A DNA stretch of 64,000 nt. Source: Microbacterium paraoxydans (GTDB lineage Bacteria; Actinomycetota; Actinomycetes; Actinomycetales; Microbacteriaceae). Shown one piece after another: positions 1 to 64,000 of the stretch. Location of the stretch: contig NZ_LT629770.1 of the NCBI RefSeq assembly GCF_900105335.1, positions 1,364,001-1,428,000 on the forward strand, written 5' to 3'. The notes beneath the pieces were generated by a model. It saw nothing but the letters and a program-made list of their open reading frames with translations. It was not told where the DNA came from and ran no database searches. Each line of letters begins with the position of its first letter. Position 1 is the first letter of the stretch. Position numbers and translations under genes: made by a program.

Positions 1-2
1 GA

Positions 3-200
3 CCTCGCCAAGCCCTCACCCGCCACCCGGTGGCCCTGCCGGTCGGCTGCGAGGATCTGGCCCTGGACCCGGATGACGAGCTGCTGTGGACCCTGGGGGA
101 ACATCCGTGGCGGCGCGTGGTGCGGGGCATCCCGTTCGCGAGCCTCGGACTCCGGCGTCACAGCCTGAGCACGGGGGGCGAACGTAGACTGAACGGGTGA
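3..200 (+). CDS. C-terminal part of an unidentified protein (gene cut by window start)
   Basis: An open frame runs from base 3 to a TGA at 198-200 with strong GC bias at third codon positions, so it is very probably the last 65 codons of a gene beginning outside the window. The tail is rich in Leu, Arg and acidic residues and shows no motif I recognise. Its stop overlaps the GTG start of the next gene in a GTGA arrangement, so the two are probably translationally coupled. The nearby menA hints at the menaquinone neighbourhood, but that does not identify this protein. Confidence 0.6.
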   Translation, partial: PRQALTRHPVALPVGCEDLALDPDDELLWTLGEHPWRRVVRGIPFASLGLRRHSLSTGGERRLNG

Positions 201-487
201 AGAAGCCCGCCCCCCTCCTCGTCTACACCGTGCTGCGCCTGCTGGCGTTCCTCGTCCCGCTGGCCATCCTGTGGTTCTTCTTCCCGATCTTCCGCGAGTT
301 CTGGTGGCTGGCGGCGATCTTCGCGGCCCTCATCGGCGCGAGCATCTCGATGCTGTTCCTGCGCACCCCGCTCTCCGACGCCTCTGCGCGCCTGCACGAG
401 CGCCGGCAGGGAAGGGTCTCCGGGCAGCAGGCCGACGCCGCGGCCGAGGACGAACTCGTCGACGGCGCCCCCGACGACCGCCCCTGA
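197..487 (+). CDS. DUF4229 family small membrane protein
   Basis: This 96-residue protein has two hydrophobic helices (about residues 9-28 and 34-53), then a charged cytoplasmic tail rich in Arg, Asp and Glu. The pattern matches DUF4229, an actinobacterial membrane family of unknown function often found next to menA. The start is GTG, overlapping the stop of the upstream gene by four bases. It is convergent with menA. The family call rests on overall pattern and context. Confidence 0.75.
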   Translation: MKKPAPLLVYTVLRLLAFLVPLAILWFFFPIFREFWWLAAIFAALIGASISMLFLRTPLSDASARLHERRQGRVSGQQADAAAEDELVDGAPDDRP

Positions 488-512
488 CGCAGGTCCGCCG
501 TACACAGCTTCG

Positions 513-567
513 GGCCTCTGAGGCAGGTCCGATTGTTGGCGGCCTCTGAGGCAGGTCCGATTGTTGG
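513..567 (+). repeat. Tandem direct repeat, two 27-bp units
   Basis: Two identical 27-base units (513-539 and 541-567) are separated by one base. Each contains the small palindrome GCCTCTGAGGC followed by AGGTCCGATTGTTGG. A third partial match (GCAGGTCCG) lies at the end of the DUF4229 gene near 489. Only two full units are present and there are no spacers, so this is not a CRISPR. Confidence 0.85.
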
Positions 568-636
568 ACCGTGTCTCAAAACTCTCGGCTGACCCATAGG
601 TTCGAGCGGCATCTCGGTCCCGGTGCACGGGTCGCC

Positions 637-722
637 GGGCAGGACTTCGGAGCCACCGCACGACGCGCCGAGGATAGGTCCACGACGGCGGCGTGTCGGT
701 CGCGAGCTCCGAAGCTGTGCCC
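637..722. repeat. 86-bp palindromic element downstream of menA
   Basis: Imperfect inverted arms of 17 bases lie at 637-653 and 706-722; the inner nine bases CTTCGGAGC / GCTCCGAAG match perfectly. Size and nested shape resemble the other 80-93 bp palindromes in this window, though the sequence differs. It lies between the convergent genes DUF4229 and menA, where it could act as a two-way terminator. Confidence 0.6.
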
Positions 723-747
723 GGAGAGGCGCAGGACGGGGAGCAGC

Positions 748-1716
748 TCAGCCGACGAAGGCCCAGAACAGGGCGCCCGCGTAGAGCAGCGAGGTCAGCG
801 ACGTCAGGGCGAGGGCGATGACCAGCTCCCGCGGCTGCCGGTAGGTCCAGACGATCGCGATCGCGGGAAGACCGGCCAGGAGCGCGAGCAGCGAGATCCA
901 GGCGATCGGGAACAGCAACGCGAGGAACACGGCGATGCCGAACGGCACGAGCACGAAGAGCGTGAAGAGGACCTGCGTGGCGCGGCGGCCGATGAGGACC
1001 GTCAGCGTGCGCTTGCCGACCTCGCGGTCCTGATCGATGTCGCGGAGGTTGTTGGCCAGCAGCACCGCGCACGCGAACAGTCCGGCGGCGATCGCCCCCA
1101 GCCAGGCCTGCTGCGGGAGCATGAAGACCTGCACCCAGGTGGTGCCGAGAGTCGCGACGAGCCCGAAGAACACGAAGACGAAGACCTCACCGAGGCCGTA
1201 GTACCCGTAGGGCCGCTTCCCGCCGGTGTAGAACCACGCGGCGACGATGCAGGCCGCACCCACGGCGAGCATCCACCACTGCCCGGTCCGCACGACGATC
1301 GCGATACCGACCACCGCGGCGAGCGCGAAGAAGACCAGGCCGATGACGAGCACCGTGCGCGGCTTCACCCGCCCGGAGGCCGTGAGCCGCGCCGGGCCGA
1401 CCCGATGGGCGTCGGTGCCGCGGATCCCGTCGCTGTAGTCGTTGGTGAAGTTCACGCCGATCTGCAGCAGGACCGCGACGGCGAGGCACGCGAGCGCGAT
1501 CACCCAGTGGAACTCCGGCCCGGTGCTGCGCGCGGCTCCCGTACCGATGATGACGGGGGCGATCGCGAGGGGCAGCGTGCGCAGACGCGCCGCACCGATC
1601 CAGTCGCCGATCGTCACGGGACCCGCCTCGACGACCGGCCGCTTGGCCGGGTTGCCGCTGGTGCGCGGCGGGGTGCGCCGACCGGATTTCTTCTTGCGCT
1701 GGGAGGATGCTGCCAC
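748..1716 (-). CDS. menA: 1,4-dihydroxy-2-naphthoate polyprenyltransferase
   Basis: MenA attaches the polyprenyl chain to 1,4-dihydroxy-2-naphthoate, the membrane step of menaquinone synthesis. The 322-residue protein carries the first Asp-rich motif NDYSDGIRGTD at residues 92-102 and a second, NNLRDIDQDREVGKRT, around residue 225. Several hydrophobic helices follow, as in the UbiA superfamily. The N-terminal 30 residues are basic and look disordered. The GTG start at 1716 lies 7 bases after a TAGGAT box (1724-1729), so the mRNA is probably leaderless. The length is slightly above the usual 290-310 because of the tail. Confidence 0.95.
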   Translation of the reverse strand: MAASSQRKKKSGRRTPPRTSGNPAKRPVVEAGPVTIGDWIGAARLRTLPLAIAPVIIGTGAARSTGPEFHWVIALACLAVAVLLQIGVNFTNDYSDGIRGTDAHRVGPARLTASGRVKPRTVLVIGLVFFALAAVVGIAIVVRTGQWWMLAVGAACIVAAWFYTGGKRPYGYYGLGEVFVFVFFGLVATLGTTWVQVFMLPQQAWLGAIAAGLFACAVLLANNLRDIDQDREVGKRTLTVLIGRRATQVLFTLFVLVPFGIAVFLALLFPIAWISLLALLAGLPAIAIVWTYRQPRELVIALALTSLTSLLYAGALFWAFVG

Positions 1717-1752
1717 CCACGGAATCCTAGTCGTCGCGGCGAGGCGGCGAAC

Positions 1753-2043
1753 TCAGCGGTGCGGGTTGCTGTCCTTGCCGTCGAGCCAGAGCTCGTCGGT
1801 CTTGTCGGCGTGCGCCCCGGTCGTGCCGACGTGCTTGTCGCTGATCTTCGGCCCCTTGAGGATGACGTGGACCATCGCCTGCGCGTGGCCGTGGCCGAGG
1901 CCGTACTCCTGCTTGAGCCAGTTCAGGACGACGGTGGACTTCGTGCTCTCGTCGAACCCCTGCTCGTGCGCGAGGGCGATGAACTGTCGCGGCGTGAGGC
2001 CGGTCTGGGTCTCGACCTTGTCGAGGTACGCCTGGAAGGACAT
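1753..2043 (-). CDS. DUF4287 domain protein
   Basis: A 96-residue protein beginning MSFQAYLDKVETQTGLTPRQF, a pattern typical of DUF4287, a small family of unknown biochemical role. It looks all-helical, with no signal peptide or membrane segment. I chose the ATG at 2043 because homology-like sequence starts there; the longer open frame upstream overlaps the cupin gene. It lies 14 bases downstream of the cupin on the same strand and probably shares its transcript. Confidence 0.8.
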   Translation of the reverse strand: MSFQAYLDKVETQTGLTPRQFIALAHEQGFDESTKSTVVLNWLKQEYGLGHGHAQAMVHVILKGPKISDKHVGTTGAHADKTDELWLDGKDSNPHR

Positions 2044-2057
2044 GGTGGTCTCCGCTC

Positions 2058-2417
2058 TCAGTCCTCGTCGAGGAACGTCTGGATGATCGTGTCGGACGCG
2101 TGGATGCACAGGATCCGGAGGAGCCCGGTCCCCGCGTTGGTGAAGCCGTGTGGCGTGAAGGCGGGCGCGGTGGCGGTGTCTCCGGCTCGCGCGACGAGGA
2201 CGTCGTCGCCGATCCGGATCCGCACCGTGCCCTCGAGCACGATCCAGGTCTCAGAGTAGGGGTGCCAGTGCAGCCCCGGCCCCTCTCCTGGCTGGTTCTC
2301 GACGAAGAAGTAGGAGACGGCGGCTCCGTGGTCGGCGCCGACGAATCGGCGGCTGCGCCCTGTGCCGATGCGGATCGCACCGCTCGGGACGAGCGGAGGA
2401 ACGTGGATCTCGGTCAT
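2058..2417 (-). CDS. Cupin-domain protein
   Basis: This 119-residue single-domain cupin has the metal-site pattern GLHWHPYSETWIVLEG (two His plus Glu) and a second strand motif around PAFTPHGFTNAG. Such proteins bind a metal in a small beta-barrel and may be dioxygenases, isomerases or sensors; the substrate cannot be read from sequence. The ATG at 2417 is 45 bases from the divergent ArsR-type regulator, which suggests regulation by that protein. It is followed by the DUF4287 gene. Confidence 0.85.
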   Translation of the reverse strand: MTEIHVPPLVPSGAIRIGTGRSRRFVGADHGAAVSYFFVENQPGEGPGLHWHPYSETWIVLEGTVRIRIGDDVLVARAGDTATAPAFTPHGFTNAGTGLLRILCIHASDTIIQTFLDED

Positions 2418-2452
2418 GACCCCAGTGTCGACAGCAGGCGTCGCACCTCCTA

Positions 2453-2476
2453 GAGTTTCGACGTGGATCGAAACTC
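2453..2476. promoter_or_regulatory. Inverted-repeat operator over the regulator start
   Basis: A perfect 9-base inverted repeat, GAGTTTCGA (2453-2461) and TCGAAACTC (2468-2476), has a 6-base spacer. It overlaps the presumed -10 box TAGAGT (2451-2456) and the GTG start at 2463 of the ArsR-type regulator, and lies 36 bases from the divergent cupin ATG. Its position fits autorepression and control of the cupin. Binding itself is inferred. Confidence 0.7.
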
Positions 2477-3488
2477 CGCGCCGGTCGAGGGCGTCGACCA
2501 CCCGGATCACCGGGTCGAGTTCCACCTGAGTGCCGGCGACATCCAGGCGGTGCGGTTCGGCATCTCCCCCGGGCACGAACTGGCGCATGCAGTGCGCGTG
2601 CTCCTCCGCCCGGCGGCGCACCCCCTGCAGTGGGGGTGGCTCCGCACCGCGCGGGAGGGGCTGCCTCGCGACCCCTTCGCGCTCCTGGCGACGGTGATCG
2701 GCGACGACGGCTACCTCCCGGACTTCCTCACCAGCACGCCGCGCGGCGACCTGACCCCCGAGGCGGAACTCACCGCCCTGCGGAAGGCGGCACTCGACCC
2801 GCTGCGGGTCGACCTCGGCAAGCGGATCCAGCGCTCGACGGGTGCACAGCGTCAGGCCCTGCGCGACCTGTCCGCCCGGCCGGCGCGCGCCCGTGCGATG
2901 ATCGCCGATGCCTGGGAGGAGGTCTGGGAGGCCGCGTTGGCACCGGCCTGGCCTCAGCTGGAGCGCCTCCTCCGGGCCGACATCGCCGTTCGCGCCCGGG
3001 CGATCGCGACGACCGGCATCGCCGGGATGGCCGGAGCCCTCCATCCCCAGGTCTCGTGGGGCGCGGGCGCGGTGCGGGTCTCGCTCCGCCGCCACAGCGA
3101 GGACGTGGACTGCCGCGGCAGCGGTCTCGTGCTGGTGCCCTCCGTCCTCTCGTCCTGGGGCTGCCTGGTGCTCACCGAGCCACCGGCACAGCCGACGCTG
3201 TTCTATCCCGCCCGTGGCGTGACCGCGGGGTGGGCACGGGACACCACCGAGACCGTGGCCGCCCTGGGCGCCCTGCTCGGCCCGGCGCGCGCCGGCATCC
3301 TCCTCACCGCGGGGACGCCCCGCACGACCTCGGAGGTGGCCGCCGATGCGGGGCTCGCGCTGTCGACGGCGTCACACCATCTCACCGTGCTGCGGGACGC
3401 CGGGCTCGTGGTGAGCGAGCGGGACGGTTCCCGCATGCAGCACGTGCGCACCCCCTTGGGTGAGGCGCTCGTCGGCGCGCTGCTCTGA
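2463..3488 (+). CDS. DUF5937-type regulator with C-terminal ArsR winged helix
   Basis: The 341-residue protein has a long N-terminal region (about 1-250) of the DUF5937 kind and a C-terminal ArsR-like winged helix (about 275-340), with the recognition helix near STASHHLTVLRDAGLVV. Actinobacterial proteins of this layout are annotated as ArsR-family regulators; the effector is unknown. The GTG at 2463 follows TAGAGT by six bases, so a leaderless start is likely. The divergent cupin and the palindrome between them suggest a local regulator-target pair. DNA binding at the C terminus is unusual for ArsR proteins but usual for this subgroup. Confidence 0.8.
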   Translation: MDRNSAPVEGVDHPDHRVEFHLSAGDIQAVRFGISPGHELAHAVRVLLRPAAHPLQWGWLRTAREGLPRDPFALLATVIGDDGYLPDFLTSTPRGDLTPEAELTALRKAALDPLRVDLGKRIQRSTGAQRQALRDLSARPARARAMIADAWEEVWEAALAPAWPQLERLLRADIAVRARAIATTGIAGMAGALHPQVSWGAGAVRVSLRRHSEDVDCRGSGLVLVPSVLSSWGCLVLTEPPAQPTLFYPARGVTAGWARDTTETVAALGALLGPARAGILLTAGTPRTTSEVAADAGLALSTASHHLTVLRDAGLVVSERDGSRMQHVRTPLGEALVGALL

Positions 3489-3495
3489 CGCCGCC

Positions 3496-3954
3496 CTACT
3501 CGGCGGTCGAGACCGGGATGATGGGCCGGTGCTCGTAGTAGGTCTGCAGGACCACGGTCGTGCGGGTGCTCACGTTCGCCGCGAGCCGGACGTCGCGGAC
3601 GAGCTGCTCCAGGTCGCGCGGCGTCGGCACGCGGACGAAGAGCATGTAGCTCGCGTCGCCGGCGATGGAGTGGCAGGCCTCGATCGCGTCGAGGTGCTCC
3701 AGGAGCTCGGGGGCGTTGTCGGGCTGGGCCGGATCGAGCGGCGTGATCTCGATGAAGGCGGACAACGGAGTGCCCGCCTGCTCGGGGTCGAGGATCGCGC
3801 GGTAGCCGGTGATGACGCCGCGGGTCTCGAGCCGCCGCAGCCGGGACTGCACGGCCGACACCGACAGCCCGACGGCGTCGGAGAGCTGCGACAGCGTCGC
3901 CCGCCCGTCGCGGGAGATGGTCGCCAGGATCGCACGGTCGACAGAATCATCCAT
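3496..3954 (-). CDS. Lrp/AsnC family transcriptional regulator
   Basis: The 152-residue protein has an N-terminal winged helix (DRAILATISRDGRATLSQLS, then the recognition helix AVQSRLRRLETRGVI) and a C-terminal RAM/ligand-binding domain (about 65-145). Lrp/AsnC proteins form octamers that sense amino acids. It is divergent from the DUF6421 gene across a 72-base gap holding a palindrome, so it probably controls that gene and itself. The DUF6421 and SDR genes downstream are the likely regulon. The amino acid sensed cannot be predicted. Confidence 0.92.
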   Translation of the reverse strand: MDDSVDRAILATISRDGRATLSQLSDAVGLSVSAVQSRLRRLETRGVITGYRAILDPEQAGTPLSAFIEITPLDPAQPDNAPELLEHLDAIEACHSIAGDASYMLFVRVPTPRDLEQLVRDVRLAANVSTRTTVVLQTYYEHRPIIPVSTAE

Positions 3955-3974
3955 GGCTGTAAGATTATCGTCAG

Positions 3975-3995
3975 GATTCCGTTATCACCGGAATC
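3975..3995. promoter_or_regulatory. Palindromic operator between lrp-like gene and DUF6421
   Basis: Perfect 7-base arms GATTCCG (3975-3981) and CGGAATC (3989-3995) flank a 7-base AT-rich spacer, midway between the divergent starts at 3954 and 4027. The size and AT-rich centre fit an Lrp/AsnC binding site. Function is inferred from position. Confidence 0.65.
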
Positions 3996-4026
3996 TTTCC
4001 GTTTTTCACTGCGATCGGAGGTTCCG

Positions 4027-5478
4027 ATGTCCCTCGTTTCCGCCAACAGTTCCGCTGTTCAGGCCGTCGTCGGCGAACCCGAGGTCGTCGAGGATGCGTC
4101 GATCGCGGAGAACTCCGCCGCCTGGGCACAGCTCAAGCAGGCCGCGATCGCCATCCGTGAACTGCAGATCAAGGACGGCTCGATCCCTGGCGCTTCGACG
4201 AGCTCAGCGACCCAGGACCAGGCGACCGCCCTCGTCAGGCAGATCACCGCCGCGATCCGGGCACTCGCCCCCGCCTTCCCGCACGACGCGGACTACCTCG
4301 CCGCCTCCGTCGCCGACTTCGAGCGCTGGGCCTCCGAGGGCTTCGGCGTGCCCGACTTCCTCGACTCGCTCGTGGCCTTCCAGCCGCAGCAGCACCGCAT
4401 CGACGGGATCCGCCACCTCGTGGTCTTCCCGATGTACACGCAGAACGGCTCCAGCGACCGCCTGGTCGAGGCGCTCATCGTCGAGACCATCTGGCCGGAG
4501 TTCATCGCCGCGCTCGAGGCCGGCGACTACGGCAACAAGCTCTTCGTCTCGCTGCGACTCGTCGACTTCACGCCCGGCTACGACACGAACTCCGCGGTGC
4601 TCTTCCCGGAGACCGTCGCCATGCGCGAGATCCCGACCTTCACGTGGGGCGCGATCTTCCAGGACCGTGAGGCCGCCCGTTACCGCCGCGTGGTCCGTGC
4701 AGCCTCGGAGATCACCAACCTCGACCTTCCCGAGCGCGCGGCGGCGATGCTGGAGGATCAGGAGGTCGCCGAGAAGACCTTCGTGATGTGGGACATCATC
4801 CACGACCGCACCCACATGCGCGGAGACCTGCCCTTCGACCCGTTCATGATCAAGCAGCGGATGCCGTTCTTCCTGTACTCGCTGGAGGAGATGCGCTGCG
4901 ACATGACGGCGTTCCGCGAGTCGGTGAAGATCGAGCGGGCGCTGGATGCCCGGGTCGCCGCGGGCGAGGAGCTCACGGAGACCGAGCGGGAGATGCACGA
5001 GTACGCGCACCTCGTGCAGTACGCCGTGATCTTCGACCGCATCTTCCGCTTCGCCATCACCGGCACGCGCGTCCGCAACTACGACGCGGTGGGTGGCCAG
5101 CTCCTGTTCGCGTGGCTGCACCAGCGCGGCGTGCTGCACTGGACCGACACGGCGCTCGCGTTCGACTGGGAGAACGTGCCGGACGCCGTCGTGGCCCTCG
5201 GTGACGCGATCGACGACCTGTACTGGCACTCGATCGATCGCCCCAAGGTCGCGCACTGGCTCGCCGCGTACGAGCTGGTCCGCGGCACGCTGACCCCGCA
5301 CCCCGCATCGCAGTGGGCGCGCGGGCTGTCGGACGAGATCCTCGCCGGAGCACCGAAGGGCTACACCGATGCGGTCCTGGACGACGAGTTCCCGCTGTCG
5401 ATGTTCTTCGAGACGCTCGACAAGAAGATGAAGCCGGTCATCGAGTCGACGGTCGGCATCCGCGGTACGGACGACTGA
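4027..5478 (+). CDS. DUF6421 family protein, possible metallohydrolase
   Basis: The 483-residue soluble protein matches my memory of DUF6421, an actinobacterial family without known function. A stretch HDRTH (H259, H263) is followed by LEEMRCD (E287, E288, R290, D292). The HxxxH plus EExRxD arrangement resembles the zinc site of dipeptidyl peptidase III-like proteins, with Asp in place of the usual catalytic Glu. The ATG at 4027 follows a GGAGG site. An in-frame copy of a dispersed repeat (4193-4214) encodes a Ser/Thr-rich loop near residue 60. Divergent Lrp regulator upstream, SDR downstream after a hairpin. Confidence 0.75.
   Translation: MSLVSANSSAVQAVVGEPEVVEDASIAENSAAWAQLKQAAIAIRELQIKDGSIPGASTSSATQDQATALVRQITAAIRALAPAFPHDADYLAASVADFERWASEGFGVPDFLDSLVAFQPQQHRIDGIRHLVVFPMYTQNGSSDRLVEALIVETIWPEFIAALEAGDYGNKLFVSLRLVDFTPGYDTNSAVLFPETVAMREIPTFTWGAIFQDREAARYRRVVRAASEITNLDLPERAAAMLEDQEVAEKTFVMWDIIHDRTHMRGDLPFDPFMIKQRMPFFLYSLEEMRCDMTAFRESVKIERALDARVAAGEELTETEREMHEYAHLVQYAVIFDRIFRFAITGTRVRNYDAVGGQLLFAWLHQRGVLHWTDTALAFDWENVPDAVVALGDAIDDLYWHSIDRPKVAHWLAAYELVRGTLTPHPASQWARGLSDEILAGAPKGYTDAVLDDEFPLSMFFETLDKKMKPVIESTVGIRGTDD
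4193..4214 (+). repeat. In-frame copy of the TTCGACAGGCTCAG-type dispersed repeat
   Basis: The bases CTTCGACGAGCTCAGCGACC lie inside the DUF6421 gene and are read as ASTSSATQ. Related copies occur at 41889-41938, 50769-50860 and 56438-56552, always inside coding sequence and in the same orientation relative to the gene. I recall this motif as a common interspersed repeat in Microbacteriaceae and some other bacteria. Confidence 0.75.
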
Positions 5479-5513
5479 TCCGCATCGCTCCGTTGTGACG
5501 CTGGGGCGCACCC

Positions 5514-5556
5514 CCTCTGCGGCCGGAGACCCGGATCCCGGGTCCGGCCGCAGAGG
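5514..5556 (+). terminator. Long hairpin between DUF6421 and SDR genes
   Basis: Thirteen-base perfect arms CCTCTGCGGCCGG (5514-5526) and CCGGCCGCAGAGG (5544-5556) enclose a 17-base loop that is itself palindromic (ACCCGG/CCGGGT). No T-run follows, as is common in high-GC actinobacteria. It may terminate the DUF6421 transcript or stabilise its 3' end; the SDR start is 24 bases further. Confidence 0.6.
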
Positions 5557-5580
5557 CATCTCCGACCGAGAGGACACCGC

Positions 5581-6240
5581 ATGACGACGCCGACGAGCCG
5601 GGAAGCGCAGGGCCGGGTGGTCGTGCTGGCGGGGGCGACAAGCGCGGCGGGACTCGCGGCGACGCGAGCACTGCGCGATGCCGGTGCCCGGGTGATCGCC
5701 ACCGGACGCACGTCCGAGCGACTACGCGCCCTGGCCGAGGCGGGCGCCGAGACGGCGGTCGCCGACGCGACCTCCCTCGCCGACATGACGGCGCTCGCCG
5801 GGCGGCTCGAGACGGTCGATGCGGTCGTGCCCCTCGTGGGCGGCTGGCGGGGCGGCGGCGGACTCGCCGGGCAGACCGACGACGACTTCGCGGCGCTGCT
5901 GCCGGCGCTGGAGGCGGTGCGCGCGACGAGCCGCGCGTTCGATGGCCCCCTCCGCGCCTCCGCCGCCGGACGATTCGCGATCGTGTCGTCGACCTCCGTC
6001 GCACGCCCCCTCGCCGGCGGAGCGAACTACGCGGCGGTCAAGGCAGCGAGCGAGGCCTGGACCCGTGCCGTCGCCCAGGGGTACGCCAAGGCGGCGCGCG
6101 AGGCCGACGAACCGCTGCGCGCCGCTGCCGTCGTGTTCCGCGCCAAGGCGCTCGATCCCGATGCCCTCGCCGCGCGTCTCGTCGGACTCTGGGACACCGA
6201 CGCCGCCGACCTCAACGACCGGGTGCTCGACCTGGGCTGA
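5581..6240 (+). CDS. Short-chain dehydrogenase/reductase
   Basis: This 219-residue SDR has the cofactor motif GATSAAG (about residues 18-24) and the catalytic Ser/Tyr/Lys set: IVSSTS followed by NYAAVKAA (YxxxK). It is a little shorter than the usual 250 residues and lacks most of the C-terminal substrate loop. The ATG follows GAGAGGACACC. It lies downstream of DUF6421 and behind the same Lrp-type regulator, so the two may act in one reaction sequence; the substrate is unknown. Confidence 0.88.
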   Translation: MTTPTSREAQGRVVVLAGATSAAGLAATRALRDAGARVIATGRTSERLRALAEAGAETAVADATSLADMTALAGRLETVDAVVPLVGGWRGGGGLAGQTDDDFAALLPALEAVRATSRAFDGPLRASAAGRFAIVSSTSVARPLAGGANYAAVKAASEAWTRAVAQGYAKAAREADEPLRAAAVVFRAKALDPDALAARLVGLWDTDAADLNDRVLDLG

Positions 6241-6258
6241 ATCCCGCTCCTCGGGCGG

Positions 6259-7692
6259 TCACCGGGGCTCGGGCGGTATGCCGGGGACGATCGGTGGGGC
6301 GTCACGGATCGCGTGCGGGCCGTCGCCCGCTTCATCCACGGCGTCGACTGCCGGTTCGGGAGCCTCTTCCGGAGCCGAATCCGGGGCGGTCGCGTAGAGC
6401 TCGGTGAGGGTGCGATATGACCGGGTGAAGAAGGCCAGGGTCGCGGCGACCACCATGATCAGACCCGCGAAGAGGCAGATGAGTGCGATGCCGCGCGCCT
6501 CACCGTCGCCGAGGAGCCACCCCCACTGCCGCTGCCCCTGCGCACTGTCCATGTACGGGATCACGAGGAACTCGGCGATCGGGGCGATGAGGAACGCGGT
6601 GATCGGGGCCGCCGCCGCCTCCATCGCGGCCGCGGTGCCGAACACCCGTCCCTGGCGCGCGAACGGGACGACCTTCTGGATCACGGTCTGCTCCGCGGCC
6701 TCGACGGGCGGCACGAGCGCCATGTACACCCACATGCCGAGGACGTACAGCGGCCACCATTCGCGCAGCATGAAGATCGCCCCGAGGAGTCCCATCGCGA
6801 TCACGATGAGCAGCATCGTGCGCACGGGCTTCCTGCCGAGGCCGAACTTGGCCACCAGTCCCCCGCCGATCAGGAATCCGGTCGACGCGAAGGCCAGGGC
6901 GAACCCCCACATCTGCGCGTCGAAGAGCGTGAGCCCGTACGGATCCATGAGCGCCATGTAGACGCCGCCGATGAGGTTGTTGAAGGTCGAGAAGACGATG
7001 AGCGCGAACAGTCCGGGCGCCTGGCGGATGGCCTGGACGCTGCCGCGGAAGTCGACGGCGCTCTTCGCCTCCGGGTCGACCTCGGGCTCGGACTCCGGGA
7101 TCCGGATGAACAGCAGGTGCGCGAAGGTGAGGGCCATCGCCACGATCGCGATCCCCAGGGTCCACCCCATGCCGAGGAAGCCGATGGAGAGGCCGGAGAA
7201 GACGCTCGTGACGAGGAAGGCGAGCCCCTGCACCGTGCCGACGAGACCGTTGGCGTTGGCGCGCTTCTCCTCCGGCACCAGCAGCGTCACCGTGGTGGAC
7301 AGCGCGATGTTGCGGAGCTGCTCGATCACCCCGCCGAACAGGATGACGCCGGAGAACAGCCAGAACCACGGTCCGCCGAGGTCGAGCAGGGACGCCTCGG
7401 GCTGCCACAGGTAGAGGACGCCCGCGACGAGGAACGCCGCCGCCGAGATGACGCTCGACAGGAGCATGACGCGGTGCTTGCGATGACGGTCGACGATGGT
7501 GCCGAACACCATCGCGAAGAACGCCACGAACAGCATGTAGGCACCGCCGATGATGCCCGTGGCCAGCACCGACCGGGTCTCGATGTAGACCCAGAAGGTG
7601 AGGGCGAACCACAGGAAGCTCGTCGTGACGTTGGCGATCAACGTGTTGACGAGGACGTTCGCGAAAGCGGTCTTCGCCGCGCTGCGTTCCAT
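6259..7692 (-). CDS. MFS transporter (major facilitator superfamily)
   Basis: This 477-residue protein has about twelve hydrophobic helices, the loop 2-3 motif GTIVDRHRKHRVM typical of MFS efflux proteins, and an acidic, Pro-rich cytoplasmic tail after residue 430. The layout resembles MFS_3/enterobactin-exporter-like proteins, but no substrate is evident. I prefer the ATG at 7692 because a TACCCT box lies exactly seven bases before it (leaderless start); an ATG at 7722 would add ten residues. It is divergent from the threonine aldolase. Confidence 0.85.
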   Translation of the reverse strand: MERSAAKTAFANVLVNTLIANVTTSFLWFALTFWVYIETRSVLATGIIGGAYMLFVAFFAMVFGTIVDRHRKHRVMLLSSVISAAAFLVAGVLYLWQPEASLLDLGGPWFWLFSGVILFGGVIEQLRNIALSTTVTLLVPEEKRANANGLVGTVQGLAFLVTSVFSGLSIGFLGMGWTLGIAIVAMALTFAHLLFIRIPESEPEVDPEAKSAVDFRGSVQAIRQAPGLFALIVFSTFNNLIGGVYMALMDPYGLTLFDAQMWGFALAFASTGFLIGGGLVAKFGLGRKPVRTMLLIVIAMGLLGAIFMLREWWPLYVLGMWVYMALVPPVEAAEQTVIQKVVPFARQGRVFGTAAAMEAAAAPITAFLIAPIAEFLVIPYMDSAQGQRQWGWLLGDGEARGIALICLFAGLIMVVAATLAFFTRSYRTLTELYATAPDSAPEEAPEPAVDAVDEAGDGPHAIRDAPPIVPGIPPEPR

Positions 7693-7752
7693 GGGTTCGA
7701 GGGTAGAGCGGGCCTCGGACATCCGGTAGGGGAAGGCGATTAGGCTTGTCCG

Positions 7753-8820
7753 GTGAGCATCCCGCACGACCCCGCCATCCGGGGCTTCGCCAGTGACAAC
7801 TACTCCGGCATCCACCCCGAGGTCCTGGCGGCCCTCGCGGCCGCGAACGGGGGCCATCAGGTGGCCTACGGCGAGGATGCCTACACCGCCCGCCTGCAGG
7901 AGGTGTTCCAGGCACACTTCGGCGACACCGCCGCTGCGTACCCCGTGTTCAACGGCACCGGGGCGAACGTCACCGGCCTGCAGTCGATGCTGCCGCGCTG
8001 GGGGGCCGTGATCGCGGCCTCGACCGCGCACATCAACGTCGACGAGGGCGGAGCGCCGGAGAAGATCGGGGGCTTCAAGCTCCTCACCGTCCCCACCGAC
8101 GACGGCAAGCTCACCCCCGAGCTCATCGACCGCGAGGCCTGGGGCTGGGGCGACGAGCACCGCGCGCAGCCGCTCGTGGTCTCGATCACGCAGTCGACCG
8201 AGCTCGGCACGCTGTACACGGCGGAGGAGATCCGCACGATCGCGGATCACGTCCACGCGCGCGGCATGAAGCTGCACGTCGACGGCGCGCGCCTGTCGAA
8301 CGCGGCCGCCGCCCTCGATCTGCCGCTGCGGGCATTCACGACCGACGCCGGGGTGGACGTACTCACCTTCGGCGGCACGAAGAACGGCGCCATGCTCGGC
8401 GAGGCCATCGTCGTGCTGAACCCGGACGCCGCCGTGGGCCTCAACTACGCACGCAAGTTCAACATGCAGCTCTCGTCGAAGATGCGCTTCGTCTCGGCGC
8501 AGCTCATCGCACTGCTCGACGGCGACCTCTGGCTGCGCAACGCCCGGCACGCCAACGCCATGGCGGCCCGGCTCCGCGCGCGGATCGAGGACGGTCTCGC
8601 CGACGGATCGATCGTCGGGGTGGAGTTCACGCAGCCGACGCAGGCGAACGGCGTGTTCGCGACCCTGCCCGAGGGCGTCGCCGATCAGCTCCGCGACGTG
8701 TTCCGCTTCTACGACTGGGACGCCGCCCGCCGCGAGGTGCGCTGGATGTGCGGCTTCGACACCGAGGAGTCCGACGTCGACGCCTTCGTCGACGCGCTCG
8801 CCCGCCTCACCCGCCCCTGA
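7753..8820 (+). CDS. Low-specificity L-threonine aldolase
   Basis: This PLP enzyme cleaves threonine or allo-threonine to glycine and acetaldehyde. The 355-residue protein has the beta-eliminating lyase fold signature: SDNYSGIHPEV at the N terminus, HVDGARLSNA (PLP-contacting Asp) near 175-185, and GGTKNGAML holding the Schiff-base lysine near 210. The length matches the family. The GTG at 7753 follows TAGGCT by six bases, indicating a leaderless mRNA. It ends just before a palindromic element. Confidence 0.92.
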   Translation: MSIPHDPAIRGFASDNYSGIHPEVLAALAAANGGHQVAYGEDAYTARLQEVFQAHFGDTAAAYPVFNGTGANVTGLQSMLPRWGAVIAASTAHINVDEGGAPEKIGGFKLLTVPTDDGKLTPELIDREAWGWGDEHRAQPLVVSITQSTELGTLYTAEEIRTIADHVHARGMKLHVDGARLSNAAAALDLPLRAFTTDAGVDVLTFGGTKNGAMLGEAIVVLNPDAAVGLNYARKFNMQLSSKMRFVSAQLIALLDGDLWLRNARHANAMAARLRARIEDGLADGSIVGVEFTQPTQANGVFATLPEGVADQLRDVFRFYDWDAARREVRWMCGFDTEESDVDAFVDALARLTRP

Positions 8821-8823
8821 CGC

Positions 8824-8905
8824 GCCGAGACCCCGGGTTCGCGCCGAGACCCCGGGGCGCTCGCGGGTGTACGCCGGGGTATGGGCGGGAACCCGGGGTC
8901 TCGGC
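8824..8905. repeat. 82-bp nested palindrome, family A copy 1
   Basis: Perfect 17-base inverted arms GCCGAGACCCCGGGTTC (8824-8840) and its complement (8889-8905) enclose inner repeats of GACCCCGG / CCGGGGT. The same arm occurs at 10812-10828. It fills the gap between the convergent threonine aldolase and secreted-protein genes, so it may terminate both. Confidence 0.9.
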
Positions 8906-8915
8906 TGACGGAGGC

Positions 8916-10697
8916 CTACCGCTTCGACTTGCGGTAGCCCGCCTTGACGGCGGCGCTCTCGGTGGAGAAGCACGCCTCCGGCTTCGTCTTCGCGTAGTAC
9001 GCCCCGCTCCGCACGTGATAGATCATCGACTGCGCGTTGCCCTTGATGGGAGCCCACGCGGGGCAGTTCCAGGTCGAGATCGGCTTGGTGCGCCCCGGAT
9101 AGACGACGGCGGCCGTCCGAGCCGATGTGCGCGCGGCGGAGATGTAGCCGCTCTTCGTGCCGGTGACGCGAACCGTGATCCTCGCCTTCACCATCGCCGG
9201 GGTGACGACGAGCGTCGAGCCGGTCGCACGGGAGATGGCCCGGCCATTGAGGTACCACTGGTAGCTCAGCCGGGTGCCGCTGGTCCAGGTGTACGGCACG
9301 GCGGTGAGGCGAGAGCCAACGATCGCTGATCCGGTGATCCGAGGCGTCGGTGCGGACAGGATCCCCTTCACCGCGGCTGTCGGCTTCGAGCGCCGCGATG
9401 CGGCGGCGTACCCGGCTTTGGTCCCGGAGACGACGACGGTCACCGTCTTCACGGCGGCCGACGACGGGAGCGTGAACGAGGCTGCGGTGGCACGTGCGAC
9501 AGGGGCGCCGTTGATGTACCACTGATACGTCAGCCGTGTTCCCGCCGTCCAGATTCCGGTCCGGACTTTGAGGGTCTGCCCGACGGTCGGCGTACCGGTG
9601 ATCGACGGCGTCGGCGCGACGAGCGGGCGGAGCACGGCGGCCGTCGCCGCTGAGGCGACCGTCGCCGACGCGAAGGTGGCCTTCTTCCCGGTGACCTGAA
9701 CGGTGATGCGCGTCCCCGCCTGCGCTGTCGTCAGCGCGAGGGAGGAGGCTGTCGCCTTGGCGATCGCCTTTCCGTTCGCGTACCACTGGTAGCTGAGCGC
9801 GGCCCCCGCGGTCCAGGCCCCCGGGAGCGCTCGAAGGGTCTGCCCCACGACAGGCGTACCGCTGATCGTGGGCACCGAGGTCTCCATGCGGTGCAACGCC
9901 TCGAGTGCGGCATCGATCCCCGGCCGCGCCTCCCCTGCAGCCAGCACAAGCGGTCGAGCCTTCTCGAATCGAGGCGCGTCCTGCCACCACTCCGAGACCG
10001 CGCCCGCGACCGAGGACACGAAGGCGACGCGATACTCGCCCGCCGGCAGCCCGCCGACCGCGAAGGTACCGGCGTCCGTCACGACGTTGGCAGCGGAGAC
10101 CGCGGCACCGGCTCCGGCCACCGGGTAGACGGCGACGACGACCCGCTGCCCGGTGATGTCCACGCCCGTCGGCGCGGTGACGCGCCCGGAGACGAGGGCG
10201 GAGCGCTCGAGCACCACGTCACGCACGACCCCGTCGGGTCCCACGGACACGATCTCGCCGCTCTGCGGACCACCCTGATCGAAGACGGCGCGCCCTTCCG
10301 ACACCACGCCGAGGACGACGTCGCCCTGCGGGACGCGCAGGGAGTAAGACCCGTCGGTCACGGCGGCGGCCGCGAGCGGGGAACCGACGTCCGCCCCCGG
10401 CGCATAGGCCGCGACGAAAGTCCGCCCCATACTCAGATCGGTGCCGTCCGGGAACGTGACCCGTCCGGTGACGGTGGCGGTGCCCGCCGGATCCGCCTCA
10501 CCGGGATCGGCGGCAGCGACCCCCGCGGCCGCTTCCACCGCAGCGGGAAGCGCTTCAGCGACCCCGGGGAAGGCGGGGTCGGCGGCAGCCGTCGCAGTGG
10601 CGGGCGCCGCGACGAAGACGAGCCCGGAGGCGAGGAGCGCAACGGCGACCGTGACGGCCAGTGCGCGGAGGGTGCGGAGAGGAGCGGCGAACGCCAT
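8916..10697 (-). CDS. Secreted repeat protein with Ig-like modules and C-terminal sunset domain
   Basis: The 593-residue preprotein has a signal peptide (basic start, hydrophobic core to about residue 25, Ala-rich cleavage region). Two carboxypeptidase-regulatory-like beta modules follow (about 60-250). Then come three about 85-residue repeats sharing VGQTL, W-T-x-G, YQWY-x-NG and VTGTKxGY patterns, common in actinobacterial surface proteins. The last 50 residues (CPAWAPIKGN...YHVRSGAYYAKTKPEACF) match what is called the sunset domain. The ATG at 10697 is preceded by GAAGGA. It is probably extracellular or wall-associated; no enzyme motif is seen. It is bracketed by two copies of one palindromic element. 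Confidence 0.82.
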   Translation of the reverse strand: MAFAAPLRTLRALAVTVAVALLASGLVFVAAPATATAAADPAFPGVAEALPAAVEAAAGVAAADPGEADPAGTATVTGRVTFPDGTDLSMGRTFVAAYAPGADVGSPLAAAAVTDGSYSLRVPQGDVVLGVVSEGRAVFDQGGPQSGEIVSVGPDGVVRDVVLERSALVSGRVTAPTGVDITGQRVVVAVYPVAGAGAAVSAANVVTDAGTFAVGGLPAGEYRVAFVSSVAGAVSEWWQDAPRFEKARPLVLAAGEARPGIDAALEALHRMETSVPTISGTPVVGQTLRALPGAWTAGAALSYQWYANGKAIAKATASSLALTTAQAGTRITVQVTGKKATFASATVASAATAAVLRPLVAPTPSITGTPTVGQTLKVRTGIWTAGTRLTYQWYINGAPVARATAASFTLPSSAAVKTVTVVVSGTKAGYAAASRRSKPTAAVKGILSAPTPRITGSAIVGSRLTAVPYTWTSGTRLSYQWYLNGRAISRATGSTLVVTPAMVKARITVRVTGTKSGYISAARTSARTAAVVYPGRTKPISTWNCPAWAPIKGNAQSMIYHVRSGAYYAKTKPEACFSTESAAVKAGYRKSKR

Positions 10698-10811
10698 GGG
10701 CATCCTTCGGGACGGACGCGGTCGACGACCGCGAGGATCAGGGCGTTCTGAGCAGATCACCTTCGTCATGGATACAGGGTCCCTGGCTCGGAAGACAAGC
10801 CTTGACCGCGC

Positions 10812-10893
10812 GCCGAGACCCCGGGTTCTCGCCCAGACCCCGCACTATGCGCGCGCGGTAGCCGGGGTCTCGACTCGAACCCGGGGTCTCGGG
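10812..10893. repeat. 82-bp nested palindrome, family A copy 2
   Basis: The left arm (10812-10828) is identical to the 17-base arm at 8824-8840; the right arm (10877-10892) matches 16 of 17. Inner AGACCCC / GGGGTCT repeats make a second, nested hairpin. It lies between the NUDIX gene and the start of the secreted-protein gene. Confidence 0.9.
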
Positions 10894-10920
10894 GAGAAGT
10901 AGGAGGGAGAAGGACGAGCT

Positions 10921-11526
10921 TCAGCGAAGGAGGCCGAGGCTGGCGAGCGCGTGGCGGATGAGAGTGCCGCGGCCGCCCTCCATCTCGGCGGCGACGGCGT
11001 CGGAGGCGGCGGCCTCGGGCGAGAACCACGTCACCTCGAGGGCGTCCTGGCGCGGCTCGCACGTCCCGGTCACGGGCACCACGAAGGCGAGGGAGACGGC
11101 GTGCTGACGGTCGTCGTGATACGCGCTCACCCCCGGGATGGGGAAGTACTCTGCCACCGTGAACGGCAGCGGCTGCGGCGGCAGGAGCGGGAAGGCCATC
11201 GGCCCGAGGTCGTTCTCGACGTGGCGGAACAGCGCGTCGCGGATCGTCTCGCCGAAGCGCACGCGGCCCGAGACGATGGTGCGTGTGATCTCTCCGAGCG
11301 GGGTGGACCGCAGCAGCACGCCGATCTCGGTGACCTGACCGGAGCCGTCCGTGCGCACGGGGATCGCCTCGACGTAGAGCATCGGAAGGTGGCGCCGCGC
11401 CTCTTCCAGCTCGACGTCGCTCAGCCAGCCGGGGTTCGCATCCGGCACCGGCGGGTTCGCATCGCGGAACGAACCGAGGCCCTCGTCTTCGGGCTCCGGC
11501 TCCGGATCGGGTGTGCGCACCGCCAT
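10921..11526 (-). CDS. NUDIX family protein (DUF4916 type)
   Basis: The 201-residue protein has an N-terminal acidic Pro-rich segment and then a NUDIX-like domain: strands around MLYVEAIPVRTDGSGQVTEIGVLLRS and a box region GRVRFGETIRDALFRHVENDLG. The canonical GX5EX7REUXEEXGU box is strongly altered, as in DUF4916 proteins, so hydrolase activity is uncertain. The ATG at 11526 has an AAAGGAGGC site. It is divergent from the esterase gene. Confidence 0.8.
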   Translation of the reverse strand: MAVRTPDPEPEPEDEGLGSFRDANPPVPDANPGWLSDVELEEARRHLPMLYVEAIPVRTDGSGQVTEIGVLLRSTPLGEITRTIVSGRVRFGETIRDALFRHVENDLGPMAFPLLPPQPLPFTVAEYFPIPGVSAYHDDRQHAVSLAFVVPVTGTCEPRQDALEVTWFSPEAAASDAVAAEMEGGRGTLIRHALASLGLLR

Positions 11527-11591
11527 GCCTCCTTTCTACCAGCCGTCCTCGTCGATGGCAGCACCGGCGCGAGCCCTGGCAGGATGACGGT

Positions 11592-12272
11592 GTGACCGAG
11601 AACCTGACGATCGACGATGCGGCGACGCGCTGGTCGCGCACCGACCGCGCCGGGCTCCCGCTGCTCGTGCTGCTGCACGGGTACGGCGCCGACGAGCACG
11701 ACCTCTTCGGCCTCGTCCCGTATCTCCCCGCCGACGTCGCGGTGGCCTCCGTCGCCGCACCGCTGACTCCGCCGTGGCCGGCCCCCGGTCGCTCCTGGTA
11801 CCCGATCGAGGGGCTCGACGGACGCAGCTCCGCCGCCGTCACCCTCGCGGCGGAGGCGTTCCTGCGCTGGCTCGACGACGCCGCGGCGGACGCGCCGTCG
11901 GTGGCGCTGCTCGGGTTCTCCCAGGGCGCCGCGGTGTCGCTACAGGCCCTGCGGCTGGCCCCCGAACGGTTCGGCGCGGTCGTCGCGCTGAGCGGCTACG
12001 CCGCCCCGGACGCCCTTCCCGGCGATGCGCACCTCGCGGAGGTCAGCCCCCCGGTGTTCTGGGGCCGCGGTTCGCGCGACGACGTCATCCCCGCGCCGCT
12101 GATCGCCCACACGGCGCAATGGCTCCCCGCGCACACGTCCCTGTCCGGTCGCGTCTACAGCGGACTGACCCACAGCATCTCGGAGGAGGAGCTCGGCGAC
12201 GTGCACCGGTTCCTCACGACCTGGGTCGAGGGGATCGGCGCGGATCAGGCGGAGGGGTCCCGGCCGTCCTGA
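11592..12272 (+). CDS. Alpha/beta hydrolase, carboxylesterase/phospholipase type
   Basis: This 226-residue serine hydrolase has an LLHGYGADEHD oxyanion region, the nucleophile elbow GFSQG (S110), an acid residue in GRGSRDD (D163 or D164), and the His in GLTHSIS (H194). This set matches the Abhydrolase_2 carboxylesterase family, which acts on short esters or lysophospholipids. The GTG at 11592 is preferred because a CAGGAT box lies six bases before it and no coding similarity extends upstream. Its 3' end overlaps the convergent 90-residue gene by 28 bases. Confidence 0.88.
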   Translation: MTENLTIDDAATRWSRTDRAGLPLLVLLHGYGADEHDLFGLVPYLPADVAVASVAAPLTPPWPAPGRSWYPIEGLDGRSSAAVTLAAEAFLRWLDDAAADAPSVALLGFSQGAAVSLQALRLAPERFGAVVALSGYAAPDALPGDAHLAEVSPPVFWGRGSRDDVIPAPLIAHTAQWLPAHTSLSGRVYSGLTHSISEEELGDVHRFLTTWVEGIGADQAEGSRPS

Positions 12273-12517
12273 GCGCCGTCGGCGGAGTCCGATCCGGCGT
12301 CGTCGTCGTCCTCCGACCCTTTCTCGGCGCTGCCTCCCGATCCACGGAAGGCCACGGACAGCGCGATGCCGATCGAGACGCCGAAGACCAGGCCGAGCGC
12401 CCAGTTCTGCAACGCGACGCCCATGGAGACACCGATGGCGACGCCGAGCGCGAGACCGATGCCGAGGCCGGTCCTGGCGCGCATCTCCTCGGGACTGGGG
12501 TTCCGATCGTCTGACAT
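12245..12517 (-). CDS. Small two-helix membrane protein of unknown function
   Basis: This 90-residue protein has a polar start (MSDDRNPSPEEMRARTG), a Gly/Ala/Val-rich hydrophobic region (about 17-52) with glycine-zipper-like spacing, and an acidic Ser/Asp tail. It probably spans the membrane twice. I do not recognise a named family with certainty. The ATG at 12517 precedes a Gly-rich coding stretch with good third-position GC. The 3' end overlaps the esterase gene convergently. Confidence 0.7.
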   Translation of the reverse strand: MSDDRNPSPEEMRARTGLGIGLALGVAIGVSMGVALQNWALGLVFGVSIGIALSVAFRGSGGSAEKGSEDDDDAGSDSADGAQDGRDPSA

Positions 12518-12586
12518 GCCTCCACGGTACGAGCCGTCGCGCGGCCCCGCATCCCCCGCGCGACGGAGCGGCGACACGCCCGGGAG

Positions 12587-12615
12587 TTGCGCGGCGCGAC
12601 ACGCCCGGGTATCGT
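12587..12615 (+). promoter_or_regulatory. Candidate promoter with long leader for the ABC-F gene
   Basis: TTGCGC (12587-12592) and TATCGT (12610-12615) are 17 bases apart, giving a transcript with a leader of about 175 bases before the ABC-F ATG. An 11-codon frame (GTG at 12617, containing CPPC, stop at 12650-12652) lies at the very start of the leader. Long leaders with small ORFs control many antibiotic-resistance ABC-F genes, but attenuation here is unproven. An 11-base inverted repeat lies just upstream (12534-12544 / 12556-12566). Confidence 0.4.
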
Positions 12616-12798
12616 CGTGGCGTCCTGTCCGCCGTGTCTGGAAGTCCTTTGATCTGAATCGTCGCCTCCGCGCCCCTCTTCTCGCGCGCTGACCCGACGA
12701 TCGCCGACTCCCCGGCAGACGCCCTCCTCCGCTTCCGTGACTCCACGGTCCGAAGGGCTCGGTGTCAGTGCACCCTCGCACTCGACAGGAGACACCCC

Positions 12799-14481
12799 AT
12801 GTCACAGCCCTCTTCCTCGCACGCCGCCGTCGTCCTCGACCGCCTCTCCCTCACCTGGCCCGACGGCACGGTCGCCCTCGACGGCGTGTCCGGAGCCTTC
12901 GGCGCCGGGCGCACGGGACTGGTCGGCCGCAACGGCGCCGGCAAGTCCACGCTGCTCCGGCTGATCGCCGGGGAACTCTCCCCCACCTCCGGAACGCTCA
13001 GCACCTCGGGCGAGGTCGCCTTCCTCCCCCAGCAGCTCACGCTCGACGTGGACCGCCGGGTATCCGACCTCCTCGGGGTGACGGCCGCCCTCGATGCCGT
13101 GCGGGCCATCACCGCCGGTGACGTCGACCCCGCGCACTTCGACGCGGTCGGCGACGACTGGGACATCGAGGCGCGGGCGGAGGCCTCCCTCGCGGAGGCC
13201 GGGCTCGCCCCCGCGTTCCTCGACCGCACGGTCGGCGAGCTGTCCGGAGGGGAGGCCGTGCTCGTCGCGATCGCCGGCATCCGGCTGCGGCGGGCTCCCC
13301 TCACCCTCCTCGACGAGCCGACGAACAATCTCGACCGTGACGCCAGGGCGGCCCTCGCCGCGATGGTGCAGTCGTGGAAGGGCACGCTCATCGTCGTGAG
13401 CCATGACCTCGCTCTGCTCGAGCTCATGGACGACACCGCCGAGCTGTACGGACGGAACCTCTCCGTGTTCGGCGGCCCCTACTCCGAGTGGCGCGCCTGG
13501 CTGGACGCGGAGCAGGACGCGGCGAAGCAGGCCGAGGTCGCCGCCGCCCAGGTGCTCCGCAAGGAGAAGCGCCAGCGGATCGAGGCCGAGGTCAAGCTCG
13601 CTCACCGGGCCCGGACCGCCAAGAAGGCCGAGGTCGAGAAGCGCGTCCCGAAGATCGTCGCGCACGGTCGCAAGATGGCCGCCGAGGTGTCCGCGGGGAG
13701 GCTGCGCACCGAGGTCGGCGCGAAGGAGGACGCGGCGCGCGCGGCACACGATGCCGCGGGACGGCGGGTCCGTTCCGACGCCTCGATGAAGATCGAGCTT
13801 CCGGACCCCGACGTGTCGCGGAGCCGCCGGATCGCCGAGCTCGGCGGACCGGAGCGGTCATGGGTGATCCAGGGCCCGGAGCGCGTGGCCCTCGTCGGAC
13901 GCAACGGCGCCGGCAAGACGACCCTGCTGGAGCGGCTGGTCGACGGGGCCGTTCACAACTCAGGACAAGAGGCGCCGGAACGTCCGAATCCGACGCTGAA
14001 GGCGGAGATCGGGCGCGATCTCCTGAGTTGTGAACGGCCGGAGCTCCGGGCGGAGGCGCTCACTGACCGGATCGGCTACCTCCCGCAGCGCGTCGACGGT
14101 CTCGACGAGAGCCTGTCCGCCTTCGCGAACGTGGCCGTCGCGGCACCGCAGGTCCCGGAGAAGGAGCTCCGCAACCGGCTCGCGCGGTTCCTCATCCGGG
14201 GCGGGACGGCCGACCGTCCGGTGTCCGCGCTGTCCGGCGGGGAGAGGTTCCGGGTCGCTCTGGCCCGGCTGCTCCTCACGGATCCGGCTCCGCACCTCGT
14301 CGTCCTCGACGAGCCGACGAACAACCTCGATCTCGACACGGTCGACCAGCTCGTCGAGGCGCTGCGGGCCTACCGCGGGGCGGTGCTCGTGGTGAGTCAC
14401 GACGACGCCTTCCTCTCCCGACTCGACCTCGACCTCACGCTCGAGATCGACGCGGACGGCGTGCTGCAGGAGGTCGTGTGA
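12799..14481 (+). CDS. ABC-F family ATPase
   Basis: This 560-residue soluble protein has two ABC domains: Walker [10 protein letters not shown] near residue 45 and GRNGAGKTT near 370, signatures [11 protein letters not shown] and [11 protein letters not shown], and Walker [11 protein letters not shown] / [10 protein letters not shown]. The charged helical linker (about 235-330) lies between them. There are no membrane segments, so it is an ABC-F ribosome-acting protein (antibiotic protection or translation factor) and not a transporter. A 93-base palindrome (13947-14039) is inserted in frame just after the second Walker A helix, adding about 31 residues. The ATG follows ACAGGAGAC. Which drug, if any, is unknown. 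Confidence 0.92.
13947..14039. repeat. 93-bp palindromic element inside the ABC-F gene, family B copy 1
   Basis: Perfect 19-base arms (13947-13965 and 14021-14039; core GTTCACAACTCAGGA and its complement) flank a 55-base centre. The element is exactly 31 codons long and leaves the frame open. It encodes AVHNSG at its start. A second copy lies in the amidohydrolase gene at 55318-55409 and is read in the same frame. Confidence 0.9.
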
Positions 14482-14489
14482 CCTCGTCA

Positions 14490-14580
14490 CCTCTCCCGCC
14501 CGCACGACCCTTGTCCGCCCGCACGACCGGAACCACGGTTCGGTCGTGCGGGCGGGACCGGGTCGTGCGGGCGGGAGAGG
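14490..14580. repeat. 91-bp doubly nested palindrome, family C
   Basis: Outer arms of 21 perfect bases (14490-14510 and 14560-14580; core CCCGCCCGCACGACCC) enclose a second near-perfect hairpin with the same CCGCCCGCACGACC core. It fills the gap between the ABC-F gene and the helicase. It may terminate the ABC-F transcript. Its architecture equals that of families A and B. Confidence 0.9.
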
Positions 14581-14631
14581 GGGCTGTCAAGGTCCGGGCC
14601 GGATGTCGGTGGGGTCGGGAATGATGGAGGC

Positions 14632-17600
14632 ATGAGCGACGTGCTCGACCGCTTCACCCCGGCCACACAGGACTGGTTCCGGGGTGCCTTCACCGCACCC
14701 ACGCCGGCGCAGGCGGGCGCGTGGGAGGCGATCTCCGCCGGCAAGCACGCCCTCGTCGTCGCTCCGACCGGTTCCGGCAAGACGCTGTCGGCGTTCCTCT
14801 GGGCCATCGACAGCGTGTTCCGCGAGCGCGCCGCCCTCCCGGAGGAGCCGAAGAAGGACGGGTCCCGCACGCGGATCCTCTACATCTCCCCGCTCAAGGC
14901 CCTCGGTGTGGACGTGGAGCGCAACCTGCGCTCGCCCCTCATCGGCATCGGGCAGTCCGCGCGGCGGCTCGGTCTCACCGCCCCCGGCATCACCGTGGGC
15001 GTCCGCTCGGGAGACACCACGTCGAGCGATCGCCGCAAACTAGTATCCGATCCGCCCGACATCCTCATCACGACCCCCGAGTCGCTGTACCTCATGCTCA
15101 CGAGCCGGGCCGGCGACACCCTGCGCGACGTGCACACGGTCATCATCGACGAGGTGCACGCGGTCGCCGCCACCAAGCGCGGCGCGCACCTCGCGGTGAG
15201 CCTGGAGCGCCTCGACGCCCTCCGCCGCTCCCACGGCGCGGAGACCGCAGCGCAGCGCATCGGCCTCTCGGCCACCGTCCGCCCGATCGACGAGGTCGCG
15301 CGGTTCCTCGGCGGCGCCGACCCGGTCGAGATCGTCGCTCCCCCGGCATCGAAGACCTTCGAGCTCGGCGTCGTCGTGCCGATGGACGACATGACCAACC
15401 CGCCACCCCCGCCCGGGGCGCCGCCGGAGGCCCCGGGGATCGATGCGGAGTACACCGAGGTCACCGGCTCGGTGTGGCCGCACGTCGAGGAGGCGATCGT
15501 CGACCGCATCCTCCAGAACAACTCCACCATCGTCTTCGCGAACTCCCGCCGCCTCGCCGAACGGCTGACCGGACGGCTGAACGAGATCTATGCGGAGCGG
15601 ATCGGGGTCGCGCTTCCGGAGCCGGCCGTGCCCGCCGCGATGATGGCGCAGGCGGGAACCACCGCGGGCGCCGATCCGGTGCTCGCCAAGGCCCACCACG
15701 GCTCGGTGTCGAAAGAACAGCGCGCGCAGGTCGAGGAGGAGCTGAAGTCGGGGGTGCTCCGGTGCGTCGTCGCCACGAGCAGCCTGGAGCTCGGCATCGA
15801 CATGGGTGCCGTCGACCTCGTGATCCAGGTCGAGGCGCCGCCGTCCGCGGCCTCCGGACTCCAGCGCGTGGGTCGCGCTGGACATCAGGTCGGCGAGATC
15901 AGCCGCGCGGCCCTGTTCCCGAAGCACCGCGGCGACGTGCTGCACACCGCGATCGTGACGGAGCGGATGCTGGCGGGGAAGATCGAGGCCATCCAGGTGC
16001 CGCGGAACCCGCTCGACATCCTCGCCCAGCAGACCGTCGCGGCCAGCGCCCTCGGCGCCATCAGCGTCGAGGAGTGGTTCGAGACCGTCCGCCGGTCCGC
16101 CCCGTTCCAGTCGCTCCCCCGCTCCGCGTACGAGGCCACCCTCGACCTGCTGGCCGGCCGCTTCCCCTCCGACGAGTTCGCCGAGCTGCGGCCGCGCCTC
16201 GTCTGGGATCGCGATGCCGGCACGCTCACCGGCCGCCCGGGGGCACAGCGGATCGCGGTCACGAGCGGCGGCACCATCCCCGACCGCGGCCTCTTCGGCG
16301 TCTTCGTGGCGGGCGAGTCCACGGGTGCCCGCGTGGGCGAGCTCGACGAGGAGATGGTCTACGAGTCCCGCGTCGGCGACGTGTTCACCCTGGGCACCAC
16401 GAGCTGGCGCATCGCCGAGATCACCCACGACCGCGTCAACGTCATCCCCGCCTACGGCCAGCCGGGCAAGGTGCCGTTCTGGCACGGCGACGGCATCGGC
16501 CGCCCGTTCGAGCTGGGCGAGGCGCTCGGGACGTTCTCCCGCGAGGTGTCCGCCGCGAAGCCGGAGAAGGCGGAGCAGCGTCTCATCGCAGCCGGGCTCG
16601 ACGAGCAGGCGCGGGCCAATCTCCTCGCGCATCTCTCCGAGCAGCGGGAGGCCACGGGCACCCTGCCGACGGACCGCACGCTCACCGTGGAGCGCGGACA
16701 CGACGAGGTCGGCGACTGGCGGGTCATCCTGCATTCCCCGTACGGCATGAAGGTGCATGCGCCCTGGGCGCTCGCGATCAATGCGCGCGTGCGGGAGCGT
16801 CTCGGCGTCGAGGGCTCCGCGGTGGCGAGCGACGACGGCATCATCGTGCGCATCCCCGACGCCGAGTCGGAGCCGCCCGGTGCGGAGCTCTTCGTGTTCG
16901 ATCCGGACGAGCTGGAGCAGCTCGTCACGCAGGAGGTCGGCGGCTCGGCGCTGTTCGCCTCGCGGTTCCGCGAGTGCGCCGCGCGGGCGCTGCTCATGCC
17001 CCGCACGAACCCCAACCGCCGCACGCCGCTCTGGCAGCAGCGCCAGCGCTCGGCCCAGCTCCTCGAGGTCGCCCGCCGGCATCCCACCTTCCCCGTGATC
17101 CTGGAGACCCTGCGCGAGGTGCTTCAGGACGTCTACGACCTGCCGTCGCTCCGGAAGCTCGCGACCAGCATCGCCGACCGCCGCATCCGCCTCGTCGAGA
17201 CCCAGCCGGGGCAGCCGTCGCCGTTCGCGCGCGACCTCCTCTTCGGCTACGTCGGCGCGTTCATGTACGAGGGCGACTCGCCGCTGGCCGAGCGCCGAGC
17301 GGCCGCCCTGTCCGTCGATCCCGCACTGCTGGGCGAGCTGCTGGGCACGGTCGAGCTGCGCGAGCTCCTCGACCCCGACGTCATCGCGCAGTTCGAGCGC
17401 GAGGCCCAGCGCCTCGACCCGGAGCGTCGGGCGCGCGGCGTGGAGGGCGTCGCCGACCTGCTCCGGCTGCTCGGCCCGCTCGACGCCGACGAGGTGGCGG
17501 CACGCCTCGATCCGGAGTCCACCGGCGGAGCGACCGCGGCGACGCTGCTCGACGACCTCGTGACCGCGCGGCGGGCCATCCCCGTCACTATCGCCGGGGT

Positions 17601-19215
17601 GGCCAGGGTCGCCGCGATCGAGGACGCCGGACGCCTGCGCGACGCTCTCGGCGCAGCCCTGCCGACCGGCATCCCCGTGGCCTTCCTCGAGCCGCTGGCG
17701 GATCCCCTCGGCGACCTCGTGGCCCGTCACGCCCGCACCCACGGCCCCTTCACCACCGCGTCCGTCGCTGAGCGCTTCGGTCTCGGCACCGCGGTCGCCC
17801 GGCACACCCTGCAACGCCTGGAGACGAACGGCCGCCTCACGAGCGGGTACTTCCTCCCCACCGCGGCCGGCAGCGGCGACGACATCGAGTGGTGCGACAC
17901 CGAGGTGCTGCGGCGGCTGCGCATGCGGTCGCTCGCGGCGATCCGCGGGTCCGTCGAGCCGGTCTCCCCGGAGGCCTACGCCCGGTTCCTGCCGGACTGG
18001 CAGCATCTCGGTCGACCCCTGGAGGGCATCGACGGCGTGCTCACCGTGATCGAGCAGTTCGCCGGCGTCCCCATCCCCGCCAGCGCCTGGGAGTCGCTCG
18101 TCCTGCCGTCGCGGGTGCGCGACTACACCCCGGCGATGCTCGACGAACTCACGGCCGCGGGCGAGGTGATCTGGTCGGGACACGGCACGCTCCCCGGCCG
18201 CGACGGGTGGGTCTCGCTGCACCCGGCCGATCTCGCCCCGTTCACCCTGCCCGATCCGGACGCGGAGATCGCCGCGGAGTCGCTGGAGGCGCGCCTCCTC
18301 GCGGCCCTCGCGGCGGGCGGCGCCTACTTCGCCGCGCAGCTCAAGGAGATGACCGGCGCCGAGAACGAGCAGTCGGTGCTGGAGGCCCTGTGGTCGCTGA
18401 CCTGGTCCGGGCACGTGACCAACGACACCTTCGCGCCGATCCGCTCGCTGCTGACCGGGGGCTCCCAGGCCCACAAGGTCAAGCGTCGCGCTCCGCGTGC
18501 GCGCACCTATCGCGGCATGTCGCTCACGCGCACGGCTCCGCGCCCGACCTCCATCGGCGGTCGCTGGTCGCTGCTCCCCGAGGTCGAGACCGATCCGGCG
18601 AGGCGCGCGACCGTCACCGCCGGACTGCTCCTCGACCGCTACGGGGTGGTCACCCGCGGGGCCGTGCAGTCCGAGGGCGTCCCCGGAGGTTTCGCGCAGG
18701 CGTACCGCGTGCTGGCCGGATTCGAGGAGGCGGGGCACTGCCGTCGCGGCTACGTGATCGAGAAGCTCGGCGCCGCGCAGTTCGCCGCCTCCGCCACGGT
18801 CGACCGTCTCCGCACGTACGCCGGCCTCGCCGATCCGCCGCCGCGGAAGGCCGTCACCCTGGCGGCCACCGACCCCGCGAACCCCTACGGTGCGGCGCTC
18901 GGGTGGCCGAAGCTGGAGGGCGTCTCGCATCGCCCGGGGCGCAAGGCCGGCGGGCTCGTGGTGCTCGTCGACGGCGCCCTCGTCCTGTCGCTCGAGCGCG
19001 GCGGACGGACCGTGCTGTGCTTCACGGACGACGAGGAGGTGCTGCAGGCCGCCGCCGCCGACCTCGCGACGACGGCCAGGGACCGCCGCCTCGACACCCT
19101 CACGGTCGAGAAGGTGAACGGAGAGGGCGTGTACGGCACGATCCTCGGGCGGGCCCTGCAGGAGGCGGGCTTCGTCCAGACGCCGCGCGGCTTCACCCTT
19201 CGCAAGGCCGTCTGA
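14632..19215 (+). CDS. lhr: Lhr-type ATP-dependent helicase (long form)
   Basis: Lhr is a superfamily 2 DNA/RNA helicase linked to DNA repair. The 1527-residue protein has Walker A APTGSGKT (residues 44-51), TTPESLYLML, DEVH at 173-176, LSATVRP, FANSRRLAERLTG and the motif VI RVGRAGHQ. These are followed by the Lhr winged-helix/beta-barrel core and the large C-terminal Lhr extension (about 870-1527). Full length matches the bacterial long form. The ATG at 14632 begins the conserved start (FTPATQDWFRGAF). A Nei-type DNA glycosylase lies 1.4 kb downstream, a pairing often seen in actinobacteria. Confidence 0.95.
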   Translation: MSDVLDRFTPATQDWFRGAFTAPTPAQAGAWEAISAGKHALVVAPTGSGKTLSAFLWAIDSVFRERAALPEEPKKDGSRTRILYISPLKALGVDVERNLRSPLIGIGQSARRLGLTAPGITVGVRSGDTTSSDRRKLVSDPPDILITTPESLYLMLTSRAGDTLRDVHTVIIDEVHAVAATKRGAHLAVSLERLDALRRSHGAETAAQRIGLSATVRPIDEVARFLGGADPVEIVAPPASKTFELGVVVPMDDMTNPPPPPGAPPEAPGIDAEYTEVTGSVWPHVEEAIVDRILQNNSTIVFANSRRLAERLTGRLNEIYAERIGVALPEPAVPAAMMAQAGTTAGADPVLAKAHHGSVSKEQRAQVEEELKSGVLRCVVATSSLELGIDMGAVDLVIQVEAPPSAASGLQRVGRAGHQVGEISRAALFPKHRGDVLHTAIVTERMLAGKIEAIQVPRNPLDILAQQTVAASALGAISVEEWFETVRRSAPFQSLPRSAYEATLDLLAGRFPSDEFAELRPRLVWDRDAGTLTGRPGAQRIAVTSGGTIPDRGLFGVFVAGESTGARVGELDEEMVYESRVGDVFTLGTTSWRIAEITHDRVNVIPAYGQPGKVPFWHGDGIGRPFELGEALGTFSREVSAAKPEKAEQRLIAAGLDEQARANLLAHLSEQREATGTLPTDRTLTVERGHDEVGDWRVILHSPYGMKVHAPWALAINARVRERLGVEGSAVASDDGIIVRIPDAESEPPGAELFVFDPDELEQLVTQEVGGSALFASRFRECAARALLMPRTNPNRRTPLWQQRQRSAQLLEVARRHPTFPVILETLREVLQDVYDLPSLRKLATSIADRRIRLVETQPGQPSPFARDLLFGYVGAFMYEGDSPLAERRAAALSVDPALLGELLGTVELRELLDPDVIAQFEREAQRLDPERRARGVEGVADLLRLLGPLDADEVAARLDPESTGGATAATLLDDLVTARRAIPVTIAGVARVAAIEDAGRLRDALGAALPTGIPVAFLEPLADPLGDLVARHARTHGPFTTASVAERFGLGTAVARHTLQRLETNGRLTSGYFLPTAAGSGDDIEWCDTEVLRRLRMRSLAAIRGSVEPVSPEAYARFLPDWQHLGRPLEGIDGVLTVIEQFAGVPIPASAWESLVLPSRVRDYTPAMLDELTAAGEVIWSGHGTLPGRDGWVSLHPADLAPFTLPDPDAEIAAESLEARLLAALAAGGAYFAAQLKEMTGAENEQSVLEALWSLTWSGHVTNDTFAPIRSLLTGGSQAHKVKRRAPRARTYRGMSLTRTAPRPTSIGGRWSLLPEVETDPARRATVTAGLLLDRYGVVTRGAVQSEGVPGGFAQAYRVLAGFEEAGHCRRGYVIEKLGAAQFAASATVDRLRTYAGLADPPPRKAVTLAATDPANPYGAALGWPKLEGVSHRPGRKAGGLVVLVDGALVLSLERGGRTVLCFTDDEEVLQAAAADLATTARDRRLDTLTVEKVNGEGVYGTILGRALQEAGFVQTPRGFTLRKAV

Positions 19216-19229
19216 CTCGGCCTCACGAG

Positions 19230-19249
19230 TGGTACCATATTCCGTACCA
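19230..19249. promoter_or_regulatory. Palindromic operator of the toxin-antitoxin pair
   Basis: TGGTAC (19230-19235) and GTACCA (19244-19249) form an inverted repeat with an 8-base AT-rich spacer that contains a possible -10 (CATATT). It ends 13 bases before the antitoxin ATG. The position fits autorepression by the antitoxin-toxin complex. Confidence 0.65.
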
Positions 19250-19262
19250 GAAGGGGAACGAC

Positions 19263-19511
19263 ATGGCCATCACGACGAGTGAAGCGCGGCGCGATCTGTT
19301 CGGCCTGATCGAGCGCGTGAACCTCGATCACAGCGAAGTGGAGATCACCTCGCGCCGAGGAAGTGCCGTCCTCATGTCCAAGGCGGAGTACGACTCCCTG
19401 GTGGAGACGAGCTACCTGCTGCGCTCGCCCGCGAACGCTCAGCGACTCCTCAGCGCCCTGGCCGCTGCCCGCGACGGCGACGTCTCGGAGCACGACCTCG
19501 ACGAGGCATGA
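19263..19511 (+). CDS. Phd/YefM-type antitoxin
   Basis: The 82-residue protein has the Phd/YefM fold pattern: ITTSEARRDLFGLIERVN, then ITSRRGSAVLMSKAEYDSLVETSYLL, and a variable acidic C terminus that would wrap the toxin. It should bind the upstream palindrome and neutralise the next gene product. The ATG follows AAGGGGAACGAC. Its stop overlaps the toxin start in an ATGA arrangement, the usual coupling for such pairs. Confidence 0.92.
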   Translation: MAITTSEARRDLFGLIERVNLDHSEVEITSRRGSAVLMSKAEYDSLVETSYLLRSPANAQRLLSALAAARDGDVSEHDLDEA

Positions 19512-19774
19512 CGGCCCGGCACCTCGTCTGGACACCCGAAGGGTGGGAGGACTACGTGTACTGGCAGACGGAGGACCGTCGTGCTCTCAAGCGAATCAAC
19601 CTCCTGATCGCCGACACCCTCCGCGACGACCCCTTCCAGGGGATCGGCAAGCCCGAGCCCCTCAAGCACGCGCTCGCCGGCGCCTGGTCTCGGCGCATCG
19701 ATGAGGCTCATCGCCTCGTCTACACGGCGACCGATCGCCACGTGACCATCCTGCAGGCCCGCTATCACTACTGA
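19508..19774 (+). CDS. YoeB/Txe-type ribosome-dependent mRNA interferase toxin
   Basis: The 88-residue basic protein matches YoeB/Txe: LVWTPEGWEDYVYWQTEDRR at the start, DPFQGIGKPEPLKHALAGAWSRRIDEAHRLVY in the middle, and the C-terminal ARYHY with the catalytic His/Tyr end. Such toxins cut mRNA in the ribosomal A site. All usual core positions (Glu, Arg, His) are present, so it looks functional. Overlap with the antitoxin stop suggests translational coupling. Confidence 0.93.
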   Translation: MTARHLVWTPEGWEDYVYWQTEDRRALKRINLLIADTLRDDPFQGIGKPEPLKHALAGAWSRRIDEAHRLVYTATDRHVTILQARYHY

Positions 19775-19792
19775 CCCCCCTACCCTGGAGCC

Positions 19793-20587
19793 ATGATCCG
19801 AGAGTTCGCCGCCGGCGTCCGCACCCTGTTCCGCGGCTTCGGCGTGTGGCGCACCCGTCCGGGCCTGATGGCGCTCGGGCTCGTCCCCGCGGTCATCGCG
19901 CTCGTGCTCCTCGCGGCCGTCCTCGTGCCGCTGATCCTGTCGATGCCGTCGCTGTCCGCGTGGCTCACCCCCTTCGCCGACGGCTGGGTCGAGCCCTGGC
20001 GCGGGTTCCTGCGGACCGCGGTCAGCCTCGTGGTGGTCGCCGCCGCGCTCGCGCTGGCCAGTTCGGTGTTCAGCGCCCTCACCCTCACGATCGGCGACCC
20101 GTTCTATCAGCGCATCTGGCATGCCGTGGAGAAGGACCTGGGCGACCCGCCTCCCGCCGACGGCGGCAGTTTCTGGACCACCGTCGGTGAAGGTCTCCGA
20201 CTGGTCGTGCTCGGCCTCCTGATCGCCGTCCTCGTTCTCCTCATCGGCCTCGTACCCGGTGTCGGCGGCGTCCTCGGCGCGGTGTCCGGCGTGGTCCTCA
20301 CGGGCCGCCTGCTCGCGCGGGAGCTGACCGGTCGCGCCTTCGATGCGCGCGATCTCAGCCCCGCCGCCCGCGCCGCGCTGTTCTCGGGCAGTCGCGCCCG
20401 CGTGCTCGGCTTCGGCGTCGCCACCCAGCTCTGCTTCCTCATCCCGGGCGGCGCCGTCGCCATGATGCCGGCCGCGGTCGCGGGAAGCACGATGCTGGCG
20501 CGCGACATGCAGGCCCGCACCCCGCTCGCCGTCGCCACCCCTGCACCGGCCCCGGGACGGCACGACCGCACTCCGGGGATCGCCTGA
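19793..20587 (+). CDS. EI24-domain (CysZ-like) membrane protein
   Basis: The 264-residue protein has about five hydrophobic helices and the EI24/CysZ pattern (FxxGxRTLFRGF start, GDPFYQRIWHAVE loop after the second helix pair). The family includes sulfate permease CysZ, but most actinobacterial members have no known function. The ATG follows TACCCT by six bases, so it is probably leaderless. Its stop overlaps the start of the glycosylase gene (TGATG). Confidence 0.82.
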   Translation: MIREFAAGVRTLFRGFGVWRTRPGLMALGLVPAVIALVLLAAVLVPLILSMPSLSAWLTPFADGWVEPWRGFLRTAVSLVVVAAALALASSVFSALTLTIGDPFYQRIWHAVEKDLGDPPPADGGSFWTTVGEGLRLVVLGLLIAVLVLLIGLVPGVGGVLGAVSGVVLTGRLLARELTGRAFDARDLSPAARAALFSGSRARVLGFGVATQLCFLIPGGAVAMMPAAVAGSTMLARDMQARTPLAVATPAPAPGRHDRTPGIA

Positions 20588-21360
20588 TGCCCGAGGGAGA
20601 TACCGTCTTCCGCACGGCCCGCCGCCTGGACGAGGCCCTCGCGGGCGGGGAGGTAACGCGCTTCGACCTCCGCGTGCCGCGCTTCGCGACCCTCGATCTG
20701 ACCGGACAGCGGGTGCACGGCGCCATCCCCCGCGGCAAGCACCTCTTGCTGCGGATCGGCGAGAGCACGCTGCATTCGCATCTGCGCATGGACGGCGCCT
20801 GGTTCGTGTACCGGCCCGGCGAGAAGTGGCGGCATCCCGCGTTCAAGGTGCGGGCGATCGTCGGCACGGCGGAGCGCGAGGCGGTGGGCGTGGACATCGC
20901 CGAAGTCGAAGTCGTCCCCACCCGCGATGAAGACGACCTCGTCGGCTACCTCGGCCCCGATCCGCTCGCCGCCGACTGGGACGCGATCGAGGCCGCGCGC
21001 CGGCTCGGCGCCGACACCCGGGCCATCCACGTCGCCCTGCTCGATCAGCGCAACGTCGCGGGGTTCGGCAACGAGTACGCGGCAGAACTCCTGTTCCTCC
21101 GCGGAATCCTGCCGACCACCCCGACCCCGGAGGTCGACGTCGCCGCCCTCCTCGACCTGGGTGTGCGGACCATCCGCGCGAACCGCGACCGCCGCAACCG
21201 CACCTTCACCGGCATCGATCGTCCGGGCCAGGCCACGTGGGTCTACGGACGCGCCGGACGCCCTTGCCGGCGCTGCGGAACGCTCATCCGTCGCGGGGAG
21301 CTGGGGGCCGATCCGACCCGAGAGCGGATCACGTTCTGGTGCCCCCGGTGCCAGCGCTGA
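20587..21360 (+). CDS. Nei/Fpg-type DNA glycosylase (AP lyase)
   Basis: This 257-residue base-excision repair enzyme removes oxidised bases. Pro2-Glu3 of MPEGDTVFRTAR are the catalytic residues of the endonuclease VIII subgroup. A helix-two-turn-helix region (RNVAGFGNEYAAELLF) and a C-terminal zinc finger with CRRC and CPRC pairs follow. Full length is normal. Coupled to the EI24 gene by a TGATG overlap. The subtype (Nei2-like) is inferred from the MPEGDT start. Confidence 0.94.
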   Translation: MPEGDTVFRTARRLDEALAGGEVTRFDLRVPRFATLDLTGQRVHGAIPRGKHLLLRIGESTLHSHLRMDGAWFVYRPGEKWRHPAFKVRAIVGTAEREAVGVDIAEVEVVPTRDEDDLVGYLGPDPLAADWDAIEAARRLGADTRAIHVALLDQRNVAGFGNEYAAELLFLRGILPTTPTPEVDVAALLDLGVRTIRANRDRRNRTFTGIDRPGQATWVYGRAGRPCRRCGTLIRRGELGADPTRERITFWCPRCQR

Positions 21361-21391
21361 GCCGTATCCATCCGCGGGAATGAATCTCCCC

Positions 21392-21436
21392 CTCCCGTGG
21401 TTGTTGATATATCCGGAGAACTCCGGAGCACGGGAG
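21392..21436 (+). promoter_or_regulatory. Nested hairpin that can mask the ribosome site of the next gene
   Basis: CTCCCGTG (21392-21399) pairs with CACGGGAG (21429-21436), which includes most of the GGGAGGA ribosome site. Inside it, TCCGGAG (21412-21418) and CTCCGGA (21421-21427) form a tight 7-base stem. The inner palindrome could also be a protein operator. Regulation by either route is inferred. Confidence 0.5.
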
Positions 21437-21441
21437 GAATC

Positions 21442-21849
21442 GTGGGCAAGAACTACGTCGACATCGAGAACGACCACGGAGCGACGCTGCGGTACCGCAA
21501 GCACGCCAACGGTCGCGGTCTCGTCGCGCATGGCGCCAAGGTGCATCCGAAGGCGCACATCGAGGCGGGAGCCTACATCGAACCGGGAGCACGCGTCGGA
21601 GCGGGGGCTATCGTCGCCCGCGGTGCGTGGGTGGACGAGGACGCCGTGATCGGCGAGGGCGCGTACATCGACGCCCACGCGCACGTCGGCCAGGGCGCGG
21701 CGGTCGGCGATCACGCGCACGTGGGAGTCCGCACCGACATCGGCGCCGGCGCCCGCATCGTGCGAGGCGCCCGCATCGGCGACGACGAGACGGTCGCGGC
21801 GGGGCTCACCGTCGCCACCGATCAGAAAGGTCTCTGGCTGGCGGCCTGA
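21442..21849 (+). CDS. Left-handed beta-helix (hexapeptide-repeat) protein
   Basis: The 135-residue protein consists mainly of hexapeptide repeats of the [IV]-G-x-G-A type (AHIEAGAYIEPGARVGAGAIV...). It would form a trimeric left-handed beta-helix like acyltransferases and gamma carbonic anhydrases. It lacks an obvious acetyl-CoA or catalytic segment, so it may be structural or metal-binding. I chose the GTG at 21442, five bases after GGGAGGA; an upstream frame extends to 21397 but lacks a ribosome site. Confidence 0.75.
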   Translation: MGKNYVDIENDHGATLRYRKHANGRGLVAHGAKVHPKAHIEAGAYIEPGARVGAGAIVARGAWVDEDAVIGEGAYIDAHAHVGQGAAVGDHAHVGVRTDIGAGARIVRGARIGDDETVAAGLTVATDQKGLWLAA

Positions 21850-21855
21850 CCGCTC

Positions 21856-22515
21856 TCAGAGCAGGCGCCGCTCCGACGCCCAGGCGGTGAGCTCGTGGCG
21901 GGAGGAGAGCTGCAGCTTGCGCAGCACCGACGACACGTGCGTCTCGACGGTCTTGATCGAGATGAACAGCGCGGCGGCGACTTCCTTGTAGGCGTAGCCG
22001 CGGGCGATCAGTCGCATCACCTCCTGCTCGCGCGAGGAGAGGCGGTCGAGCTCGTCCGTCGCGGTGGCGGTCTCGCCGGCGACGGCGCCGAACGCGTCGA
22101 GCACGAATCCCGCGAGCCGCGGCGAGAACACCGCGTCCCCCTCGGCGACGGCGCGCACAGCCTCGCTCACCTCGCGGCCCGATGACCCCTTCGTGATGTA
22201 GCCGCGCGCCCCGGCCCGGATGACCCGGACGACGTCGGCCGCCGCATCGGAGACGCTCAGCGCGAGGAACCGCGTCGTGGTCGGCCGCGTCCCTCGGATC
22301 ACGGCTTCCCCACCCGTCGCGTCGTCGCCCTCACCGCCGGGGAGGTGCACATCGAGGAGCACCACGTCCGGGTCCGTCTCCACGATCACGGCGATCGCCG
22401 AGGGCACGTCCGCCGCCTCGCCCACGACCTGCACGCTCGCATCGAGATCGGCCCGCAGGCCCGAGCGGAAGATGGAGTGGTCGTCGACGATCACGACGCG
22501 AAGCGGGTCAGCCAC
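21856..22515 (-). CDS. LuxR-type (NarL/FixJ) response regulator
   Basis: The 219-residue protein has a receiver domain (VIVDDHSIF, phospho-acceptor D55 in VVLLDVHLPG, a later Lys in YITKGSS) and a C-terminal LuxR helix-turn-helix (LSSREQEVMRLIARGYAYKEVAAAL, IKTVETHVSSVLRKL). It is the partner of the PspC-fused kinase: the GTG start at 22515 overlaps the kinase stop by eight bases, after an AGGAG site. The likely output is the divergent PspC operon. Confidence 0.94.
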   Translation of the reverse strand: MADPLRVVIVDDHSIFRSGLRADLDASVQVVGEAADVPSAIAVIVETDPDVVLLDVHLPGGEGDDATGGEAVIRGTRPTTTRFLALSVSDAAADVVRVIRAGARGYITKGSSGREVSEAVRAVAEGDAVFSPRLAGFVLDAFGAVAGETATATDELDRLSSREQEVMRLIARGYAYKEVAAALFISIKTVETHVSSVLRKLQLSSRHELTAWASERRLL

Positions 22516-23746
22516 GGGGCTCCTGTCGGATCGGTCCCCGCTCCGGGGACGAGATGGTGGGCAGGCGCAGATGCACCTCGGTACCGGCGTCGTCACTGCG
22601 CACCGACCCCGTGCCGCCCGCGCGACGCAACCGCCCGATGATCGACTCCCGCACGCCGAGCCGATCGCCGGGCACCTCGTCGAGCCGGAATCCGGGACCG
22701 CGGTCGCGCACGAACACGTCGACCCCGTCGACACGACCCTCGATGTAGACGGAGATCTCGCCGCCCGCGTGCCGGGCGGCGTTCAGCATCGCCTCCCGGG
22801 CCGCAGCTGCCAGTTCCCCGCTCGCCCGCTCCGCCGACAGCCCGGCGGAGACCACCTCGATCCGGACCGGGTGGTCGATCTCGAGCGCTCCGGCGTAGTC
22901 GCGCAGGTCGGTCGGCAGGTCGCTGTCCGCCGGAGCATCGCCGTCGTACAGCCAGGCACGCAGCTCCCGCTCCTGCGCGCGGGCCAGTCGTGCCGCCTCG
23001 CTCGATGCCCCGGCCCGGTTCTGGATGAGGGCGAGCGTCTGCAGCACCGAGTCGTGCAGGTGGGCGGCCATGACGCTGCGCTGCTCCTCCCGGATGCGGC
23101 GCACCCGCTCCCCCGCCAGTTCCCGCCAGCGCGGGATGAGGGCCGAGGCCACCACCGTCACCAGCCCGGCCAGCGGGAGCAGAACGAGCACGACACCCGA
23201 GCGCGCGATCGGCCACGAGAGGAGCAGGAGGACCACGAGGCCGAGGACGAGCACCGCGAGGATGCGGACGGTGGTGGTGTGCCGAGGGCCGCGGGCCGTG
23301 TCGGTGCGATCGATGAGCGTCGCCCACAGCCCGGAGGCGGTCGCGCACAGCGTGGTGCCGCCGACGACCACGGCCGCCGTGCCCGGAGGGATCGATCCGT
23401 TCAGCCAGTCGCTGCCCCCGCGCCACACCACGACGACGAGGGCGCCGACGGCCGCGGGGACCAGCAGGAGCCAGGCGACCGGGAGGCGACGCGTCGGCGC
23501 GGTCGTCCCGTCCGTCCACGGCATGAAGGTCCAGCACCAGGCGTACAGGAGCACGCCCGCACCGCCGCAGAGCGTCAGAGCGACGAACAGCGCCCGCACC
23601 AGCCCGACGCGCACACCGAGGTGGCGTGCGAGTCCGGCGCTCACCCCGGTCACGAGGGCGTCGCGGTCGCGGGTCAGCGCCGGTCGCACGGTCGCCGGCG
23701 CGGAGCCGGGGAGTGTGGAGACGGCGGAGGGCATACCGTCATCCAA
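22508..23746 (-). CDS. Sensor histidine kinase with N-terminal PspC domain
   Basis: The 412-residue membrane kinase starts with a PspC domain (about 27-76; VTGVSAGLARHLGVRVGLVRALF), then further helices to about 205. HisKA_3 follows with H231 in AAHLHDSVLQTL, and a HATPase_c domain with N-box EAMLNAARHAG and RDRGPGF. It probably senses envelope stress through the PspC region. The start is probably TTG at 23746, seven bases after GGGAGG; ATG at 23734 is the alternative. Divergent from a PspC membrane protein. Confidence 0.9.
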   Translation of the reverse strand: MDDGMPSAVSTLPGSAPATVRPALTRDRDALVTGVSAGLARHLGVRVGLVRALFVALTLCGGAGVLLYAWCWTFMPWTDGTTAPTRRLPVAWLLLVPAAVGALVVVVWRGGSDWLNGSIPPGTAAVVVGGTTLCATASGLWATLIDRTDTARGPRHTTTVRILAVLVLGLVVLLLLSWPIARSGVVLVLLPLAGLVTVVASALIPRWRELAGERVRRIREEQRSVMAAHLHDSVLQTLALIQNRAGASSEAARLARAQERELRAWLYDGDAPADSDLPTDLRDYAGALEIDHPVRIEVVSAGLSAERASGELAAAAREAMLNAARHAGGEISVYIEGRVDGVDVFVRDRGPGFRLDEVPGDRLGVRESIIGRLRRAGGTGSVRSDDAGTEVHLRLPTISSPERGPIRQEPRG

Positions 23747-23848
23747 TCATCCGCCTCCCCTCTCCGGGACCTCCCCGGCGCGGAATCAGGGTGTGCTCAG
23801 GGGATCCCCCCATGGCCCCGCGGCGCTGCGGACCGCGAGGATCGACTC

Positions 23849-25411
23849 ATGACGATTCCGACCGCTCCGCCACCGCCCGCCGACCACGAGGCATCGGCAC
23901 CGGAAGCCCCCCGCCGGCCGCGCGGTGCCGACCGGTTCCTGCTGTGGGTCGCCGGCCTCGGCGTGGTGCGCACCGACGGCTGGCTCGGCGGTGTCGCGGC
24001 GGGCATCGCGATCCGCCTCCGCATCGATCCGCTGATCGTGCGCGGGGTCCTCGTCGTGGCGGCCCTCTTCGGTCTTCCGGCCCTGTTCCTGTACGCCCTC
24101 GCCTGGGCGGTGCTGCCGGACGTCGACGGCCGCGTGCATCTGCGTGATCTGCTGCAGCGCCGGTACGATCCCGTGCAACTCGGCATCCTCGCCCTCGCCG
24201 TGATCGGGCTCTTCCCGACGGCACCGCTCGCCGGGCGCCTGTTCGGCCTCGGCTACGACGGCTGGTCGGCACTGTCGACCCTCACCTGGGTGGTCGGGCT
24301 CGTGCTCGCCGCCGCCTTGCTCTTCCTCATCGTGCGTGCCGCGCGCCGCACTCCGGGCGCTTCCGCGCCGGATCCGGCGGGGGCTTCCGCCGATCCGGCG
24401 GCCCCGGCTGCGTCCGCCCCCGACGCGGGTTCGGGTCCCGCCACGGGGGCGGACGCCATTCCCTCCACGGCGACGGACGCTCCGGTCTCGGTACCGCTCG
24501 CCGACACCATCGGGCCCGACGTCCTCGCCATCCCCGCACCTCCGGCACCCCTGCCTCCGGGCACCCAGGACCCCGCCGCGCTGGAGACCTGGCGCGCCCA
24601 GCACGCCGCCTGGAAGGAGCAGGATCAGGCCTGGCGCCGGCAGCAGCAGGATGCGGAGCGCGCCGCACGCGACCAGCTCCGCCGGGAGCGTCAGGCCGAG
24701 GCGGCCGTGTTCGCCGCCGCAGCCGCGGAGCGCCGACGCGTCCGCCGCGCGTCGAATCCGCGCGCCGGCTTCCCCTTCGTCATGACCGCCCTCGGACTCG
24801 CGATCGTCGTCGGCGCCGGCGTGGGACTCGCCGTCGGTGAAGCCCTCGGCGGCGCGCTGGGGCTGTTGTCCGGCGCGCTGGTCCTGGCCCTGGCGATGAT
24901 CACGGCAGGAGCCCTCCGTCGCCGCAGTGGCGCCCTGGCCTTCCTCACCGTGCTGACGCTGGCCGCGGGTCTCCTCACGGGCTTCCTGTCCACGATGCCC
25001 GGTCTCACCCTCGGGTACGCCTCGCTCACGAACAACCAGGAGGCGCACGTCCGACAGCCGTTCGGCGACCTGTACCTGCAGCTCCACCGGCACGACGGCG
25101 GCCCCCGCCCCATCGAGATCGAGAAGGGGTCGGGGCGGACCGAGATCTTCGTCGATGCCGGCGTGCAGCTGCAGCTCCGCGGCACTGTGGGCGACGGGGT
25201 GGAGGTGAGCTGGCTCCGCGTCGATCCGGAAGACCCGATGGTCATGGACACCGGCGTCATCGCCGCCACGCCGCGGGGTGACGAGAACGTCCTCGCCGCG
25301 AACATCTCCGCCGAGGAGGGCAGTCCCTCCACGATCCAGCCCGTGACCATCGACCAGGCGAGCGGCGTCATCGTCGTGACCCTGCAAGAGCCCGAGGAGG
25401 GCCAGGAATGA
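23849..25411 (+). CDS. PspC-domain multi-pass membrane protein
   Basis: The 520-residue protein begins with a PspC domain (about 30-85; GVVRTDGWLGGVAAGIAIRL), followed by two helices, an Ala/Pro-rich linker (about 155-255) with a charged Gln/Arg coiled stretch, four more helices (about 305-395) and a C-terminal beta-type domain (about 400-515). It is typical of actinobacterial phage-shock-like proteins that pair with a PspC-kinase. The ATG follows GAGGATC. Its stop overlaps the next gene in an ATGA arrangement. Confidence 0.85.
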   Translation: MTIPTAPPPPADHEASAPEAPRRPRGADRFLLWVAGLGVVRTDGWLGGVAAGIAIRLRIDPLIVRGVLVVAALFGLPALFLYALAWAVLPDVDGRVHLRDLLQRRYDPVQLGILALAVIGLFPTAPLAGRLFGLGYDGWSALSTLTWVVGLVLAAALLFLIVRAARRTPGASAPDPAGASADPAAPAASAPDAGSGPATGADAIPSTATDAPVSVPLADTIGPDVLAIPAPPAPLPPGTQDPAALETWRAQHAAWKEQDQAWRRQQQDAERAARDQLRRERQAEAAVFAAAAAERRRVRRASNPRAGFPFVMTALGLAIVVGAGVGLAVGEALGGALGLLSGALVLALAMITAGALRRRSGALAFLTVLTLAAGLLTGFLSTMPGLTLGYASLTNNQEAHVRQPFGDLYLQLHRHDGGPRPIEIEKGSGRTEIFVDAGVQLQLRGTVGDGVEVSWLRVDPEDPMVMDTGVIAATPRGDENVLAANISAEEGSPSTIQPVTIDQASGVIVVTLQEPEEGQE

Positions 25412-25683
25412 GCACCGAGACCATCACCGCACCCCGGGTGCGCTGGGCATCCATCATCTGGGGCACGACCTTCGCCGCGATCGCCGCGGGGGCGCTGTGG
25501 TTCCTCACGGATGCGGAGCGCCGCGCCGCGCTGGCCGACGGCGTCGGGACGATGACTCCCGCCACCCTGCTCACGATCGTGCTCCTCACGGCGGGGGCCT
25601 TGTTCCTCGTCGGCGGTGTCGCCGGACTGGTCCGGCGGACCCAGCGGAACTCCCCCGCCGAGGACTCCGAGCACGCCGAGTAG
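25408..25683 (+). CDS. Small two-helix membrane protein in the PspC operon
   Basis: The 91-residue protein has two hydrophobic helices (about 14-34 and 50-73) and a polar acidic tail. No family is recognised with certainty. The ATGA overlap with the PspC gene shows it belongs to that operon, so it may support the envelope-stress response. Confidence 0.78.
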   Translation: MSTETITAPRVRWASIIWGTTFAAIAAGALWFLTDAERRAALADGVGTMTPATLLTIVLLTAGALFLVGGVAGLVRRTQRNSPAEDSEHAE

Positions 25684-25693
25684 CCTGGATCCC

Positions 25694-26443
25694 ATGGCGC
25701 ACCAGGGACGACGACCCGCGAAGGGCTCCGGCAAGGGCTCCCCCGCCCACCGGGGCCGTGCCGCGGGCGGCGGCTCACGCCAGGGGAAGCCGGCCCCGCG
25801 CCGCTCACCCCGCGCCGAGAAGGTCGTGTTCGACGCGCCCACCGCCGCACCCGAGGAGCCGCGGACGTTCCGCCTCGGTGCCGTGCCCGGAGCGACGCCG
25901 GGCAAGTGGATCGACACGTGGAAGCGGCGACTGCCCCACGTGGCCCTCGAACTCGTCCCGATCGAGGTAGCCGGGCAGCGAGAGGCGCTCGACGATCTCG
26001 ACGCCGCCCTCGTGCGCCTCCCGCTGGACGACGACGCCCTGCACGTCATCCCGCTGTACGACGAGGTCCCGGTCGTCGTGGCCTCGACCGATTCGCACCT
26101 GCTCGCGGCGGACGAGCTGACGACCGCCGACCTCGACGGCGAGGTGCTGCACTCCCTGTCCGACGACGTGCTCGGGCCGGTGCAGGTGCCGGGCACCATC
26201 CCCGCACGCGTCGGACCCCTGCCGACCGCCGACGCGATCGCCACGGCGGCGACGGGTGTCGGCATCGTCCTCGTGCCGATGTCGCTGGCCCGACTGCACC
26301 ACCGGAAGGACGCCGACTACCGCGTCCTCGCCGACGGCCCGGTCTCGACCGTGGCCCTCGCCTGGCCGCGCGACCGGACCACGCCCGACGTCGAGACGTT
26401 CGTCGGCATCGTCCGAGGACGCACCGCGAACTCGTCCCGCTGA
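25694..26443 (+). CDS. LysR-type effector-binding domain protein without a DNA-binding domain
   Basis: The 249-residue protein has a basic, Gly-rich, probably disordered N terminus (about 1-45) and then a LysR substrate-binding fold (FRLGAVPGATPGKWIDTWKRRLPHVALELVPIE; TGVGIVLVPMSLARL). The usual LysR winged helix is absent. The ATG lies seven bases after TAGCCT (leaderless), so it is not a simple truncation of the reading frame. It may be a ligand-binding accessory, or may bind nucleic acid through the basic tail. Both ideas are inference. Confidence 0.78.
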   Translation: MAHQGRRPAKGSGKGSPAHRGRAAGGGSRQGKPAPRRSPRAEKVVFDAPTAAPEEPRTFRLGAVPGATPGKWIDTWKRRLPHVALELVPIEVAGQREALDDLDAALVRLPLDDDALHVIPLYDEVPVVVASTDSHLLAADELTTADLDGEVLHSLSDDVLGPVQVPGTIPARVGPLPTADAIATAATGVGIVLVPMSLARLHHRKDADYRVLADGPVSTVALAWPRDRTTPDVETFVGIVRGRTANSSR

Positions 26444-26483
26444 GCCGTCAGGACCGGACCCTCCCCCTCGTTAGAATCGCCTG

Positions 26484-27200
26484 ATGGCCTCGCTTCTCTA
26501 CGTCTGCGTGCGACCCGAGACCGGGGCGGCGGATGCCGAGCACGCCTCGTTCCGGCGGGCACTCGGAGTCGACGTGGTCGATCGTCTCGATCTGCTGCAC
26601 GAGCCGCTGACCGAAGCCCACCTCGACCGCTACCGCGGCGTCGTCATCGGCGGTTCGCCGTTCAATGTCACCGACGCCGAGAAGACTGCGGTGCAGCGAC
26701 GCGTGGAGGCCGACCTGGAGACGCTCGCCCGCGCGGCGCGGGAGCAGCGGATCGCCGCCTTCTTCACCTGCTTCAGCATCGGCGTGCTCACCCGCCTCCT
26801 CGGCGGCGAGGTCGTGACGACCATGCCGGAGGCGGCGAGCGCGACGGTCATCGAGACGACACCGGAGGGCGCCGTCGATCCCGTGTTCGGCCCGTCCGGT
26901 CCGGCACTCACCGTCTTCACCGCGCACAAGGAGAGCGCCGCGACGACTCCGCCCGGGGCCGTCCTGCTCGCCACCAACCCGACCTGCCCTGTGCAGGCCT
27001 ACCGGGTGGGCACCCACCTGTACGCCGCGCAGTTCCATCCCGAGCCGACGCCGCGCGACTTCGCCGATCGGATGACGTTCTATCGCACGACGGGGTACTT
27101 CGATCCGGCGCAGTTCGACGCGGTGCAGCAGGAGGTCCTCTCGGCCTCGGTCACCGAGGGCGCCGCCCTGCTCCGCCGCTTCGCCGAGCTGTTCGGCTGA
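26484..27200 (+). CDS. GMP-synthase-like class I glutamine amidotransferase
   Basis: The 238-residue stand-alone amidotransferase domain has nucleophile C96 in FFTCFSIG and the H185-x-E187 pair in QFHPEP. These give a full Cys-His-Glu triad. Such proteins release ammonia from glutamine or hydrolyse gamma-glutamyl bonds; the partner is unknown. The ATG follows TAGAAT by six bases, indicating a leaderless start. Confidence 0.88.
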   Translation: MASLLYVCVRPETGAADAEHASFRRALGVDVVDRLDLLHEPLTEAHLDRYRGVVIGGSPFNVTDAEKTAVQRRVEADLETLARAAREQRIAAFFTCFSIGVLTRLLGGEVVTTMPEAASATVIETTPEGAVDPVFGPSGPALTVFTAHKESAATTPPGAVLLATNPTCPVQAYRVGTHLYAAQFHPEPTPRDFADRMTFYRTTGYFDPAQFDAVQQEVLSASVTEGAALLRRFAELFG

Positions 27201-27202
27201 GA

Positions 27203-27673
27203 TCAGGACGGCGCGTCGCCGCGGAGCAGCGGGATGCGCTCGCGCAGGTAGGCATCCAGCGGCATGAAACCGCCCGCCTGACTCCAGCGCACCGACGGCA
27301 CGCCGTCGAGGAGCGTGAGCGGACCGGAGGAGCCTCCGGCGTCGACCGCATCGACGTCGATCACGCTCCAGCCGACGTGCACGACATCCCCTTCGCGGAA
27401 GCCGCCGCGGAGGGCGAGGGCCCGGCGCTCGGCCCGTGCGCGTGCCGACTCGGCGGTGTATCCCCGACGCCCCGGGTCCGCCGCGCGGAGCACCTCCGCC
27501 GTCGCCAAGGTATGCGTGTCGGTGAGCAGGATGACGCCGAGGTGCCAGGCCTCGCCGACACGGACGATCCGCCGCCCGCGCCAGCGCGAGTCCTTCTCCT
27601 CTCCGAGCCCCTCGCGGGGTGCACCGGCGAGCTCCTGCACGGCCTGGGTCAGCAGGGCGGAGGCGGTGGTCAC
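27203..27673 (-). CDS. Conserved hypothetical protein coupled to the antiporter gene
   Basis: The 156-residue soluble protein has an Arg-rich central helix (SARARAERRALALRGG) and a C-terminal VPSVRWSQAGGFMPLDAYLRERIPLL stretch. I do not recognise the family. The GTG start overlaps the stop of the antiporter gene (GTGA), so the two are co-translated and it may be a cytoplasmic partner of that transporter. Confidence 0.72.
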   Translation of the reverse strand: MTTASALLTQAVQELAGAPREGLGEEKDSRWRGRRIVRVGEAWHLGVILLTDTHTLATAEVLRAADPGRRGYTAESARARAERRALALRGGFREGDVVHVGWSVIDVDAVDAGGSSGPLTLLDGVPSVRWSQAGGFMPLDAYLRERIPLLRGDAPS

Positions 27674-28884
27674 AGCTCCCCCAGCGTCGTCTGGTCGGCG
27701 AGGCGCGGGCCGGCGACCTGAGCGCGATCGCCACGTAGCGTCATCCCGATCAGCGGGTACAGGAGCACCGACAGCATGCCCGCCCCGACGAGCGCGGCCG
27801 CGGTCCCGGAGTCGAGCATGTCCTGGTCCACGCCGATCGCGGTGACCGCGACGATGATCGGCAGCCCGGTGGCCGCGAGCAGGCCGAGCGCGGCGCGGTC
27901 ACGTCCGCTCGCACCCGCCGGGGCGGAGAGCTGGGCGGCCGACCCGCGGATCACCAGGAGCGCCAGCAGGAACACCGGCACCATGGACATCGCCGAAGGA
28001 GACGTCAGCAGCGCCTGCAGGTCGAAGGTCACCCCCGTGTAGAGGAAGAACACCGGCACGAGGAAGCCGAAAGCCAGGCCCTCGATCTTGCTCTCGACCT
28101 CTTCGGCATCCTTCTCCGGGGCCCTGGCCATGATGATGCGCCAGATCGCACCGGCGACGAACGCTCCCAGGAGCATGTCGAGGTCGAGCATGACGCTGAG
28201 GCCGACGAGGGCCGCGATGAGGAGGATCACGAAGCGCACCCCGAACTGGTCGGAGGTGTGGAGGGTCGCGCGCACGATGCCGTGCAGGCGCCCGTGCGGC
28301 ACCCGGTGCGCGACGAGGACGGCGAGTCCCGCCAGCACGACGAAGGTCAGCAGCACCGCGGTGGCCAGGGGCGTCGTCCGAGTGCTGAGGAAGATCGAGA
28401 TCGCGATCAGCGGCAGGAACTCCCCCACGGCGCCGATGGTGCTGATGGCGCGGCCGAACGGGGTGTCCAGCTCCTTCGCGTCGCGCAGGATCGGCATCAG
28501 CGTGCCGAGGGCGGTCGAGCTCAGCGCGATCCCGATGACGACCATGCCCTCGCCAGGGGCGAAGAAGAACCCGAGCCCGATGCCGAGCACGACGCTGAGC
28601 AGCCAGCCCAGCGATGCCCGGGCGAGGGGCTTGCCGGCCACCTGGCGGAAGTCGATCTCGGAGCCGGCGACGAAGAACAGCACAGCGAGCCCGAAGTCGC
28701 TGAGCTTCTCCAGCAGCGGACCGGGCTCGACCCAGCCGAGCACAGCCGGTCCGACGAGGATGCCGAGGACGAGCTCGAACACCACGATCGGCACCCGGAC
28801 GAGCGGACGCACCCCGCGCGCGAGAAGCGGTGCGGCCACCGCCAGCAGGGGGATCAGCACCAGTCCGATGTCGCTCGCATCCAC
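27670..28884 (-). CDS. Monovalent cation:proton antiporter (CPA2/KefB-like membrane domain)
   Basis: The 404-residue protein has about twelve helices with the Na+/H+ exchanger pattern (ILVGPAVLGWVEPGPLLEKLSDFGLAVLFF and a later GAFVAGA). It lacks the C-terminal TrkA-N domain of full KefB. The GTG at 28884 follows TACCCT by six bases, so I prefer it over the upstream ATG. It probably exchanges Na+ or K+ for protons; specificity is not readable. The downstream hypothetical gene is coupled to it. Confidence 0.85.
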   Translation of the reverse strand: MDASDIGLVLIPLLAVAAPLLARGVRPLVRVPIVVFELVLGILVGPAVLGWVEPGPLLEKLSDFGLAVLFFVAGSEIDFRQVAGKPLARASLGWLLSVVLGIGLGFFFAPGEGMVVIGIALSSTALGTLMPILRDAKELDTPFGRAISTIGAVGEFLPLIAISIFLSTRTTPLATAVLLTFVVLAGLAVLVAHRVPHGRLHGIVRATLHTSDQFGVRFVILLIAALVGLSVMLDLDMLLGAFVAGAIWRIIMARAPEKDAEEVESKIEGLAFGFLVPVFFLYTGVTFDLQALLTSPSAMSMVPVFLLALLVIRGSAAQLSAPAGASGRDRAALGLLAATGLPIIVAVTAIGVDQDMLDSGTAAALVGAGMLSVLLYPLIGMTLRGDRAQVAGPRLADQTTLGEL

Positions 28885-28967
28885 GGTCTCAGGGTAGCGA
28901 CGCCGCGGGCGATTCGCTCCCCACCCGCGCAGCACGGCAGAATCGATGCACACCCCGAGGAGCAGCC

Positions 28968-29819
28968 ATGACCCAGCCCGATACCGCCCGCCTGCTGATC
29001 GCCTGCGACGACCAGCCCGGCATCGTCGCCGCGGTCGCCGGCGTGCTCGCCCAGCACGGCGCGAACATCATCTCGCTCGACCAGCACTCGACCGACTCCG
29101 AGGGTGGCCGGTTCTTCCAGCGGACCGTCATCCACCTCGACGGGCTCGCCGCCGCGCGCCCCGCCCTGGAGGCCGACATCGCGACGGTCGCCGAGCGCTT
29201 CGGCATGGAGTGGTCGCTGCACGACGTCGCCCGCCGCAAGCGCGTGGCGATCTTCGTCTCGAAGTACGACCACTGCCTGATGGAGCTGCTGTGGCGCACG
29301 CAGCGGGGTCAGCTCGACATCGACATCACCATGGTCGTCTCGAACCACCCGGACCTCGCCGAGGCCGTCCGCTCCTTCGGAGTGCCTTTCGTGCACATCC
29401 CCTCGACGGACAAGCAGGCGATGGAGGAGCGTCAGCTCGACCTCCTCCGCGGCAACGTCGATCTCGTCGTGCTCGCCCGGTACATGCAGATCCTCAGCGA
29501 CGACTTCATCACGCGCCTCGAAGTCCCCGTCATCAACATCCACCACTCGTTCCTGCCCGCGTTCATCGGCGCGAATCCCTACGCCAGGGCGAAGGAGCGC
29601 GGCGTGAAGCTGATCGGGGCCACGGCGCACTACGCCACGGCCGACCTCGACGAGGGGCCGATCATCGAGCAGGACGTCACGCGGGTCACGCACTCCGAGT
29701 CCGCGGCAGAGCTGCAGAGCCGGGGCGCCGACGTCGAGCGTCTGGTGCTGGCCCGGGCCGTGCAGTGGCATGCCGAGGACCGCGTGATCGTGCACGGCCG
29801 CTCGACCGTCATCCTCTAG
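28968..29819 (+). CDS. purU: Formyltetrahydrofolate deformylase
   Basis: PurU hydrolyses 10-formyltetrahydrofolate to formate and tetrahydrofolate, balancing one-carbon and purine pools. The 283-residue protein has an N-terminal ACT domain (about 8-85) and a formyltransferase-like domain. The latter carries NIHHSFLPAFIGANPY, with the catalytic His region, and LIGATAHYATADLDEGPIIEQD with the catalytic Asp. Length and order are normal. The ATG follows GAGGAGCAGCC. Confidence 0.96.
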   Translation: MTQPDTARLLIACDDQPGIVAAVAGVLAQHGANIISLDQHSTDSEGGRFFQRTVIHLDGLAAARPALEADIATVAERFGMEWSLHDVARRKRVAIFVSKYDHCLMELLWRTQRGQLDIDITMVVSNHPDLAEAVRSFGVPFVHIPSTDKQAMEERQLDLLRGNVDLVVLARYMQILSDDFITRLEVPVINIHHSFLPAFIGANPYARAKERGVKLIGATAHYATADLDEGPIIEQDVTRVTHSESAAELQSRGADVERLVLARAVQWHAEDRVIVHGRSTVIL

Positions 29820-29830
29820 CGCCCGGCCGC

Positions 29831-30220
29831 TCAGCGGTCGAGGATGTCCACGGCGAGCCCATGCGACGCGGCGGCGAGGCGCTTGTCGTTCGTCCACAGC
29901 TCCGTGCACCCCGACAGCTGGGCGGCCGCGAGGTGCAGCGCGTCCGGGGTCTTCAGGCCGAAGTCGGCCCGGAGCTCGGCCGACCGGACGAACGCGGCCG
30001 TATCGAGCGCCACGATCTCCATCCGCTCGAAGAGAGCCAGGTACCGGTCACGGAGCTCCGGATTGCGCTCGCGGGCGGGGAGCACGAGGCATTCGTGGAG
30101 CGCCAGCGGACTCGACGCCACCTCGTCATCGACGTCGCGGAGTGCCCGACGCACGGCATCGCCCCTCGGACCGCGGTCCTCGATGGCGTAGATGAGGATG
30201 CACGAGTCGAGATAGATCAT
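29831..30220 (-). CDS. PIN-domain ribonuclease toxin (VapC type)
   Basis: The 129-residue protein has the PIN pattern: D5 in MIYLDSCILIY, an acidic residue in LALHECLVLP, D in TPDALHLAAA and a final acidic stretch LWTNDKRL. Together these form the metal-binding site. VapC toxins cut tRNA or rRNA. The ATG at 30220 overlaps the stop of the antitoxin gene (ATGA). It is complete by eye. Confidence 0.93.
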   Translation of the reverse strand: MIYLDSCILIYAIEDRGPRGDAVRRALRDVDDEVASSPLALHECLVLPARERNPELRDRYLALFERMEIVALDTAAFVRSAELRADFGLKTPDALHLAAAQLSGCTELWTNDKRLAAASHGLAVDILDR

Positions 30221-30474
30221 TCCCAGGCGTCCCGGTTCTCGGCGACCTGTGCGTCCAGCTCCTCCGCGGTCCGAGCGAGCCGGGGCGGAAGCGGATGCTG
30301 TTCGATCCACTCGACGAGGAGGCGGCCGCTCCGCACCACGTCGACCGGACCGATGGGGACCAGACGGGCGACCGGAGTGCCCCGCTTCGTGATGACCACG
30401 TCCTCACCCGCCTGAGACTCGGCGATCAGGCGCGAGAGGTTGTTTCGCGCTTCCAAGACGTTCTGCGTGGACAT
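30217..30474 (-). CDS. Phd/YefM-type antitoxin for the PIN toxin
   Basis: The 85-residue protein begins with the Phd pattern MSTQNVLEARNNLSRLIAE...VVITKRGTPVARLVP, then has an acidic C-terminal arm for toxin binding. The ATG lies six bases after TAGAAT, so the mRNA is leaderless. A palindrome directly upstream is the likely operator. It is transcribed first, with the toxin coupled behind it. Confidence 0.92.
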   Translation of the reverse strand: MSTQNVLEARNNLSRLIAESQAGEDVVITKRGTPVARLVPIGPVDVVRSGRLLVEWIEQHPLPPRLARTAEELDAQVAENRDAWE

Positions 30475-30486
30475 GACGCCATTCTA

Positions 30487-30500
30487 GCCAGGAACCTGGC
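30487..30500. promoter_or_regulatory. Palindromic operator of the PIN toxin-antitoxin pair
   Basis: GCCAGG (30487-30492) and CCTGGC (30495-30500) are perfect arms with a 2-base spacer. They abut the -10 box TAGAAT (30481-30486 on the minus strand), where a repressor would block RNA polymerase. Confidence 0.6.
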
Positions 30501-30505
30501 GTTCC

Positions 30506-31543
30506 TCACCGGCCGGGGACTCCGGCGGCGAGCTCCGCGAAGACCTCGGCAGCGGTGGTCCCGCGCGCGAGCGGGGCGGCCTGCCCCATCCACAGCGACT
30601 GCAGCTCGCCCAGGTTCTGCTCCCCTGCCGCCGCGCGGAAGCGCCCGGTGAGCCAGTTCTGCATCGGGAACGGGGCGATCGTGCCGCTGGCCTCGATCGC
30701 CCGCACCGCGCGGTTGCGGGCTCCGCGGGCGAGGCGTCCGCTCATCGCCCTGGTCAGCACGGTCTGGTCGGCGGCGGTGGTCCGGATGGCGTCGCGGTGC
30801 GCTGCCGTCGCGGCGGACTCGGCGGTCGCGAGGAACGCCGTCCCCACCTGCACGCCGGAGGCACCGAGGGCGAAGGCCGCAGCGACCCCGCGGCGGTCCG
30901 CGATCCCGCCCGCGGCGATGACGGGCACGTCGACCGCGTCCACAATCTGCGGCACGAGCGCGACGGTGCCCACGAGCGACTCGGCAGCGGGTCGGAGGAA
31001 GGACACGCGGTGCCCGGCCGCCTCGGCTCCCGAGGCGACGACCGCATCGACTCCGGCCTCGGCGAGCGCGACGGCTTCCGCGACGGTGGTGGCGGTGCCG
31101 ACGATGCGGATGCCGCGGTCGCGGGCCTCGGCGACGAGAGCGGCGGACGGCACCCCGAACACCACGCTCAGCACGGCCGGAGCGACGTCCCACACCGCGT
31201 CGAGCTGCTCGTCGAGGTCGGGGGTGTAGCGCTCGGGGCGGGCCGGCACCGGAACCCCGACGGCCTCGTAGAACGGCTCCAGCGCCTGTGCGAAGACCGC
31301 GTGCTGCGGGTTCGGCGCGACCTCGTCCCCCAGCGGCAGCCAGATGTTCAGGGCGAAGGGCCGGTCCGTGGCGTGGTGCAGCTCGGCTCCGACGGCGCGG
31401 ATCCGGTCGCCGTCGTACCCGTACAGCCCGTACGATCCCAGCCCACCGGCGGCACTGACCGCCGCCGTCAGCTCCACCGACGAGCTCCCCCCGAACGGTC
31501 CCAGCACGATCGGATGCTCGACTCCCAGAAGTTCTGTCGCCAT
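30506..31543 (-). CDS. Nitronate monooxygenase family flavoprotein
   Basis: The 345-residue TIM-barrel FMN protein oxidises alkyl nitronates or related carbanions. Seen motifs are PIVLGPFGGSSSVELTAAVSAAGGLGSYG at the start, GAEAAGHR with the catalytic His region, VPVIAAGGIADRRGVAAAFALGASGVQVGTAFL for phosphate binding, and a shortened C-terminal substrate cap. The ATG follows TAGCGT by six bases (leaderless). Substrate is unknown; many family members are quinone reductases or act on propionate-3-nitronate. Confidence 0.92.
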   Translation of the reverse strand: MATELLGVEHPIVLGPFGGSSSVELTAAVSAAGGLGSYGLYGYDGDRIRAVGAELHHATDRPFALNIWLPLGDEVAPNPQHAVFAQALEPFYEAVGVPVPARPERYTPDLDEQLDAVWDVAPAVLSVVFGVPSAALVAEARDRGIRIVGTATTVAEAVALAEAGVDAVVASGAEAAGHRVSFLRPAAESLVGTVALVPQIVDAVDVPVIAAGGIADRRGVAAAFALGASGVQVGTAFLATAESAATAAHRDAIRTTAADQTVLTRAMSGRLARGARNRAVRAIEASGTIAPFPMQNWLTGRFRAAAGEQNLGELQSLWMGQAAPLARGTTAAEVFAELAAGVPGR

Positions 31544-31636
31544 ACCCCGACGCTACGCCCTTCGAATCGCCTGAATGGCTCCATCGGCGGCCCGGATACA
31601 GCAATTCGGGCGACTCGAACGGGGTAAGCTCGCGGG

Positions 31637-31909
31637 ATGAGCGAGTGGTTCGGGCAGATGCTCGGCTTCGTCGCGGCCGCGATCGGCCTCGTGACGATGC
31701 CGGATGCCGCCGCGCTCGGCCTCGCGATCGCGCTGCTCGCCGTCACGGTCCTCGCGCTCGCGCTCGCGCTGAGCGTGCGCCACCAGACCTCCGCCGATGC
31801 CCCGCACCCGCTGCGGGCGATCGATGTCGGAACGCTCCTCCCGCAGAGCGATCCGGATGCCGCGGGACACCCTCGTCCGCGAGCGCCGGGAGTCGCGACC
31901 GCCGCGTAG
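31637..31909 (+). CDS. DUF6412 family small membrane protein
   Basis: The 90-residue protein has one long or two short hydrophobic helices (about 8-48) and a Pro-rich cytoplasmic tail. The position directly before a YidC-like gene and its pattern fit DUF6412 of actinobacteria. The ATG follows TAAGCT by six bases. It is likely co-transcribed with the insertase gene 64 bases downstream; function is unknown. Confidence 0.75.
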   Translation: MSEWFGQMLGFVAAAIGLVTMPDAAALGLAIALLAVTVLALALALSVRHQTSADAPHPLRAIDVGTLLPQSDPDAAGHPRPRAPGVATAA

Positions 31910-31973
31910 CCCGTCCGACCGGGACCGCGCGGCCTTCGCCGACCCCTCCCGACCTCATCGAACGGACCTTCCC

Positions 31974-32738
31974 GTGGACATCTTCGCCTTCCCTCCCCTC
32001 GCCGCGCTCCTGGACGCCGCCTACGGTGCCCTGAACGGCCTCTCCACCCTTCTCGAACCCCTCGCCGGACCCTCCGCCGCCGCCCTCGCCGTGGTCCTCG
32101 TGACCCTCCTCGTGCGCGCCCTCCTCATCCCCGTCGGCATCTCCCAGGCTCGAGCCGAGCAGACCAGGGCCCGCCTCGCCCCGAAGCTGCGCGCGCTGCA
32201 GCAGCGCCACCGGAAGAACCCGGAGCGCCTGCAGCAGGAGATGATGGCGCTCTACCGCGCCGAGAACACCTCGCCCTTCGCCGGGATGCTGCCCGTGCTG
32301 GCGCAGGCACCGGTCGTTGGCCTGCTCTACACGCTGTTCCTGCGACCGGAGATCGCCGGACACCCGAACGAGCTGCTCACCCACGACCTCTTCGGCGCCC
32401 CGCTCGGCACGAGCCTGGTGTCGGCGCTGTTCGGCGGCACCGCGACCCCGGCGACGTTCGCGGTCTTCGGCGTGCTGCTGGCCGTGATGATCGCCGTCGC
32501 CGATGTCACCCGGCGGGTGTTCCGACCGGCCCCCGTCGAGGGCGACGACTCTCCGCTCAGCTCCCCCGGCGTGCTCCGGATTATGTCGGCGCTGCACTAC
32601 CTCACCGCGGCCTTCGCGGCCTTCGTGCCCCTGGCCGCCGCGCTGTACCTCACGGTCACGGTGGTGTGGACCCTCGTGCAGCGGGTGATCCTGCGCCGCC
32701 GTTACCCGCTGCCGGAGCCGGTGGCCGTCCGGGCGTGA
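31974..32738 (+). CDS. YidC/Oxa1/Alb3-type membrane insertase, short paralog
   Basis: The 254-residue protein has the Oxa1 layout: TVLVTLLVRALLIPVGISQ-like helix, RLAPKLRALQQRHRKNPERLQQEMMALYRAENTSPF cytoplasmic coil, then four more helices. The start is GTG at 31974, where the first helix-proximal sequence begins; the upstream frame overlaps DUF6412 and lacks similarity. It is shorter than housekeeping YidC (which in this group is near oriC), so it is probably a second, specialised insertase working with the DUF6412 protein. Confidence 0.88.
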   Translation: MDIFAFPPLAALLDAAYGALNGLSTLLEPLAGPSAAALAVVLVTLLVRALLIPVGISQARAEQTRARLAPKLRALQQRHRKNPERLQQEMMALYRAENTSPFAGMLPVLAQAPVVGLLYTLFLRPEIAGHPNELLTHDLFGAPLGTSLVSALFGGTATPATFAVFGVLLAVMIAVADVTRRVFRPAPVEGDDSPLSSPGVLRIMSALHYLTAAFAAFVPLAAALYLTVTVVWTLVQRVILRRRYPLPEPVAVRA

Positions 32739-32761
32739 GAGCCGCCCGATCGGAGGGGATG

Positions 32762-33679
32762 TCAGTCGGGAAGCGGGATCGGCGCGGTGAACGGTCCCGC
32801 GGGGCCGTCGCCCCTCCGGTCGCGGCGCACGCCCAGCGTCGTCCCCACGCTCGCGGCGATCACGAGCGCCACCGCGAGCAGCCGCAGCGGCGTGGCGTCC
32901 TGTCCGAGGATGAGCCACCCGGCGAGGGTCGCGAACGCGGGCTCCAGGCTCAGCAGCACGCCGAACACCCTCTGCGGGAGCCGGCGGAGCGCCGCGAGCT
33001 CGAAGCTGTACGGGATGACCGACGACAGCACCGCGGTGACCGCCGCGAGGAGGAGGAGCTGCGGGTCCAGCGCCACCGTCGCCGCCGCCGGCACGCCCAC
33101 GGGGATGAGGAGCACGGCCGCGACGACGAGCCCCATCGCGAGCCCGCTGCTGCCGGGGATGAGGGCGCCGACGCGCGCGCTCATCCGGATGTACATGACC
33201 CAGAATCCGGCCGCGACGAGGATGAAGACCACGCCGAGCGGATCGAGGGGTTCGGCGCCGACGAGGCCGTCGACCCCGAGCAGCGCCATGCCCAGCAGGG
33301 CCACGCCCACCCAGACCGCGTCGGCGAGACGACGGGTCAGCACGGCGGCGAGCACGAGCGGCCCGAGGAACTCGATGGCCACGGCCGGCCCCAGGGGGAT
33401 GCGGTCGATGGCCGCATAGAAGAACCCGTTCATCGCGGCCAGCGACACCCCGAACAGCACGGCGGCGAGCCACTGCGACCGGGTCCAGGCGCGGGGCCGG
33501 GGGCGCACGATGACGACCAGCAGCAGCGCGGCGATCGCGACGCGGAGCGACGTCACGCCCCACGGCCCGAGGACGGGGAAGAGCTGTGCGGCCACGGCGG
33601 CGCCGAACGGCAGCGAGAGGCAGGATCCGATGACGAGCGCGACGCCCACGAGGGGTCCGGATGCCGCGGGTCTCTGCAC
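32762..33679 (-). CDS. EamA/RhtA-type drug/metabolite transporter
   Basis: The 305-residue protein has ten helices in two EamA repeats. Family members export amino acids such as threonine or homoserine (RhtA) and other metabolites. The GTG at 33679 follows TAAGCT by six bases. Convergent with the YidC-like gene. No riboswitch precedes it, unlike the other EamA gene at 46906-47769. Confidence 0.88.
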   Translation of the reverse strand: MQRPAASGPLVGVALVIGSCLSLPFGAAVAAQLFPVLGPWGVTSLRVAIAALLLVVIVRPRPRAWTRSQWLAAVLFGVSLAAMNGFFYAAIDRIPLGPAVAIEFLGPLVLAAVLTRRLADAVWVGVALLGMALLGVDGLVGAEPLDPLGVVFILVAAGFWVMYIRMSARVGALIPGSSGLAMGLVVAAVLLIPVGVPAAATVALDPQLLLLAAVTAVLSSVIPYSFELAALRRLPQRVFGVLLSLEPAFATLAGWLILGQDATPLRLLAVALVIAASVGTTLGVRRDRRGDGPAGPFTAPIPLPD

Positions 33680-33738
33680 CAGACAAGCTTAGGCGGCGGG
33701 GCCCTGCCTCCCCGCCGCCTGCGCCGTCCTCGCGCGGA

Positions 33739-34638
33739 TCAGAGCGGCTTGCCACCCGTCACCGCGAGCACCGCGCCGGATACGTACGACGACTCCGCCG
33801 AGGCGAGGTACACGTACGCACCGGCGAGTTCTGCGGGCTGCCCCGCGCGTCCGAGCGGGGTGTCCTGACCGAACGTCTCCAGGCGCTCCGGCCCCCATCC
33901 GGTCGCGGGGATCAGCGGCGTCCAGATCGGCCCCGGCGCGACGGCGTTGACGCGCACGCCGCGCGGACCGGCCTCCTCCGCGAGCGCCTTGACGAACGCG
34001 ACCTGGGCCGCCTTCGTCATGGCGTAGTCGATGAGTCCCGGCGACGGCTGCGCCGATTGCACCGACGAGGTCACGATGATGCTGGATCCCGGCTCGAGGT
34101 CGGGGAACGCAGCCCGGGCCGAGAAGACGAGGCCGGCGAGGTTCGTGTCGAACACGCGGCGCATCTTCTCGGTATCGAGGTTCTCGAAGCCTTCGATGTC
34201 GTGCTGATAGGCCGCGTTGAGCACGAGCACGTCGAGGCCGCCGAGCTCGCGACGCGCACGGTGCACGGCGTCGGTCGCGAAGGCCTCTTCGCGGACGTCG
34301 CCCGGGATGCTGACGCCGGTGCGACCGGCTTCGCGGACGAGCGCGAGCGTCTCCTCCGCGTCCGCCTGCTCCTCGGGCATGTGCACGATGGCCACGTCGG
34401 CACCCTCGCGGGCGAAGGCGATCGCGACCGCCCGTCCGATGCCGGAATCACCGCCGGTGATGAGAGCGCGCCGTCCCTCGAGCCGGCCGTGGCCGACGTA
34501 GGACTGCTCGCCGTGGTCCGGCTCCGGGGTCGTCTTCTCGGTCAGGCCCGGCTGGTCCTGGCTCTGCGCCGGGAATCCGTCCTCGTGGTGGGCGTGTCGG
34601 GGGTCGGTGAGGCCGCCGTCGCGGGTGGTGTCGGTCAT
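33739..34638 (-). CDS. Short-chain dehydrogenase, extended N-terminal (YghA-like) type
   Basis: The 299-residue SDR has an extra 50-residue N terminus (Asp/His/Pro-rich, DPRHAHHEDGFPAQSQDQPG) typical of the YghA/YmdF-like glucose dehydrogenase-related subgroup. It is followed by ALITGGDSGIGRAVA, the catalytic Ser in VTSSVQ and YAMTKAA (YxxxK). The ATG at 34638 has a strong AGGAGG site. This subgroup is frequently stress induced in actinobacteria; the substrate is not established. Confidence 0.9.
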   Translation of the reverse strand: MTDTTRDGGLTDPRHAHHEDGFPAQSQDQPGLTEKTTPEPDHGEQSYVGHGRLEGRRALITGGDSGIGRAVAIAFAREGADVAIVHMPEEQADAEETLALVREAGRTGVSIPGDVREEAFATDAVHRARRELGGLDVLVLNAAYQHDIEGFENLDTEKMRRVFDTNLAGLVFSARAAFPDLEPGSSIIVTSSVQSAQPSPGLIDYAMTKAAQVAFVKALAEEAGPRGVRVNAVAPGPIWTPLIPATGWGPERLETFGQDTPLGRAGQPAELAGAYVYLASAESSYVSGAVLAVTGGKPL

Positions 34639-34750
34639 ATCCGCTCCTCCTGTCATGGGGCTGTCGATCGGGTCGTGATCGAGCCTCGCGGCTTCGGAGG
34701 GCGGACGGCAGGGGGTTGACAGCCCGGGGCGGTCTCCGCGAAAGCGGGTG

Positions 34751-35089
34751 TCAGCCGGCGGAGGGGACCTCGCCGTGCGGGGGCTCGGCACCCTCTGCGG
34801 GCTCGGGGACGAGGTAGAGCCCGCTCGGGGAGTTCGCGGTGAAGGCGAGCGCTTCGACCCACGCCCGGTTGACGGCGGGCTGGCGGCTGCCGAAGTACTT
34901 GAAGACGAGCGAGCTGCCCGGCTGGATCCAGACGGTGGTCCGGCCACCGCCGACGCTGGCGTCCTCGCGCCAGCTGAACGGGAACGGCTCGCCGCGACGC
35001 AGCTTGGCCGTGATGACGAGCTGCAGGTGCGTGAGCGCCCGATCCTCGATCTCGGTCTTCACGCTGCCTTCGTAGATGAACTTGCCCAT
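34751..35089 (-). CDS. DUF7882 family small protein
   Basis: The 112-residue protein starts MGKFIYEGSVKTEIEDRALTH and continues as a compact beta-type domain with a Pro/Glu-rich tail. Similar proteins are often labelled ATP-dependent DNA ligase, but there is no KxDG nucleotidyl motif and the protein is far too short. DUF7882, unknown function, is the safer call. The ATG follows CGAGGAGCATC. Confidence 0.8.
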   Translation of the reverse strand: MGKFIYEGSVKTEIEDRALTHLQLVITAKLRRGEPFPFSWREDASVGGGRTTVWIQPGSSLVFKYFGSRQPAVNRAWVEALAFTANSPSGLYLVPEPAEGAEPPHGEVPSAG

Positions 35090-35287
35090 CGGGTGATGCT
35101 CCTCGGTCGGGTGGTCCTCAGCCCGGCGGACACTGCCGGGATCGGCCTATGGGTAGAGGGTAAGCCCTCGGACGGGGCGCACGGCAAATCAGCCTCGGAG
35201 GGCGATGCGCGCGTGGAAGTCAAGGCCCTGCGCGCGATCCGCGCGACGATTAGCCTCGAATCATCGACACCCGAGGAGGGCACCGCC

Positions 35288-35821
35288 ATGACTGACCGCC
35301 ACATCGACGACCGTCCCGAGGAGGGCTACACGCCCGGCACCACCCACGCCGAGCGCGGCGCGGGCAACCCGCGACTGCGCGTACGGCGCGACGACGAGCG
35401 CACCGAGTTCGCGCTCGACATGGAGGAGGTCCGCATCGGATCGGCCGCCGGGAACGAGCTGCGCCTCGCCGACACCGAGCCGGTGCACGCGACGGTCGTG
35501 CATGACGACCGCGACGAGTACGTCGTGACCCTGCACGCCGACGGCGAGATGAACTCCAACCCCGACGCCGACGCGACCCACCCCGGCGAGCGCACCGAGA
35601 CGCTGCGCACCGGATCGCGCTTCACGGTGGGCCCGTGGGAGCTGGTCTTCGCCCGCGACGAGTTCGCCGACCACGGCCGTCCCTTCGGCGGACGCCAGGG
35701 CGGCGAGTACTCCGACCAGCCGCTGCAGGAGGCGCGTGCGGGCTACGACGCCGACGACGAGCGGCTGTCGCAGGCCGACGTCAACGACGAGCGGTCTCAG
35801 TCGGATTCCAAGGCCGACTGA
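35288..35821 (+). CDS. FHA-like domain protein
   Basis: The 177-residue acidic protein has a forkhead-associated-like beta-sandwich (about 28-120): MEEVRIGSAAGNELRLADTEPVHATVVHD carries the Arg-Ile-Gly, Asn-Glu-Leu and Val-His-Ala positions of FHA repeats. The last 55 residues are charged and likely disordered. FHA domains bind phosphothreonine, but the usual Ser-His loop is altered to Val-His, so binding is uncertain. Strong AGGAGG site. The 3' end overlaps the convergent DUF6766 gene by 25 bases. Confidence 0.75.
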   Translation: MTDRHIDDRPEEGYTPGTTHAERGAGNPRLRVRRDDERTEFALDMEEVRIGSAAGNELRLADTEPVHATVVHDDRDEYVVTLHADGEMNSNPDADATHPGERTETLRTGSRFTVGPWELVFARDEFADHGRPFGGRQGGEYSDQPLQEARAGYDADDERLSQADVNDERSQSDSKAD

Positions 35822-36480
35822 TGGTGCGGGGTGCCGACGGGCTTCGACTCCGCTGACCCTCGCTGACGGAGGTAGATCGCGAACGCGACCATCGTCCCCA
35901 CCGCGAGGAACTCGGACTGCCAGTTCTGCAACGTGCGGTCCCAGAAGTCCGAGCTGGTGACGTAGTCGCCCCAGGTGATCGCGGCGAGGCCATGCATCGC
36001 GTTCTCCTCGTTCATCACCACTGTCCCGGCGAGCGACTGCGCGAGCCAGGACAGCACGAACACCGCCCCCATCACGAGCAGCAGCGAGTTGCCGAACACC
36101 GCCGATCGCCACCCGCCCGCCCGGGCCCATCGCGGAGAGTCCGGGCGGGCGTGCGCGCCGACGAGCTGATCCGCGTCGCTGCCCGGTCCCTCGTCGCCGG
36201 GCTTCTTCGACTCCGGCGAGCCCTTCTGCACGAACCAGATCGTCGCGGCGATGAAGAGGAAGAACTGCAGGAACTCCGACTGCCAGTTCTCGGCGACGTC
36301 GACCGCGAAGTCGGACGACCAGAGGAAGTCTCCGAAGCCGATCGTCGGCTGCCCATGATCGAGGAGCTCGTCGTTGTTGCGGAGGTAGCCGGCGACGGCC
36401 TGGCCTGCCAGAGCCAGCACGAAGAGGGCGAGGAAGAAGAGGCTGAGGGCGTGGTCCTTGATGCGCGAGCCCATCGTCAT
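35797..36480 (-). CDS. DUF6766 family membrane protein with internal duplication
   Basis: The 227-residue protein has four hydrophobic helices in two similar halves. Each half ends with a W-G-D/F-G-D...SSDF...NWQSEFL stretch (GFGDFLWSSDF...NWQSEFL and TWGDYVTSSDF...NWQSEFL), showing an internal duplication. Family DUF6766, unknown function. The ATG at 36480 overlaps the stop of a 37-codon membrane gene (ATGA), so the pair is translationally coupled. Confidence 0.82.
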   Translation of the reverse strand: MTMGSRIKDHALSLFFLALFVLALAGQAVAGYLRNNDELLDHGQPTIGFGDFLWSSDFAVDVAENWQSEFLQFFLFIAATIWFVQKGSPESKKPGDEGPGSDADQLVGAHARPDSPRWARAGGWRSAVFGNSLLLVMGAVFVLSWLAQSLAGTVVMNEENAMHGLAAITWGDYVTSSDFWDRTLQNWQSEFLAVGTMVAFAIYLRQRGSAESKPVGTPHHQSALESD

Positions 36481-36590
36481 CGCCCTCCCAGCGGCAGGCC
36501 GATCATCACGGCGAGACCGACGCCGATGATCCCCGCCCAGATCCAGAAGACCGCCCGCATTCCCGCGGTGTCCCGCGCATCCTCCGTCAT
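36477..36590 (-). CDS. 37-residue single-helix membrane protein
   Basis: A very short gene with a strong ribosome site (GAAGGAGG, eight bases before the ATG) encodes a polar start MTEDARDTAG and one hydrophobic helix (about 13-33) ending in Gly-Gly-Arg. The stop overlaps the DUF6766 start (ATGA), which supports it as a real coupled gene and perhaps a small partner of that membrane protein. No family is recognised. Confidence 0.75.
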   Translation of the reverse strand: MTEDARDTAGMRAVFWIWAGIIGVGLAVMIGLPLGGR

Positions 36591-36740
36591 GGCCGCCTCC
36601 TTCGTCGGTGTGACTCGCCTCGACGATGGCGCCAAGGAGGACGGCCCTCCAGGGGCTTGACGCGGACGCCGTTGTCAATCCCCTGCGACAGGGCGCCGCG
36701 GGGTCCGTAGCGTAGGGGAACCGACGAGAGGAGCGCCCCG

Positions 36741-37250
36741 ATGACCGCACCGAACGAGACCCCTGACCTCGAACACCTGGGCGAGCTCGCCCGCAGTCGA
36801 GGTCTGCGCGTGAGCGTGGCGGAGTCGCTCACCTCCGGACGCCTCGCGAACACGATCGGTGCCGGCGAGGGCGCTTCGGGCTGGTTCGCCGGCGGCATCG
36901 TCGCGTACTTCACGGAGGTCAAGGAGAGGGTGCTGGGGCTCACCCCGGGCACCGACCCGACCTCCGCAGCCTGCGCGGAGCAGCTCGCCCGGGGCGCACG
37001 GGAGCTCTTCGACGCCGACATCTGCGTCTCGACGACCGGCGTGGGCGGGCCCGGTCCGGAGGGCGGTCATCCCGCGGGCACGGTCTACCTCGGCTGGGCG
37101 ACCGCCGACGACGCCGGGCACCGGAGGCTGGCCCTGACCGGTGACCCGGACGAGATCCTGGCGGCGAGCGTCGACGCCGCGGTGCGACTGCTCGCCTTCC
37201 ACGCCGAGGGGCTGCACCCCGCAGGGCCACGGCGCACCGGTTCCGACTGA
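36741..37250 (+). CDS. pncC: CinA C-terminal-type nicotinamide-nucleotide amidase
   Basis: PncC deamidates NMN to nicotinate mononucleotide in NAD recycling. The 169-residue stand-alone domain has the signature VAESLTSGRLANTIGAGEGASGWFAGGIVAY and the later STTGVGGPGPEGGHPAGTVYLGW. It lacks the N-terminal CinA domain, as PncC enzymes do. The ATG follows CGAGAGGAGCGCCCC. The length is normal. Confidence 0.93.
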   Translation: MTAPNETPDLEHLGELARSRGLRVSVAESLTSGRLANTIGAGEGASGWFAGGIVAYFTEVKERVLGLTPGTDPTSAACAEQLARGARELFDADICVSTTGVGGPGPEGGHPAGTVYLGWATADDAGHRRLALTGDPDEILAASVDAAVRLLAFHAEGLHPAGPRRTGSD

Positions 37251-37254
37251 GGCC

Positions 37255-38343
37255 TCAGCGGCCTGGCACCAGCCCCACCCGCAGCGGGGCTCCCGGCGCC
37301 GCAGCCTCCGTGAGAGCGGCGTCGATGTCGAGCAGCGGTCGCACGGCGCCTACGGCCTCGGCGAACGGATACGCGCGCCCGCGACCCGCGAGGAACGACA
37401 CCGCTGCCGCGAGGTCGTCGGCGCCGTAGTTGTGGACGCCGGTCACCGTGACCAGCCGGCGGACGAGATCCTCCGCGTCCAGCGGGACGGGCGCCGCCGG
37501 GAACACGCTCCCGACGAGGACGACCGTGCCGCCGACGGCGACGCCGGCGAGGGCCTCCCCCACCGCATGCCCGGATGCCTCGATGACCACGTCCGGGTCA
37601 CGGTCGAGCGCGGTGGCTCCGAAACGGGAGGCGACGGCTCGGCGGTCGTCGTCCGGGTCCCGGACCTCGACGACGGCGCCGTGCTCGGCCGCGATCGCCG
37701 CGGCGCTGATCCCCACCAATCCCGCGCCGTGGATGCGCACCGCGGCGCCGTCCAGATCGATGTCGCGGGCGGCCCTCGCCACGGCGGCCCATGCGGTCGC
37801 CGTCGCACAGCCTGCGGGAGCCAGCACCGCGGCCGGCAGCGCCTCCGGCACGCGCACGATCGCGGTACCTGCCCGCAGCTGCACGTGACTGGCGAACGCC
37901 CCGGTCAGGTCGCCGTGGGCGCCGACGCGGTCGTGGCCGTACTTGCCGAGATCCCGGCACTTCTGCGTGAGGCCCCGCCGACAGCGGTCGCAGGTGCCGC
38001 ACGACACCGTGACCGACCACACCACGCGGTCGCCGATGCGCAGCGGGGTGCCGTCCACCGCCGTCGCACCGTCGTCGCCCAGCGCGATGACCCGACCGAC
38101 GCTCTCATGCCCGAGGACGAGAGGCGCGGGCGCGGACCGGCGCCCCTGCACGGTGTGCACGTCCGATCCGCAGATCGTCGACATCTCCACGGCGACGAGC
38201 ACGTCCCGGTCACCGAGCGCGACCCCGGGGACGGCGATGGTCTCGTGCGGGTGGCCTTCGCCGATCCAGACCATCGCGGTGGCAGCGGGGCGCAGCGCGA
38301 CGTCCCTCCGGTGACCGGGTGGGCGGATCAGCACCGTTCCCAT
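37255..38343 (-). CDS. Zinc-binding dehydrogenase of the phosphonate cluster (TIGR03366 type)
   Basis: The 362-residue medium-chain dehydrogenase has a catalytic-zinc Cys in STICGSDVHTV, GHESVGRV, a structural zinc loop CGTCDRCRRGLTQKC, and a nucleotide-binding glycine stretch RIHGAGLVGISAAA. Its neighbours (phosphatase-like hydrolase, FAD oxidoreductase, phosphonate transporter) match the setting of the family named phosphonate-catabolism-associated alcohol dehydrogenase. It may act on the aldehyde or alcohol released after C-P bond cleavage; the reaction is unproven. It is last in the operon, ten bases after the hydrolase gene. Confidence 0.85.
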   Translation of the reverse strand: MGTVLIRPPGHRRDVALRPAATAMVWIGEGHPHETIAVPGVALGDRDVLVAVEMSTICGSDVHTVQGRRSAPAPLVLGHESVGRVIALGDDGATAVDGTPLRIGDRVVWSVTVSCGTCDRCRRGLTQKCRDLGKYGHDRVGAHGDLTGAFASHVQLRAGTAIVRVPEALPAAVLAPAGCATATAWAAVARAARDIDLDGAAVRIHGAGLVGISAAAIAAEHGAVVEVRDPDDDRRAVASRFGATALDRDPDVVIEASGHAVGEALAGVAVGGTVVLVGSVFPAAPVPLDAEDLVRRLVTVTGVHNYGADDLAAAVSFLAGRGRAYPFAEAVGAVRPLLDIDAALTEAAAPGAPLRVGLVPGR

Positions 38344-38353
38344 GGTTCGAACC

Positions 38354-39061
38354 TCAGACGGAGGCGACGGCAGGAAGGAGCTCGCGCTGCGCCAGCGCTG
38401 CTCGCAGCGCCGTGACGTCGGACAGCACGGCGTCAGCCCCCGCTCCGCTCAGCGCCGCGCGATCGTGCGCCCCGGTGAGGACCCCCGCGACGAAGCCGGC
38501 CCCCGCACGACGGCCGGACTCGACGTCGCTCACGGTGTCGCCGGCGACGGCCACCGCCTGCACCGCGGACGCTCCCGTGCGCAGAAGGGCGGTGAGGACG
38601 AGATCGGGCGCGGGGCGTCCGCGGCCGGCATCGACCGGAGACAGGGCGAGGTCCACGAGTCCTCCCCATCCGAGGCCATCGATGAGCGCCTGTCGCGTGA
38701 CCGGAGCGAACCCGGTGGTGAGGACGACGGTGAGCCCCGCGTCCTTCAACCCCTGGATCGCGTCCGCCGCTCCGGGGATCTCCGCGACGCCGTCCTCGGC
38801 GACGATCTCGGCGTACGCGGTCTCGAACGCCGCGGTGGCCTGCCGCGCCGCGCTCGCATCGCCGCCCGCGAGATGGAGGAAGACGTCGAACTTGGACTGC
38901 CCCATCGTCTCCCTGACGTGCTCGAGGGCATCCTCCCAGGGCAGCCGCGCGGCGACGCCGGTGCGCTCGGCGGCGCGCTGGAACGCCTGCTCCACCACGC
39001 CGTCGTCCACGACGGTGGTGCCGGCCATGTCGAGGACGACGAGTTCGATCGGAGTGGTCAT
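38354..39061 (-). CDS. Phosphonatase-like HAD hydrolase
   Basis: The 235-residue HAD enzyme has DMAGTTVVDDGVV (motif I, nucleophile D11), the cap region GQSKFDVF, TTGFAPVTRQAL (motif II), GRPAPDLV (motif III Arg-Pro variant) and AGDTVSDVESG (motif IV). It resembles phosphonoacetaldehyde hydrolase and the family called phosphonatase-like hydrolase. The clear cap lysine of classic PhnX (Schiff base) is not obvious here. The start overlaps the FAD enzyme stop (ATGA). It probably releases phosphate from a phosphono-aldehyde. Confidence 0.88.
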   Translation of the reverse strand: MTTPIELVVLDMAGTTVVDDGVVEQAFQRAAERTGVAARLPWEDALEHVRETMGQSKFDVFLHLAGGDASAARQATAAFETAYAEIVAEDGVAEIPGAADAIQGLKDAGLTVVLTTGFAPVTRQALIDGLGWGGLVDLALSPVDAGRGRPAPDLVLTALLRTGASAVQAVAVAGDTVSDVESGRRAGAGFVAGVLTGAHDRAALSGAGADAVLSDVTALRAALAQRELLPAVASV

Positions 39062-40197
39062 GGTGTTCCTTCCAGAGCAGGGGTGCCGCCGAGGGCGGCG
39101 GTGAGGTTGAGGTCGGCGAACCCGAGGCCGCAGGTCATGCCGATGCCGGTGGTCGCAGCGAGCACGAGGGCGCCGTCGTCTCCGCGGTCGACGAGGAACT
39201 CGCCGGGGGCTTTCGCGTACACGCCCTGCCACCGCTCGATCACCCGCGGCGCCGCCCCCTCGAACAGGGCCTCGGCCTCGCTCAGGAACGCGGTGAAGGC
39301 GGCCTCCGGCTGGAACGGAGAGGGGGCGGCATCGGTGACGTGCGAGTCGCCGAGGATGAGCGTGCCGTCGGGCAGCTGCGTGTACATCTGATTGAGATCG
39401 AGGGCCGCGAGATCGGGGCGCTCGGCATGCAGGCGCTCACGGAGGACCCGGGCCTCTGGCCCTTCGGCGAACCTCCCGTATCGGATGAGGGACCAGCCGG
39501 TCAGCAGGGGCGCGGTCAGCGGACGAGGGAAGGAGACGGCCGCCCGCATCATGTCCAGCGCACAGCGCACCACCCCGTGACGCTCCGCGACCTCGGGCAG
39601 GAGCTGGTCGATGTCGTGGTTGACGGCTACGACCACCGCCCCGGTGTCGATCGCCCCGCGCGTGGTCTCCACCCGGCCGGCGCCGAGGGCCGTGACCGCG
39701 GTGCGGAAGCGGAACTCGACGCGCCGTGCGGTCAGGTAGCGCACGATCGTGGTCGCCGCGGTGCGCGGGTTCGTCTGCAGGTCGGCCTCGATGAGGGCAC
39801 CGCCGACGAGCCCGTCGCGGCGCAGCGGGGCACGACGCAGGAGCTCGTCAGCCTCCAGCATCCGGATGCCCCCGTCCTGTGCCGCCGCGGAGAGCACGGC
39901 GAGCTCGTCCTCGTGGCGGGCGGCCACGAGCGTGCCCGACTCGCGGAGCCAGAACCCCGCGTCCCTGGCGAGCTGCAGCCAGAGTTCACGGGACGCATCC
40001 GCGTACCGCTGCGCCTCTCCGCCCTGCGCGCCGATGCAGAGGTGGCCGAAGTTGCGGATCGTGGCGCCGGTCGGGGCGGCGCCGCGCTCGACGACGACGA
40101 CCCGGAGCCCGCGGCGCACGGCGGCGAAGGCGGCGCCGAGGCCGACGATGCCGGACCCCACCACGACGACGTCCGGATTCTGCTTCGCCCCGGTCAT
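39058..40197 (-). CDS. FAD-dependent oxidoreductase of the phosphonate cluster (TIGR03364 type)
   Basis: The 379-residue DAO-type flavoprotein has the dinucleotide site VVVGSGIVGLGAAFAAVRRG, an ATIRNFGHLCIG stretch, and the C-terminal GIGMTCGLGFADL. This subgroup occurs with phosphonate transporters. Related enzymes are reported to oxidise aminoethylphosphonate or N-alkyl forms to phosphonoacetaldehyde (my recollection). The gene is coupled at both ends by ATGA overlaps, so it works with the phosphonatase-like hydrolase. No PhnW transaminase gene is present, which supports an oxidase route. Confidence 0.88.
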   Translation of the reverse strand: MTGAKQNPDVVVVGSGIVGLGAAFAAVRRGLRVVVVERGAAPTGATIRNFGHLCIGAQGGEAQRYADASRELWLQLARDAGFWLRESGTLVAARHEDELAVLSAAAQDGGIRMLEADELLRRAPLRRDGLVGGALIEADLQTNPRTAATTIVRYLTARRVEFRFRTAVTALGAGRVETTRGAIDTGAVVVAVNHDIDQLLPEVAERHGVVRCALDMMRAAVSFPRPLTAPLLTGWSLIRYGRFAEGPEARVLRERLHAERPDLAALDLNQMYTQLPDGTLILGDSHVTDAAPSPFQPEAAFTAFLSEAEALFEGAAPRVIERWQGVYAKAPGEFLVDRGDDGALVLAATTGIGMTCGLGFADLNLTAALGGTPALEGTP

Positions 40198-41969
40198 CGG
40201 AACACCTTCCTCATCCACATCGCGAGACCCTCGACGGCGAGCACGGTCACGAGGATCATCAGGACGATCGCGGTCACGGTCTCGTAGCGCGAACCCTGGC
40301 TGGCGTTCAGCAGGTAGTAGCCGACACCGCCGCCGCCGACGATGCCGAGGATCGTGGCCGCGCGGATGTTGGTGTCGAGCATGTAGAAGCTGTGCCCGAT
40401 GAGCGCTCGGGTGCCCTGGGTCAGCGTGGCCGACGTGTACGTCTGCATCCGTGTGGCGCCCACCGCCCTCAGCGCGCGCTCGGGCCCGCGGTCGACCTCC
40501 TCGAAGGAGTCGGCGATGAGCTTGCCGAGCAGTCCGATCCCGCCGATCGCGAGCGCGATGACACCGGCCTGCGCGCCGAGACCCGTGATGACGACGAGGA
40601 CGATGGCGAGGATCAGCTCGGGGATGCCGCGGATGCCGACGAGCAGCAGACGGGCGGTGCCGCGCCCTGCCGCGTGCGGAGCGACGTTGCGCGCGGCGAA
40701 CGAGCCGAGCAGCAGCGAGGGCAGGAGGGTGAGGACGGTGGCGGCGAGTGCGATGGCGACGGTCTCCCGCATGGCCTCCAGCATCGCGACCGTGTCGTAG
40801 CTGCCGAACGACGGCGGCCAGAACCGGGCGGCGACGTCGGGCAGCTTCGCCCAGAAGGTGAAGAGGTCCGACCAGGTGATCTGGCTCACGACGACGCTGC
40901 CGACCACGACGAGGATCGTGACGATCCCCGCCGCGGTGTGGCGCATGCGCTGCGCGGTCCACGGACGACGCACCGCGGCCTCCGGGCTCACCGCCCACGC
41001 CGGGCGGCCCTCGGCGGGCGCGTGCGACCGCCGACGCAGGCGCGGGTGCACGATCCGGTCCATCCACGACCGCGTGTGCTTCTGCTCGCCGAGCATCGCA
41101 CCGCGCACGGTGCTCGAGACGATCTCCATCACGATGCAGAGCACGAAGATGACGAGCGCGATCCCGAGACCCTTGCCGTAGTTCAGCGCCTTGAACGCGT
41201 ACGACATCTCGAGCCCGAGGCCGGCGACGCCCACGTAGCCGAGTACGACGCTCCCGCGCAGGTTGATGTCGTTGCGGTGCAGCACGGTCGCCACCCAGCT
41301 CGGCAGCACCTGCGGGAGGATGCCGGCGGTGAACTCCTGGAGCTTCGAGCCACCGGCGGCACGGATCGCGAGACGGGGCCCTTCGTCGATCTGCTCGATG
41401 GCGTCCGCGAACATCTTGGAGATCATGCCGATCGAGTGGATGCCGATCGCGAGGATGCCGGGCAGCGTGCCGAGCGAGAACATGAGCACGAACGCCATGG
41501 CCAGCACGACGTCCGGCAGCGCGCGGGTGAGGACGCCGAGGAATCGGGCGGCCGCGCGCCAGCCTGCGCCCGGCGTGGTGTTGGCGGCGGCGAGATAGGC
41601 GATGGGCACGGAGAGCACGGCCGCCAACAGCGTGCCGACGAGCACGAGGCCGACGGTCAGGGCGATGAGCCAGGCGAGGTCGGCCGGCGCGGGGAAGGAG
41701 AGTCCGCCGACCCTGGCGAGGAAGTTCTCGGCGTTGCCCCAGCTCTGCACCATCGCGGGGATCGAGATACCCACGTCGCGCACCGCCAGGATGCCGAGCA
41801 CGACGAGGACGACGAGCGTGAGGCCGGCAGCGATGCGCTCGGCCGAGAGCGGCCGCTTCGGCGCCCGCTCCGCGACGCTTGCCCGTCCCTGGGTCGCTGA
41901 GCCTGTCGAAGCACCCTGGGGCGCTGAGCCCGTCGAAGCGCCCCGTGTCGAGGTCCCCACCGCTGTCAT
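40194..41969 (-). CDS. phnE: Phosphonate ABC transporter permease, two PhnE domains fused
   Basis: The 591-residue protein is two PhnE-type permeases in one chain. Each has about six helices and an EAA loop (AIEQIDEGPRLAIRAAGGSKLQEF and SFEEVDRGPERALRAVGATRMQTY), joined by a cytoplasmic linker with basic patches around residues 295-330. It would replace the usual two subunits. The N terminus (residues 8-30) is made of two copies of the dispersed repeat read as GASTGSAPQ and GASTGSATQ. ATGA overlaps with phnC before it and the FAD enzyme after it mark one operon. Confidence 0.93.
   Translation of the reverse strand: MTAVGTSTRGASTGSAPQGASTGSATQGRASVAERAPKRPLSAERIAAGLTLVVLVVLGILAVRDVGISIPAMVQSWGNAENFLARVGGLSFPAPADLAWLIALTVGLVLVGTLLAAVLSVPIAYLAAANTTPGAGWRAAARFLGVLTRALPDVVLAMAFVLMFSLGTLPGILAIGIHSIGMISKMFADAIEQIDEGPRLAIRAAGGSKLQEFTAGILPQVLPSWVATVLHRNDINLRGSVVLGYVGVAGLGLEMSYAFKALNYGKGLGIALVIFVLCIVMEIVSSTVRGAMLGEQKHTRSWMDRIVHPRLRRRSHAPAEGRPAWAVSPEAAVRRPWTAQRMRHTAAGIVTILVVVGSVVVSQITWSDLFTFWAKLPDVAARFWPPSFGSYDTVAMLEAMRETVAIALAATVLTLLPSLLLGSFAARNVAPHAAGRGTARLLLVGIRGIPELILAIVLVVITGLGAQAGVIALAIGGIGLLGKLIADSFEEVDRGPERALRAVGATRMQTYTSATLTQGTRALIGHSFYMLDTNIRAATILGIVGGGGVGYYLLNASQGSRYETVTAIVLMILVTVLAVEGLAMWMRKVFR
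41889..41938 (-). repeat. Two in-frame copies of the TTCGACAGGCTCAG-type repeat
   Basis: On the coding strand, CTTCGACAGGCTCAGCGACC and a second copy with one change (GGGCTCAGCGCCC) lie 27 bases apart in the 5' end of phnE. Both are read as STGSA(T/P)Q. The region before the first membrane helix tolerates such low-complexity additions. Confidence 0.8.
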
Positions 41970-42793
41970 GACGCCGCCACCGTGGTCACGGCGTCGACGA
42001 GTTCCACCTGCACGGCGCGCATCTCGGCCGTGGTCGTCGCGACGCGGCCGTAGATCTCCATCACCTCGGCCTTGGTGAGTCCGGCCGTCGGGGTGTCCAG
42101 GACGACTTCGCCGTGCCGGAGCCCGACGATCCGGTCGGCCCAGCTGATCGCGAGGTCGACCTGGTGCAGGCTGCACACGACGGTGAGGCCTTCGTCGGCG
42201 GCGATCTCGCGGACGAGGGCCATCACCTGCTCGCTCGACTCCGGGTCGAGAGAGGCGACGGGCTCGTCGGCCAGGAGGATCGCCGGCTTCTGCATGAGCG
42301 CCCTGGCGATGGCCACCCGCTGCTGCTGCCCGCCGGACAGCGTGTCACTGCGCTGGTAGGCACGGTCGAGGAGGCCGACGCGGTCGAGGTGCTCGAGGGC
42401 GGTCAGCTTGGCGGCGCGGGGGTAGCTCCACAGCCCGAGCCGCGGGCCGCGCATCCGGGAGAGCGACCCGGTCAGCACGTTCTCCAGGACGGTCAGCGAA
42501 GGCACGAGCTCGAACTGCTGGAAGATGAAGCCCACGCTGCTGCGAAGCTGTCGCAGCGCCCGGCCCTTCATCGCGGGCACGGACGCGCCGAGCACCTCGA
42601 CGGACCCGGAGCTGGGCAGCTCCAGGCCGTCGAGATGCCGCAGCAGCGTGGACTTGCCGGAGCCGGAGAGCCCGAGCAGCACGACGATCTCTCCCCGCGC
42701 CACCTCGAGCGTGACGTCCTTGAGGGCGGTGGTGCTGCCGAAGGTCTTCGTGACGCCGGCGAGGCGGATGAGGGTGTCGGATGCCGCGGTCAT
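41966..42793 (-). CDS. phnC: Phosphonate ABC transporter ATP-binding protein
   Basis: The 275-residue ATPase has Walker A GLSGSGKST, the Q-loop FQQFELVPSL, signature LSGGQQQRVAIARAL, Walker B ILLADEPVASLDP and the H-loop CSLHQ. The sequence SLTVLENVLTGSLSRM and the whole context (PhnE fusion, PhnD) mark it as PhnC type. The ATG at 42793 has a CAGGAG site. It is followed by phnE with an ATGA overlap. Confidence 0.94.
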   Translation of the reverse strand: MTAASDTLIRLAGVTKTFGSTTALKDVTLEVARGEIVVLLGLSGSGKSTLLRHLDGLELPSSGSVEVLGASVPAMKGRALRQLRSSVGFIFQQFELVPSLTVLENVLTGSLSRMRGPRLGLWSYPRAAKLTALEHLDRVGLLDRAYQRSDTLSGGQQQRVAIARALMQKPAILLADEPVASLDPESSEQVMALVREIAADEGLTVVCSLHQVDLAISWADRIVGLRHGEVVLDTPTAGLTKAEVMEIYGRVATTTAEMRAVQVELVDAVTTVAAS

Positions 42794-42821
42794 GGCTTCT
42801 CCTGTCGTCAGGCGCGGGGCG

Positions 42822-43745
42822 TCAGCCCTGGCACTGCTCGGCTTCGGTCTCGGCGCAGATGTCGCGGATGAGGTCGTAGTAGGCGTCGTCCACCGGCTTG
42901 GTGGCGTAGAACACGCTGCGGAACGCGTCCGAGTCCGCACTGTCGATGCCCGCCGCGATGATGTCGTCGATGGTGACCTCGCCGAGGGCGTCGACGAGCT
43001 GCTTCGCCACGTCGTCCGGCAGGGACGAGGAGTAGACGAGCGGAGCGCCCGGGACCATCGTCTCGGCGATGACCTTCACCTTGTCGGACTTCTCGACCTC
43101 GGAGTCCTCGGCGAAGCCGGCCTCGCACTCGACGCCCTCGCCGACCTTCTGCACGCTGACATCGTGCTTGCCCGCGAACACGGGGGTGATGTCGGTCTTC
43201 GGGTCCACGCCCGCCTCGATGAGGTTGTACGACGGGAAGAGGTAGCCGGAGGTGGACGAGGGGTCCACGAAGCAGACCTTCTTGCCCGCGAAGTCCTCGA
43301 GGCTGGAGATGTCGCTGTCCGCCGGGACGATCGCCTGCGAGTAGTAGCCGGGCTCCTGGCCCTCCTCGGTGACGATGGACGAGATCGGGGTGAGCTTCGC
43401 GCCGTTGTTGGTCGCGGTGACGTAGGTGAACCCCGAGAACGAGGCGACGTCGACCTTGCCGGCGACGGCGGCCTCGATGAGCGCCGCGTAGTCGGTGGAC
43501 TCGTGGTATTCGACGGTCTTGCCGCTGACCTCGGCGATGTAGTCCATGAGCGGCTGGTAGTTCGTCTCGGTGTCCACCGAGTCGGGGACGACGCCGAAGA
43601 CGAGGGTGTTCTCGTCGACGGCGAAACCGCCGGCGGACTGTGCGTCGCCGGGGGCGTCGGTGGCATCGGCCGATCCGGAGCAGGCGGCGAGGCCGAACGC
43701 GAGGATCGCAGCGCCGGCGAGGGCGGGGAGAGCGCGGAGCTTCAT
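42822..43745 (-). CDS. phnD: Phosphonate ABC transporter substrate-binding lipoprotein
   Basis: The 307-residue periplasmic-type binding protein has a lipoprotein signal (lipobox LAAC, C22) and the PhnD pattern: LVFGVVPDSVDTETNYQPLMDYIAEVSGKTVEYHESTDYAALIEA, a ligand loop with AKVTPIS, and VCFVDPSSTSGYLFP, which binds the phosphonate group. First gene of the operon. A candidate GntR site lies at 43804-43817 upstream. Ligand is probably aminoethylphosphonate or a relative, from the downstream enzymes. Confidence 0.94.
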   Translation of the reverse strand: MKLRALPALAGAAILAFGLAACSGSADATDAPGDAQSAGGFAVDENTLVFGVVPDSVDTETNYQPLMDYIAEVSGKTVEYHESTDYAALIEAAVAGKVDVASFSGFTYVTATNNGAKLTPISSIVTEEGQEPGYYSQAIVPADSDISSLEDFAGKKVCFVDPSSTSGYLFPSYNLIEAGVDPKTDITPVFAGKHDVSVQKVGEGVECEAGFAEDSEVEKSDKVKVIAETMVPGAPLVYSSSLPDDVAKQLVDALGEVTIDDIIAAGIDSADSDAFRSVFYATKPVDDAYYDLIRDICAETEAEQCQG

Positions 43746-43803
43746 GAGGACCTTTCAGGGTGGGAGGAGTGATCCAGGGACGACTCTCCCAGCCGTCGGG
43801 CCG

Positions 43804-43817
43804 ACATGTATACCTAT
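43804..43817. promoter_or_regulatory. Candidate GntR operator upstream of phnD
   Basis: ACATGTATACCTAT contains the palindromic core GTATAC and shares ATGTA and ACCTAT with the site over the gntR promoter (43903-43914). It lies 59 bases upstream of the phnD ATG, where a TAGGTA-type -10 could be on the minus strand. Confidence 0.5.
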
Positions 43818-43902
43818 CTCGGAAGAGTTCAGGCGGCGTTCACCCGCGATTGTCCTGGATGAACGGCCCCACAACACACAGGCCCGGACACGACAGACGA
43901 AG

Positions 43903-43914
43903 TAATGTACCTAT
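43903..43914. promoter_or_regulatory. Leaderless promoter and candidate operator of the GntR gene
   Basis: TAATGT (43903-43908) is six bases before the GTG at 43915. The overlapping ATGTACCTAT resembles the site upstream of phnD, and GTGTAC recurs just inside the gene. Autoregulation is inferred. Confidence 0.5.
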
Positions 43915-44658
43915 GTGGCCGAACCTGTGTACACCCAGATCGCCGACGACCTCCGCGCGCGGATCGTCGACGGCACGCTCCGGCCCGGGGACGATGTCCC
44001 CACGGAGGCGGAGCTCGCGGAGCGGTGGCACACGTCGCGAGGTCCGATCCGCAACGCCCTGGCGGCGCTCCGCGCCGAGGGGCTGATCGAGACCGGCCGG
44101 GGGCGCCCCGCCCGCGTGGTGGCGCGCAAGGCGAATCAGGCGGTCGACGTCTCGGTCCCGTTCACCCGCTGGGCGCGGGATCTCGGCGTCACGCCGGGCG
44201 CGCAGACGCAGGAGCTGAGTCTGCGACGCGCGGGCGATCTCGGCCCGGCACTGGGCGTCGGACCCGACGACACGATCGTGAGCGTGGTACGACTGCGGCT
44301 GCTGGACGGACGGCCGACCATGCTGGAGCGACTGGCCTACACGGAGGACGTCGGCCGTCGGCTGTTCGACGTCGACCTCGACGCGGTCTCGATCACCGAG
44401 CACCTCGCATCGGTCGGGCATCCGATCGTCACCCTGCAGCACGTGATCGATGCCGTGGCCGCCGACGATCAGGACTCGGCGCTCCTGCGCGTGCCCCGCG
44501 GGACGCCCATCCTGCGGTTGACCCGGACGTCCAGGGACGCGGAGGGGCGCATCTTCGAGGCGTCGGAGGACCGCTACCTCAGCGAGGTGGTGCGCTTCAC
44601 GGTGGCGGCGTCCGGGATATCGGCGGACGGGCACTTCATGAGAGCGGTGGGCGGCTGA
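43915..44658 (+). CDS. GntR-family regulator with UTRA domain
   Basis: The 247-residue protein has an N-terminal winged helix (PVYTQIADDLRARIVDGTLRPGDDVPTEAELAERWHTSRGPIRNALAALRAEGLIETGRGRPARV) and a C-terminal UTRA ligand domain (about 90-240). HutC/PhnF-type proteins repress transport and catabolism genes until a small ligand binds. It is divergent from the phosphonate operon, so it probably senses a phosphonate or its breakdown product. Confidence 0.93.
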   Translation: MAEPVYTQIADDLRARIVDGTLRPGDDVPTEAELAERWHTSRGPIRNALAALRAEGLIETGRGRPARVVARKANQAVDVSVPFTRWARDLGVTPGAQTQELSLRRAGDLGPALGVGPDDTIVSVVRLRLLDGRPTMLERLAYTEDVGRRLFDVDLDAVSITEHLASVGHPIVTLQHVIDAVAADDQDSALLRVPRGTPILRLTRTSRDAEGRIFEASEDRYLSEVVRFTVAASGISADGHFMRAVGG

Positions 44659-44675
44659 GGCCCGGAGACAGATTC

Positions 44676-44728
44676 GCGACCGCGGGCGCGGGAGTCTAAG
44701 AAGCCAGAAAGATCGCGCCCGCGATCGC
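44676..44728 (+). terminator. Hairpin downstream of the GntR gene
   Basis: GCGACCGCGGGCGCG (44676-44690) pairs with CGCGCCCGCGATCGC (44714-44728) with one mismatch. It lies 18 bases after the gntR stop in the convergent gap to the kinase gene, so it is a likely terminator. Confidence 0.55.
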
Positions 44729-44809
44729 AGCGCTGGGGACGCTTTATCTGGGGAGCCTTCAGGATATGTCGGCGCCGCGAGGCCGCTGAAGTGCCGAATG
44801 TCGAGACAC

Positions 44810-44829
44810 TCGTAGACTTTCGTCTACGA
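44810..44829. promoter_or_regulatory. Perfect 8-base palindrome after the kinase gene
   Basis: TCGTAGAC (44810-44817) and GTCTACGA (44822-44829) are separated by TTTC. It is downstream of the kinase stop (44874, minus strand) and could be its terminator. The half-site GTAGAC followed by TTT also occurs upstream of the response regulator near 46193-46202 (minus strand TGTAGACCTTT), so a shared protein site is possible. Confidence 0.45.
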
Positions 44830-44873
44830 CCTCGGGGCCGGAATCATGGGCTTCATCTCAGGATACGCGGGGC

Positions 44874-46016
44874 TCACACCACCGGCAACACGGCGGACAC
44901 GAGCCAGTGCCCGTCCACTTCACCGGCGCTGAACTCGCCGCTGGCACCCATCACGCGTTCGGCCATGCGCCCGAGCCCGGTCCGGCTGGAGGAGAGCTCA
45001 CGACGCGGCGTCGTGGGCAGCGGGCTGCGCAGCGACAGATGGGCTTTGTCGTCGTCAACGGCGAGACGGATCTCGACGGTGCCGGGGCCTGCGTACTTCA
45101 GAACATTCGTGGCCGACTCGCGCACGATGCGCGCGAGCACGATCTCGACGGCACGAGGGATCCGTTCGTCGCCGGGGTTTCCGTCGAGGACGACCTCGTG
45201 CCCTGCCGCTTCGAACTCGGCCTGCGCCTCCTCGACCGCGGCGACGAGGTCGCCCGTCGGCATGCCCGCTGCACGGGGGCCGTCGTCGGCGAGGTCGATC
45301 ACGAAACGGAGGTCGGTCATGGCTTTGCGGGCGGCGACACGGATCGCCTCCCGGGAGCCATCGCTGGTGTCGGGGTCTTCGAGCATCTGCACGTGCAGCG
45401 AGACCACCGTGAGGTGGTGCGCGATGCTGTCGTGCAGCTCGCCGGCGATCCATCGTCGCTCGGCGAGAACGGCTTCCCGTTCCTGCTCAGCCGCAGCCTC
45501 CAGCTGACGCTCGAGTCTGCTGCCGCGGGCGAACGCCAGTCTGAGGGCGAACCCTACGGCGCCCGCCACCGCGGCGAAGACGAGATAGATGGCGACATTC
45601 ACGCCTGCGTCCGCGTCACCGATGGCGACGAGAGCTGCTGCGACGAGAAATGCGCCGGCGTAGGAGAGGATCAGCGAGGTCCATCCGAGCCTCATGACGA
45701 GACCTGCCGCGACTGCGGCGGCCGTCAAGACCTGGTACTCGCTGCCTACGAGAAAGGATGTCGCGAACACCACGCCGAGGGCGCATGTCGCAAGGAGGGG
45801 ATTCCAGAGATAGAGGGCGAACACAGCTGTGGACGAGACGCTCACCACCACGACTGCCGGGTTGGCACCGGGGACGGTGATGACGCCGATGAGGTCCACA
45901 ACGATGGTGATGGAGACGATCACCAGAACAACGATGCGCTCGACGGCGCTCAGCTTCTCGCCTCGAACCAGTCGGAGCGAATCCGCAGAACCGCGAATCG
46001 AATGGTCGAAGGCCAT
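44874..46016 (-). CDS. Sensor histidine kinase (HisKA_3 type)
   Basis: The 380-residue kinase has about five or six hydrophobic helices (28-160) with almost no extracytoplasmic loop, a short coil, HisKA_3 with H195 in AGELHDSIAHHLTVV, and a HATPase-type domain (N-box RIVRESATNVLKYA, then TGLGRMAERV). Kinases of this intramembrane-sensing layout detect membrane changes or hydrophobic peptides. The ATG follows TAGGAGATAG. A 15-codon gene with an ideal ribosome site ends 29 bases upstream, and the response regulator is divergent, so kinase, peptide and regulator form one locus. Confidence 0.93.
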   Translation of the reverse strand: MAFDHSIRGSADSLRLVRGEKLSAVERIVVLVIVSITIVVDLIGVITVPGANPAVVVVSVSSTAVFALYLWNPLLATCALGVVFATSFLVGSEYQVLTAAAVAAGLVMRLGWTSLILSYAGAFLVAAALVAIGDADAGVNVAIYLVFAAVAGAVGFALRLAFARGSRLERQLEAAAEQEREAVLAERRWIAGELHDSIAHHLTVVSLHVQMLEDPDTSDGSREAIRVAARKAMTDLRFVIDLADDGPRAAGMPTGDLVAAVEEAQAEFEAAGHEVVLDGNPGDERIPRAVEIVLARIVRESATNVLKYAGPGTVEIRLAVDDDKAHLSLRSPLPTTPRRELSSSRTGLGRMAERVMGASGEFSAGEVDGHWLVSAVLPVV

Positions 46017-46045
46017 GGTTCACTATCTCCTATTCGCCAGGTACT

Positions 46046-46093
46046 CTAGCGGACGAGACCAAAGAACTTGCTAACCTGCTGCCAGAAAGTCAT
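46046..46093 (-). CDS. 15-residue peptide MTFWQQVSKFFGLVR, candidate signal or membrane-active peptide
   Basis: A 16-codon frame with the ideal ribosome site GGAGGTGA (46099-46106) five bases before its ATG encodes a peptide with Phe, Trp, Val and Leu at positions 3, 4, 7, 10, 11, 13 and 14. On a helix these form one hydrophobic face; Lys9 and Arg15 give +2 charge and there are no acidic residues. It is directly upstream of the kinase on the same strand. The shape recalls phenol-soluble-modulin or formylated signal peptides. It could instead be a leader that couples translation to the kinase. Codon use (GTT, AGC, TTT, GGT) is less GC-rich than its neighbours. Confidence 0.6.
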   Translation of the reverse strand: MTFWQQVSKFFGLVR

Positions 46094-46179
46094 TACATTC
46101 ACCTCCGTCCTAGTGCCGTTTGTCGATGTCTGTATTCATCTTCTCGGCGGCGCGCGGAGCGCACATCTGGCCTTCGTCC

Positions 46180-46201
46180 AGACCTCGATAGCCAAAGGTC
46201 T
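46180..46201. promoter_or_regulatory. Inverted repeat in the divergent peptide-kinase / regulator promoter region
   Basis: AGACCT (46180-46185) and AGGTCT (46196-46201) are perfect arms with a 10-base spacer, 30 bases upstream of the -10 (TAGGCT) of the response regulator. A dimeric LuxR-type regulator commonly binds such sites; autoregulation and control of the divergent peptide-kinase transcript are inferred. Confidence 0.5.
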
Positions 46202-46242
46202 ACATCCTCAGAGCGCCCGCTTCACGCCGTTAGGCTTCCTCC

Positions 46243-46896
46243 ATGCAGGAAATCCGCGTCGTGATCGTCGATGACGATCCTCTGGTCCGCTCCGCGCTGT
46301 CGCACTTCGTGTCGCGCGCGCCCGAGATCACGGTCGTGGCGCAGGCAGAGGACGGCCGGGAGGCCCTCACGACGGTCGAGCGCGAGAAGCCGGACGTCGT
46401 GATGATGGACGTCCAGATGCCGGAGATGAACGGCATCGAGGCGACCGCGGCGATCGCCGAGCGGTGGCCCGACGTGCGCATCCTCGCCGTGACCACGCTC
46501 GATGGCAGCGACACCGTGCTGCCCATGCTGAGCGCCGGCGCCTCCGGCTACCTGCTTAAGGACTCCAGTGCGGAGGAGATCGTCACGGGTGTGCGCGAGG
46601 TGTTCGCGGGAGCGAGCTCGCTGTCGCCCCGCATCGCGTCGATGCTTATCCGCCACGTGCGCGACTCCACCCCCACCGCGGCCGCGGAGACCCTCGAACC
46701 GCTCACCGAGCGCGAGGAGGAGGTGCTGCAGTGCCTCGCGAAGGGCATGTCCAATGCCGAGATCGCCAAGGCGCTCATCGTCTCGGAGGGGACCGTGAAG
46801 GCCCACCTCGGTCGCATGATGTCGAAGTGGCACCTGCGCGACCGCGTGCAGATCCTCGTCACGGCCGCCCACGCCGGACTCGTCACCTTCCGCTGA
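46243..46896 (+). CDS. LuxR-type (NarL/FixJ) response regulator
   Basis: The 217-residue regulator has a receiver (VIVDDDPLVRSAL, D56 in VVMMDVQMPEMNG, K near LLKDSS) and a LuxR helix-turn-helix (LTEREEEVLQCLAKGMSNAEIAKALIVSEGTVKAHLGRMMSKW). The ATG follows TAGGCT by six bases (leaderless). Divergent from the peptide and kinase genes with 149 bases between it and the peptide start, so it is the cognate partner. Targets are unknown beyond likely autoregulation. Confidence 0.94.
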   Translation: MQEIRVVIVDDDPLVRSALSHFVSRAPEITVVAQAEDGREALTTVEREKPDVVMMDVQMPEMNGIEATAAIAERWPDVRILAVTTLDGSDTVLPMLSAGASGYLLKDSSAEEIVTGVREVFAGASSLSPRIASMLIRHVRDSTPTAAAETLEPLTEREEEVLQCLAKGMSNAEIAKALIVSEGTVKAHLGRMMSKWHLRDRVQILVTAAHAGLVTFR

Positions 46897-46905
46897 GCCG
46901 GGGAC

Positions 46906-47769
46906 TCAGAGCGCGAGCAGCACGATCCCGACGAGGACGACCAGCGAGGCGCCGATCCGCCATCCCGGCCGGGACTCCCGCAGGACGAAGGCACCGAACA
47001 GGCTCACGAGCACGACGCTGACCTCGCGGAGCGGCGCCACGAGCGCCACCGGAGCGATCTGGATGGCGGTCAGCACGAGGATGTAGGACAGCGGCGACAG
47101 GATGCCGAAGGCCAGGATGCGGCGCCATTGCGTGCGCCCCAGCGCCAGGACCGCACCCCATCGTCCGCGCACCGCCACGGAGTAGAACGGCACCTGCAGC
47201 AGCGTCGTCCCCACCATGAACGCCACCGGTGACAACTCCCACTCCCGCACCGCGTGGGCGTCCCAGATCGTGTAGACCGCGATCGCCACGCCGGTGAGGG
47301 CCCCGAACAACAGCCCGGGGTCGACGCGGCGCCCGCTCCCCGCCGGACGGCGGTCGACGAACCCGATCGCCACCACGCCGACGATCACCGCCGCGACGCC
47401 GATGAGCGCCAGGGCCGAGGGGCGTTCGCCGAGCAGGAGCACGGCGACGATCACGGAGAGGAACGGCCCGGTGCCCCGCGCCGTCGCGTAGACGGTCGAC
47501 AGGCTGCCCTCCCGGTAGCCGCGCTGCAGCACGGCCATGTAGGCGACGTGCAGGACCGCGGAGACGGAGACCCCGAGCGCGAACGAGCCGAGGTCGGCCG
47601 CACCGAGTCCGCCCGTGAACGGCACGGCGCCGATCCAGACGGCGGTGCTGGCGACCGCACCCCACCACAGGAACGGCGAGCCGGCGCGGCTGATGCCGTG
47701 CGCGATGACGTTCCACGACGCGTGGGCGATCGCAGCGGCGAGGACGAGGACGAGAGCGACAGCGGACAC
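46906..47769 (-). CDS. EamA-family transporter under ykkC riboswitch control, candidate guanidine exporter
   Basis: The 287-residue protein has ten helices in two EamA repeats, the second with the family pattern PLREVSVVLVSLFGAFVLRE. The GTG at 47769 is seven bases after AAGGG. A leader matching the ykkC guanidine-I riboswitch precedes it on the same strand, so expression should rise with guanidine, and export of guanidine or a related cation is the simplest role. Riboswitch-linked guanidine exporters are usually SMR proteins, so an EamA member is less usual. Substrate is inferred. Confidence 0.85.
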   Translation of the reverse strand: MSAVALVLVLAAAIAHASWNVIAHGISRAGSPFLWWGAVASTAVWIGAVPFTGGLGAADLGSFALGVSVSAVLHVAYMAVLQRGYREGSLSTVYATARGTGPFLSVIVAVLLLGERPSALALIGVAAVIVGVVAIGFVDRRPAGSGRRVDPGLLFGALTGVAIAVYTIWDAHAVREWELSPVAFMVGTTLLQVPFYSVAVRGRWGAVLALGRTQWRRILAFGILSPLSYILVLTAIQIAPVALVAPLREVSVVLVSLFGAFVLRESRPGWRIGASLVVLVGIVLLAL

Positions 47770-47806
47770 GGCAGACCCTTCCCTCCGCCGCGGGCGCGAC
47801 GAATCG

Positions 47807-47913
47807 GGTCCTCCGGGCTTTTGTCCTGTCAGATGACGGCCCTCCTGCGGAGGAGGACCGTGGCGCCGCTCGGACCAGACGGGTGCAGACCCCGGAACCC
47901 TAGGCGCTATCGC
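47807..47913 (-). promoter_or_regulatory. ykkC-class (guanidine-I type) riboswitch
   Basis: Reading the minus strand, the conserved blocks appear in order: CCTAGGGTTCCGGGG (47890-47904), TCTGGTCCGAG (47869-47879), an ACGG-containing helix arm (near 47837-47860) and the hallmark GGACAAAAGCCCGG (47813-47826). The spacing and order match my memory of the ykkC/guanidine-I consensus. It ends about 38 bases before the GTG of the EamA gene. Other ykkC subtypes (ppGpp, PRPP) cannot be fully excluded by eye, but the transporter context favours guanidine. Confidence 0.85.
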
Positions 47914-47996
47914 CACCACCCTATCCCCGACCGGGAAGGGTGCGGTGACCGGGCGCGACTACGCTCGAAGCACACCCCGCGCAGGAAGGTCATGCC

Positions 47997-49280
47997 ATGC
48001 CCGTCACCCCGGACGCCCTCGCCCACGCCGAGGACCTCGCCGACTTCGTCGCCGCTTCCCCGTCGAGCTACCACGCAGCCGCCGAGACGGCCCGCCGCCT
48101 GGAGGAGGCCGGCTTCACGCGGCTGCAGGAGGAGGACGCCTGGCCCGCGCAGCCCGGAGGCCGGTACCTCGTGGTCCGCGACGGCGCGACGATCGCATGG
48201 GTGGTGCCCGAGGATGCGACCGCCACGACGCCCGTGCACGTGTTCGGGGCGCACACCGACTCCCCCGGCTTCAAGCTCAAGCCGCAGCCGACCACCGGAG
48301 CCCGCGGCTGGCTGCAGGCCGCCGTCGAGGTGTACGGCGGTCCGCTGCTGAACTCCTGGCTCGACCGGGAGCTGCGCCTCGCCGGCCGGCTCGCCCTCGC
48401 CGACGGCCGGGTCGTCCTCGCCGACACCGGCCCGCTGCTGCGCCTCCCCCAGCTCGCCATCCACCTCGATCGCGGCGTCAACAACGGCCTCGCGCTCGAC
48501 AAGCAGACCGAGACGCAGCCGGTGTGGGGTCTGGGGGATCCGACCGAGGCCGATGTGCTGGGCGAGCTCGCCGCTTCCGCCGGAGTGGCCGTCGCGGAGA
48601 TCCGCGGCTACGACGTCGTCGTCGCCGACGCCGCACGGGGCGCCGTGTTCGGCAAGGACGACGCGTTCTTCGCCTCCGGCCGGCTCGACGACCTCGCCTC
48701 GGTGCACGCGGGCGTCGTGGCCCTTGCGGCACACGAACCCGCCGCGGGCGCGCCCGTCGCGATCCTCGCCGCGTTCGACCACGAAGAGCTCGGTTCCGAG
48801 TCGCGCTCCGGCGCCGCAGGCCCCTTCCTCGAGGACGTGCTGGAGCGGCTCTACGCGGGGCTCGGCGCCGACGGCTCCGCCCGCCGCCAGGCGTACGCGT
48901 CGTCGTGGTGCCTGTCCAGCGACGTGGGGCACTCCGTACACCCGAACTACATCGGCCGGCATGACCCCGTCGTGCAGCCCGTGCTCGGCTCCGGACCCAT
49001 CCTCAAGCTCAACGCCAACCAGCGCTACGCGACCGATGCGGTCGGCGCCGCGTCCTGGCGGAACTGGTGCGATCGGGCCGAGGTAGTGACGCAGGAGTTC
49101 GTCTCGAACAACAGCGTGCCGTGCGGGTCGACGATCGGCCCGATCACCGCGACCCGGCTCGGCATCCGCACGGTCGACGTGGGCATTCCGATCCTCTCGA
49201 TGCACTCCGCCCGTGAGCTCGCCGGGGTCTCGGACCTGCACGACCTGACGCGCGTGGCCGGGGCCTTCTTCGCCGGCTGA
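47997..49280 (+). CDS. M18 family aminopeptidase
   Basis: The 427-residue di-zinc aminopeptidase has metal ligands in FGAHTDSPGFKLKP (His, Asp), AAFDHEELGSES (catalytic Glu pair), an Asp in SGRLDDLAS and HPNYIGRHDP, and a final His in PILSMHSARELAG. Order and length match M18 (aspartyl aminopeptidase, ApeB type), which removes acidic or neutral N-terminal residues in the cytoplasm. The ATG follows GCAGGAAGG. Confidence 0.95.
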   Translation: MPVTPDALAHAEDLADFVAASPSSYHAAAETARRLEEAGFTRLQEEDAWPAQPGGRYLVVRDGATIAWVVPEDATATTPVHVFGAHTDSPGFKLKPQPTTGARGWLQAAVEVYGGPLLNSWLDRELRLAGRLALADGRVVLADTGPLLRLPQLAIHLDRGVNNGLALDKQTETQPVWGLGDPTEADVLGELAASAGVAVAEIRGYDVVVADAARGAVFGKDDAFFASGRLDDLASVHAGVVALAAHEPAAGAPVAILAAFDHEELGSESRSGAAGPFLEDVLERLYAGLGADGSARRQAYASSWCLSSDVGHSVHPNYIGRHDPVVQPVLGSGPILKLNANQRYATDAVGAASWRNWCDRAEVVTQEFVSNNSVPCGSTIGPITATRLGIRTVDVGIPILSMHSARELAGVSDLHDLTRVAGAFFAG

Positions 49281-49324
49281 ATCGGGCCGCGCGGAGTGCG
49301 CCCCCGGAGTGCCAGGATGTGAGG

Positions 49325-50764
49325 ATGACCGACATCAGGCCGGCTCTCATCGAGCGTGCAGGCATCGAGATCATCCCCGAGTCCGAGCGGACCGCCCAGC
49401 CCCGCGACCTGTTCTGGCCGTGGTTCGCGGCGAACGTCTCGGTGTTCGGGATGTCCTACGGCTCGTTCGTGCTCGGCTTCGGCATCTCCTTCTGGCAGGC
49501 GACCCTGGTCTCGGTCGTCGGCATCGTCGTGTCGTTCCTGCTGTGCGGCCTCATCGCGATCGCGGGCAAGCGGGGGTCGGCGCCGACGATGGTGCTCTCC
49601 CGGGCCGCGTTCGGCGTCCAGGGGCAGAAGGTGCCAGGGATCGTGTCCTGGCTCACGTCGATCGGCTGGGAGACCTTCCTCGCGATCATGGCGGTACTGG
49701 CGACGGCGACGGTCATCACGCAGCTCGGCGGCGACGGGGATAGCCTCTGGCTGAAGATCCTCGCGACCGTGATCGTCGCGGCACTCATCGTCGCCGCCTC
49801 GGTGCTCGGCTACCACACGATCATGCGGCTCCAGTCGGTGCTGACCTGGATCACGGGTGTCGTGACGATCGTCTACATCGTCCTCGCCGCGCCGACCATC
49901 GACCTCGCTGCGGTGCTGGCCCGGCCTGACGGCGGCATCGGCCAGGTCGTCGGCGCGCTCGTCATGGTGATGACCGGTTTCGGGCTGGGCTGGATCAACA
50001 TCGCCGCGGACTGGTCGCGCTACCAGAAGCGCACCGCGTCCGACGGGGCGATCGTCGCCTGGAACACGATCGGCGGCTCGGTGGCACCGGTCATCCTCGT
50101 CGTCTTCGGTCTGCTCCTCGCGGGATCGGACGCCGAGCTCATGGACGCGATCGCCGCGGACCCGATCGGCGCGCTCGCGAGCATCCTGCCGGTGTGGGTC
50201 CTCGTGCCGTTCCTGTTCACGGCCGTGCTCGCGCTCGTCTCCGGCGCGGTGCTCGGCATCTACTCCTCCGGCCTGACGCTGCTCAGCCTCGGCATCCGCA
50301 TCCCGCGGCCGTCGGCGGCGGCGATCGACGGCGCGATCCTCACGGCGGGCACCATCTTCGTGGTGTTCTTCGCGACCGACTTCCTCGGCCCGTTCCAGAG
50401 CTTCCTCATCACCCTCGGCGTACCGCTGGCCTCCTGGGCCGGCATCCTCATCGCCGACATCCTGCGTCGCCGGAAGGACTATGACGACGAGGCCCTCTTC
50501 GACAGCCGCGGACGCTACGGCGCCTGGGACTGGACATCGATCGGCACCATGGTCGTCGCGAGTGTGATCGGCTGGGGCCTCGTGCTCAACGGCTTCGCGG
50601 ACGCCGCGCCGTGGAACAACTGGCAGGGATACCTCCTGTTCCTCGTCGGCGGGACGGACGGGGACTGGGCGTATGCGAACCTCGGGGTGTTCGTGGCGCT
50701 GGTGCTGTCGTTCCTCGTGACCTGGTTCGCCCGGGCGGGGAAGATCCGGCGGCAGGAGTCGTGA
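49325..50764 (+). CDS. NCS1-family purine/cytosine permease
   Basis: The 479-residue protein has twelve helices and the NCS1 pattern (ARDLFWPWFAANVSVFGMSYGSF; GKRGSAPTMVLSRAAFGVQG; FGLGWINIAADWSRYQKR). It carries purines, pyrimidines or related ring compounds with Na+ or H+. I chose ATG 49325 over GTG 49319 because AGGA is well spaced to the former. Its stop overlaps the isochorismatase gene (GTGA), so the substrate is probably handled by that enzyme. Confidence 0.9.
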   Translation: MTDIRPALIERAGIEIIPESERTAQPRDLFWPWFAANVSVFGMSYGSFVLGFGISFWQATLVSVVGIVVSFLLCGLIAIAGKRGSAPTMVLSRAAFGVQGQKVPGIVSWLTSIGWETFLAIMAVLATATVITQLGGDGDSLWLKILATVIVAALIVAASVLGYHTIMRLQSVLTWITGVVTIVYIVLAAPTIDLAAVLARPDGGIGQVVGALVMVMTGFGLGWINIAADWSRYQKRTASDGAIVAWNTIGGSVAPVILVVFGLLLAGSDAELMDAIAADPIGALASILPVWVLVPFLFTAVLALVSGAVLGIYSSGLTLLSLGIRIPRPSAAAIDGAILTAGTIFVVFFATDFLGPFQSFLITLGVPLASWAGILIADILRRRKDYDDEALFDSRGRYGAWDWTSIGTMVVASVIGWGLVLNGFADAAPWNNWQGYLLFLVGGTDGDWAYANLGVFVALVLSFLVTWFARAGKIRRQES

Positions 50765-51399
50765 GCCGTTCGACAGGCTCAGGGACCCAGGAGGCGGCAG
50801 GCTCAGGGACCCAGGAGGCGGCAGGCTCAGGGGCCGAGGGGGCGGCAGGCTCCGCGGACGAGAGCTGGCTCGTGGTGGTCGATCCGCAGGTGATCTTCGC
50901 GTCCCCCGACTCCGCCTGGGGCTCGCCGTTCTTCGCCGCCGCGATGACGAACATCCGGCGCCTCGCGGAGGCCTTCGGCGAGCGCGTGCTCGTGACCCGG
51001 TGGCTGCCGACGGCTGACCGCTCGACCTCCTGGGGCGAGTACTTCGCCGCGTGGCCGTTCGCCGACCGCCCCGCCGACGACCCGTTGTACGCGCTCGTCC
51101 CCGAGGCGGAAGGCCTGTCTCCTCATCCCACCGTGGACCTCCCGACGTTCGGCAAGTGGGGCCAGGAACTGGAGGCGATCGTGGGGCACGGTGGTCGGAT
51201 CGTGCTCGCAGGGGTGTCGACCGACTGCTGCGTCGTGTCCACCGCGCTCGCCGCCGCGGACGCCGGGGCACGCGTGACGCTCGTGGCGGATGCCTGCGCC
51301 GGCTCCACGGCCGAGAACCACGCCGCCGCCGTGCAGGTCATGTCCCTGTATCCCCCGCAGATCACCGTGACCGACACCGCCACCCTCCTCTCCCCCTGA
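50761..51399 (+). CDS. Isochorismatase-fold cysteine hydrolase with repeat-built N terminus
   Basis: The 212-residue hydrolase has the fold's Asp-Lys-Cys set: D in WLVVVDPQVIF, a basic residue in LPTFGKWG, and the nucleophile in GVSTDCCVVSTALAAADAG. Such enzymes hydrolyse amides or ureides; coupling to the NCS1 permease suggests a purine or pyrimidine derivative. Residues 3-31 (about 29) come from tandem 24-base repeats read as GSGTQEAA units. The GTG start overlaps the permease stop. Confidence 0.9.
   Translation: MSRSTGSGTQEAAGSGTQEAAGSGAEGAAGSADESWLVVVDPQVIFASPDSAWGSPFFAAAMTNIRRLAEAFGERVLVTRWLPTADRSTSWGEYFAAWPFADRPADDPLYALVPEAEGLSPHPTVDLPTFGKWGQELEAIVGHGGRIVLAGVSTDCCVVSTALAAADAGARVTLVADACAGSTAENHAAAVQVMSLYPPQITVTDTATLLSP
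50769..50860 (+). repeat. Tandem 24-bp repeat inside the hydrolase start, seeded by the dispersed repeat
   Basis: A TTCGACAGGCTCAGGGACCC copy begins at 50769. The unit starting GGCTCAGGGACCC recurs at 50776, 50800, 50824 and (partly) 50848, an exact 24-base period that preserves the frame. Confidence 0.9.
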
Positions 51400-51432
51400 C
51401 CCCTCCCCCCGCCCCGCGCCCGCGCCCGCGCC

Positions 51433-51672
51433 CGTGCGGGACGGAAATCGCACCTCCGCACGCCGTCTCCCGCCCGTTTTCGATCCCGCACGCCGGCAGG
51501 CCCTCCCAGCGGGACGCATTCCGCCCCTCGCGAGGGTCCGCCGGGCACGGTTTCGATCCCGCACGGAGTCCCCGTCGCGGGACGCGAAACGCACCTCTAC
51601 CGCGCGACTGGGGTGCGTTATCGATCCGGCACCGTGCTGTGGCGTTCGGGCGGGACGGAAAGTGCACCTCGG
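51433..51672. repeat. Tandem array of three and a half 60-bp hairpins, family D
   Basis: The 316-base gap between the hydrolase and MBL genes holds no gene. Units start with GCGGGACG at 51436, 51509, 51577 and 51650 (spacing 73, 68, 73). Three are complete hairpins, each ending with the complement-type arm GATCCCGC or GATCCGGC near 51490, 51562 and 51630; the fourth is a half unit. Arms vary between units, so the array is old or diverging. Confidence 0.85.
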
Positions 51673-51715
51673 CATACGCGGCGAGGAGCGTTACTGGACC
51701 CGACAGGGGCGAGCG

Positions 51716-52426
51716 TCAGGCGTGCGCGCGGACCGCGGCGGCGATGTCGGCGGGAGTTCCGCGCCACGGAGCACCATGGCCGGGAAGGACCCACTCGGCG
51801 TCGAGCGCCGCGAGGCGGTCGAGCGAGGCCAGGGCTTCCGTGGGCTCGTCGGTGAACGGGGCGGGTTGCGCGCCCTCCTCCCCCGTGAGCACATGCCGCG
51901 TGGTCAGGGCGTCGCCGACGAACACCGCGCCGACCGCCGGGACGTGCACCGCGATGCTCCCCGGCGAGTGCCCCGGAAGACCCACGACGACCGGGGCCCC
52001 TGGGAGGTCGAGCACGTCACCGTCCGCTACCTCGGACACCTCGGCGACGTGGCGTGTGCGGAGCGCACTCTTGCGGAGGCCGTAGGCGAGGAAGCCGAGC
52101 ATCGGACCGAGCCGGGCAGGGCCCATCGGGGTCTTCGGCTTCTCCCCGGTACGCACGCGGTGGGCATCGGCGCCGTGGATGAACACCGGAACACCGGACT
52201 CGCGACGCAGTCGTTCCGCGAATCCGATGTGGTCGCTGTCGCCGTGAGTCAGCACGAGTCCGCGGATGTCGGACAGCGGGCGGCCGATCACGGCGAGCTC
52301 CCGCTGAAGGTCATGCCAGTGCCCGGGCAACCCGGCGTCGACGAGGGTGATGCCCTCGGGCAGGTCGATGAGGTACGAGGCGACGATGTCGTTGCCGAGG
52401 CGGTGGAGGTGGGGGGCGAGCTTCAT
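51716..52426 (-). CDS. MBL-fold hydrolase with HxDxDH variant motif
   Basis: The 236-residue metallo-beta-lactamase-fold protein has LVLTHGDSDHIG (H61, D63, D65, H66), where the usual second His is Asp, then GLPGHSPGSI, VGDALTT and LPGHGAPWRG. Metal binding may be changed. The ATG at 52426 is divergent from a TetR gene across two operators, so it is probably the repressed target and might detoxify the inducer. Substrate unknown. Confidence 0.88.
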   Translation of the reverse strand: MKLAPHLHRLGNDIVASYLIDLPEGITLVDAGLPGHWHDLQRELAVIGRPLSDIRGLVLTHGDSDHIGFAERLRRESGVPVFIHGADAHRVRTGEKPKTPMGPARLGPMLGFLAYGLRKSALRTRHVAEVSEVADGDVLDLPGAPVVVGLPGHSPGSIAVHVPAVGAVFVGDALTTRHVLTGEEGAQPAPFTDEPTEALASLDRLAALDAEWVLPGHGAPWRGTPADIAAAVRAHA

Positions 52427-52448
52427 GATGATCCTCTCGGACGATTGC

Positions 52449-52493
52449 GATGGCTACGTTACGTAGCTATCATGGCTACTGTCAATAGCCATC
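52449..52493. promoter_or_regulatory. Two abutting 23-bp TetR-type operators
   Basis: GATGGCTA (52449-52456) with TAGCTATC (52464-52471), and CATGGCTA (52471-52478) with TAGCCATC (52486-52493), share half-sites and both have 7-base spacers. They abut exactly and lie between the divergent MBL and TetR genes, the second ending 11 bases before the TetR ATG. Confidence 0.8.
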
Positions 52494-52504
52494 GAGGAGG
52501 ATCC

Positions 52505-53029
52505 ATGCCTACTCCCGAACGCACGTCGATCGATGCCATCGTCGCGGCCGGCCAGGAGATCATCGAGGTCGACGGCCCTGCGGGACTCACGATGCAGGCG
52601 GTCGCGGAGCGCGTGGGCGTGCGCGCCCCCTCCCTCTACAAGCGCGTGCGCGATCGGGAGGCCTTGCGAGTCGCGGTCGCCATGGCATCCGTCGATGCCC
52701 TCGCGACCGAGCTCGAGGCGGCCGGCGACGACCTCTCCACCCTCGCCCGGACCTATCGCACCTTCGCTCACGCGTACCCGGAGGGCTTCCGCCTCATGTT
52801 CAACGCCGCGGTCCCGCACGAGGCGCTGGAACGCTCCGCCGCCCCCGTCATCCGCGCCTGCGCCACCGCGGTGGGCGAGGCGGACGCTCTCGACGCCGCG
52901 CGTCTCTTCACCGCCTGGGCCACCGGGTTCCTGCAGATGGAGCTGTCCGGGGCGTTCCGACTCGGCGGTGACGTCGACCGCGCCTTCGAGTACGGCCTCC
53001 GGCGTCTCCTCGCGAGCCTCGCCGGGTGA
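52505..53029 (+). CDS. TetR-family repressor with WHG-type C-terminal domain
   Basis: The 174-residue protein has the TetR helix-turn-helix (AIVAAGQEIIEVDGPAGLTMQAVAERVGVRAPSLYKRVRDREAL) and a C-terminal domain of the WHG/TetR_C_33 kind. The ATG follows CGAGGAGGATCC. It should bind the two palindromes upstream and control itself and the divergent MBL gene. Inducer unknown. Confidence 0.92.
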   Translation: MPTPERTSIDAIVAAGQEIIEVDGPAGLTMQAVAERVGVRAPSLYKRVRDREALRVAVAMASVDALATELEAAGDDLSTLARTYRTFAHAYPEGFRLMFNAAVPHEALERSAAPVIRACATAVGEADALDAARLFTAWATGFLQMELSGAFRLGGDVDRAFEYGLRRLLASLAG

Positions 53030-53157
53030 GGACGCCCGTCATTCCCGGTCCGCGACGGCGGATGCTGCCACACTGAGGCCGTGGAAGACTCCCGCAGCAC
53101 CGCCGCAACCGTGGCCGCGAAGACCGCCCGGAGGCCTGGCGTCGCACGAAGATCGCC

Positions 53158-54132
53158 GTGGGCACCCTCGCCGCGGTCGCCGCCGTCGTCGCGATCGTCG
53201 GCACGCTCACCCCATGGCCGTCCGCGATGATCATCCGCTCCGTGTTCACGAAGGGCGGTGACGAGACCGCGGCGGAGATGACGAAGCACGTCCCTGACGC
53301 CGCGCTCGACGAACGGAAGGACATCGCCTACGGAGATGCCGGAACGGACACGACGATGGACGTCTTCCGCCCGGCCTCCGCCGACGGCGCACTGCCGACC
53401 GTGGTGTGGATCCACGGAGGCGCCTGGATCTCGGGCTCGAAGGAGGACGTCGATCCGTACCTCCGCATCCTCGCCGCGGAGGGATACACGACCATCGGCG
53501 TGAACTACACCCGCGGACCCGAGGGCGTGTACCCGCTCGCCGTCCACCAGCTCGACGAGGCCCTCGCCTACATCGACGCGCACGCGGCGGAGCTGGGCGT
53601 CGATCCGCGACGCATCGTGCTGGCAGGAGACTCCGCCGGGGCGCAGCTCGCCAGCCAGATGGCGACGCTCATCACGAATCCGGACTACGCCGAGATCCTC
53701 GGCATCCGCCCGTCGCTCCGCGCCGACCAGCTCGTCGCGACCGTGCTGAACTGCGGCGTCTACGACCTCGCCGCGCTGGCCGAGCTCGACGGGGTCCCGG
53801 GGTGGGGCTTCAAATCGGCGATGTGGGCCTACGCCGGCACGAAGACCTGGGCGGAGGACTCGACGGGTGCCACGATGTCGACCGTCGACTGGGTCACGGC
53901 CGACTTCCCCGCGACGTACATCTCCGGCGGCAACGGCGACGGGCTCACCTGGCTCCAGTCGATCCCGATGGCGAAGCGGCTGCAGGAACTCGGCGTCGAG
54001 GTCACTCCGGTGTTCTGGCCCGCGCCGCACGAGCCGGAGCTCCCGCACGAGTACCAGTTCCACCTCGATCTCCCCGAGGCCCGGAAGGCGCTCGCGGACA
54101 CCATCGCCTTCCTCGACGCACACACTCGCTGA
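53158..54132 (+). CDS. Membrane-anchored alpha/beta hydrolase; true start probably 53081 with a one-base frameshift
   Basis: The 324-residue hydrolase has an N-terminal hydrophobic helix, the oxyanion motif WIHGGAWISG, nucleophile LAGDSAGAQLA, an acidic region SGGNGDG and a late His in WPAPHEPELPHEYQF. It resembles the BD-FAE esterase group. Codon pattern extends upstream of the GTG at 53158, and GTG 53081 with a CACACT box six bases before it looks like the real start. The frames join only if one C is added in the run at 53127-53129. So this is a recent frameshift or a sequence error. Confidence 0.85.
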   Translation: MGTLAAVAAVVAIVGTLTPWPSAMIIRSVFTKGGDETAAEMTKHVPDAALDERKDIAYGDAGTDTTMDVFRPASADGALPTVVWIHGGAWISGSKEDVDPYLRILAAEGYTTIGVNYTRGPEGVYPLAVHQLDEALAYIDAHAAELGVDPRRIVLAGDSAGAQLASQMATLITNPDYAEILGIRPSLRADQLVATVLNCGVYDLAALAELDGVPGWGFKSAMWAYAGTKTWAEDSTGATMSTVDWVTADFPATYISGGNGDGLTWLQSIPMAKRLQELGVEVTPVFWPAPHEPELPHEYQFHLDLPEARKALADTIAFLDAHTR

Positions 54133-54182
54133 ACCGGCCCCTTTCGTCCGAGCCCGGCGCTCCGGCCCGGACATAACATGTC

Positions 54183-54211
54183 TGTGACGACCGGCACGGA
54201 AGTGATATGTT
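54183..54211 (+). promoter_or_regulatory. Promoter of the kyn operon
   Basis: TGTGAC (54183-54188) and TATGTT (54206-54211) are 17 bases apart, and the ATG of kynA follows six bases after the -10, giving a leaderless mRNA. GACAT/ATGTC (54171-54183) and GTGA/TTCAC-type inverted repeats overlap the promoter and may be operator halves. Confidence 0.55.
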
Positions 54212-54217
54212 CACGGG

Positions 54218-55069
54218 ATGCACACCGAGAACGAACGCGCACTCGAGTCCGGCATCGTCACCGACCTCTCCGGCCGCATGACCTACGGCTCGTACCTCGC
54301 GCTCGACCAGCTCCTCACGGCACAGCATCCGGTGAGCGACCCGCAGCATCACGACGAGATGCTGTTCATCATCCAGCACCAGACGACGGAACTCTGGCTG
54401 AAGCAGCTGCTGCATGAGCTCAGCTCGGCGCGGGAGCTGCTCGCAGCCGACGACCTGCGCGACGCCCTCAAGCGCATCGCCAGGGTCAAGCGCATCCAGG
54501 ATGTGATGACGCAGCAGTGGTCGGTCCTGGCGACGCTGACCCCGACGGAGTACGCCCAGTTCCGCGGCGCCCTCGGCAACTCGTCCGGCTTCCAGTCGGT
54601 GCAGTACCGGGCCGTCGAGTTCGCGCTGGGCAACAAGAACGAGAAGATGCTGAGCGTCTTCCGCGACCACCCGGCGAACCTCGCGCTCCTCACGGCCGAG
54701 TGGGAGAAGCCCACGCTGTACGACGAGTTCCTCCGCTACGCCTCTCGCCGCGGCCTCCCGATCCCCCGCGAGATCCTCGACCGGGACGTGCGCGAACCGT
54801 ACCGCGAGACCCCGGCCCTCGTGCCTGCCATCCGTGCGATCTACCAGGACCCGCGCACCCACTGGGATCTCTACGAGGCCTGCGAGGACCTCGTCGACCT
54901 CGAGGACAACTTCCAGTTCTGGCGCTTCCGTCACCTCAAGACCGTGTCCCGGACCATCGGGATGAAGGTCGGCACCGGTGGATCGAGCGGCGTCGGCTTC
55001 CTGCAGCGCGCCCTCGACCTGACCTTCTTCCCCGAGCTCTACACCGTCCGCACCGAGATCGGTTCCTGA
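54218..55069 (+). CDS. kynA: Tryptophan 2,3-dioxygenase
   Basis: KynA is a heme enzyme that opens the tryptophan ring to N-formylkynurenine. The 283-residue protein has the family signature MTYGSYLALDQLLTAQHPVS, HHDEMLFIIQHQTTELWLKQLLHE (distal His and substrate contacts), GFQSVQYRAVEFALGNKN and RTIGMKVGTGGSSGVGFLQ. Length is normal. First gene of the operon; the next gene starts within its stop (TGATG). Confidence 0.97.
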   Translation: MHTENERALESGIVTDLSGRMTYGSYLALDQLLTAQHPVSDPQHHDEMLFIIQHQTTELWLKQLLHELSSARELLAADDLRDALKRIARVKRIQDVMTQQWSVLATLTPTEYAQFRGALGNSSGFQSVQYRAVEFALGNKNEKMLSVFRDHPANLALLTAEWEKPTLYDEFLRYASRRGLPIPREILDRDVREPYRETPALVPAIRAIYQDPRTHWDLYEACEDLVDLEDNFQFWRFRHLKTVSRTIGMKVGTGGSSGVGFLQRALDLTFFPELYTVRTEIGS

Positions 55070-56088
55070 TGCTCACGGCGACGTTCTTCGACGGCGAGCG
55101 CTGGCGGGACGGCGTCGTCGAACTCGGCGAGGACGGGCTCCCCCGGCTTCGTGAGGAGACATCCGCGCCGGGGGGCCCGGTCCTCTCCGGCCGCATCGTC
55201 GGGGGCTTCACGGACCACCACGTGCACCTGCAGCTCGTCGACCACACGCTCCTGGCCTCATCGCGCCTCGGACGAGTGGTCGACCTCGGCGGCGATCCGT
55301 CTACGGTGGCGCGGATCGCCGTTCACAACTCAGGAGTTTCGATCGGCGGAGGCGCTTCCGAGGCGGTTCCGGGTGCGGCTGGGCCGGATTCTCCTGAGTT
55401 GCGAACCGTCGACTTCGCCGGCGCGTTCCTCACTCCCCCCGGCGGTTACCCCTCGGACCGCGCGTGGGCGCCGACAGGTTCCGTCCGGGAGATCGCCGAC
55501 TCGACGGCGGCCGCGACCGTGATCGAGGAGCTGGTGGCGGCCGGTGTCTCCGGCATCAAGGTCGCGAGCAACAGCACCGCCGGCCCGACCTTCTCCGACG
55601 CCCTCTTCCGCGCGATCGTCGAGCTCGCCGTGGCGCACGGCCTCCCCGTCGTCGCCCATGCGGAGGGCACCGGCGAAGCGCAGCGCGTCGTCCGCCTCGG
55701 AGCGACGCAGCTCGCGCACGCCCCGTTCACCGAGCGTCTGGATGACGACGAGATCGCGGACCAGGCCGTCCGGGTGTCCTGGATCAGCACCCTCGCCATC
55801 CACGACCCCGCCACGAGGGCCATCGCGATCGACAACGTCGCCCGCTTCCATGCCGCCGGCGGCACCGTCCGCTACGGCACCGATATGGGCAACGGCCCGA
55901 CCCCCGTCGACCTGAACCCCGCCGAGGTCGCCGCCCTCCGCACCGCCGGGCTCGACGACGACGCCCTCCTCCGCGCCCTCGCGCCCGTCGACCCGCTCGA
56001 TCCCCGCTCTCTCCTCCTCCTGCTGCCACCGGGATCCGCCGATCCCCTGGCCGCCCGCCCCCTCACCCCCGCCGACCTTAAGGTGTGA
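55069..56088 (+). CDS. Metal-dependent amidohydrolase, candidate N-formylkynurenine formamidase
   Basis: The 339-residue amidohydrolase-superfamily protein has the metal HxH in GGFTDHHVHLQ, a Lys in SGIKVASNS, His in VVAHAEG and AHAPF, and the final Asp in GTDMGN. It lies between kynA and kynU with 1-base spacings. The kynurenine pathway needs a formamidase there and no KynB is seen, so this is the best candidate; the substrate is inferred. A palindromic element (55318-55409) is inserted in frame at about residues 84-114. Confidence 0.85.
   Translation: MLTATFFDGERWRDGVVELGEDGLPRLREETSAPGGPVLSGRIVGGFTDHHVHLQLVDHTLLASSRLGRVVDLGGDPSTVARIAVHNSGVSIGGGASEAVPGAAGPDSPELRTVDFAGAFLTPPGGYPSDRAWAPTGSVREIADSTAAATVIEELVAAGVSGIKVASNSTAGPTFSDALFRAIVELAVAHGLPVVAHAEGTGEAQRVVRLGATQLAHAPFTERLDDDEIADQAVRVSWISTLAIHDPATRAIAIDNVARFHAAGGTVRYGTDMGNGPTPVDLNPAEVAALRTAGLDDDALLRALAPVDPLDPRSLLLLLPPGSADPLAARPLTPADLKV
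55318..55409. repeat. 92-bp palindromic element inside the amidohydrolase gene, family B copy 2
   Basis: The left arm GCCGTTCACAACTCAGGA (55318-55335) is identical to that in the ABC-F gene. The right arm TCCTGAGTTGCGAAC (55392-55406) differs by one base from its complement. It is read AVHNSG at the start, in the same frame as copy 1, while the centre differs. Confidence 0.88.
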
Positions 56089-56089
56089 C

Positions 56090-57424
56090 ATGACCGACCG
56101 CTCCGCCGACACCGCCCTCCTCGACGCCGCCCGCGCCCTGGACGCCGCCGACCCGCTCGCCGCGCATCTCGACGCGTTCGTCGAGGCCCCGGGCGTCACC
56201 GCCTACCTCGACGGCAACTCGCTCGGGCGGCCGCTGCGCGACGTGCCGGAGAAGCTCGCCGCGTTCGTGCGCGAGGATTGGGGCACCCGCCTCATCCGCT
56301 CCTGGGACGAGCAGTGGATGGCCCTGCCGATGGAGCTCGGAGACCGCATCGGCGCCGTCGCCCTCGGTGCGGGCGCGGGGCAGACGGTCGTGTCGGACTC
56401 CACGAGCGTCCTGCTGTACAAGCTCATGCGGGGGGCCCTTCGACAGGCTCAGGGACCCAGGGGCGCGGCTCAGGGACCCAGGGGCGCGACTCAGGGACCC
56501 AGGGGCGCGACTCAGGGACCCACGGGCGCGACTCAGGGACCCGCGGGGCGGACGGAGCTCGTGATCGAGGAGGGCAACTTCCCCACCGACCGGTTCCTCG
56601 CCGAGGGCGTGGCGGCGGAGATGGGGGCCACGCTGCGCTGGATCACGCCCGATCCGGTACACGGCGTCACGATCGACGACGTCGCGGCCGTGGTCTCCGA
56701 GCGGACGGCGCTCGTCTCGCTCAGCCACGTCGACTACCGCTCCGGCGCCCTCGCCGACATGCCCGGCATCACCGCCGTCGTGCACGAGGCCGGGGCCCTG
56801 ATGATGTGGGACCTCTGCCACTCGGCGGGCGTCGTGCCGATGCAGCTCGACGACTGGGGCGTCGACATGGCCGTCGGCTGCACCTACAAGTACCTCAACG
56901 GCGGCCCGGGATCGCCCGCCTTCGCCTACCTCCGCCACGACCTGCAGGGCCTGCTGCGGCAGCCGATCCAGGGGTGGTGGAGCGCGGCCGACATCTTCGC
57001 CATGGGCCCGGAGTACGTCCCCGCCGACGGCATCCGTCAGCTCCTCAGCGGCACGCCGCCGGTGACCTCGATGCTCGCGATGCAGGGCATGATCGACCTC
57101 ATCGAGCAGTCGGGCATCGACGGCGTGCGCGCGAAGTCGGAGTCGCTCACCGCGCTCGCGGTCCGAGCGTACGACGAGCTGCTCGCGCCCCTGGACGTGC
57201 GCCTGCTGAGCCCTCGCGACCCGGCGCGACGCGGCGGACACATCACGATCGGCCACCCCGACTTCCGGGAGGTCACCCGGAGGCTCTGGGCCGACGGCGT
57301 CATCCCCGACTTCCGCTTCCCGGACGGGATCCGGCTCGGGCTGTCGCCGCTGAGCACCTCGCACGCCGAGACCGTCGCCGGGGTGCTCGCGGTCAGGGAT
57401 GCGTTGGAGTCCGGTGTCTCCTGA
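56090..57424 (+). CDS. kynU: Kynureninase with an internal heptapeptide-repeat insertion
   Basis: KynU cleaves kynurenine to anthranilate and alanine with PLP. The 444-residue protein has YLDGNSLGRPL, EGNFPTDRF, LSLSHVDYRSG-like strand, MMWDLCHSAG and the PLP lysine region CTYKYLNGGPGSP. Residues about 117-155 are five 7-residue units (QGPRGAT) made by a 21-base tandem repeat; they lie between LLYKLMRGA and the EEGNF strand, probably a surface loop. The ATG is one base after the amidohydrolase stop. Confidence 0.95.
   Translation: MTDRSADTALLDAARALDAADPLAAHLDAFVEAPGVTAYLDGNSLGRPLRDVPEKLAAFVREDWGTRLIRSWDEQWMALPMELGDRIGAVALGAGAGQTVVSDSTSVLLYKLMRGALRQAQGPRGAAQGPRGATQGPRGATQGPTGATQGPAGRTELVIEEGNFPTDRFLAEGVAAEMGATLRWITPDPVHGVTIDDVAAVVSERTALVSLSHVDYRSGALADMPGITAVVHEAGALMMWDLCHSAGVVPMQLDDWGVDMAVGCTYKYLNGGPGSPAFAYLRHDLQGLLRQPIQGWWSAADIFAMGPEYVPADGIRQLLSGTPPVTSMLAMQGMIDLIEQSGIDGVRAKSESLTALAVRAYDELLAPLDVRLLSPRDPARRGGHITIGHPDFREVTRRLWADGVIPDFRFPDGIRLGLSPLSTSHAETVAGVLAVRDALESGVS
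56438..56552 (+). repeat. Five-unit 21-bp tandem repeat inside kynU
   Basis: A dispersed-repeat copy CTTCGACAGGCTCAGGGACC begins at 56438. CAGGGACCC-type units then start at 56450, 56471, 56492, 56513 and 56534, an exact 21-base period. The frame is one base different from that used in the other three genes, giving QGPRGAT instead of STGSGTQ. Confidence 0.92.
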
Positions 57425-58235
57425 CCCCGCGGCGCCGGTCGTGCTCGATGACATCGACGCCCGCCCCGGCAGCACCGCCTCGCTCCTGCGCACCCTGATC
57501 GGCCTGTATCTGCGCCCACTCGGAGGCTGGATCTCGGCCGCCGACCTCGTGGCGCTGGCCGCCGACCTCGGCATCCCCGCCGCTCCCGCCCGGACGGGCA
57601 TCGCCCGTCTCAAGCAGAAGGGCCTGCTCCTGCCGGAGCGCCGCGACGCCGTCGGCTACCGGCTGAGCCCGGCGGCCGTGCCGATGCTGGAGCGCGGCGA
57701 CCGCCGGATCTTCCGGATGCAGGAGATGGCCGACGACGATCCGTGGTGCCTGGTGTCGTTCTCGATCCCGGAGAGCGCGCGCAGCGTGCGCCATCAACTG
57801 CGCCGCCGACTGCACTGGATCGGCGCCGGCGTCGTCTCCCCCGCCCTGTGGATCTGTCCCGGGCACCTCAGGGCGGAGGCGGAGCAGATCCTCGACGAAC
57901 TCGGTGCCCGCCGCTGGGCGACGCTGTTCGACGCGTCGGCCCCCGCCCCGGCCGGCACGCTGGCCGAGGCCGCCGCCACGTGGTGGGACCTCGACGCGCT
58001 GCGCGGCGAGCACGAAGCCTTCCAGGCCTCGCTCACGGCCCTGCCCGAGGAGCCCTTCCCGGCCTACGTGCACCTCATCGACCGGTGGCGGGTGCTGCCC
58101 TACACCGATCCGGGGCTGCCCCCGGCGATGCTGCCGGCCGACTGGCCGGGCGGACGCAGCTTCGAGGCGTTCGCCCGGCTGTCGGCGGCGTGGGAGGCAC
58201 CCGCCCTGGCTCACGTGCGAGCCGTGACGGCCTAG
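57414..58235 (+). CDS. PaaX-family transcriptional regulator
   Basis: The 273-residue protein has an N-terminal winged helix (TLIGLYLRPLGGWISAADLVALAADLGIPAAPARTGIARLKQKGLL) and the PaaX central and C-terminal domains (WCLVSFSIPESARSVRHQLRRRLHWIGAGVVSPALWICPG). I prefer GTG 57414, five bases after TTGGAG, overlapping the kynU stop by eleven bases. Being last in the kyn operon, it probably responds to an aromatic pathway intermediate. Its stop overlaps the convergent FBP gene by four bases. Confidence 0.88.
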   Translation: MSPDPAAPVVLDDIDARPGSTASLLRTLIGLYLRPLGGWISAADLVALAADLGIPAAPARTGIARLKQKGLLLPERRDAVGYRLSPAAVPMLERGDRRIFRMQEMADDDPWCLVSFSIPESARSVRHQLRRRLHWIGAGVVSPALWICPGHLRAEAEQILDELGARRWATLFDASAPAPAGTLAEAAATWWDLDALRGEHEAFQASLTALPEEPFPAYVHLIDRWRVLPYTDPGLPPAMLPADWPGGRSFEAFARLSAAWEAPALAHVRAVTA

Positions 58236-58723
58236 TCGGTCCGGGCGACCTCGCGCACGAATCCGGTCACGTGCTCCTGCAGCCGCAGGATCCGCATCTC
58301 GCGGGCGAGCTCGCGGTCGTACCCCGGATAGGCCAGCGGCGGGAGCTTGCGCACCGCCGCGTTGCAGCCGAACTCCGCGCACGCGAGCACGCCGACCGTG
58401 TCGCCCTTGCGACCGGCGGCTCCGGCACGGCGGGCCACGTAGAGCTGCACGTCGTTGCGGAGCGTCACGTCCTCGCACCACGAGCACTGCGCACGGGCGA
58501 GCACGCGCTGCTCGGCGCGCTGCAGCACGACGCCCACGGGCTCGTCGTCGATCCACACGACGACATAGGCGCGCCGGGGCAGCTTCGGGTCGATCCACCC
58601 GAGGTAGTCGAGCCTTTCGAAGTCGGTCTCGGCGAAGTCGGGCGGCAGGGTGATGTCGGAGACCTCCTTGCGGGAGGCGTTGCAGAAGGAGGCCCGCAGG
58701 GCGCGCTCGTCGATGGGACGCAT
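58232..58723 (-). CDS. FBP domain (EF-G-binding-like, treble-clef zinc finger) protein
   Basis: The 163-residue protein starts MRPIDERALRASFCNASRKEV, the usual opening of actinobacterial FBP-domain proteins. Its second half has a zinc finger built from CSWC and ACAEFGC. Relatives with this finger (FusB type) bind elongation factor G and can rescue translation from fusidic acid. Here only the family is supported. The ATG is at 58723 after an AGCTCTTCTC-type complement; a weak ribosome site. Confidence 0.85.
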   Translation of the reverse strand: MRPIDERALRASFCNASRKEVSDITLPPDFAETDFERLDYLGWIDPKLPRRAYVVVWIDDEPVGVVLQRAEQRVLARAQCSWCEDVTLRNDVQLYVARRAGAAGRKGDTVGVLACAEFGCNAAVRKLPPLAYPGYDRELAREMRILRLQEHVTGFVREVARTD

Positions 58724-59014
58724 GAGAGAAGAGCTTTCGGTGTGATCGCCGGGTCGGCGAGACGGATCGGAGGATCACCCGGACGATGCCGGGGTACGAC
58801 GCAGCGCCGGGGACGGGGTTCCGCCTCCGGCCGGTCCTCAGCCTCTGCCTGCGGCGCTGAACGCGCCTGCAGCTCCGCTCCGCGCCCCGAGGGCGCTCAT
58901 CGACGACAGCACCCGGCGAGCCTACACCCGTTTGTTTCGTCGCGTGTCGGGAGGGCCGCGGGATCCCGACCTCATCGACGTACTCTGGCCGGACACCGAT
59001 CCGAAGGAGTCCCC

Positions 59015-59362
59015 GTGTCCACGCCGCTGCACCGCCGTCCGCCCCTCGAGGTGCGTGAGCGTGCGACGTGCATGTGCCGGAACGGCGGCCGCTGCTCCTC
59101 CTCGGCCCCCGGCCACGCCCTGCACCTGATCCAGGAGCGCCTCGCCGCGGCGACCCCGGCGCGATGGGCGGACGCGTTCGTGACCGCGGCGGATCCGGTC
59201 GCCGGAGACCTCGCCGTCCGCACGCTCGACGGCACCACGCACACGCTGTGGAACGGCTCCGGCGCCGCACTGGAGGCCGCCATCGGCAGCCCGGTCGCCC
59301 TCCACCTCGACTACGCCGTCCTCGCCGTCGGGCGCACCCGCTTCAACGTCGCCGTCGTGTGA
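59015..59362 (+). CDS. Hypothetical protein with CMCRNGGRC motif
   Basis: The 115-residue protein has Cys residues in ATCMCRNGGRCSS and a C-terminal strand-rich domain (about 58-115). I do not recognise the family. The GTG at 59015 follows GAAGGAG by five bases, and TACTCT at 58981-58986 may be a -10. Upstream 58724-59014 holds no gene; it contains a CAGCGCCG / CGGCGCTG inverted repeat near 58800-58858. Confidence 0.7.
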   Translation: MSTPLHRRPPLEVRERATCMCRNGGRCSSSAPGHALHLIQERLAAATPARWADAFVTAADPVAGDLAVRTLDGTTHTLWNGSGAALEAAIGSPVALHLDYAVLAVGRTRFNVAVV

Positions 59363-59383
59363 CGAGGGCCTGATCCCTCCGGG

Positions 59384-59785
59384 TCAGGCGCTCGCCATCA
59401 TCATGTCGCGGACCGCCATGCACGCGTTCATGCAGGCCTGGCACGCCTGTGCGCACAGGCGGCAGACGTCACTGTGATCGGCGTGCTGCATGCACTCGTC
59501 CATGCACATCTGGCACATCGCGATGCACGCGTCCAGCATCGCCATCATCGTGGCCGGGGTCATCCCCTGCATGCGGAGCATCGATCGCATCATCGTGTGG
59601 CACATGTCCGCGCAGTTCATGCACGCGGGGGCGCAGTCCATCTCCTGGGTCGCGCACACCGTGCAGGCCTGCTCGCAGGCGGCACACGCGTCCATACAGG
59701 CCTGGAGCACCGACATGTCCATCATCGCCATGTCCGGCGTCGACTCCATGTTCTTGGACATGGCACCCATCATCATCGCGTCCAT
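59384..59785 (-). CDS. Cys/Met-rich four-helix copper-binding protein (DUF326 / copper-storage-like)
   Basis: The 133-residue protein is packed with Cys and Met: MDAMMMGAMSKNME at the start, then CMDACAACEQAC, CAPACMNCADMC, CIAMCQMCMDEC and CRLCAQACQACMNAC on successive helices. The spacing (CxxxC and CxxC on helix faces) matches four-helix copper-storage proteins that load many Cu(I) ions in the bundle core. There is no signal peptide, so it is cytosolic. The ATG follows GGGAG. Confidence 0.87.
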   Translation of the reverse strand: MDAMMMGAMSKNMESTPDMAMMDMSVLQACMDACAACEQACTVCATQEMDCAPACMNCADMCHTMMRSMLRMQGMTPATMMAMLDACIAMCQMCMDECMQHADHSDVCRLCAQACQACMNACMAVRDMMMASA

Positions 59786-59976
59786 CGCACACCGCTCCCT
59801 TCGTCCAGGACGACGGGCAGGACACCCGCCTGGCGCCAGGCTAACCCCTGTGCGGGCGGGAGTCGATGGGGGCGGAACGCTGACACGCCCGTCGGTGAAT
59901 GTCAATCCCGTGGACGGACCGCGACGGCGGTGCGACGCTCGAAGAGCAATCGATCCGTCCAGGAGAGGAGCCTCTT

Positions 59977-60183
59977 ATGAGTGGCGCAGATGACATGAAG
60001 AATTCCGCTGAGAAGCTGGGTGGCAAGGTCAAGGAAGGCTTCGGCAAGCTCACCGACAACGAGAAGCTCGAGGCCGAAGGCCAGGCGGATCAGGTGAAGG
60101 CCGACGCGAAGCAGGCCGGCGAGAACGTGAAGGACGCCGCGGGCAAGGCCGGCGACAGCGTCAAGGACGCGTTCAACCGCTGA
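59977..60183 (+). CDS. CsbD family stress protein
   Basis: The 68-residue hydrophilic protein has the CsbD pattern (KNSAEKLGGKVKEGFGKLTDNEKLEAEGQADQVKADAKQ) with repeated AxxAGxxVKDA units at the end. CsbD proteins are general-stress induced and lack known activity. Strong AGGAGAGGAG site. A two-way hairpin terminator follows. Confidence 0.93.
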   Translation: MSGADDMKNSAEKLGGKVKEGFGKLTDNEKLEAEGQADQVKADAKQAGENVKDAAGKAGDSVKDAFNR

Positions 60184-60207
60184 TCCCCCACCCGCTGAAC
60201 CCATGAA

Positions 60208-60242
60208 GAGGGGGAGGCTCGCCGATGGCGAGCCTCCCCCTC
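60208..60242. terminator. Bidirectional terminator hairpin
   Basis: Perfect 16-base arms (60208-60223 and 60227-60242; core GGGGGAGGCTCGCC) surround a 3-base loop. It lies between the convergent CsbD and 54-residue membrane protein genes, 25 and 11 bases from their stops. Confidence 0.88.
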
Positions 60243-60252
60243 CGCACTCGGG

Positions 60253-60417
60253 TCAGACCTTGCGGCTGCCGGTGATCGCTCGGATCAGCCAGGCGATCAC
60301 GGCGATGGCCAGGAGCACCAGACCGACCCACAGCAGGAACTGGAGCGACTGCACCAGTCCTCCGGTGATCGCGAGGATCACGGCGATGACGATGACGATG
60401 ATCAGGAGGATGTTCAT
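60253..60417 (-). CDS. 54-residue two-helix membrane protein
   Basis: This short gene encodes MNILLIIVIVIAVILAITGG, a turn with VQSLQ, a second hydrophobic helix, and a basic end (RAITGSRKV). The ATG at 60417 is preceded by AAGGGAAAGACCG. It has good coding bias and sits beside CsbD, like small stress-associated hydrophobic proteins of other bacteria. Function unknown. Confidence 0.8.
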   Translation of the reverse strand: MNILLIIVIVIAVILAITGGLVQSLQFLLWVGLVLLAIAVIAWLIRAITGSRKV

Positions 60418-60538
60418 CGGTCTTTCCCTTCTCTGGGGGCGCGGGCGCCCGACTGCGGTGACCCCACGCTAGACCCGAACCACACCCTCTCTGGAGGGGG
60501 TTGACTTCGACCCTCCCGATGCGCGAAGGAGCAGAGCA

Positions 60539-60805
60539 ATGCCAGGACGACGCAACAACTCCCTGAAGGATCCGGAACTGTACGAAGAGCTGCGCGACGA
60601 CGGCGCTTCGAAGGAGAAGGCCGCCCGCATCTCGAACGCTGCCGCACGAGACGGCCGCAGCTCCGTCGGCCGCCGCGGCGGGAAGCACGGGGACTACGAG
60701 GACTGGACCGTTCCCGAGCTGCGGAAGCGCGCCAAGGAGCTGGGCCTCACCGGCTACAGCGGCAAGCGCAAGGCCGAGCTCATCTCCGAACTGCGAAACC
60801 ACTGA
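60539..60805 (+). CDS. Small SAP/Rho-N-like domain protein (DUF7218 type)
   Basis: The 88-residue basic protein has an N-terminal helix-rich region (SLKDPELYEELRDDGASKEKAARISNAAARDG) and a C-terminal helix-extension-helix (DWTVPELRKRAKELGLTGYSGKRKAELISEL), the SAP/Rho-N nucleic-acid-binding fold. It probably binds DNA or RNA. The ATG follows AAGGAGCAGAGCA. It lies five bases before the ligase gene and may share its mRNA. Confidence 0.85.
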   Translation: MPGRRNNSLKDPELYEELRDDGASKEKAARISNAAARDGRSSVGRRGGKHGDYEDWTVPELRKRAKELGLTGYSGKRKAELISELRNH

Positions 60806-60810
60806 CCCGG

Positions 60811-61887
60811 ATGACGCGCTTCGGGATCGAGGAGGAGTTCCTTCTGCTCGATGAGGATTCGCTCGTCCCCGTCGCACTCAGCGGTGACATCCTGGAGCGC
60901 ATCGGCGATGACGTCACCGCCGGGCGCGTGACCACCGAGTACCTGGCCTCGCAGGTCGAGGCCCTCACCGATCCGGTGCGGACCGGCGCCGAGGCCGTCC
61001 AGCAGCTGTCGGCGTTGCGCACGGCCATCGGCACGCAGGCACGCGCCCGGCGCGCGATCGCGGCACCGACCGGCTCGCCGTTCACCACTCTCCGCTCGCC
61101 GCGTCTCTCGCCGTCGGCGCACTACGACGACGTCGCCCGGCGGCTGGCGCACCTCACCCGCGAGCACGAGGTGAACGGTCTGCACGTGCACGTCGAGGTG
61201 CCGGACGAGGAGGAGCGGGTCCGCGCCCTGAACCGTCTCCGCGCCTGGCTGCCGCTGCTGCTCGCCCTCAGCACGAACAGCCCGTTCGGCAACGGTCTCG
61301 ACACGGGATTCGCGAGCTGGCGGAGCATGCTCATCCGCCGGCTCCCCTCGTCGTGGTGTCCGCCCCGGTTCGCCGACGTCGACGACTACCGGGCGCGCGT
61401 GGACCAGCTCCTGGCCCTCGGGACCATCGGCGAGGCGACATCCCTCTCCTGGGCGGTGCGTCTCTCCGAGCGCTACCCGACGGTCGAGGCGCGCGTCGCG
61501 GACACGCAGCTCACCGCGGAGGACGCCGTCCTCTCCGCGCTGCTGACCCGCGGGATCGCCCTGGCGTCCGGGCAGCGGATCGTCGCCGACGAGACGGAGA
61601 CGATCGACGCGTCGATCTGGATGGCGTCGAGAGCCGGGATGACGGCCCGCATCGTGGATCCGCTCACCGGAGAGGTCTGCCCGGCCTGGACCGTGGCGGA
61701 GCACCTGGTCGACGACATCGGGCCGGTGCTGGACGACCTCGGCGATGCGGACGCGGTGCGGGCGGGCCTCGACCGGCTGCGGGCCGACGGGACCGGTGCG
61801 GCGCGACAGCGTGCGGCGCACGCACGGGACGGCCTCCCCGGGCTCCGACGGCTCCTGCAGGAAGGTACCGGAACACCGGCCGCCTGA
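60811..61887 (+). CDS. Carboxylate-amine ligase, YbdK/GCS2 type
   Basis: The 358-residue protein has the family opening FGIEEEFLLLD, GLHVHVEVPDEEERVRALN (substrate/metal site) and ALSTNSPFGNGLDTGFASWRS. GCS2-type enzymes join glutamate to cysteine or similar amines with ATP; the true substrate in actinobacteria that use mycothiol is unsettled. Length is normal. No clear ribosome site precedes the ATG, so it may depend on coupling to the SAP gene. Confidence 0.9.
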   Translation: MTRFGIEEEFLLLDEDSLVPVALSGDILERIGDDVTAGRVTTEYLASQVEALTDPVRTGAEAVQQLSALRTAIGTQARARRAIAAPTGSPFTTLRSPRLSPSAHYDDVARRLAHLTREHEVNGLHVHVEVPDEEERVRALNRLRAWLPLLLALSTNSPFGNGLDTGFASWRSMLIRRLPSSWCPPRFADVDDYRARVDQLLALGTIGEATSLSWAVRLSERYPTVEARVADTQLTAEDAVLSALLTRGIALASGQRIVADETETIDASIWMASRAGMTARIVDPLTGEVCPAWTVAEHLVDDIGPVLDDLGDADAVRAGLDRLRADGTGAARQRAAHARDGLPGLRRLLQEGTGTPAA

Positions 61888-61925
61888 CGGGCCCTCGCGT
61901 CCGTCGCCCGGAGTAGGGTCGGCCT

Positions 61926-63332
61926 GTGTCATCCTTCGCCCCGCTCCAGCGGCTCGTCATCGCGATCGCCGTGCTGGCCTCGTTCGTCACGTTCCTCGAC
62001 GGAACAGTGGTGAACGTCGCCCTTCCCGCCATCAGTGAAGAGCTGGGCGGCGGGATCACCACGCAGCAGTGGGTCGTCGACGCCTACCTCATCACCCTCA
62101 GCGCGCTGATCCTGCTCGCCGGCTCCCTGTCCGACGCCTACGGACGGGTGCTGGTGATGCGGATCGGCCTCATCGCCTTCGGCATCGCGTCCGTCGCGGT
62201 CGCCGCCGCGATCGACCCGCTCATGCTCATCGTGGCTCGCGGGGCGCAGGGGGCGGCCGGGGCCCTGCTCGTCCCGAGCTCCCTCGCGCTCATCACCGCG
62301 ACCATGCGCGGCGACCTGCAGGCGCGGGCCATCGGCGTCTGGACGGCCTTCACCACGGCGGCTCAACTGGTCGGCCCCCTGCTCGGCGGGCTCTTCGTCG
62401 ACTTCCTGTCCTGGCGCTTCGTGTTCCTCATCAACGTCCTCCCCATCGGAGTGACGCTGGTGCTGCTCGCCCGCCTGCATCTGCCGGAGCACCCGAGGGG
62501 CGTCCGCGTGGACTGGTGGAGCGGTGCACTGTGCGCGCTGGGACTGGGCGCCGTCGTCTTCGCCCTCATCGAGCAGCCGAACCTCGGGTGGGCCTCCCCC
62601 GCGATCTGGATCCCCGCCGTGGCCGGGGCCGCACTCTTCGCCGTCTTCCTGTGGCGCCAGGGCCGCTCGGCCACGCCGCTCATGCCGCTGTGGCTGTTCC
62701 GGGTGCGCGACTTCGGGTGGGGCAACCTCGCCACGCTCTTCGTGTACGCCGCGCTCTCCCTCAACGGCTTCGTCGTCGGCGTCTACCTGCAGCAGGGGGC
62801 GGGACTGAGCGCGACGGCGGCCGGGCTCGCGAGCCTGCCGATGACGATCCTGATGATCCTGCTGAGCTCGCGTGCCGGCGGGTGGGCAGGGCGCTGGGGC
62901 CCGCGCATCTTCATGACGATCGGACCGCTGATCATGGCCGTCGGAGCGCTGATGCTGCTGACCGTGAACGCCACCTTCGACTACTGGGCGCAGGTGCTCC
63001 CGGCCATGATCGTGATGGGCCTCGGCCTGTCGCTCACCGTCGCCCCGCTGACGGCCGCGATCCTCGGGGCCATCGACGAGAACCACTCCGGCATCGCCTC
63101 CGCCGTGAACAACGCCGTCTCCCGCGTCGCGGGTCTGCTCGTGGTCGCGATGCTGTCGACCATCGTCGGGGGCACGCTCGACCTCGACGGGTTCCACAAC
63201 GCGGCCTGGGTCACGGCGGCGCTCCTCGTGCTCGGCGGCGTCGTGTCGTGGATCGGGATCCGCCGGAACCCCTCGGAGGCGGCGGCCCCGCCCGTCGACG
63301 CCCCCGCGCAGCCGACGCCTCAGCCGCGATGA
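61926..63332 (+). CDS. DHA2-family MFS drug exporter (14 helices)
   Basis: The 468-residue protein has fourteen predicted helices and the DHA2 motifs FLDGTVVNVALPAISEEL (helix 1), LSDAYGRVLVMRIGL (motif A) and LVGPLLGGLFVDFLSWRFVFLIN (motif C). It likely expels drugs or hydrophobic compounds by proton exchange. The GTG at 61926 follows TAGGGT by six bases (leaderless). Its stop overlaps the next gene (ATGA). Confidence 0.93.
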   Translation: MSSFAPLQRLVIAIAVLASFVTFLDGTVVNVALPAISEELGGGITTQQWVVDAYLITLSALILLAGSLSDAYGRVLVMRIGLIAFGIASVAVAAAIDPLMLIVARGAQGAAGALLVPSSLALITATMRGDLQARAIGVWTAFTTAAQLVGPLLGGLFVDFLSWRFVFLINVLPIGVTLVLLARLHLPEHPRGVRVDWWSGALCALGLGAVVFALIEQPNLGWASPAIWIPAVAGAALFAVFLWRQGRSATPLMPLWLFRVRDFGWGNLATLFVYAALSLNGFVVGVYLQQGAGLSATAAGLASLPMTILMILLSSRAGGWAGRWGPRIFMTIGPLIMAVGALMLLTVNATFDYWAQVLPAMIVMGLGLSLTVAPLTAAILGAIDENHSGIASAVNNAVSRVAGLLVVAMLSTIVGGTLDLDGFHNAAWVTAALLVLGGVVSWIGIRRNPSEAAAPPVDAPAQPTPQPR

Positions 63333-64000
63333 GCGTCCCTCGTCCCCAGCGCGGTCGAAGGACGACACGCCACTCCCCGGCGCCGGCGGCCCTCATCGCC
63401 GTCGGGGTCCTCGCCCTCTCCGCCTGCAGCGCGCCACCCGCTCTCCCCGCTGAGGGAACCGGGTCGTCGGCCACTGTCGCGCTTCCCCCGGCCGGCGCCC
63501 TTCCGGACTACCAGCTCGGCGGAGCCTACGATCCGCCCGAGGGTGTGGGCATCGTCGGCCGCGACCGCAGCGCGGAGCCCGCCGCCGGCCTCTACTCCGT
63601 CTGCTATGTCAACGGCTTCCAGACGCAGCCGGGCGAGCTGGACACCTGGCCCGACGACCTGCTCCTGCACGACGGCGACGAGGTGGTCTTCGACCCCGAC
63701 TGGCCCGACGAAGCCCTCCTGGACACCGGCAGCGCGGAGCAGCGGTCCCGCATCGCCGAGATCGTGGTCCCGTGGATCGAGGGCTGTGCGGATGCCGACT
63801 TCCAGGCGGTCGAGTTCGACAACCTCGATTCGTTCTCGCGCTCGGGCGGCGCTCTGCGCCTGGACGACAACCTCGCGCTCGCGGACCTGCTCGTCGACGC
63901 GGCGCACCGCGTCGGGCTCGCTGCGGGGCAGAAGAACGCGGCCGAGCATGCGGACGCCCTGAAAGAGCGCGCGGGCTTCGACTTCGCCGTGACGGAGGAA
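63329..64000 (+). CDS. GH114-type (endo-alpha-1,4-polygalactosaminidase family) lipoprotein, cut by window end
   Basis: The first 224 residues show a lipoprotein signal (lipobox LSAC, C33), a Ser/Thr/Pro linker, and a TIM-barrel start DYQLGGAYDPPEGVGIV...YSVCYVNGFQTQPGE, with VEFDNLDSFSRS carrying acidic catalytic-type residues. This matches the GH114/TM1410 family. The enzyme may trim a galactosamine-rich exopolysaccharide on the cell surface. The ATG overlaps the exporter stop. The frame is open to base 64000. Confidence 0.85.
   Translation, partial: MSVPRPQRGRRTTRHSPAPAALIAVGVLALSACSAPPALPAEGTGSSATVALPPAGALPDYQLGGAYDPPEGVGIVGRDRSAEPAAGLYSVCYVNGFQTQPGELDTWPDDLLLHDGDEVVFDPDWPDEALLDTGSAEQRSRIAEIVVPWIEGCADADFQAVEFDNLDSFSRSGGALRLDDNLALADLLVDAAHRVGLAAGQKNAAEHADALKERAGFDFAVTEE

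Follow-up and report, generated by a model that had tools for sequence, protein, structure and literature searches.

A conserved short-peptide, two-component and small-RNA module in Microbacterium and scattered actinobacteria, agr-like by arrangement

The locus described here lies in a 64,000-nucleotide stretch of DNA, analysed as a whole and called the window below, from a 3.55-Mb genome whose closest named kinase relatives are Microbacterium. A short peptide frame with its own ideal ribosome site stands 29 nt before the ATG of a histidine kinase, and a LuxR-type response regulator is encoded divergently, a layout given in a preliminary description of this DNA and re-found by us in the sequence (Table 1). 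The same description had called the locus minimal, wrongly so, as a small RNA gene downstream of the kinase is also part of it.

Table 1. Features of the locus, in positions of the window
Feature	Position	Strand	Basis
Small RNA gene (approximate ends): CUCCCCAG, hairpin AGCG-UCCCCAG-CGCU, long terminator-like hairpin	44670..44758	-	conservation, fold
Possible -10 TATCCT of RNA gene, 46 nt from dyad	44761..44766	-	inference
Putative operator, perfect dyad TAGACGAAAGTCTA, upstream of RNA gene	44813..44826	-	genome pattern search
Histidine kinase, six predicted membrane helices, HisKA_3, DesK-like core	44874..46016	-	Pfam, AlphaFold model, sequence and fold matches
15-codon peptide gene MTFWQQVSKFFGLVR	46046..46093	-	intact in 46/46 full-length orthologs; pN/pS 0.35, 27 pairs
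Ribosome site GGAGGTGA of peptide	46099..46106	-	sequence
Possible -10 GAAGAT of peptide-kinase operon, 45 nt from dyad	46138..46143	-	alignment conservation, spacing (tentative)
Putative operator, dyad TAGACCTTTGGCTA, between regulator and peptide	46189..46202	-	one mismatch
Possible -10 TAGGCT of regulator, 6 nt before ATG (leaderless type)	46231..46236	+	alignment conservation (tentative)
Response regulator, receiver and GerE/LuxR domain	46243..46896	+	Pfam

The AlphaFold model of the kinase, of moderate confidence (mean pLDDT 70.5, pTM 0.40), places helices at residues 24-47, 53-68, 73-90, 93-110, 113-133 and from 141 onward, joined by linkers of 2-7 residues, which supports the earlier claim that the protein has almost no extracytoplasmic loop. 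Its DHp/catalytic core is DesK-like, DesK being the best match both by sequence (E 9.3e-11) and by fold; DesK senses membrane state or membrane fluidity. When the genes of the window were compared with flanks of up to 4 kb at other loci, regulator and kinase alone were common to the surroundings, joined in close relatives by phosphonate-type genes. In the window, the flanks of the module (40194-44658 and 46906-47919) hold a phosphonate-type ABC transporter, GntR genes and an EamA gene, the last matching a phosphonate-associated family below the cut-off. Such neighbours (GntR, PhnDCE-like) recur in part of the Microbacterium loci only.

Kinase matches at E up to 1e-30 were obtained in 73 of 198 genomes of the genus, among them 46 full-length orthologs at 60-100% identity (the window's own genome included), and we read all 47 loci of this kind (the 46 and one with a split kinase, G034) together with three of the four next relatives, at 39-43% kinase identity. 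In 46/46 full-length orthologs the frame is intact, has 13-15 codons and stops 27-43 nt short of the kinase; it stands behind a ribosome-site word of our script's list in 41 of them and behind GGGGGTGA, GGCGGTGA or GGTGGTGA forms, seen in the alignment, in the remaining five; in the three distant relatives the frame runs to 19-20 codons. The preliminary description had proposed to give up the peptide gene if relatives kept the ribosome site ahead of random or broken codons, and all 46 orthologs speak against that outcome. In 27 comparisons of a 15-codon frame with its nearest neighbour, after removal of pairs with identical DNA or with kinases less than 2% apart, pN/pS was 0.35 and the nonsynonymous fraction 0.56 vs 0.79 expected (binomial p 6e-14). 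The peptide is under purifying selection, and its W4 and G12 are invariant among 38 distinct 15-mers.

A scan of named genomes returned 79 loci, 68 of them with a kinase identity of at least 38% and many of these from species that overlap the 198-genome set. The peptide was found in 68/68, 67 by script and one (L115, Tessaracoccus caeni) by reading, with the regulator divergent beside the kinase in every case. In the 11 named loci at 26-36% kinase identity, where kinase starts are poorly placed, the peptide was not found; seven of these have the regulator downstream. Beyond Microbacterium, the peptide locus occurs in Leucobacter, Tessaracoccus, Actinomyces and other genera, and a family sample searched at a strict limit (E up to 1e-70) gave matches in 3/398 genomes, all of the same genus; this patchy distribution across genera points to transfer or loss. 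A search for plasmid carriage gave no match at E 1e-30, and none of 48 viral pattern matches was confirmed. A loose peptide pattern, run over both strands of 0.75 Mb of locus DNA, matched once outside the arrangement. Orphan peptides were also considered and rejected: start-pattern matches occur in 89/198 genomes, many by chance, and the three fetched from outside kinase loci were a 100-residue membrane-type frame, a 20-residue frame without the peptide's pattern and a long frame, none of which has a kinase or regulator nearby. A more distant kinase group (L117, L118, L120-L122, L049-L051) carries another peptide type, ending LGLCS.

The close spacing of frame and kinase (27-43 nt) would also suit a leader peptide, whose translation would control kinase expression by attenuation or coupling, as would a strong hairpin between peptide and kinase in three aligned relatives at 38-42% identity (L049-L051). 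This was the main alternative of the preliminary description, and we consider it most improbable: residues are conserved with synonymous change, the peptide occurs in tandem copies at two loci described below, and the 46 aligned main-family sequences have no such hairpin, except for a small one in L045. The alternative terminator that an attenuator would place between the peptide and the next gene was likewise absent from the main group, the only comparable hairpin being that of the three relatives.

To relate the peptide to the two halves of the kinase, we used 64 of the 68 loci (near-identical kinases and L113 dropped) and, within these, a main-family subset of 55 loci with a sensor domain above 40% identity to the reference row. 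In this subset, peptide distance followed sensor distance given catalytic distance (partial r 0.51, 0/2000 permutations), and the reverse comparison, peptide against catalytic distance given the sensor, gave a partial r of -0.07 (p 0.89). Over all 64 rows, with the 38-45% kinase group included, the sensor was no longer favoured (0.39 vs 0.37). Within the main family the peptide appears to track the membrane domain of the kinase and not the catalytic domain, in a kind of test that ancestry and DNA linkage may inflate. Most loci have one peptide copy. An uncultured Leucobacter (L104) has the same peptide five times in tandem, at 100-bp intervals. In T. caeni four or more copies can be read, one of them starting with TTG, and a further one is cut by masked bases. 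Such amplification suggests that the product itself matters. G034 is the only genome where the kinase has decayed, and its peptide frame is broken as well. Intact frames, selection, sensor co-variation, tandem copies and joint decay together support the assignment of a true peptide gene to the kinase and regulator.

As to the product, Met is followed in 43/47 distinct peptides by T, S, P or G, which favours its removal. Net charge is +1 or +2 in 45/47. The peptide of the window has no Cys, which is found in some relatives' peptides only; the lack of acidic residues reported for it does not extend to the relatives with FWEQ, and its description as amphipathic holds in part, the helical-moment z averaging 0.70 over the 47 distinct peptides, exceeding 1 in 30% and reaching -1.8 in the five-copy Leucobacter peptide. 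Charge, tandem copies and a DesK-type kinase core would fit a membrane-active product of the PSM or antimicrobial type, an output more than a signal, whose dose the kinase would set by sensing membrane disturbance; set against this are the mostly weak helical moment, the single copy in most loci and the sensor-domain co-variation of the main family, and we regard such a role as unlikely. The co-variation with the membrane domain would equally suit a peptide that stays inside the cell, lodged at the inner membrane face, and adjusts kinase activity in the manner of small-protein regulators of sensor kinases, as would the position of a frame without signal sequence right before the kinase and the lack of an exporter among the adjoining genes, reported in the preliminary description. 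Tandem amplification is unusual for a stoichiometric modulator, and we find this reading rather unlikely.

A putative operator is common to the peptide operon and the RNA gene, the latter having escaped the preliminary description. A GTAGAC-TTT half-site had been reported at both ends of the locus; both places are confirmed, but what stands there is a full dyad, TAGAC-N4-GTCTA. Its pattern, TAGACNNNNGTCTA, occurs once in perfect form in the genome, 47 nt beyond the kinase stop, and at 12 places with at most one mismatch, two of which lie in the locus; ten single-mismatch dyads lie elsewhere. Among the 68 named loci the best dyad match is 108-111 nt before the peptide ATG in 60 (0-3 mismatches), and the distance from dyad to first CCCCAG is 71-73 nt in 45 of the 53 loci with that motif (0-4 mismatches). 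The dyad is present, with similar spacing, at the promoters of both the peptide operon and the RNA gene. A wider dyad regulon was sought by searching TRGACNWWNGNCYA in 16 genomes and set aside: among the matches listed, 12 palindromic-site stretches from 9 genomes were read, and no shared gene context was recognised in them, except for three apparently within the same coding sequence. One relative (L150) has two perfect TAGAC-N4-GTCTA dyads, at 1922 and 2037 (about 115 bp apart), beside a gene for a secreted-looking protein and an ABC-type gene.

Just 3' of the kinase, a small RNA of about 90 nt with UCCCCAG loops is conserved, its terminator-like hairpin being long and GC-rich. The predicted fold has a z of -3.3, with 0/200 shuffles equally stable. 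Relatives' RNAs carry one to three UCCCCAG motifs on AGCG/CGCT, GGCG/CGCC or AGCA/TGCT stems, and both sides change in 5/16 pairs of the consensus (covariation term -0.97), which gives the fold modest support. A covariance model built from 37 sequences of such loci found strong matches (E up to 2e-9) in 47/198 genomes, the same 47 that have the kinase, at 79-212 nt from it; the other 151 gave no strong match, five of them having weak ones only (E 8e-4 to 5e-3). As the model derives from such loci and the genes are linked, co-occurrence of RNA and kinase was expected, and the information added is that no strong free copy was found. Rfam gave no relevant match at positions 44000-47000 of the window up to E 5, and its 6C model (RF01066) matched neither there (E 5) nor in six relatives (E 1) or three loci of the core RNA described below (E 3). 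The kinase is followed in L100, L103, L106, L113 and L115 by another kind of C-rich stretch, which has a terminator-like hairpin, and a clear C-rich stretch was not seen after the kinase in L104, L109, L111, L112, L114 and five of the six Microbacterium loci at 38-45% identity. A mere terminator common to convergent genes, with no RNA gene, would explain the long GC-rich hairpin and the convergent genes that lie on both sides in the window. This is very unlikely, given that the hairpin is preceded at constant spacing by the dyad, a -10-like hexamer and between one and three UCCCCAG motifs, and that the stretch is retained where a GntR gene was not found in the flank (L077, L087, L101).

A second RNA with UCCCCAG hairpins was observed on the minus strand of L232 (about 2386-2505) and, in the window's own genome, near C1:1518100. 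It has a promoter-like sequence, TTTGGGATACCAT, and a terminator-like hairpin. We read it in the window's own genome and four others, and three of these five genomes lack the peptide-kinase locus; Rfam gave no match at three loci (E 3), and the minimum-energy fold of the own-genome copy forms one of the two drawn hairpins, the other being absent. On the side of possible targets, tandem CTGGGGA pairs, counted irrespective of relatedness and with the RNA genes themselves adding pairs, average 7.9 in the 47 kinase-positive genomes vs 2.6 in the 151 others (reversed control 0.8 in both), and at least five occur in 29 of those 151. The leader of a cytidylyltransferase-like gene (PF01467) has at least three TGGGGA in 14/14 kinase-positive vs 7/26 kinase-negative genomes, in a non-random sample of 40 of the 65 gene-bearing genomes where the positives are close relatives and one counted motif mostly overlaps the start codon; with these seven genomes, G-rich leaders were rejected as specific to the locus. 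In duplex energy this leader alone stood out (5/500 background stretches equally good), five other candidate leaders being unremarkable at ranks 52-161 of 500. The leader (L238, minus strand near 1157; orthologs L243-L268) holds several G-rich motifs, a number of which are predicted to lie in hairpin loops, and its conservation extends to part of the genus. Three G-rich motifs also lie upstream, in L239 and L241, of a gene with a CoA_binding_3 match just below cut-off, presumably resembling a polysaccharide priming transferase, and single G-rich sites precede genes with secreted-looking products (judged by eye; no Pfam match). Such genes are candidate targets only, and probably of the core RNA too.

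By comparison across these genomes the conserved peptide, two-component and RNA module is real: the peptide is a conserved coding gene that tracks the sensor domain, and dyads, RNA gene and kinase occur together. For its working we infer a model where the membrane domain of a DesK-like intramembrane kinase would most likely monitor a short cationic peptide with a tryptophan, whose gene stands directly ahead of the kinase gene, apparently in one operon with it. The peptide would act either as an autoinducer released from the cell or as a regulator that stays in the membrane. The kinase would phosphorylate the divergent LuxR-type regulator, which in turn would bind the TAGAC-N4-GTCTA dyads and activate its own gene, the operon of peptide and kinase, and the small RNA. 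The latter would be the main output, its UCCCCAG loops pairing with CUGGGGA-type sequences at ribosome sites and changing the translation of mRNAs with G-rich leaders, so as to join a regulon already served by the core RNA with the same loops. Whether all these parts form one self-contained signalling module is, in our estimation, evenly balanced. Against it count that no exporter or processing gene is known at the locus, that the preference for the sensor is lost once the 38-45% kinase group is included (0.39 vs 0.37), that compensatory support for the RNA fold is modest (5/16 pairs) and that G-rich leaders occur without the locus (7/26 kinase-negative genomes). Furthermore, Clostridioides difficile is reported to produce a peptide under the control of a two-component system for which it does not serve as ligand (PMC10602386), an example by which a peptide so controlled need not be the ligand.

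We put forward only tentatively, and with more doubt than conviction, that the module represents a new actinobacterial class, in which an unprocessed peptide of 13-15 residues would be sensed in the membrane by a DesK-like kinase and a dedicated C-rich RNA, sharing the seed of the core RNA, would switch an envelope and surface regulon that already exists; the agr-RNAIII logic would then have arisen independently here, in members of several actinobacterial families. No description of this locus was found among the matches listed in the open-access literature, most subscription journals being outside its scope. Examples of peptide signalling through membrane kinases come mostly from Firmicutes. 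In Microbacterium and scattered Actinobacteria, the coupling of a conserved peptide gene with a kinase and an RNA would provide a compact, testable circuit for that group. Genes of 13-15 codons are recoverable by comparison, and the locus directs attention to envelope genes as an unmapped regulon of the C-rich/G-rich RNA kind.

Among known systems, phenol-soluble modulins are short leaderless cationic peptides, sometimes in tandem, and the peptide described here shares these traits; the locus peptides differ in being mostly of 13-15 residues, with a weak helical moment (mean z 0.70, 47 peptides) and one copy in most loci. The DesK-DesR system of Bacillus, where the partner regulator is LuxR-type, offers the best match to the kinase core by sequence and fold, whereas here a peptide gene precedes the kinase, an effector RNA follows it and the regulator is divergent. 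With agr and its RNAIII in Staphylococcus aureus the locus shares the union of peptide gene, membrane kinase, regulator and, putatively, effector RNA. The agr types have an AgrC/HPK10 kinase, a LytTR regulator and an AgrD precursor with Cys and a charged tail; in contrast, the kinase here is HisKA_3 and the regulator GerE (Pfam), the frames are of 13-15 residues, with no Cys in the peptide of the window and no AgrD-like precursor, and no AgrB-like gene was seen beside the locus when the window's genes were compared with flanks of up to 4 kb. The effector RNA of agr, which has C-rich loops and is under the regulator, may have a counterpart in the C-rich-loop RNA and its dyad, control of the RNA by the regulator being putative.

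C-rich hairpin loops are themselves a recurrent device: RNAIII uses them on ribosome sites and G-rich mRNA loops and also encodes a PSM peptide (PMC2837412), and those of actinobacterial 6C (PMC8628891) and of Xanthomonas sX13 (PMC3771888) act on G-rich mRNA sites. The locus RNA has the same kind of loops, but is without an Rfam match such as 6C, and an operator-like dyad links it to a two-component locus with a peptide. In RgaS-RgaR/SpoZ/Agr1 of C. difficile, a two-component system drives a peptide locus and a regulatory RNA, with a peptide that is not the ligand (PMC10602386); those are orphan genes, whereas here all lie in one locus. Overall, the module falls outside agr itself, its parts being non-agr, and is best read as agr-like by arrangement, bringing together a peptide, a two-component system and an effector RNA.
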